Below are positions 1 to 22,499 of a stretch of DNA of 22,499 bases, one piece after another. The position numbers were made by a program, and so were the translations under genes. Every line of letters begins with the position of its first letter. Position 1 is the stretch's first letter. The notes below the pieces were generated by a model. It had not been told where the DNA came from. It saw nothing but the letters and a program-made list of their open reading frames with translations, and did not search any database. Source of the stretch: a virus; the IMG/VR virus record IMGVR_UViG_3300042287_000351, positions 1 to 22,499 of that record, one strand, 5' to 3'.

Positions 1-82
1 TATAGTCTATATAACCTGTTGGTTCTGTTATCCAACAACTTGATAAAGATAGTAAGAATAAAATTATAATTGCCTTTTTCAT
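1..82 (-). CDS. Lipoprotein, N-terminal part (runs off left edge)
   Basis: An ATG at 82-80 opens a frame that stays open to the window edge (27 codons). It begins MKKAIIILFLLSLSSC: two lysines, a hydrophobic core and an L-S-S-C lipobox, which is a class II lipoprotein signal peptide with lipidation expected at Cys16. The mature part starts WITEPTGYIDY and is then cut off. The start lies 12 nt after the polymerase stop, so it is probably in the same transcript. In phages, small lipoproteins act as receptor-blocking superinfection-exclusion factors or as outer-membrane spanins. Too little is visible to choose between these. The signal peptide is clear, while the role is unknown. Confidence 0.7.
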   Translation of the reverse strand, partial: MKKAIIILFLLSLSSCWITEPTGYIDY

Positions 83-84
83 AC

Positions 85-94
85 TAATAAATAT
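85..94 (-). promoter_or_regulatory. Recurrent AT element, copy 1
   Basis: The minus strand reads ATATTTATTA here, an exact copy of the element found before other genes in the window. This copy overlaps the stop region of the polymerase gene and ends only 2 nt before the lipoprotein ATG, closer than the 13-17 nt seen at the other copies. It may therefore be a chance match or a weak site. Confidence 0.3.
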
Positions 95-2398
95 TTAGTG
101 GCCATCACGAAGATTGTGTGCAAGGGTTGGAGGTGCTTTCAAATCAATACTAAGTTTAGTAGTGTTCTCCATCAAATCCTGGACAATCCTGGCCGCTTCT
201 TCTGATCTGTCGTGTTCTACCTCAATAACTAGCTGATCATGGATCTGTGCGCATACCCAGCCTCGTATATCTAGTTCTTTGAACTTTCTATTAATAGCCA
301 ATGCTGCACGGTTAACTATTGATGCGGCAAGACCTTGAATCTGTACGTTACAAGAGTTATTTAGTCCGTTAATATAGTCTCTACTAAGGTTTTTAATTTG
401 ATCTACTCCGTATTGTCTTTCCATCTCTTTCTTGATATTCCAATCAAGTAAGTCATCGCCGATCTTATCATAGATAGCTTTTACTTTAGGAAGATGTCGA
501 ATACGACCAACTTGAGTACTAACATAGCCTTTTTCTTTGGCTTGCTTTTTAGATCTTTCCATCCACTTCTTAAGTTCAGGAAACCCGTTTAAGTAACCAT
601 CAACAAGTTTTTTAGCTTCTTTAGTAGGAATTCCAAGAGTCATACCGAGTGCATAAGCTCCCATACCATATGGAATACCTAGAGCGTAAGCCTTTGCTTT
701 ATTTCTTAACTTAGGTTCAAGCTTACGAAGAAAGTTAGGTGCTTTTTTATCTGGGGAATACTGACCTAACTTCTCTGTTTTGATTGCAATAGTAGAATAG
801 AAGTCCCAGTTATTTCTAAATATATCTTTTAATTCTTCATCACCAGATACGTGAGCGAATGTATGTGGCTCAAGTGATTCATAATCGCAGTCTACAAATA
901 TGTTACCTTCTTCATGAATAAAGAATGCTCGAATCAAGTTATTGTATTCAATTACAATTGGTTCATCATCACCTTCTTCTTTAGGTCTAGGAAGCTGTTG
1001 GGCATCTGAGCCATATCGGCCTGATACTGTGCCGTGTTGTTTATAATAAAAGTAGTATCGGCCATCTTCTTGAGCATCTAAGAAGCGATCCATGTAAGTA
1101 CTTTTAATCTTAAGTAGTCTATTGTAGATACGTAAGTTCTTTGCCCATTCGTATTTACCTGCTATTGATTGAACAGTATCGTCATCAAATTGAGGCTTAC
1201 CTGTTTTTGTAGTAGACAATGGTTTAATACCTAATACAGCAAACGCGATTTCACCAAGTTGATCTTTAGACTGGATATTGAAATAAGCTCCGTCATTATC
1301 TTCTCTCCATAACCTCATACTAATTTTCATACTAATGTCTCTATCTAATACAGCGGCATCACCATGAAGTAGAAAATGTTTAGCAGAACATTCAGGAAGC
1401 CTCATCAATGCAGACTTAGTTACACTATACTTACCAGTTCTAGCAGATTGTTCTAGTTCAAACTTCATTTCTTTAATTAGCTCTTGAGCAAATGTACCTT
1501 TGTTATTTGGTGGATATGCGTCTTGAGCTTTATATACTACCCATGCCCTAACATCTGGATTCTTGAGTAGCTCTTTTGTTACTGATTCAGCATACTCTTT
1601 TAGCTTTTCTATAATTTTAGCACGACTAGATTTTATAAGTTCCATATCAAGTTTAATACCAACTTGTTCCATAGGAATAGTGACCTCTTTATAGAGTGGC
1701 ATTACTTCATCTTCAAAGAAAAACTTTTCAAGGTTCTCATCTTTAAGTGTTTTGATAAAATGATTATAGACTCTAAGAGTTAAGTCAGTATCTGCTGATG
1801 CGTATTCTGAAAGTAGTTCAAGGTCTGCTTTCCATATCTCATAATTCTCACGTGTTATCTGACCACCATTTCTTTTTATAGATTCTTTAAGAGCGATTTG
1901 CTCTTCATTTGCAGCTTTTTCTACATCTAGACCAATATCTTTTTGAATCATCTTAGCGATGTCTTTAAGACCAAATGCAGAACCTCCCATAAAGCCTGCG
2001 CCTTCTTCTTTTACTGTATGAACAAGAAGTATCGTATCTACATAAAGACTCGATAACAAATCTACACCATAAAAACACTTAACGAATTTAACGTCAAATG
2101 ATGCGTTATGCATGATTAGTTTTTTACCAATAAGTAGAGAGATTGTTTTCTTTGCAAGATCATGAGCTAGTTTACCTTCAATAACTGCATCTTGAAGCTC
2201 TTCATCTTTGAATATCATAGTTGGCATATAGTATCCTTTACCAACTTCACCAGAGACAGAAAAACCAATGATCTTACCTTTACGAGGATTAAGACTATTG
2301 GTCTCAGTATCAAATGCAATTATTTCACACGACTTTATATGTTCGATAAGATCTTTAAGTTTATCTATCGAATCAACTGTAACATAACTTTTATTCAT
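95..2398 (-). CDS. polA: Family A DNA polymerase with 3'-5' exonuclease
   Basis: Replicative DNA polymerase of the Pol I (family A) type, 767 aa, without a 5'-3' nuclease domain; a separate gene at 6597 supplies that. The DEDDy proofreading site is complete: D30-x-E32, D102 in HNASFD, and Y199/D203. The polymerase motifs, compared with E. coli Pol I, are R461 in TVSGR (R668), motif A with D505 and E510 (D705, E710), motif B with R565, K569, L573 and Y577 (R754, K758, F762, Y766), and motif C H720-D721-Q722 (H881, D882, E883). Two points are unusual: Leu at the 762 position and Gln for the second acidic residue of motif C. Both metal-binding aspartates are kept, so it should be active. The ATG follows the previous stop by 6 nt. 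A second, shorter family A polymerase lies at 10048-11343. Confidence 0.95.
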   Translation of the reverse strand: MNKSYVTVDSIDKLKDLIEHIKSCEIIAFDTETNSLNPRKGKIIGFSVSGEVGKGYYMPTMIFKDEELQDAVIEGKLAHDLAKKTISLLIGKKLIMHNASFDVKFVKCFYGVDLLSSLYVDTILLVHTVKEEGAGFMGGSAFGLKDIAKMIQKDIGLDVEKAANEEQIALKESIKRNGGQITRENYEIWKADLELLSEYASADTDLTLRVYNHFIKTLKDENLEKFFFEDEVMPLYKEVTIPMEQVGIKLDMELIKSSRAKIIEKLKEYAESVTKELLKNPDVRAWVVYKAQDAYPPNNKGTFAQELIKEMKFELEQSARTGKYSVTKSALMRLPECSAKHFLLHGDAAVLDRDISMKISMRLWREDNDGAYFNIQSKDQLGEIAFAVLGIKPLSTTKTGKPQFDDDTVQSIAGKYEWAKNLRIYNRLLKIKSTYMDRFLDAQEDGRYYFYYKQHGTVSGRYGSDAQQLPRPKEEGDDEPIVIEYNNLIRAFFIHEEGNIFVDCDYESLEPHTFAHVSGDEELKDIFRNNWDFYSTIAIKTEKLGQYSPDKKAPNFLRKLEPKLRNKAKAYALGIPYGMGAYALGMTLGIPTKEAKKLVDGYLNGFPELKKWMERSKKQAKEKGYVSTQVGRIRHLPKVKAIYDKIGDDLLDWNIKKEMERQYGVDQIKNLSRDYINGLNNSCNVQIQGLAASIVNRAALAINRKFKELDIRGWVCAQIHDQLVIEVEHDRSEEAARIVQDLMENTTKLSIDLKAPPTLAHNLRDGH

Positions 2399-2404
2399 AA
2401 CTAT

Positions 2405-2599
2405 TTATTGTTGGTTTTCGTCTTTCTTTTTATAAGGAAACAATTCATTTAGCTTTTCTCTGCGTCTATTACATCCGCAGTCTTCTTCACCCATAGCATG
2501 CGCAACTTTTTCTGCTAGAACATCTAATTTAAGAGCGTGAGTAACTTTAGCAATAGTGTCTCCCAAGCCTTTTGATTCTTCACTTGTCTTGTTTTCCAT
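2405..2599 (-). CDS. Small conserved-looking protein with Cys-Gly-Cys motif
   Basis: A 64-aa hydrophilic protein of unknown function. It has a charged N-terminus, a helical middle (GLGDTIAKVTHALKLD and AEKVAHAMG), then DCGCNRRREKLNELFPYKK near the C-terminus. The CGC followed by an Arg/Lys-rich helix looks like a real conserved motif and I believe similar small proteins occur in other phages, but I cannot name a family. It might bind metal or nucleic acid, which is inference. The ATG lies inside the end of the upstream membrane-protein gene (20-nt overlap) and the stop is 6 nt before the polymerase start, so translation is probably coupled. No signal peptide or membrane segment is seen. Confidence 0.65.
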   Translation of the reverse strand: MENKTSEESKGLGDTIAKVTHALKLDVLAEKVAHAMGEEDCGCNRRREKLNELFPYKKKDENQQ

Positions 2600-2783
2600 C
2601 TATATCTTTTTTTATTTTTTCTAACATACTACCAGCAGACATAGCTAATATACTAATTTGTGCCCAAACATCTTCTAATTCTCTTTTGAGTTTAGACATT
2701 TTTCTCCACTGTATAACTTGTATAAGCATTAAAATTAAAGTAACAGTTAAATATACGTACTCTGAATTTATCGTAACCGTCAT
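2580..2783 (-). CDS. Small single-pass membrane protein
   Basis: A 67-aa protein with a hydrophobic segment at about residues 9-26 (YVYLTVTLILMLIQVIQW), a basic RKMSKLKR stretch right after it, and a helical tail with heptad-like spacing ending in KKDIDGKQDK. The positive-inside rule suggests a short N-terminus outside and the tail in the cytoplasm. Its ATG overlaps the upstream stop as ATGA, and its 3' end overlaps the next gene by 20 nt, which is typical of a translationally coupled phage operon. It is unrecognised. A lysis accessory or membrane anchor role is possible, but nothing in the sequence decides it. Confidence 0.6.
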   Translation of the reverse strand: MTVTINSEYVYLTVTLILMLIQVIQWRKMSKLKRELEDVWAQISILAMSAGSMLEKIKKDIDGKQDK

Positions 2784-2992
2784 GTATATGTTTTATCAAA
2801 TATAAAATCTTCTTCCGAACTTCTGTCTTTTTTCTTTGTAGTACCTTTTATGTACTCTGGATCATATGGGCAGTGCCTGCACTTTGAACCACAACAAGAT
2901 CCTCGTTGTAAATGGAAAAGAGTGGTAAAAACCACCCTTCCATATTCTAAATAGTAGTGAACTCCTTCTATGAATTCTTTAGGCGATTTCAC
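2780..2992 (-). CDS. DUF5522-type Cys-rich small protein
   Basis: A small protein with the signature RGSCCGSKCRHCPYDPEY preceded by VHYYLEYGRVVFTTLFHLQ. This matches my memory of DUF5522, a short Bacteroidota family ending in CCGxxCRHCPY. Four closely spaced cysteines suggest a metal site. The function of the family is unknown to me. I choose GTG at 2992-2990 (70 aa) because AGGAGG lies 5 nt upstream. An in-frame GTG at 3007 would give 75 aa. The 5' end overlaps the last codons of nrdJ, and the stop overlaps the next start (ATGA). The link with a ribonucleotide reductase is suggestive only. Confidence 0.75.
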   Translation of the reverse strand: MKSPKEFIEGVHYYLEYGRVVFTTLFHLQRGSCCGSKCRHCPYDPEYIKGTTKKKDRSSEEDFIFDKTYT

Positions 2993-4829
2993 AAGCACCT
3001 CCTGCACAGGCTAATTCACCTTTTTGATCAGTATTATCTTCTATCTCAAGTACTTTACTAATATCTACTTCATGAAGCTTACCGACGATTTCGTTAAATT
3101 TTTCTTCAGTAATAGTTTCAAAAGGAGCTTGAACATATGAACCGTTATCATAAGGTAAGCAAGATAAGGCAGTGTAGTTATTTCTATTTGCCCATGCCCA
3201 TTCACCAACTTCTGACCACTCTTCTGGTTTAAGAGAGATTGTTACAGATACGTTGTGAGTATTACGACCTGTTCTATGTCCTGGTTTAATCCATTCTTTA
3301 TGTAGCTTTTCAAGTCTATGAAGTAGATCAACCGCTGATTCAGACCTTGTGATTGCTCCTTCAGGTGCTTTTTGTGGAACAGATACTACAGCTTGAGATT
3401 GAGGTTTAAAGTATTCGTCTTCTATCAATTCAGGATGATAAATAGAAAGGTATGTATAAAGAGCTTCGTTTTTACCAAGTCTCATTCTACGAATGTAGAA
3501 ATTATCATGCCAAGCGTGTACACCAGATGATGTTCCTAGAACCATTGATGTTGTTCCTGAAGGTTTAACTGTTGTACATCTTGCAGCTTTATTAACTCCG
3601 ATAACTTTTGCAACTCTTTCGTTTTCTTCTTTTACTATTTGAGCAGCTTCTTTCATATTCAATTTTAATACTGCACCTGAAGCAATGCCAGTCATACCGA
3701 TGCCAATCAATGCATCTTTCTCTGTTGTTTTTTTCCAAACATCACGAAGATAATGAAAGTCTGTATATGAAGCTTGAAGTGTTCCAATAAATGCAGCCGC
3801 TTTAACTCTATTGTTTAGATCTTCTTGAGACTCAAGATTAGATACGTTAACTTCACACAAGTTACAGAATTGGAATGGTCTAAGTGCAATCTCAGCGCAT
3901 GGATTAGTTCCCCAATCTTTATCGTTAGTTAAGAAAAAACCAGGTTCACCTGCGTTAGACAATTCAATCTTTTTCCAAAGCTCCATGAACTCTTCTTTCT
4001 GAATACGATCACGTAGTATAGTCGCTGAATTATTAGCTCTTCCTCTTTGAGGGTTTTGTTCCCACCAATTACCAAACTTAGATGTAAGCATCTCTTCATC
4101 ATTGAAAGAGAATAGGCTAATCAATGCTGCACGACGAATACCTCCAGACAATACTGCATCTGCAATATAGCAAATAATATCATGGCATTCAATAGGCTTC
4201 AATTTATCTCCAGTATCTTTACGATCAAGAATCTTTTGTATCTGAAATAGACACTCTTTTAAAGGTTCTGGTCCAGGTGCTTTACCGCCAGCAGTAATTA
4301 ACATTGCACCTTTAGGTCTAACATCACGAAAGTCAAATTTAGGTCTAGGTCCACCTACAAGATATGACTTCATTAATATCTTGATTGCATCAGCCCAACC
4401 TTCAATAGAGTCTCCAACTAAAAATCTTTTTTCTTTAATTGGCTTAATGATCTCAGGAAGTTGATCTACGTGATGATGTTGAACTGAATATCCTACTCCG
4501 CAACCTCCTAAAAGAAGAAACATTATTTCTGAGAATACACGCCAGTCATCAATAGGAGCAAAAGAGCAGTTAAATATACGAGCATTATTAATTTCAATGG
4601 GCTTACCCGCAAACTGCATTGAGCGCATTGACGGAAGAATCTTTTTATCATATACTAGTTTATATGTTTCTTCAATTTCATTAAACAATGAAGGAAACTT
4701 TTGTTGATGCATTTCCTTATTTCTTGTAACTATTTCATTCCAGGATTCACGCCTTTTAAATTCTGGTAAATACTTTGCGTATTTGTTGTAAACTGTAATC
4801 TCAGATAAGATTTGTTGCGTGATGTCCAT
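2979..4829 (-). CDS. nrdJ: Class II (B12-dependent) ribonucleotide reductase
   Basis: Adenosylcobalamin-dependent ribonucleotide reductase of the monomeric type, which makes deoxyribonucleotides for phage replication without oxygen or a second subunit. Key residues: C88 (NCSF) and C322 (QFCNL) as the reducible active-site pair; N309, C311 and E313 in NPCAEI as the substrate and thiyl-radical site; PSGTTS at about 423-428; and C608/C613 (ACAGGAC) at the very C-terminus as the shuttle dithiol. At 616 aa it is shorter than the roughly 740 aa of the Lactobacillus enzyme but keeps all catalytic residues. The ATG is preceded by an A-rich leader (AAAAAAGAA) within a 113-nt gap holding a hairpin. The 3' end overlaps the DUF5522-type gene. 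The host must make or import cobalamin. Confidence 0.93.
   Translation of the reverse strand: MDITQQILSEITVYNKYAKYLPEFKRRESWNEIVTRNKEMHQQKFPSLFNEIEETYKLVYDKKILPSMRSMQFAGKPIEINNARIFNCSFAPIDDWRVFSEIMFLLLGGCGVGYSVQHHHVDQLPEIIKPIKEKRFLVGDSIEGWADAIKILMKSYLVGGPRPKFDFRDVRPKGAMLITAGGKAPGPEPLKECLFQIQKILDRKDTGDKLKPIECHDIICYIADAVLSGGIRRAALISLFSFNDEEMLTSKFGNWWEQNPQRGRANNSATILRDRIQKEEFMELWKKIELSNAGEPGFFLTNDKDWGTNPCAEIALRPFQFCNLCEVNVSNLESQEDLNNRVKAAAFIGTLQASYTDFHYLRDVWKKTTEKDALIGIGMTGIASGAVLKLNMKEAAQIVKEENERVAKVIGVNKAARCTTVKPSGTTSMVLGTSSGVHAWHDNFYIRRMRLGKNEALYTYLSIYHPELIEDEYFKPQSQAVVSVPQKAPEGAITRSESAVDLLHRLEKLHKEWIKPGHRTGRNTHNVSVTISLKPEEWSEVGEWAWANRNNYTALSCLPYDNGSYVQAPFETITEEKFNEIVGKLHEVDISKVLEIEDNTDQKGELACAGGACEIA
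2998..3003 (-). promoter_or_regulatory. Shine-Dalgarno AGGAGG inside nrdJ
   Basis: The minus strand reads AGGAGG, then TGCTT, then GTG (2992-2990). It is the only full consensus ribosome-binding site I noticed before a start in this window. It lies within the codons for the redox-active C-terminal Cys-Ala-Gly-Gly-Ala-Cys of NrdJ, so one stretch serves both as protein code and as a start signal. It supports the 2992 start of the DUF5522-type gene. Confidence 0.55.
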
Positions 4830-4871
4830 TTTCTTTTTTAATTTAGTTAAGTTTATAAAATAGTTTAGCCT

Positions 4872-4895
4872 CTAGAAGATTTTTAGTCCTTCTAG
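4872..4895 (-). promoter_or_regulatory. Hairpin in nrdJ leader
   Basis: A perfect 7-bp inverted repeat CTAGAAG / CTTCTAG with a 10-nt loop, lying in the 113-nt gap between the 73-aa gene and nrdJ, about 42 nt before the nrdJ start. On the minus strand it is not followed by a T run, so it is unlikely to be a plain terminator. It resembles the hairpin before ssb at 9557-9582. The rest of this gap is AT-rich and holds no gene I can support. Confidence 0.4.
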
Positions 4896-4942
4896 TCGAG
4901 TTAAAACCTTGATTAATTAAGATCTGTTGTTGTTTGAACTAA

Positions 4943-5164
4943 TTACTTAGTTCCTGGAAGTACTGAATTGCCTGACGTACTCTGAGTCAAGGTAGGCTTA
5001 GTCTTCTGAATCTTATTGATCGTATTAGTAGTCAATTTGCTAGCTTGGTTAGGATTAACCGAGTTAAGCTGAGCAATTTGGTCATTATACTTAATAGGTG
5101 TCGCAGTAGGTCTAAAATTATCCCCTTTAATTGCTTTTCTAAAGAAATCGATCAAAAAATTCAT
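4943..5164 (-). CDS. Hypothetical 73-aa protein
   Basis: Unrecognised. The N-terminus MNFLIDFFRKAIKG is amphipathic and could bind a membrane or a partner protein. The rest is polar, rich in Thr, Asn, Gln and Ser, and probably disordered, ending NSVLPGTK. It sits alone between the helicase and nrdJ with gaps on both sides and has an exact copy of the AT element ATATTTATTA 16 nt before its ATG, which supports it being expressed. No catalytic or binding motif is visible. Confidence 0.5.
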   Translation of the reverse strand: MNFLIDFFRKAIKGDNFRPTATPIKYNDQIAQLNSVNPNQASKLTTNTINKIQKTKPTLTQSTSGNSVLPGTK

Positions 5165-5180
5165 AGTAGTCTATTTTCTT

Positions 5181-5190
5181 TAATAAATAT
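5181..5190 (-). promoter_or_regulatory. Recurrent AT element, copy 2
   Basis: The minus strand reads ATATTTATTA, preceded by T so that TATATTTA resembles the Bacteroidota -7 box TAnnTTTG. It ends 16 nt before the ATG of the 73-aa gene. The gap also holds a short AACC/GGTT repeat (around 5190-5203) without a T tail, which I do not call a terminator. Confidence 0.4.
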
Positions 5191-5207
5191 AACCTTTTTG
5201 GGTTAAT

Positions 5208-6593
5208 TTATAGTCCTAGTTCAAAAAATTTACCTGCTAAATAAGCCTTCTCGTCTTTATCTAATCCAGAACTAAAAGGCTTGTTAGATCCCGATGTTGG
5301 AGTTGATGTTTCAAATGTTAATTCATCATCATCTAAACTATCAGGGCTTATTTCAATATTACCATTATTAGTATTTATTTTTGCAGAATATGTCATACCG
5401 TCCATACCATATCGATTTTTCATGATATGAATACGACCTGTTCCATTTACTTTGTCCTGTCTTTTTCTAGACAGAGATAAAGCAAAATCTGCAATCATCA
5501 TTTTATTATATGATCCGGCTGCCTTATCTCCTTCAATCACATCATCTTTAGCACCGGCACGATTAACCTGAGATACTGTCCAGATAGGAACTTTAAGCTC
5601 TCTTGCCATACCTTTTGTAGCAGTATACACATCATCAATTGCATCTTTAGGATCAATAGACTTAGTTTTACTCTTTAACAAATCAACATAATCAATAATA
5701 ACTAAATCTGGTGGATGTCCTAAATCTCTACACTTTTGAATGTGAGATTCTATAGTATGTATTGTAGCTTTGCCCATAGGAAACTCTTTGATAATTAATT
5801 TACCTTTAAGAGTACTTACTGATTCCTCAATGGCGCCTCTATGTTTATGAACCTGTTGAACATCTATTCCTGTGAAAAGAGAGTCATAACGTTTGCCTAC
5901 GTAGTACTCAGATAGTTCTAAGGTGTAATGACACACAGTAAAACCTCTTTGAACTGCCATAGCTCCTATATTAACAAGCATCCACGACTTACCTCCACCA
6001 GGACTACCAAATATAATACCAAGGTCTCCTAATCCTAGACCTCCCATTAACAATTCATTTACATGAGGCCATGAAGTTGGGACTGCAGACCTTTCTTCTT
6101 CACGGTATCTTGTTTCAATATCTTTTTCATATTCGTGTCCTATAGATTTATCTTGCCCAGCTTTTAAAGCCTGATCCATCATGTACTTAATATCATCGTA
6201 CTGACCTTTTTCTAATAGACCAACTGAATTAAGAATAGCTTTTTTTATTTGTTGATTTTTACAGAAGCTGCTAAACTCTTGCTCTACATATTCTCTATCT
6301 TCATTAGAACTCTTTAGCGCTTCTTTTAATTGCTCTACTACACTGATCTTAAGTACTTCATTTTCAATCTTTCTTACTTCAACTTGTAAAGCATCAGTTG
6401 ATGGTGTCGTATTGTATTTGTAGTAGTATCTTAATATCTCACCAACAATCCATTTGTGCGCTGGGTTATCGAACATTTCTGTGTCAAGTATATCATGTAT
6501 GTTTTGTAGAAACTCTTTATGTTTTAACAAACTTGATAATACTTTAATTTGAAAACTAATACCGTATTGCTGTAACTGATTTAATGCCGACAT
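5208..6593 (-). CDS. DnaB-like replicative helicase
   Basis: Hexameric replicative helicase of the DnaB/T4 gp41 type, 461 aa, which unwinds DNA ahead of the polymerase. A helical N-terminal DnaB-like domain (about 1-145) precedes the RecA-fold motor. Walker A is GSPGGGKS at 196-203, the H1a-like TLELSE at 224-229, Walker B LVIIDYVDLL at 298-307, and the H3 segment WTVSQVNRAG follows. No primase zinc or TOPRIM domain is fused, so primase must be encoded elsewhere. The start ATG follows the exonuclease stop by 3 nt, and the gene follows uvsX and the exonuclease in one replication-recombination block. The C-terminal 40 residues are Ser/Asp-rich and may contact partners. Confidence 0.92.
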   Translation of the reverse strand: MSALNQLQQYGISFQIKVLSSLLKHKEFLQNIHDILDTEMFDNPAHKWIVGEILRYYYKYNTTPSTDALQVEVRKIENEVLKISVVEQLKEALKSSNEDREYVEQEFSSFCKNQQIKKAILNSVGLLEKGQYDDIKYMMDQALKAGQDKSIGHEYEKDIETRYREEERSAVPTSWPHVNELLMGGLGLGDLGIIFGSPGGGKSWMLVNIGAMAVQRGFTVCHYTLELSEYYVGKRYDSLFTGIDVQQVHKHRGAIEESVSTLKGKLIIKEFPMGKATIHTIESHIQKCRDLGHPPDLVIIDYVDLLKSKTKSIDPKDAIDDVYTATKGMARELKVPIWTVSQVNRAGAKDDVIEGDKAAGSYNKMMIADFALSLSRKRQDKVNGTGRIHIMKNRYGMDGMTYSAKINTNNGNIEISPDSLDDDELTFETSTPTSGSNKPFSSGLDKDEKAYLAGKFFELGL

Positions 6594-6596
6594 AAC

Positions 6597-7607
6597 TTAT
6601 TTATATTTTTGTAGATCGTGAAAATGATTGAACAACCATGATTGAACATTAGGTATTGAATTCCCTAATTGATCTTCATGATACAAATTTAAGAATTCCT
6701 GTGAATCATATATCTTTTTTGGATCTAGTAAAACACTATTTATTTCTTCTATTGCTTCTTCAGGAATATTAGGATCTTTTAAGTCCATCAACTTCTTATT
6801 TATTCTAAGTTGAAATTCGTAGTTCTTAATAGATTCTAATATTTTATGCTTACCTTCACATTTTTCAAGTATATCATCTAAAGTGATTTGTTTACTAGAC
6901 CCTAATTCAGGAAAATGTTTTAACATAGTTTTAGATCCTAGACCTTTCACTCCTGGAACATTATCTCCTGAATCACCTAAAAGTATTTTTTGTGTTAAAA
7001 AGTTTTTAGGCGTAACTCCATACTCAGTTAAAACAAGATCTTCATCATAAAACTTCTTTTTTATAGGAGAGTAGATTGTTATTTTATCTGATACTAATTG
7101 TAGATAATCTTTATCACTTGATACAATAGTTATTTCTTTATCTAATTGATTAGTTAAATATCCTATCACATCATCGGCTTCAATTTTATCAATAGATATA
7201 AGATCTACAGGAAGTGTTTTTAAATAGTATATTAGTCTAACAATCTGATTTGTGATAGCCTCTGATTCGTCTTGTTGAGAATCAAAAGATGCCCAATTAG
7301 TAACTCTGTTGATGCCTCTATTCGCTTTGTATTCTGGGTAGATATATCTTTTATTAGTTGAAGATCCTTGACCATCAAACACAACAATCACTCTAGTCGG
7401 CCTAACTAATTTAATTACGTACCCTAGAGAGCGTAAAAAACCAGTTAGACCTCCTATATGAGATAGATCTTTGTTAACCCAACCAATTGCAGTAAATGCT
7501 CTTAGAAAGGTATTCAATCCATCAATAAGTAGAACTCTACTATTGAGTGACTCTTCTGCCTTCTCTGGTGTTAGAGAAGCGAATATTTTTTCGTATTCTT
7601 TATTCAT
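6597..7607 (-). CDS. 5'-3' exonuclease / RNase H (FEN family)
   Basis: Flap-type 5' nuclease of the Pol I N-domain/T4 RNase H family, 336 aa, which removes RNA primers and flaps during lagging-strand synthesis. The metal-binding acids are all visible: D29 (LLIDGLN), D78 (VVFDGQG), E143-D145-D146 (IEADDVIG), D165 and D167 (SSDKDYLQL), and D212 and D215 (GDSGDNVPGV). The helix-hairpin-helix segment VPGVKGLGSKTML follows. It supplies the activity absent from the 767-aa polymerase. Its ATG shares one base with the uvsX stop (TAATG), so translation is coupled. A short N-terminal extension of about 20 residues precedes the first strand. Confidence 0.92.
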   Translation of the reverse strand: MNKEYEKIFASLTPEKAEESLNSRVLLIDGLNTFLRAFTAIGWVNKDLSHIGGLTGFLRSLGYVIKLVRPTRVIVVFDGQGSSTNKRYIYPEYKANRGINRVTNWASFDSQQDESEAITNQIVRLIYYLKTLPVDLISIDKIEADDVIGYLTNQLDKEITIVSSDKDYLQLVSDKITIYSPIKKKFYDEDLVLTEYGVTPKNFLTQKILLGDSGDNVPGVKGLGSKTMLKHFPELGSSKQITLDDILEKCEGKHKILESIKNYEFQLRINKKLMDLKDPNIPEEAIEEINSVLLDPKKIYDSQEFLNLYHEDQLGNSIPNVQSWLFNHFHDLQKYK

Positions 7608-8668
7608 TAATCTTCTGTATCAAAAATGTCAGGAGATAGCGCTGTTTCTTCTTCTACAATATCAAACGTATTTGATCCAAGAACTTTTGTCCATTGATCA
7701 GAATACTTTTTCTTATACTCATCAAGCTCCTTTTTATCATCTTTGATAAACCCATGAACTGTCATGATAACTTTATTAACTGCTGTTACTCCAGTAACGT
7801 GATTTTTATCGCAGCTAATTCTGGTTCTTTTAGCAAACTCTACTTCTTTACCATTCTTAGTAGCTTTGATTTTATTTGTACCAGCTCTAGCAATGTTACC
7901 AAATGTAACTATAAGTGAAGAATCAAAATACATTGTATTACCACCTTTGTTATTAAGCGTAGGTTGTCCCATTGGTGAATCAGGCTTTGCTACCCAAACC
8001 TTATTGATTGCTACAAGTGTATTTGTATATGGTTGTGATGCTTTACGAGATAGTACAATTCTTTGGTTAATAAAGTTACCAAATTGTTGAGACATCGCTC
8101 CTGCATTCCACTCATTATTGTTTGTTGATTTTTCAATACTCATTCTACAAGGAATAGATCCTACAGAATCCCAGAAAAAACAAATGTTATGAGGTAAAGT
8201 TCCTCTCTTTTGCTCATCAAGAATATCTGCAATGAATGCTGATACATCTTCAATAGACTCTAGCTTCTCACGATCAATATATAAGAAAAATCCTTTGTAG
8301 TCAACAACTTCACCAGTGTTTGGATCTGCTACTTCTTCATACTCGAATCCCATTTCTTTAGCGTGAGTCCAATCCCACTTCATTTCTGTAATAATAAACA
8401 CAGGAAGAATTCCCATTTTTTGTGCACTAACTGCCGCTTCAAGAAGCGCTGTAGTTTTACCTGTATCAGAATGTCCTCTTAAAAGAGTAATATGACCGAT
8501 TGGAATACCTGGGATTTGTAAGGTCTCTTGAAATGCTTGAGAAAGTGGGATCCACTTCTGATCTTTAAACATTACACTAGTGGAAAGATTTTTACCTTTC
8601 TTAAACTTCTCTAAACTTGAAATGTCTTTGATTGCGCTAGACACAGCGCCTGTAACTGATTTTGCCAT
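7607..8668 (-). CDS. uvsX: UvsX/RecA-like recombinase
   Basis: Strand-exchange ATPase, 353 aa, expected to form filaments on ssDNA coated by the neighbouring gp32-like protein and to drive recombination-dependent replication and repair. Walker A is GHSDTGKTT at 65-73; a likely catalytic Glu is E95 (FIITEMKWDW); Walker B is NICFFWDSVGS at 161-171. NNEWNAGAMSQQFGNFINQ matches the region before the DNA-binding loops in RecA/UvsX proteins. The start ATG lies only 15 nt after a strong terminator that follows ssb, with no room for a separate promoter. It must depend on read-through or on transcripts that begin within the terminator region. Its 3' end overlaps the exonuclease gene by one base. Confidence 0.9.
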   Translation of the reverse strand: MAKSVTGAVSSAIKDISSLEKFKKGKNLSTSVMFKDQKWIPLSQAFQETLQIPGIPIGHITLLRGHSDTGKTTALLEAAVSAQKMGILPVFIITEMKWDWTHAKEMGFEYEEVADPNTGEVVDYKGFFLYIDREKLESIEDVSAFIADILDEQKRGTLPHNICFFWDSVGSIPCRMSIEKSTNNNEWNAGAMSQQFGNFINQRIVLSRKASQPYTNTLVAINKVWVAKPDSPMGQPTLNNKGGNTMYFDSSLIVTFGNIARAGTNKIKATKNGKEVEFAKRTRISCDKNHVTGVTAVNKVIMTVHGFIKDDKKELDEYKKKYSDQWTKVLGSNTFDIVEEETALSPDIFDTED

Positions 8669-8683
8669 ACAAAACTTTTAGTT

Positions 8684-8707
8684 AAAAAACCCCAACCGAA
8701 GTTGGGG
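8684..8707 (-). terminator. Intrinsic terminator after ssb
   Basis: On the minus strand CCCCAAC, loop TTCG, GTTGGGG, then TTTTTT. This is a perfect 7-bp GC-rich stem closed by the extra-stable C(UUCG)G tetraloop, with a U tail. It lies 6 nt after the ssb stop and 15 nt before the uvsX start. It should end most ssb transcripts and let through a minority into uvsX. Confidence 0.92.
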
Positions 8708-8713
8708 ATTTGA

Positions 8714-9520
8714 TTAGATATCGAAAAGATCATCAATTGCCGAATCTACACTCGGCTTAGTCGTACTCAATGAATACTGACCTTGCGCTGGCTTTTCCCA
8801 TGGAAGATCGCCTTGCGGTTTAGATTCTACAGCATCAGCTGATTCTTTTAACTCTTCTTCTGGATTAAGATGCTTAAGAAGTGCTTCTTTCATCTCATCA
8901 TAAGAATATCTCTTGAATTGAGTCAAAGGATCTGGTTGTGTTTCGATCCATAGTTTTACTTTTTCTGCATCATCAGAAAGCGGAGTCGTTTTTGTTCTAA
9001 CCCTAACAGTAGATGTATTGTACATCAAGCCTGTTGTTTCTTTACCGGCAGTTTCAACTGTAATGTCACGACCAGTAATTGGATCAGAATAATCTCCTAC
9101 GTCCTCATCTTCTGCAATAGAAAGCAAATCCATGTAAACTTGTTTACCAAATTCCCAAAGACGAACACCTTTGTCTTCTTCACCACGAACAACTACAGGA
9201 GCAAATACACGCATTTTTGGTTCAAGCTTTTTAGCTAGTTGCCAATTGTCACGTTCACTTGACTTGCGAAGTCCTTGAGCAAATTCAACAATAGGATCCT
9301 TTTCATTGAAGTTACTCAAACTCATCATGGTACGATTATTGATACCATAATGCATGTAGACTTCTTTAAATGGATTTTGTTTATTAAACACAGAAGGTAC
9401 AATACGTACTGAGTGTTTACCCACGGTAGGCCTCCAAATAGTTTGGCTTAGGTCCTTCTTTTGTCCTCCACGTGGATTTTGTAGAGCCGACAATCTTGAT
9501 TTGATAACTGATATATCCAT
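8714..9520 (-). CDS. Single-stranded DNA-binding protein, gp32-like
   Basis: A 268-aa protein matching the T4 gp32 pattern: an N-terminal basic segment (IKSRLSALQNPRGGQKKD), an OB-fold core with WRPTVGKHSVRIVPS and PFKEVYMHYGI near the front, RVFAPVVVRGEEDKGVRLWEFGKQVYMDLL in the middle, and a long acidic tail from about residue 215 ending DSAIDDLFDI. The tail of gp32 recruits replication partners. There is no cysteine, so the zinc site of T4 gp32 is absent. The gene has its own 62-nt leader with a hairpin and is followed at once by a strong terminator, consistent with high, separately set expression. Confidence 0.85.
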   Translation of the reverse strand: MDISVIKSRLSALQNPRGGQKKDLSQTIWRPTVGKHSVRIVPSVFNKQNPFKEVYMHYGINNRTMMSLSNFNEKDPIVEFAQGLRKSSERDNWQLAKKLEPKMRVFAPVVVRGEEDKGVRLWEFGKQVYMDLLSIAEDEDVGDYSDPITGRDITVETAGKETTGLMYNTSTVRVRTKTTPLSDDAEKVKLWIETQPDPLTQFKRYSYDEMKEALLKHLNPEEELKESADAVESKPQGDLPWEKPAQGQYSLSTTKPSVDSAIDDLFDI

Positions 9521-9556
9521 AATATAACTAATTTCGATAAAAATAAGACAAGAATG

Positions 9557-9582
9557 CTAGATAGAAAAATTAATCTTTCTAG
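9557..9582 (-). promoter_or_regulatory. Hairpin in ssb leader
   Basis: TAGAAA (9562-9567) pairs with TTTCTA (9576-9581) across an 8-nt loop, flanked by CTAG on both sides. It begins at the stop of the 142-aa gene and ends about 37 nt before the ssb ATG. The sequence resembles the nrdJ leader hairpin (both carry ACTAGAA on the left arm and TCTAG on the right, minus strand). It may be a weak terminator for the upstream gene or a regulatory site for ssb. T4 gp32 is known to control its own mRNA through a leader structure. Confidence 0.4.
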
Positions 9583-10011
9583 TTAAATAGCAACTATCTT
9601 GTGGATAGTAGTATTAAGCCTTTTGAGGTCTTCTCCTTGAGTTAACAAGATAGAGTTCTTGTAGTCAGGCCAGTTAATAGGAAAAGTAGAATCTAGAACA
9701 CCGTTATTTAAAGTCTTGATCAAAGTGTTCAGAGCGTTTATAGTATATAAAGTATTAGACTCTTTCTTTCTGTGGAGTAAAATTGTATTAGGCAGAATCT
9801 TAGTCTGGCCTCCTTCTATCTCAATGTTATATGTACACATATATTCTTCTGAGTCTGGGGAAGATAAAACAAAGATTTTTTTATATAGGATTGTGTACTC
9901 CCTATTTATATCTCTTAGAGTGTCTTCTACAGACTCTTTTGGAGAGAAAGTACAAAAAAGTTTATTCATAATTGATTCCGATGTTATTTCCAAAAATTCC
10001 TCTGTTTTCAT
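9583..10011 (-). CDS. Hypothetical 142-aa protein
   Basis: Unrecognised. It is a soluble mixed alpha/beta protein with no signal peptide or membrane segment. The N-terminal third is helical and acidic (SESIMNKLF, ESVEDTLRDINREYTILYKK). The C-terminal third contains YTINALNTLIKTLNNG and KNSILLTQGEDLKRLNTTIHKIV, which looks like a compact conserved domain. It lies between the short polymerase and ssb, with an exact copy of the AT element 16 nt upstream and TAAGG close to the ATG. In T4 the neighbours of gp32 are the helicase loader gp59 and co-activator gp33. Length is near gp33, but I see no sequence basis for that name. Confidence 0.65.
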   Translation of the reverse strand: MKTEEFLEITSESIMNKLFCTFSPKESVEDTLRDINREYTILYKKIFVLSSPDSEEYMCTYNIEIEGGQTKILPNTILLHRKKESNTLYTINALNTLIKTLNNGVLDSTFPINWPDYKNSILLTQGEDLKRLNTTIHKIVAI

Positions 10012-10027
10012 AACCTTAATTTACTGT

Positions 10028-10037
10028 TAATAAATAT
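10028..10037 (-). promoter_or_regulatory. Recurrent AT element, copy 3
   Basis: The minus strand reads ATATTTATTA exactly, ending 16 nt before the ATG of the 142-aa gene, the same spacing as at 5181-5190. It lies in a 36-nt gap with nothing else recognisable. Confidence 0.4.
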
Positions 10038-10047
10038 TGATAATATA

Positions 10048-11343
10048 TTAGAAAGCATAGTTTACTCCGTACTTATGTTTGACTACCATATCGTTACCTT
10101 CTAGGATCTGTTTAATCTTTTTTAGCAATGTTTTGCCATCTTCTTGACAAAAGTCAAATAAGAAAGAATCGTAGGTAATCAGGATTAGTTTAGTCTTCTT
10201 TTTACTAAGAAGTTTGTTAACCTCTAAGATCTTATATATGTTTTCTTTTGTCTCTAGATTCTGTACAATATAGTTAAATAATTTTAATTTGTTCATACCT
10301 GGAAGCTTCTTTAATATTCTGCCGGTAGGCAAAATCAAAGCTTTGTGGGCATTGTACTTCTTCCATTCCTGTTCTATGAATTGTCCTAATGCGCTAAAGA
10401 ACTCTATATGTTGGTATTGCTGTTCTATGCCACCATAGAGCTGCTTAAATGTAATGGCCTTTGATTCTTTATACTGTTCATCCGTGAGCTCGGTGGTGTT
10501 GAAATACGCGCGTCCCAGGTAGTTGTGCATAGACTCTTTAGGAGGTTTAAATCCTATAAGGCCGGATATTAATCTTAAATGATACGCATCAAAGTCAAAC
10601 TCTACCAAATAGTCATTTTTAGGTACAAAACATTCTCTAAAGTCTTTATCTTTAGGTATGGCTAGAAAGTTAACACTATTGAAAGAATTAGTAGGTCTAG
10701 CTGTTAAATTGTAAAGATTATAGTAAGAATAAATTGTATCTCCTAAAAGAGAATATTCTTTATGCTGGAATTGATACTTTTTATTTAGGCAGCTAAGATC
10801 AACTTTTATTCCTGCTTGTTCAACTGTTTTATATGCATCTACTAATTTGTCTTGAAGTTCTATATCCATCTCAAGTTCAAAATAGTCTTTTACCATTTGG
10901 TATAAACATTCGCATTTCTCATAGTGCTTAGAAATAGGAATGATTTCGTTTATAGTAGGTAAAATAGGATGCTTGATATAAAAGTCTCTATGGACTGGTG
11001 TATTGCACTCAAAAGAACTATATTCATTATTTTTATCTAAACAGATAAATTGTACATCAATAGAATTAGGTAGATCTAAAAAATATGAATGAGACTTCTT
11101 ATCAAGAAGGTAGATCTTATTATGAGCTTGTAAAAAAGTTTCAACTAATTTAAGATCTAAACTAAATCCTTCAGAGTGATTAATTACAAAGATATATCCT
11201 TTCGTAGAATTATGATAATAAACTAAGCTTACTCTAGCTAACTTTGGATGGTAATAATCATTTGAAGTAACTACTTGAATAAATGCCTGGTCAGACATTT
11301 CTAAACGACTCAATTGTTCTTTATCTTCAATGATGAAATACAT
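10048..11343 (-). CDS. Second, short divergent family A DNA polymerase
   Basis: A 431-aa protein whose C-terminal half carries the Pol I polymerase motifs in order: T214-x-R216 (R668 of E. coli Pol I), motif A VEFDFDAYHLR with D250, H255 and R257 (D705, E710, R712), motif B KESKAITFKQLYGG with K295, F299 and Y303 (K758, F762, Y766), FNYIVQN (N845, Q849) and motif C TYDSF with D392 (D882). Both metal aspartates are kept, but E710 becomes His, H881 becomes Tyr, E883 becomes Ser and R754 becomes Tyr. The N-terminal 150 residues have no D-x-E or other DEDD residues, so proofreading is absent or decayed. The thumb is very short. It could be a translesion or primer-extending enzyme, or a regulator. 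Its ATG follows a 54-nt gap with an inverted repeat. Confidence 0.8.
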   Translation of the reverse strand: MYFIIEDKEQLSRLEMSDQAFIQVVTSNDYYHPKLARVSLVYYHNSTKGYIFVINHSEGFSLDLKLVETFLQAHNKIYLLDKKSHSYFLDLPNSIDVQFICLDKNNEYSSFECNTPVHRDFYIKHPILPTINEIIPISKHYEKCECLYQMVKDYFELEMDIELQDKLVDAYKTVEQAGIKVDLSCLNKKYQFQHKEYSLLGDTIYSYYNLYNLTARPTNSFNSVNFLAIPKDKDFRECFVPKNDYLVEFDFDAYHLRLISGLIGFKPPKESMHNYLGRAYFNTTELTDEQYKESKAITFKQLYGGIEQQYQHIEFFSALGQFIEQEWKKYNAHKALILPTGRILKKLPGMNKLKLFNYIVQNLETKENIYKILEVNKLLSKKKTKLILITYDSFLFDFCQEDGKTLLKKIKQILEGNDMVVKHKYGVNYAF

Positions 11344-11357
11344 AACCTATTATTAAG

Positions 11358-11382
11358 TACAAATATACAAAAACTATTTGTA
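11358..11382 (-). promoter_or_regulatory. Inverted repeat / possible promoter before short polymerase
   Basis: TACAAATA and TATTTGTA form a perfect 8-bp inverted repeat around 9 bases, in the 54-nt gap before the short polymerase. The minus strand also contains TATATTTG (11367-11360), an exact match to the Bacteroidota -7 box TAnnTTTG, ending 16 nt before the ATG. I see no clear -33 element. It could be an operator, a promoter or both. Confidence 0.35.
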
Positions 11383-11397
11383 TATAAGATAGTTTAT

Positions 11398-12030
11398 TTA
11401 CATAGTAGGTCTTGCAAATTTTGTATAGTCACCTCCAATAAATTCTACTATGCCTAAAAAGTTTTTATTTGCTGATTCTGTAAGCCTCTTATTTGTTTCA
11501 ATAATACCAGGAATTATATTGTATTGAGATTTTCTTGTATTATTTAAAGGTCCAGTTAATTTCCAAAGTATTGTTGTTACCTGATATAATCTAATATCAT
11601 AATCAGTATCTCCATTAACAATATCATTATATTCTTCTCTAGATATTTCAATTATATAACCTTTTTCATTTTCTTTCTTTGTAAAATATCTAGTAATATA
11701 ACCCTTAGTATAATCTTCTTGTGTAGGTTGAGGGAAAAAAGATCCTGGTTGACCTTGTATTCTATTAGAAGTTACATTTGTTTTTGTAATTAATTCTTCT
11801 TGACTTTTAAAAGAAAGTTGAATATTATCTAATCCTGGTACGCCAACATAATTATTTATTTTTGTTAGTTTTTGACTTGGGCCGGTTTCTGGATTAGGTC
11901 CAGAATAAAACTCACTATCTATTGTTTCATAATATTTACCAGAATATGGAACTCCATTTAAAAAAAATTCTGCTCCATTAGTAGTAAGATTATTTATAGT
12001 CGCGTATGATGGATAGTATCTTAATGGCAT
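11398..12030 (-). CDS. Probable virion (baseplate-associated) protein, unknown
   Basis: A 210-aa protein that I do not recognise by name. It is rich in Asn, Thr, Tyr and Gly, with beta-type segments such as ATINNLTTNGAEFFLNGVPYSGKYYE and DSEFYSGPNPETG, the style of small structural proteins. It begins MPL like the hub and the 617-aa protein, its ATG is 1 nt after the hub stop (TAATATG), and base composition matches the tail genes. These facts argue for a baseplate or tail-fibre-attachment role. No enzyme motif is visible. It is the last gene of the tail module. The next gene is the short polymerase after a 54-nt gap. Confidence 0.7.
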   Translation of the reverse strand: MPLRYYPSYATINNLTTNGAEFFLNGVPYSGKYYETIDSEFYSGPNPETGPSQKLTKINNYVGVPGLDNIQLSFKSQEELITKTNVTSNRIQGQPGSFFPQPTQEDYTKGYITRYFTKKENEKGYIIEISREEYNDIVNGDTDYDIRLYQVTTILWKLTGPLNNTRKSQYNIIPGIIETNKRLTESANKNFLGIVEFIGGDYTKFARPTM

Positions 12031-12031
12031 A

Positions 12032-15000
12032 TTATACGTTTATAGAGTTCCAAATATTTGCCGCATCTCTTAGTGCTTCAGCATCTACTTCTGCAGGTGG
12101 TCTATTTGGATATTTAGTTCTGACTCCAAAACCATTCCATTTTTCATACCATATTTTTGCATATGCATTAGCATCTAAAGCTGATTCGAATCCTTTTCTT
12201 TTAAAACTAGAAACTATTTGTGAAATAAAACTTTCAAAATTAATAAAAGATACAAATGCTTTACATAAATTAGTACCTCCTTCTTTAGCTACAACATATC
12301 CATTATGTAATTGAGGATTAAATTCCCAACCCCCGGACGTAATATCAAATCCTCCAAAATTATAATTAAAACCTCTAAAATTCTGCTCTATTTTTATAGT
12401 AGCTAAAATTGCTTTTGTTAAAACGTCTCCATATATAGCTTTTAATTTAGGACCTTCAACATTAGGATCTATAATAGTTCTTTGGAAAGATTGTTTTTTG
12501 CCTGTCCATCCTTTATTTAAATTTGTATCTACATAAGGATCATTACAAGTTCCTGATGTTGTTGGATACAAAACGTCTTGGGAAACTCTACTAGAATTGA
12601 CTCCAAATACTCCAGTTGCGCTATCTACTTTAACAACACTTCCAGAAAATGCTGTTTTATCTTTTAGATAAATCATATTTGCTCTAACAGCAGTATTCCA
12701 TTGATTATTTTCTATAGTATGAGTTAATCCTACCATAACAAAACCAACATTATTAATATAATCTTGAGGAGCTCCTGGTATTTTTCTTGTAGTATAAGTA
12801 TATGGAAGTAACTGATCTGGTACTGTAAATGCTTGGCCCATTCCTAGACCTGATATACCATCTGTAGTAAAGTTAACAGACACAGGTATCATTGCTGCAG
12901 CCCTAGTTGCGTAGTCTTCATTTTTTATTAAAGACATTTTTTCTATATAATAGTTTGTAGCATGAGCTACGCTAGTTTGAGAAGGGTTTATCTTACTATA
13001 AAAATCTGATATAGTACTATTAAATTGTGCTGCTGATATTTTTAATGAATCATTATCTTTTTTACCGCTCCCTGTTATTTCTCCTCTAATAGTTACAAAT
13101 CTATCTGAATATGCTGTATTCACAAATCCAAACGAATCTCCATTAGTTGATAGTGTTGCTTTATTAGATGAATTAGCATTAGCAGAAATTGCTAACATAT
13201 TAGAAAGTTTACTACTAACTTCAGATTTTATTTCTAAAGATTTTGCTATAGAAAACTTACCAGACAAAGGAAGTTCTGTAGTATTACTTTTAGGAGTTAC
13301 TTGCTCTTCACTAGATAGGGACGGTATAAACTGATCATCAACTATTTGAAATGTATTTGCAGCATCATTATAAGAAAGTCTAAATGCATTAAAGTTACCT
13401 AAAGATTTATTTACATCAGAAAGTATTTGTTCAATGTATGTTTTTAAGTATACACTATTAGTTCCATCTTTATAACTATATTGCTGTGCTAAGTTAACTA
13501 GGTAATCTATATTCAATAAAATATTCATTACTTTTCCTCTGTATATATTTCCTGATTCTTTTTGAGCCATTGAAGGAAATAAAAATGAGTTTAAAGCATT
13601 TGCAAAATCTGAATCTGTTTTTTCATCAAATTTTAATCTAGGAAGCGTTCCACTTAAAAAATCATCTGTTTTAGGATTAAATAAAGGAACAATTTCTTTA
13701 CTGCCGCTTGTAGCTTGTATAGCTTTATTATCATTAGTTAGTATATCTTTATCAAATAGTTCTTTGTAATCTTCAAAACTACCTTCAAAAGGAATTAAAC
13801 ACGTCCAAGGATCTGTACTTAATTGTTTTGTATTTGTAAGACAAAAATTTAATTCCGGATTAAAATCAATATATACTAAAGGACTTTGAAATTTGCCAAT
13901 TTCTTTACTATCATATATAGTACACGCGTGATTTAATATCATTAAAATTAAACCCAAAGGAATATAAACAGGATGGTTAGTAGATGTTCCTTTAATTATT
14001 TCTTGGTTTATTTGATATGGTATTACATAGGCCTTTAATAATTCTTCAAAATCAACGGGCTGTAAAAAACGTATATCTTCTTTATTTCCTAATAAATTAG
14101 TAGCAAACCCATATTTAGAATAAATTTGGAATCTTTCTAGGGGATCCATTTTTTTATCTGTGGCATAATCTGAGTCTTTTATTTTTGTACTTTTTTTATT
14201 TATTAACTCATTTATAAAAGAAGAAAATACTCCTGTTGAAAATATTTGATCTAAAAAAGTTTTATCTTTAGCAATCTCTAAAACGTATGTAGTTCTAGCT
14301 ATTTCTAAATCAGGAGTTCCAGTTTTATTTATAGCTTTATTTAGTGCGTGTAATTGTATTGTTCTAAGCATTATTTCTAATGTAGACTGATAATTTAATG
14401 CTTGTTTTATTTGTACAGAAATTGCGTCTTGTTCATTTTTTTGTTCTTCTAAATCAGTAAAATTATTAACATTTTGAGATATTTGATCCCTATCTCTAAG
14501 AGTTTGTCCATATGCTGTTAATAATAAATTATTATCTTCTGTTTGTATATTTTGAAATAAACTACTATCATTAAAATCAATATTAATATCTATTTCTGTT
14601 TCTTGATTATTAGCATCTGTTGCTTTTAATTTAAATACTAAATTAAATGAATAGCTAAAATTAGGCCATGATTGTGTTTGTGAAAAATAATCTTTTCTAA
14701 AAGATAATCTACTATCTTGAAATACATCATTTTTAAATATTAATTCTATTATATCTTTTCTAGTTTTAGAATCTGATACAGTCCAAGGTATTCTTACTCT
14801 TATATAGTATTCTTTACCTAGTGCTTTTGAATTTTTATAATTTATTTGATATCTATATAATACTACATCTCCAGTTCCTTTTCCGTAAATACTCTCACCG
14901 CCAGCATTTTTATTTAATATCGGAGTTTCTTTATTAAAAATGTCTTGAAAAAAACCGAAAGTTGTATCTGGTCTATCATTTAGATTAGATAAAAAATATC

Positions 15001-16366
15001 TTTCTTTTAATTTAGATATATCTAAAGATATTCCAGAATAACTTTGTTTTTTATCTAAAATAAGATTTAGTCCACTAATATAATATCTACTACTTTGAGG
15101 TATAGCATAATCTAATCTGTAAAATTTTTTAGCGTCTAAAGTCTCATACTCAGTAGTACTATTTATTTTAAAATTAGTATCGTAAGGAAAAACAACTATA
15201 TTATTTCCATCCTCAACTAATTTTTTTCTTAATTGAGTTTTTGCTCTTTCACTATCTACATTATTATTTGCAAATGCTATAGCTTTTAAAGAGCTTTCAG
15301 GTAAAGTAAAAAAATACTTAGCAGGAAAAACATTCGGGATTTCTAAACCTAAATCTGAAACTAAATTTGATAATATATCATTAGAAGGCGGGTCTGGTGC
15401 GAATGGATTTGTATCAACAGGTACTTGACTAGCTGCATTTGCTTTAGCAATTTCAATTAAAGTATTATTTAATTGAATTATTTCCTCCTCTAATAAATTA
15501 GGTAAAGTTCCTGAATTATTGATTTTAATAGCGTCACCCAATACTCCTAAAGCCATTAATCTCAATGTACAATCATAACCCCCATCTTGAGTATACGTAA
15601 AATTAAAATTTGTACAAATCCCTAGCATTGCATCATAGTTACCTTCTGTCTCTCTTGAATTTTTAGCTATTTTAATTTGAATGTCTTCTTTGTTTAAACC
15701 TTCTTCAAAAGGATCTATACTATATAATTCAGTAGAAATTATTTTATTTGGGTCTCTTTGATACGTGTTTTGGGGACTGGGATAATAAAAAGTATGTCCC
15801 CATTCAAGAAACATAGTAAATCCTAGTTTAAAATATAGAGCATCAATTATATCCAATTGATTTTTGTCCCAACATTTAAAATTAATTGTAGCTGCTCTTA
15901 CAGAACCTAGTCTACCTTGGGTATCAATAGTAACATTAGTAATACCTGGCATTGGTTTGTAACCAAATTGTTGTACTTCACTCTTACCTAGCATTCCATA
16001 AGCTCCATCATAATCTAGACCTGATCTTAAACCATAAGAATTATTATTTAGATATTTTGATGTACCTCCAAATAAAACGTATTGTTTAGCAAGACTAGTT
16101 GGATTTGCTATATATGAACCAAATAATTGTACTGGTGATTCTATATTAGCACCTATTATATTTTTAAAATAATTTATATCTCTATAATTATTAATATTAA
16201 CGGAAGAAACTAATCTTATCCAAGCACTTTTATTAGCTAGATATAAAATATTATCATTATCTCTAGAGTCTTGAGTATTTTTATTAGACCTAGTCTCTAA
16301 TTGGTTTAATACCCAAGTAGGTAATTTAGTACCAATAATGTTAGATATCTTATTATCTAGTGGCAT
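12032..16366 (-). CDS. Large baseplate hub protein with possible lysin domain
   Basis: At 1444 aa this is the largest gene here. The N-terminal part (about 120-290) contains ITNVTIDTQGRLGSVRAATI and LDIIDALYFKLGFTMFLEWG, the pattern I associate with contractile-tail hub proteins that cap the tube. The middle 900 residues are Asn/Lys/Ile-rich, beta-type and unrecognised. The C-terminal 140 residues look like a lysozyme or glucosaminidase fold: AILATIKIEQNF with a candidate catalytic Glu near 1327, FNYNFGGF, then VSFINFESFISQIVSSF and YAKIWYEKWNG. If so, the tip would cut peptidoglycan during entry, as T4 gp5 does. That assignment is tentative. The ATG is 2 nt after the gp53 stop. It is very AT-rich: the 60 bases from 14161 are 20% G+C. 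Confidence 0.75.
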   Translation of the reverse strand: MPLDNKISNIIGTKLPTWVLNQLETRSNKNTQDSRDNDNILYLANKSAWIRLVSSVNINNYRDINYFKNIIGANIESPVQLFGSYIANPTSLAKQYVLFGGTSKYLNNNSYGLRSGLDYDGAYGMLGKSEVQQFGYKPMPGITNVTIDTQGRLGSVRAATINFKCWDKNQLDIIDALYFKLGFTMFLEWGHTFYYPSPQNTYQRDPNKIISTELYSIDPFEEGLNKEDIQIKIAKNSRETEGNYDAMLGICTNFNFTYTQDGGYDCTLRLMALGVLGDAIKINNSGTLPNLLEEEIIQLNNTLIEIAKANAASQVPVDTNPFAPDPPSNDILSNLVSDLGLEIPNVFPAKYFFTLPESSLKAIAFANNNVDSERAKTQLRKKLVEDGNNIVVFPYDTNFKINSTTEYETLDAKKFYRLDYAIPQSSRYYISGLNLILDKKQSYSGISLDISKLKERYFLSNLNDRPDTTFGFFQDIFNKETPILNKNAGGESIYGKGTGDVVLYRYQINYKNSKALGKEYYIRVRIPWTVSDSKTRKDIIELIFKNDVFQDSRLSFRKDYFSQTQSWPNFSYSFNLVFKLKATDANNQETEIDINIDFNDSSLFQNIQTEDNNLLLTAYGQTLRDRDQISQNVNNFTDLEEQKNEQDAISVQIKQALNYQSTLEIMLRTIQLHALNKAINKTGTPDLEIARTTYVLEIAKDKTFLDQIFSTGVFSSFINELINKKSTKIKDSDYATDKKMDPLERFQIYSKYGFATNLLGNKEDIRFLQPVDFEELLKAYVIPYQINQEIIKGTSTNHPVYIPLGLILMILNHACTIYDSKEIGKFQSPLVYIDFNPELNFCLTNTKQLSTDPWTCLIPFEGSFEDYKELFDKDILTNDNKAIQATSGSKEIVPLFNPKTDDFLSGTLPRLKFDEKTDSDFANALNSFLFPSMAQKESGNIYRGKVMNILLNIDYLVNLAQQYSYKDGTNSVYLKTYIEQILSDVNKSLGNFNAFRLSYNDAANTFQIVDDQFIPSLSSEEQVTPKSNTTELPLSGKFSIAKSLEIKSEVSSKLSNMLAISANANSSNKATLSTNGDSFGFVNTAYSDRFVTIRGEITGSGKKDNDSLKISAAQFNSTISDFYSKINPSQTSVAHATNYYIEKMSLIKNEDYATRAAAMIPVSVNFTTDGISGLGMGQAFTVPDQLLPYTYTTRKIPGAPQDYINNVGFVMVGLTHTIENNQWNTAVRANMIYLKDKTAFSGSVVKVDSATGVFGVNSSRVSQDVLYPTTSGTCNDPYVDTNLNKGWTGKKQSFQRTIIDPNVEGPKLKAIYGDVLTKAILATIKIEQNFRGFNYNFGGFDITSGGWEFNPQLHNGYVVAKEGGTNLCKAFVSFINFESFISQIVSSFKRKGFESALDANAYAKIWYEKWNGFGVRTKYPNRPPAEVDAEALRDAANIWNSINV

Positions 16367-16368
16367 AA

Positions 16369-16674
16369 CTATCTTATTGCGTTTATTTGTTTATATTCAT
16401 TTATTATACCTGATACATCTATAGGAATTCTTAATTGGCTTCCTGGTTCTAGATATAAAGAATCTCCTGGTAAAGAATTTGCAGATGCTATTATCCACCA
16501 AAAACTTGTATCTCCATAAAAATCAAATGCTATTAGATCTAATCTATCACCTAACACTGTAATAACGTAACTATCATTATTAGATAGAGGTATATCTGGA
16601 TAGATATTGTTAGAATAATATCTTTCTCCTGTATTATCTTTTGTTACTTGTATATTTTGGTATCTATAATTCAT
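16369..16674 (-). CDS. Baseplate wedge gp53-like LysM protein
   Basis: A small baseplate protein of the T4 gp53 type, which joins wedges around the hub. The sequence is a typical LysM-like module: SYVITVLGDRLDLIAFDFYG, then DTSFWWIIASANSLPG and EPGSQLRIPID. I take the ATG at 16674 (101 aa, MNYRYQNIQV), 1 nt after the TAG of the upstream gene. An in-frame TTG at 16695 would add seven residues but overlaps that gene and is less likely. The stop is 2 nt before the hub ATG. The position between the 617-aa protein and the hub fits a baseplate operon. Confidence 0.85.
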   Translation of the reverse strand: MNYRYQNIQVTKDNTGERYYSNNIYPDIPLSNNDSYVITVLGDRLDLIAFDFYGDTSFWWIIASANSLPGDSLYLEPGSQLRIPIDVSGIINEYKQINAIR

Positions 16675-16675
16675 T

Positions 16676-18529
16676 CTATGAAGTTTGTTGATCAAATAAT
16701 GATCTTATAGTAGTATCTTCGCGTTGAGTATTAATATTTCTTCTTACTGTATTTAATATATCAGGTGAAATAGTATTAGGTATGTTTCTTGATAGATTTT
16801 CAGCCTGCCTATTCTGTCTTTCTAATTGTCTTTCTTTTTTTGCTAAATTATTTTCATACGCGTTTGCATCTTCTACTATAGACTGTTCTATAAAGTTTTG
16901 AGAATTAGCTATTAGTGATGTATTATTTTGAGTAAATAATTCTTGATCGCTATTAACACTAGCTAATCTTCCGGAAAGATCAGTATTTCTAGTTATAGAA
17001 GATCTTCTAGGGAGTATATCCATAATAGGTTTAAATGATACTGATACATCCATTACTTGTGGTAGTTGAGCTATATCTCCTATTTGACTTTTTTCTAAAT
17101 TAACTTCCCAAGGGTAGTTATTGTCAACAGTAATATTTACGTTTTCTAAAAATCCAGGAACTCTATAAAGATAATCTCCTATTGTAACTCTAACCACAGG
17201 AGCTCTCATTATACCTTGTTGAGGACTATAATCTGGATATACTTGACTTACTAAAGCATTTACTTTATTATATAGAGGTCTTATTTCGTCTCTTGAACCA
17301 GCAGCTACTCTAAATGAAAAACTTATACTTCTATCAAAACCTTGATATGTGTAAAAATTTTCACCTCTACCCATATATTTAAAAGCATTTAATGTTGCTG
17401 AATTATTATCAGTTATTCCAGCTATTAAAAACGCCCTAAAAAATATCGCTGTAGAATAATTAGGATCATCATTTGAAATTGCCTCAAATACAAATTTAAT
17501 TATATCATCAGTACTTTCTGAATTAAATTCCCAAGGAGCTACATTATTCTTAAAAGCAAAAGGATATAATAAATTCATTTTATCTTTATAAGATCCTGCT
17601 GCAACATAAAATCTTTTATCTATTTGATTATTTCCCCATGGAACATAAGATCCGTCTAAAGCAAGACCTGTTTGATCTCTAAAGTCTTGTATTTTAGGTA
17701 TAGCATTACCAAAGTTAGAATTTTGAGCTCTTAATTGATCATAGTTCATTGTTGAAAATGAACGTAGTTTAGTAGTATCTACAACTCTTTTTATAGTAGT
17801 TACACCTATACCATAAGTAGATCCAGGGCCTCCCCAATATTGGAATATAAAATTTTTATTTAGTGATATTCCTAAAGTATTTACTGTATTTATATTCCCT
17901 ATTTCATTAGCATTTGCTATTTGTGCTATATTATTACTCATTTTGAGATTATTCAAAATAAGTAGTCTGTTATTTTCAGATTGATCGTTTATGTTTTGTG
18001 CATTAACTATATCGTAGTAATGTTTTTGAAAAGGATTAAAAGGCATTAAACCGTGTCTAATAGCATGTGCGCCTGTTCCAGAAGCCCCTACTTGTGCTAA
18101 TGTGTTTAATCCTTTATTATAAATTCTAGTATTTTCTAAAAGTCCAGGAAGCGTTGCTGATTGACCGAAACCATACAATGTATTTCCTGTTTCTACTTTA
18201 GGATTTGATAATTGTAGGCCGATTTGTTTTTCTATAAAAGCTTTACCTCTAGGAGCATCTTCAAAGAACTTTCTAATTCTTGTTTTATCTATTTGAGTAG
18301 ATAAAGTAAATGTTTGTGTTCCTATATTAAATTTAATATCTCCACCACGAATAGGATAATCTAAGTTACCAGTAGAACCTGGTCTAAAAATAGGATTAAA
18401 TGTTCCTGTTGCATTAATTAGATCTGGTATAGCCGTTTGAATATAAGGTAGGCCTGATGAACCATATCCTGGTTGATCATTACCAAACCTTAAGGTCTTT
18501 AAATTAGTTTTTAGATCTATTAGTGGCAT
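16676..18529 (-). CDS. Baseplate / tail-tube-cap-like structural protein
   Basis: A 617-aa virion protein, probably a baseplate component on which the tube is built (the place of T4 gp48/gp54). The most telling stretch is about residues 395-490: SFRVAAGSRDEIRPLYNKVN, then LVSQVYPDYSP and PVVRVTIGDYLYRVPGFLEN, a pattern typical of proteins lining the base of contractile tails. The N-terminus is Gly/Asn-rich and the C-terminus (about 545-617) is a charged helix (AKKERQLERQNRQAENLSRN) that may form a coiled coil. It starts MPL, like two neighbours. The ATG lies 12 nt after the tape-measure stop. The exact family is uncertain. Confidence 0.7.
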   Translation of the reverse strand: MPLIDLKTNLKTLRFGNDQPGYGSSGLPYIQTAIPDLINATGTFNPIFRPGSTGNLDYPIRGGDIKFNIGTQTFTLSTQIDKTRIRKFFEDAPRGKAFIEKQIGLQLSNPKVETGNTLYGFGQSATLPGLLENTRIYNKGLNTLAQVGASGTGAHAIRHGLMPFNPFQKHYYDIVNAQNINDQSENNRLLILNNLKMSNNIAQIANANEIGNINTVNTLGISLNKNFIFQYWGGPGSTYGIGVTTIKRVVDTTKLRSFSTMNYDQLRAQNSNFGNAIPKIQDFRDQTGLALDGSYVPWGNNQIDKRFYVAAGSYKDKMNLLYPFAFKNNVAPWEFNSESTDDIIKFVFEAISNDDPNYSTAIFFRAFLIAGITDNNSATLNAFKYMGRGENFYTYQGFDRSISFSFRVAAGSRDEIRPLYNKVNALVSQVYPDYSPQQGIMRAPVVRVTIGDYLYRVPGFLENVNITVDNNYPWEVNLEKSQIGDIAQLPQVMDVSVSFKPIMDILPRRSSITRNTDLSGRLASVNSDQELFTQNNTSLIANSQNFIEQSIVEDANAYENNLAKKERQLERQNRQAENLSRNIPNTISPDILNTVRRNINTQREDTTIRSLFDQQTS

Positions 18530-18541
18530 TTTATTAATTTA

Positions 18542-20941
18542 TTATTTTCCTGTTTTACCATCAAGATTAGGAACTCTTTCTACTCTATATTCATTTTCTC
18601 TTTTACTATCCACAACATAGAAATTACCATTAATATAAATAGTTTCTTTTGTAGGTTTTGCCATACTCATATTATCTACTGGTGGTGCTGTAGTATTTGA
18701 TGTAGAGTTTTTAACTTGAGAATTAGCGGCGTTTGGTCCTACTGAAACTGGTTCAAAATCAGATCCAACTGATCTTATTTGATCTGCTATATTTTTAGAA
18801 CCAGATCTTAAACTTTTAATAAACGCATTATCTATTTGTCCTAATGCTATATAATCTAATGCATCAACTATTTGATATGCAGCCTCACCAATAAACTCTA
18901 CAGCGTCGGCAAAAAACCCTTGTACTTTTTTTAATATTGCATTTACATATGTGGGATCAGATAACTTATTTACAAAAGCTTCTATTTTTTCAATAAGCTT
19001 AGTTTTTTCTACAAAGTCAACTATTGATTGTTTTATTTTATCTATAAAAGTAGCAATTTTTTCTTGTGTAGAAGCATTAACTAAATTTTGATATGCTTCT
19101 TCACCAATAGCAGCAGTTAATTCTTTTTGTGTTTGATATCTTTGTAAACCTAATTGAAGTTGTTTTCGTGCGTTATCAGTATCTTTAGCACCTAATAAAG
19201 AAAGAAGCTCTTGTCTTTTAAGCATTTCACCCATTTGATCACGACTCATACCAAATGCTGATGCTAAAGATTCTGCTTGTATACGATTAAGCTTTAAAAA
19301 GTCATTAGCAGATCCTACTTGTTTTGTTATTTCTGATGCTGCTGTTGCTAAATCATTATTTAAAAATGCTTCACGAGCTTTAGCTAGATTAATATCTTTA
19401 CCTGTTAATAATTGTGCTTCAAACTCTTTTGATATAGAAGATTCAAAATCTAAAAATGAGTCTGCTATAGAGTCTAATTGTTTTAACTCCATACCCATAG
19501 CTTTAACAGTAACTAATGATTTAGTTAAGTTAGCTGGATATTTTGCAAATTGAAGACCTAAATAACCCCCTAGACTAGTAGCCTCTTTTAATATTTGTTT
19601 ATTTTGAAGTTGAATTCCAGTAGCATCTTTTAATCCTTCAACTTGAGCTAAAACACTTTTAACTACATCTTTAGAACTTTGTCCTGTAATAGTAGACGCC
19701 TCAACTATTTCTTTTCTAGTATCTAATTCTAAGCCAGCAATGTCTTTCAACATTATATTAGTCTCAAGCTGTTCTGTAGTAAGTCTATTAACTACTCCTA
19801 ATTCATTAGATAACTCTACTTGGGATAATAAAAGTTTTTTCGAATTAGTAAAAATATTACCTGAGTTAAAGGATATATTTTGAAACTCTCTATTTAAAGC
19901 TCTTGCTTCTGACGATGATAGATTTAAATCTCTACCTGCTTTTATTATTTTATCATCAACTCCAATTATTAGATCTAATACAGCAGAAAAACCGTCTATT
20001 AAACCGCCTATAAGTCCACCTACTAAAGGTATATTTCTAGCCAAACTTGATAAATTAGAAGTTAATCCTCTAACTATATTAGAAGAATCCTCTGTCATAC
20101 CTGCTAAGAAATTTCCAGCTGAAGCAGCAGCGTCTCCAACTTTTGTAAGGCCTTTTTCAACAAGTTTATATGCCCCAACTACTGCACCAGTAAGTAAAAT
20201 AGGATCTTTAAATGTTTCAGAAATAGCGTCTCCTATTGTTGAAGTTACAGCTTTAAATTTATTTCCAAAAGTAAGACTCTCATTTTCATCTTTGAGATCC
20301 CTAGCTTTTTCAACCATTTTTTCATACGCCTTAGTACCAAATCCTAATGTTTGAGATATTTTTCCTAAAGCCAATCCTGTAAATCCTACTTCTGATTTAA
20401 TCTCTTTTTCTAATTCTAATTCCTCTTTTAAAAAATTTACATTTTCTGCAGCTACTTTATTTGATTGTAAAGCTGCGGCATAACGCATTTGATCTATATT
20501 AAAATCTTGTTCATTTTTTCTGATCTTAGTTTCTAAAATTCGTAATTCGGCACTTAAACTATCATATAATGCTGTATTTCCTTGCAACCTGGCTCTTCTT
20601 ATCTCATCTTCTTTTGTTGCTCTAATACCTAAATTTTTTACATAATCTTCTGATTCTTGTTTTTGAAGATCAGACATAGATTGTTGAAGCCTATTTAATT
20701 TGATTTGAGTTAACGCTTCTTTTTCTTTACCTTTTTGAAACTCTTTTTGAATGTCTTTAGTATTAATAGACTCTTTATTAAGAGCTTTAACTTTTGCAAT
20801 AGACGAGTCTCTTAAATCATTTATTTGAGATAAAAGATTTATAGATTTGTTTAATTCTTGATTAGAATTTCCTAAACCTTTTCTATAGTCTCTTATTGAA
20901 GATTCTAATTCTTTTCCTATATCTAATTGATCTTGTACCAT
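18542..20941 (-). CDS. Tail tape measure protein
   Basis: A 799-aa protein that sets tail length and occupies the tube lumen. It has the usual plan: a long charged coiled-coil N-terminus (about 1-185), hydrophobic Gly/Ala-rich segments near 245-330 (DPILLTGAVVGAYKLVEKG; IPLVGGLIGGLIDGFSAVLD), more helices to about 700, and a polar C-terminal tail (NSQVKNSTSNTTAPP) ending in a short strand-rich piece. At about 0.15 nm per residue, tail length would be near 120 nm, which is an estimate only. It directly follows the gp26-like gene and the 85-codon frame, the standard place for a tape measure after its chaperones. A near copy of the AT element lies 17 nt before the ATG. Confidence 0.88.
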   Translation of the reverse strand: MVQDQLDIGKELESSIRDYRKGLGNSNQELNKSINLLSQINDLRDSSIAKVKALNKESINTKDIQKEFQKGKEKEALTQIKLNRLQQSMSDLQKQESEDYVKNLGIRATKEDEIRRARLQGNTALYDSLSAELRILETKIRKNEQDFNIDQMRYAAALQSNKVAAENVNFLKEELELEKEIKSEVGFTGLALGKISQTLGFGTKAYEKMVEKARDLKDENESLTFGNKFKAVTSTIGDAISETFKDPILLTGAVVGAYKLVEKGLTKVGDAAASAGNFLAGMTEDSSNIVRGLTSNLSSLARNIPLVGGLIGGLIDGFSAVLDLIIGVDDKIIKAGRDLNLSSSEARALNREFQNISFNSGNIFTNSKKLLLSQVELSNELGVVNRLTTEQLETNIMLKDIAGLELDTRKEIVEASTITGQSSKDVVKSVLAQVEGLKDATGIQLQNKQILKEATSLGGYLGLQFAKYPANLTKSLVTVKAMGMELKQLDSIADSFLDFESSISKEFEAQLLTGKDINLAKAREAFLNNDLATAASEITKQVGSANDFLKLNRIQAESLASAFGMSRDQMGEMLKRQELLSLLGAKDTDNARKQLQLGLQRYQTQKELTAAIGEEAYQNLVNASTQEKIATFIDKIKQSIVDFVEKTKLIEKIEAFVNKLSDPTYVNAILKKVQGFFADAVEFIGEAAYQIVDALDYIALGQIDNAFIKSLRSGSKNIADQIRSVGSDFEPVSVGPNAANSQVKNSTSNTTAPPVDNMSMAKPTKETIYINGNFYVVDSKRENEYRVERVPNLDGKTGK

Positions 20942-20958
20942 TTATTAGTATTACCTAC

Positions 20959-20968
20959 GAATAAATAT
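20959..20968 (-). promoter_or_regulatory. Recurrent AT element, copy 4
   Basis: The minus strand reads ATATTTATTC, 9 of 10 matching the consensus, ending 17 nt before the tape-measure ATG in a 27-nt gap. Confidence 0.35.
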
Positions 20969-21226
20969 TTACTTTTTGTTTTTTACTTTAGAAACAAATG
21001 TAGGTTCTTCTAATTTAGATTTTACAACATCCGGGATTTTGAATTTACTCATGTCAGTCTTGTTTGTAACTTGCTGACGATCTTGATTTCTGATCTCTTC
21101 TACTTTTTCTAGATAGTCGTTGATCTTTTTAAGATTAAAACGTCTTTTTGAAACGTCCATATTCCAAACCTCAGAATAGGTAAAGCCCCCACCTCCGTGA
21201 TAGGTGAGCTCAAATACCTCTGTCAT
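20969..21226 (-). CDS. Tail assembly chaperone second frame (T-like)
   Basis: An 85-codon frame lying between a gp26-like chaperone gene and the tape measure. It starts MTEVFELTYHGGGGFTYSEVWNM, followed by helices (RRFNLKKINDYLEKVEEIRNQ) and a basic end. This is the position and the kind of sequence of the second half of tail-chaperone fusions (lambda gpT, Mu gp42), which bind the tape measure. The frame is open upstream of its ATG back past the slippery T run at 21255-21263, in the register reached from the upstream gene by a +1 or -2 shift. The fusion would be about 344 aa. An ATG at 21226 could also allow separate translation; no good ribosome-binding site is visible. Confidence 0.75.
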   Translation of the reverse strand: MTEVFELTYHGGGGFTYSEVWNMDVSKRRFNLKKINDYLEKVEEIRNQDRQQVTNKTDMSKFKIPDVVKSKLEEPTFVSKVKNKK

Positions 21227-21230
21227 GAAT

Positions 21231-21263
21231 GCGGACCTATAGTCCGCTCCCGGGAAAAAAAAA
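21231..21263 (-). promoter_or_regulatory. Probable programmed frameshift site
   Basis: On the minus strand nine T (21263-21255) are followed by the spacer CCCGGGA, then a perfect 6-bp stem GCGGAC / GTCCGC with loop TATAG (21247-21231). The loop holds the TAG stop of the upstream gene. The upstream frame reads GAA TTT TTT TTT CCC GGG. A slip of +1 or -2 gives TTC CCG GGA and continues without a stop into the 85-codon frame. A GC-rich stem 7 nt after a homopolymer in such AT-rich DNA is striking. Alternatives are RNA polymerase slippage on the run, or a one-base sequencing error in it. Confidence 0.65.
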
Positions 21264-22004
21264 TTCTGCGCTCATAGGCAGATCTACTTTTACAATCTCT
21301 CCATCAGATAGGGAGACATCTATTTTCATTATGACATCCGGAGTTATAGAAGCTATGTATTTTCGAAGTTCGATAGAATCCATGGCTAAAAGGTGTCCAT
21401 CATCAATAAAATCTCTAACTGATTTAACTGAATAGTCTCCATTAATAGCTACAATCTGGTGCTTTAATCTAGTTGAAATACCTCCGGCTTCTAGACCTAG
21501 GTTCTTTTTAACACCTTTTATTTCATCATCTATTTTTTTATCGTCAACTACAGTTAGTAGTTTAAAGGTTACTGTATTTCCTGATTTAGGAAGTTTAAAT
21601 TCAAACTCATTTTTATTACTAAATAAAGACCAATCTGGTTGTTTATACTCTAAATTTTGTAGGTCTGCAACTACTTTTTCTTCTTCACCCGTATTTGGGT
21701 TTTTATACATAAAAGAATAGTCTTTACCATAAGATAAGATTCTAGCCGCGATCAGTAAGCCATTCCTGTCACCCAAGGTTAGGTCTTCATAATTAATTGG
21801 TGATTTTATTAGACTCTTGAGCATCTTCTCAATGGCGAGGCCCTGGCGCAACAGGTTAACGTTTGTGAGGATGTCTTCCTCTTTAGCCGTCATATATTTC
21901 ATCTCTACTTGGCCAGATGATAGCGCATTTTCTTTTGGGTATAAAAGACCTTTAGAAGGTAGGTCAATTAATTCTGTTGGTACTGTAAACTTTTGTTCAG
22001 ACAT
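21237..22004 (-). CDS. gp26-like baseplate/tail assembly chaperone
   Basis: A 255-aa protein matching the T4 gp26-type family: VPTELIDLPSKGLLYP at the front, VEMKYMTAKEEDILTNVNLL, then LTLGDRNGLLIAARILSYGKDYSF at about 77-100. The C-terminal part is beta-rich and ends EFFFPGSGL. It lies just before the tape measure, where tail chaperones are expected, and its last codons hold the slippery run that would fuse it to the next frame. It is thus likely the G-like half of a G/GT-type pair. The ATG follows a 95-nt gap containing a terminator for the tail-tube gene and two AT elements, so it probably begins a new transcript. Confidence 0.85.
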   Translation of the reverse strand: MSEQKFTVPTELIDLPSKGLLYPKENALSSGQVEMKYMTAKEEDILTNVNLLRQGLAIEKMLKSLIKSPINYEDLTLGDRNGLLIAARILSYGKDYSFMYKNPNTGEEEKVVADLQNLEYKQPDWSLFSNKNEFEFKLPKSGNTVTFKLLTVVDDKKIDDEIKGVKKNLGLEAGGISTRLKHQIVAINGDYSVKSVRDFIDDGHLLAMDSIELRKYIASITPDVIMKIDVSLSDGEIVKVDLPMSAEFFFPGSGL

Positions 22005-22014
22005 AAAACGTATT

Positions 22015-22027
22015 TATTTATAAATAT
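22015..22027 (-). promoter_or_regulatory. Possible promoter before gp26-like gene
   Basis: Two overlapping matches on the minus strand: ATATTTATAA (22027-22018), 9 of 10 to the recurrent element and 13 nt before the ATG, and TATAAATA (22022-22015), identical to the T4 late-promoter core. It lies between the tail-tube terminator and the gene start, where a new promoter would be expected. The region is very AT-rich, so chance is possible. Confidence 0.4.
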
Positions 22028-22050
22028 AAGAATAATTAATTTTATAAAAT

Positions 22051-22075
22051 AAAAAAAGCCTCTAGTAATAGAGGC
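22051..22075 (-). terminator. Intrinsic terminator after tail-tube gene
   Basis: On the minus strand GCCTCTA, loop TTAC, TAGAGGC, then seven T. This is a perfect 7-bp stem with a tetraloop and a U tail, 24 nt after the tail-tube stop. It separates the highly expressed tube gene from the chaperone and tape-measure genes. Confidence 0.9.
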
Positions 22076-22099
22076 CTTTCTTTTAAGTATATAATTATT

Positions 22100-22499
22100 C
22101 TAGTAGTTAAGTACGCAATAATCCATTCCTATTGACAAAGTCAATTCAGTTGGATCAGATGTTGACCAGTCATAGTTTCCAAAAGTAGCTTCTTTAATGA
22201 AAGCACCTTTAATAATCCACTCACTTACAATATCACCTACTGGACCTAAGATAGACAAGTTAAGATCTTTCTTATAAAAGTCAGAATAACCATCACGACC
22301 AGTTACTGATTCATGGTGAAGACGTACCCATTCCATTACAGCTTGTTGTCCTGAAGGAGATACTGGGTTATAAAGTGCTAAGCTCATATCTCTCCATTCA
22401 GCTTTACCTTTTATCTTACGATAAACGTTGATATGGTCGAGTTTGATCTCATTTAAAGTTACACCTGGTGCGTCTGCCTTCTTAATCATATAAGAAGGA
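22100..22499 (-). CDS. Tail tube protein, gp19-like (5' end cut off)
   Basis: The major tube subunit of a contractile tail. The frame stays open past the first visible ATG (22489) to the window edge (codons for P, S, Y precede it), so the gene is truncated here. T4 gp19 is 163 aa and about 132 are present. Typical parts are INVYRKIKGKAEWRDMSLAL, SGQQAVMEWVRLHHESVTG and the C-terminal DYCVLNY; GPVGDIVSEWIIKGAF and LTLSIGMDY form the conserved beta-barrel. It is followed by a strong terminator, as expected for a gene needing high output. The sheath gene would lie just outside the window. Confidence 0.88.
   Translation of the reverse strand, partial: PSYMIKKADAPGVTLNEIKLDHINVYRKIKGKAEWRDMSLALYNPVSPSGQQAVMEWVRLHHESVTGRDGYSDFYKKDLNLSILGPVGDIVSEWIIKGAFIKEATFGNYDWSTSDPTELTLSIGMDYCVLNY

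Follow-up and report, generated by a model that had tools for sequence, protein, structure and literature searches.

Does the gp26-like gene of this virus simply end at its own stop codon, or is it joined to the short frame behind it by a programmed ribosomal shift, and in which direction would such a shift run? A first-pass annotation of the window, by which we mean the whole stretch of 22,499 nucleotides analysed here (a 22.5-kb virus record), had proposed that a recoding signal fuses a gp26-like chaperone to a downstream T-like frame. Passages of a review in NAR describe G-T frameshifting as widely conserved except in T4, with -1, -2 and +1 shifts in different phages. Two citing papers (PMC10885494 and PMC12846349) indicate, in the passages available, that Vladimirov et al. 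(2022) identified the chaperones of T4-like phages; the former cites that work for two genes, one short and one long, that take the place of frameshifting, and the latter credits to it poly-T -1 signals in T4-like chaperone genes. The T4 genes concerned appear, from our own comparisons, to be 26 and 51. Frameshifting by -1 in the chaperone genes of T4-like phages is already known.

Gene context and structure of the gp26-like protein

The gp26-like ORF is located on the minus strand (21237..22004), as are the features of the locus given below, and encodes 255 aa. It matched Pfam PF12322 (T4_baseplate; E 1.1e-11) with 45.3 bits, as compared with a curated cut-off of 24.5, and PHROG 150 with an E of 2.5e-15. 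Upstream lies the gene for a tail tube protein (gp19-like; 22100..22498; PHROG 4542, 2.5e-17), which is cut by the window end, and a terminator-like hairpin, consisting of a 14-pair stem and then a T run, stands between the tube and gp26 genes (22051..22082). Downstream, an ORF of 85 aa (21226-20969) is followed by a 799-aa ORF (18542..20941) that had no convincing Pfam or PHROG match. Judging from its position and from annotated relatives, this ORF likely encodes the tape measure protein; in Flavobacterium phage immuto and Listeria phage LIS04, the annotation places tape measure directly behind the chaperone locus. The order of genes, with the tube gene upstream (by PHROG) and the tape measure gene downstream (by position and annotated relatives), is that of a G/GT chaperone locus. 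Elsewhere, the window carries a family A DNA polymerase with a 3'-5' exonuclease (95-2398; PF00476, 2.1e-65), in a phage with a T4-type tail, and DnaB-type helicase, RecA-like and gp32-like genes are found near it. A 1444-aa ORF in the tail/baseplate gene cluster (12032-16366) had no Pfam or PHROG match.

The AlphaFold model of gp26 had a pLDDT of 91.7. When aligned to 994 PDB chains, the model gave its best score with 3klu (YqbN; Z 5.7 over 89 residues), which we take to be a prophage tail chaperone, followed by 2ob9, the HK97 tail assembly chaperone (Z 4.7 over 80 residues), and then by a score of 3.6, all of them weak (Z <8) and below the level showing kinship. The matches were confined to the N-terminal 94 residues, and Foldseek alone returned nothing for gp26 at E <= 0.001. 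These model-based scores are weak singly, yet they agree in direction. On the basis of Pfam, PHROG and this model, we annotated the ORF as the putative short form (TAC-N) of a gp26-like tail assembly chaperone.

The junction between the two frames

Read on the minus strand, the end of the ORF consists of nine T (T9; 21263-21255), the 7-nt spacer CCCGGGA (21254-21248) and a perfect 6-bp hairpin (21231..21247), in which GCGGAC (21247-21242) pairs with GTCCGC (21236-21231) and the loop TATAG holds the TAG stop (21239-21237), all as the first-pass annotation had described. The downstream frame is +1, or equally -2, relative to gp26 and is open back through the T run to a TGA at 21274-21272, which bears out the earlier reading of an 85-codon frame that either shift would reach. 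One four-base step at TTTC gives a fusion of 344 aa, and recomputing this length returned the value proposed before. The candidate shift site TTT TTT TTT CCC occupies 21252..21263 and was assigned by a UUU-Y motif and codon conservation. The +1-frame C-terminal (T/gp51-like) domain occupies 20969..21253, would contribute 94 aa beyond the slip to the predicted long form (TAC-NC) and was assigned by conservation and hhalign.

Conservation of the +1 frame in the nearest relatives

We scanned viral contigs for relatives from the window and used the best 80 of 255 loci. In 78 of these 80, the junction read TTYTTYTTTCCC, exactly 25 nt, then ATG (ATGAC); the other two were L058 and L062. A second scan, started from L058 (best 80 of 228 loci) and covering largely the same contigs, showed the pattern in 77/80, the remaining three being L419 together with L343 and L344, which lie on the same contigs as L058 and L062. 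The 0-frame stop was found after codon 251, 252, 253, 254, 255 or 256, and in seven nearest loci a stop (UAG or UAA) stands directly behind CCC. In contrast to this variable stop, the +1 reading retains the form P-x-x-x-Y-[RK]-x-x-F, as in PGADYRSAF, PSADYRSAF, PGQDYRSIF, PGSEYRKEF, PPQEYRSQF and others. Since the loci cannot be treated as independent (L002-L006 share one junction sequence), we counted over the 24 distinct spacers. Variation at the third position of the +1 frame was 0.417, as compared with 0.161 at the first and 0.135 at the second, and among pairs of spacers differing by a single base, 6/6 were synonymous in +1 and 1/6 in frame 0. These data suggest that the +1 spacer is a translated frame, upstream of the earliest start codon in the downstream ORF. 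The slip codon was TTT in 78/78 loci of the window clade, as compared with 374 TTT to 187 TTC elsewhere in the same genes, and the codon after it was CCC in 78/78. The slip codon, the spacing and the stem look selected.

Conservation in wider relatives

Two wider scans were started from immuto (best 80 of at least 599 loci) and from Microcystis phage Mel-JY01 (best 80 of at least 600). We parsed 240 of 244 loci; L001 is a copy of the window, and the others ran off the sequence end (L200 and L229 among them). The gp26 gene was followed by a +1 continuation of at least 90 nt in 236/240 parsed loci. In L144 and L180 the continuation runs up to the contig end with the domain visible, and the two split loci, L058 and L062, are without it. 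A +1 continuation of at least 150 nt was found in 229 of the 231 gp26 genes for which sufficient downstream sequence was present, versus 19 of 758 other ORFs of the same loci; in the other frame, 23/758 of these control ORFs continue. The controls are mechanically listed ORFs of at least 100 codons rather than checked genes. The C-domain was conserved in 43 representatives (alignment A1), and this comparison shows conservation of the +1 frame at the protein level; a mixed alignment (A5) seemed misaligned in the fragments and was set aside. In immuto there is no start codon before the C-domain core, and the annotation has nothing for the C-domain beyond a hypothetical protein of 36 aa. By comparison, the locus has what distinguishes a G/GT-type pair, namely two overlapping frames apparently joined by a programmed shift.

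The C-domain model was helical with a pLDDT of 77, and it had no PDB match at E <= 0.001 and no PDB sequence match at E <= 1. Fourteen of the 43 C-domain members in A1 matched Pfam DUF6760 (best E 3.4e-5), a family known from contractile injection systems. Contractile injection systems may carry the same chaperone pair; a search for this link in the window record and 14 controls gave no match.

The proposed slip site and direction of the shift

To the 238 of the 240 parsed loci with a +1-type junction we added L250, L251 and L252, giving 241 +1-type cases. In all 241 the overlap contains UUU-Y, an in-frame UUU with U or C as the next base. The T run is T6 in 74 cases, T7 in 116 and T9 in 7/241, the last being the nearest copies L002-L007 and the more distant L073, and no run exceeds three in 44. 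The cases with short runs include immuto (TTTCTTTGG), Streptococcus phage GXN1 (GAATTCTTTCGT) and L015/L053 (TTCTTCTTTCCC). These data point to the UUU-Y codon, not the T9 run, as the conserved signal.

The first-pass annotation had named lambda (-1) and Mu (-2) as precedents. If the mechanism were that of Mu, the same fusion would arise by a -2 shift on the T run and contain one extra Phe. Such a shift leads to the identical frame, and re-pairing of the P-site tRNA two bases back at a Phe codon is possible in the window and in 197/241 cases, including the common sequence of the window clade. However, it is impossible at Phe codons in 44/241, among them the cultured Flavobacterium and Streptococcus phages (TTTCTTTGG or GAATTCTTTCGT), so that differing mechanisms would be required within one conserved family. 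Under a looser rule admitting any codon, +1 was possible in 241 and -2 impossible in 43. A +1 slip from UUU to UUY fits all cases, while -2 and T-run slippage fit a part of them. The stop directly after CCC in seven nearest loci, set beside +1 shifting at CCC_UGA as described in passages of the NAR review, was likewise counted for +1. Of the two shifts named in the first-pass annotation, +1 and -2, we therefore favour +1 and consider -2 improbable.

Separate translation of the C-domain and other alternatives

A further explanation is that two separate proteins are made, the 85-aa frame starting at its own ATG (21224..21226), a possible internal start inside the C-domain frame, with translation coupled to the nearby gp26 stop. 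This ATG lies 10 nt beyond the stop, and each of the 76 window-clade loci examined has an ATG where the C-domain begins, so that separate translation is possible in the window clade. The C-domain also occurs as a separate ORF in L058, L062 and L419, suggesting that fusion may not be indispensable. On the other hand, the nine codons ahead of the ATG are kept as +1 protein, and both domains stand in one chain in T4 gp51. An ATG before the conserved core was found in only 20/151 wider relatives, versus 76/76 in the window clade; between slip and core, 92/151 have no ATG, GTG or TTG and 39 have only GTG or TTG (11 loci were omitted from this count, 10 being incomplete and one, L084, lacking a recognised core). 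We regard separate translation as no more probable than the -2 shift.

In the three loci with a separate C-domain ORF, the site takes two forms. In L419 (IMGVR_UViG_3300021247_000520, 2240-3155), gp26 ends with the slip codon lost (TTC CCA) and overlaps a homing-endonuclease-like ORF (NUMOD1 domain, 9.5e-6), the frameshift site having been invaded, and the C-domain follows downstream as its own ORF (MDDTYRKILPMFPGPEYR...). In L058 and L062 (approximately 4241-4330), a 66-nt insert carrying a TAA and a predicted hairpin (-10.1 kcal/mol) lies between two copies of TTTCC at the slip site. The two loci show 0 differences in 75 nt at the insert, versus 62 in the 1160 nt compared. Behind the insert the C-domain is in frame 0, and ribosomes hopping from TTT-CCT to TTT-CCA would produce a fusion of normal length. 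The insert is possibly a bypass element, or simply marks a separate gene.

A run of nine T is long enough for polymerase slippage, and transcriptional slippage on T9 could alter the frame of the mRNA. Since T9 is present in only 7/241 cases and the +1 continuation is kept in the 44/241 without a T run longer than three in the overlap, we rejected this explanation, which is very unlikely. It is hardly conceivable that the T run forms a terminator or attenuator with the 5-bp stem ahead of T9 in the window, a reading we rejected as this stem is found in 9/80 nearest loci and is not conserved. Homopolymer miscalls can produce out-of-frame pairs, but a sequencing error or decayed gene has a negligible chance of being the cause and is refuted for the family by its relatives, the arrangement being kept in 78/80 nearest loci, in 24 distinct junctions and in cultured phage genomes.

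The hairpin as a lineage-specific element

With G-U pairs allowed, the stem is complete in 60/78 nearest loci but in 9/24 distinct spacers, the other 15 being without a full stem. In each of the nine distinct spacers encoding ADYRSA, all six pairs are retained, as compared with a mean of 0.9 spacers when the sequences were re-drawn synonymously, and nine was reached in 0/2000 re-drawings. The covariation score was 0.194 versus 0.100 in shuffled alignments, with 0/500 shuffles as high, and paired changes occur at wobble positions (GCG..TCC to GCC..TCG; GAC..GTC to GAT..ATC). The number of pairs changed on both sides showed no excess (3 versus 2.8 in shuffles), the local folding energy of the region was ordinary in single-sequence folding (z -0.77), and a search of known RNA families gave six matches, all below the gathering score. 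From the pairing and covariation tests, the hairpin seems to be an accessory under selection in one lineage rather than a required part of the signal. Of the elements named in the first-pass annotation, neither T9 (7/241) nor the lineage-specific hairpin proved to be the conserved signal.

Relation to -1 frameshifting and to T4 gp51

A scan with cyanophage gp26 (best 80 of at least 598 loci) showed that 78/80 loci continue in -1 from a T run ending in TTTTTTC, the other two being cut by the sequence end. All eight further annotated phages continue in -1: S-PM2, Citrobacter phage Ci1, Stenotrophomonas phage BUCT608, Aeromonas phage Ah1, Vibrio phage K567 and S-H34 at T_TTT_TTC, and Vibrio phage D495 and Serratia phage Kevin at variant sites. 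S-CAM8 and Vibrio phage Bakedbeans likewise use -1, and Listeria phage LIS04, Bacillus phage SP-15, Streptococcus phage GXN1 and an uncultured jumbo phage (L250) use +1. Nine annotated records comprised five with +1, two with -1, Aeromonas phage phiAS4, in which no such C-domain was found, and a jumbo phage record (L253) that was left out of the count. In Synechococcus phage S-SCSM1 (L246), near position 3184, the continuation is in +1 where close cyanophage relatives use -1, with a few extra bases past the stop. This is either a natural change or a sequencing error, and it breaks the rule of direction within the -1 half. In S-PM2 (L335, 2220-2393) and other cyanophages, the product annotated as "gp51, baseplate hub assembly catalyst" is the -1 continuation of gp26.

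The +1 and -1 (cyanophage gp51-like) C-domains are homologous (hhalign probability 78, E 1.8e-5), and the -1 C-domain matched the end of T4 gp51 (probability 85, E 6.2e-6 by profile; 5e-5 by BLASTP with the S-PM2 domain). The +1 profile (A1) gave no direct match to T4 gp51, and the homology of the C-domain to the T4 gp51 C-terminus was obtained indirectly, through the -1 profile. T4 gp26 and gp51 are themselves related (E 2e-6). T4 gp51 is thus a two-domain protein encoded in one frame by its own gene. When 23 gp26/gp51 proteins were aligned, the two Phe residues encoded at the slip site fell at one place, with F248 and F249 in at least 90% of rows; immuto has Phe-Leu there and T4 gp51 Val-Phe. 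A quick tree of 59 representatives separated a +1 half from a -1 half, with four label changes versus 15.6 in shuffles, in a tree in which long branches meet between the halves, the root is not fixed and the window clade is L419 alone at a 72% identity cut.

Discussion

We consider it very likely, from comparative data, that the locus is a G/GT-type tail assembly chaperone pair with a programmed +1 shift that would yield TAC-N and TAC-NC. The proposal that a gp26-type gene ahead of the tape measure gene gives products of 255 and 344 aa by programmed shifting is supported by the constant spacing and the conserved +1 protein over 24 distinct junctions, by the 236/240 loci with a +1 continuation and by the T4 gp51 homologue. 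That ribosomes slip at all, how efficiently they would do so and what each product does is what we infer, as follows. Most ribosomes would read gp26 to its stop and release TAC-N (255 aa). In a minority, peptidyl-tRNA-Phe on UUU (21257-21255) in the P site would slip one base forward to UUC, with CCG read next, and these ribosomes would continue in +1 to give TAC-NC (344 aa, ...EFFFPGADYR...). The 6-bp hairpin, 7 nt past the slip codon, probably tunes the ratio of the products in the window lineage. By analogy with lambda, TAC-N would coat the tape measure protein and the C-domain would recruit tail tube subunits.

The proposed pair resembles lambda G/GT, as described in passages of the NAR review, in having a short product, a frameshifted long product and a location before the tape measure gene. 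The likeness drawn here is one of arrangement, and lambda shifts by -1 at its own site, in contrast to +1 at UUU-Y here. The tail assembly chaperones of T4-like phages are closer, having N- and C-domains homologous to those of the window and the same Phe-Phe position, whereas T4 uses two genes, cyanophages shift by -1 at T_TTT_TTC and the window clade would shift by +1 at UUU-Y. The earlier statement that T4 itself lacks such an arrangement holds insofar as T4 uses two genes, but T4-like phages do belong to the G/GT scheme, as the papers citing Vladimirov et al. (2022) report in part. The slip forward by one base in the P site on a re-pairing codon is shared with prfB (CUU_U), with CCC_UGA sites and with the tail gene of the haloarchaeal myovirus HSTV-2, for which passages of the NAR review regard +1 as very likely. 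In contrast to those cases, the shift here would require no stop codon in the A site, CCC, UGG or UAC usually following, and the gene is a chaperone gene of the T4 superfamily. The -2 tail frameshift of Mu leads to the same frame; unlike that system, -2 re-pairing at the Phe codon is precluded in 44/241 members.

The +1 form in gp26-type genes is absent from the passages available of PMC5009743, PMC10885494, PMC12846349, PMC8894135, PMC8785237, PMC12671138 and PMC11131426. Within a search that left most subscription literature, including Vladimirov et al. (2022), outside its scope, we found no report of this form, of its occurrence at UUU-Y, of its spread, or of a change of direction at one site.

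We think it probable that an ancient chaperone gene with one Phe-Phe shift site switched direction, so that half of the T4 superfamily shifts by -1 at T_TTT_TTC and half by +1 at UUU-Y, and that the T4 line escaped through a second, fused copy. Selection would thus act on the fusion and leave the direction able to change close to the base of the tree, and in a few relatives the site would have been invaded by a homing endonuclease or by the 66-nt insert, a possible bypass element.

These results bear on annotation, as the C-domain is entered as a 36-aa hypothetical protein in immuto and as a separate gp51 gene in S-PM2. T4 is the exception to frameshifted chaperones listed in the passages of the review, and nearly all wider relatives examined appear to shift at a single homologous position, some forward and some backward, so that the switch of direction lends itself to a direct reporter test in laboratory strains. 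The family is a large group of mostly uncultured T4-related phages, in which the shift would run opposite to the direction that the available passages report for T4-like phages.
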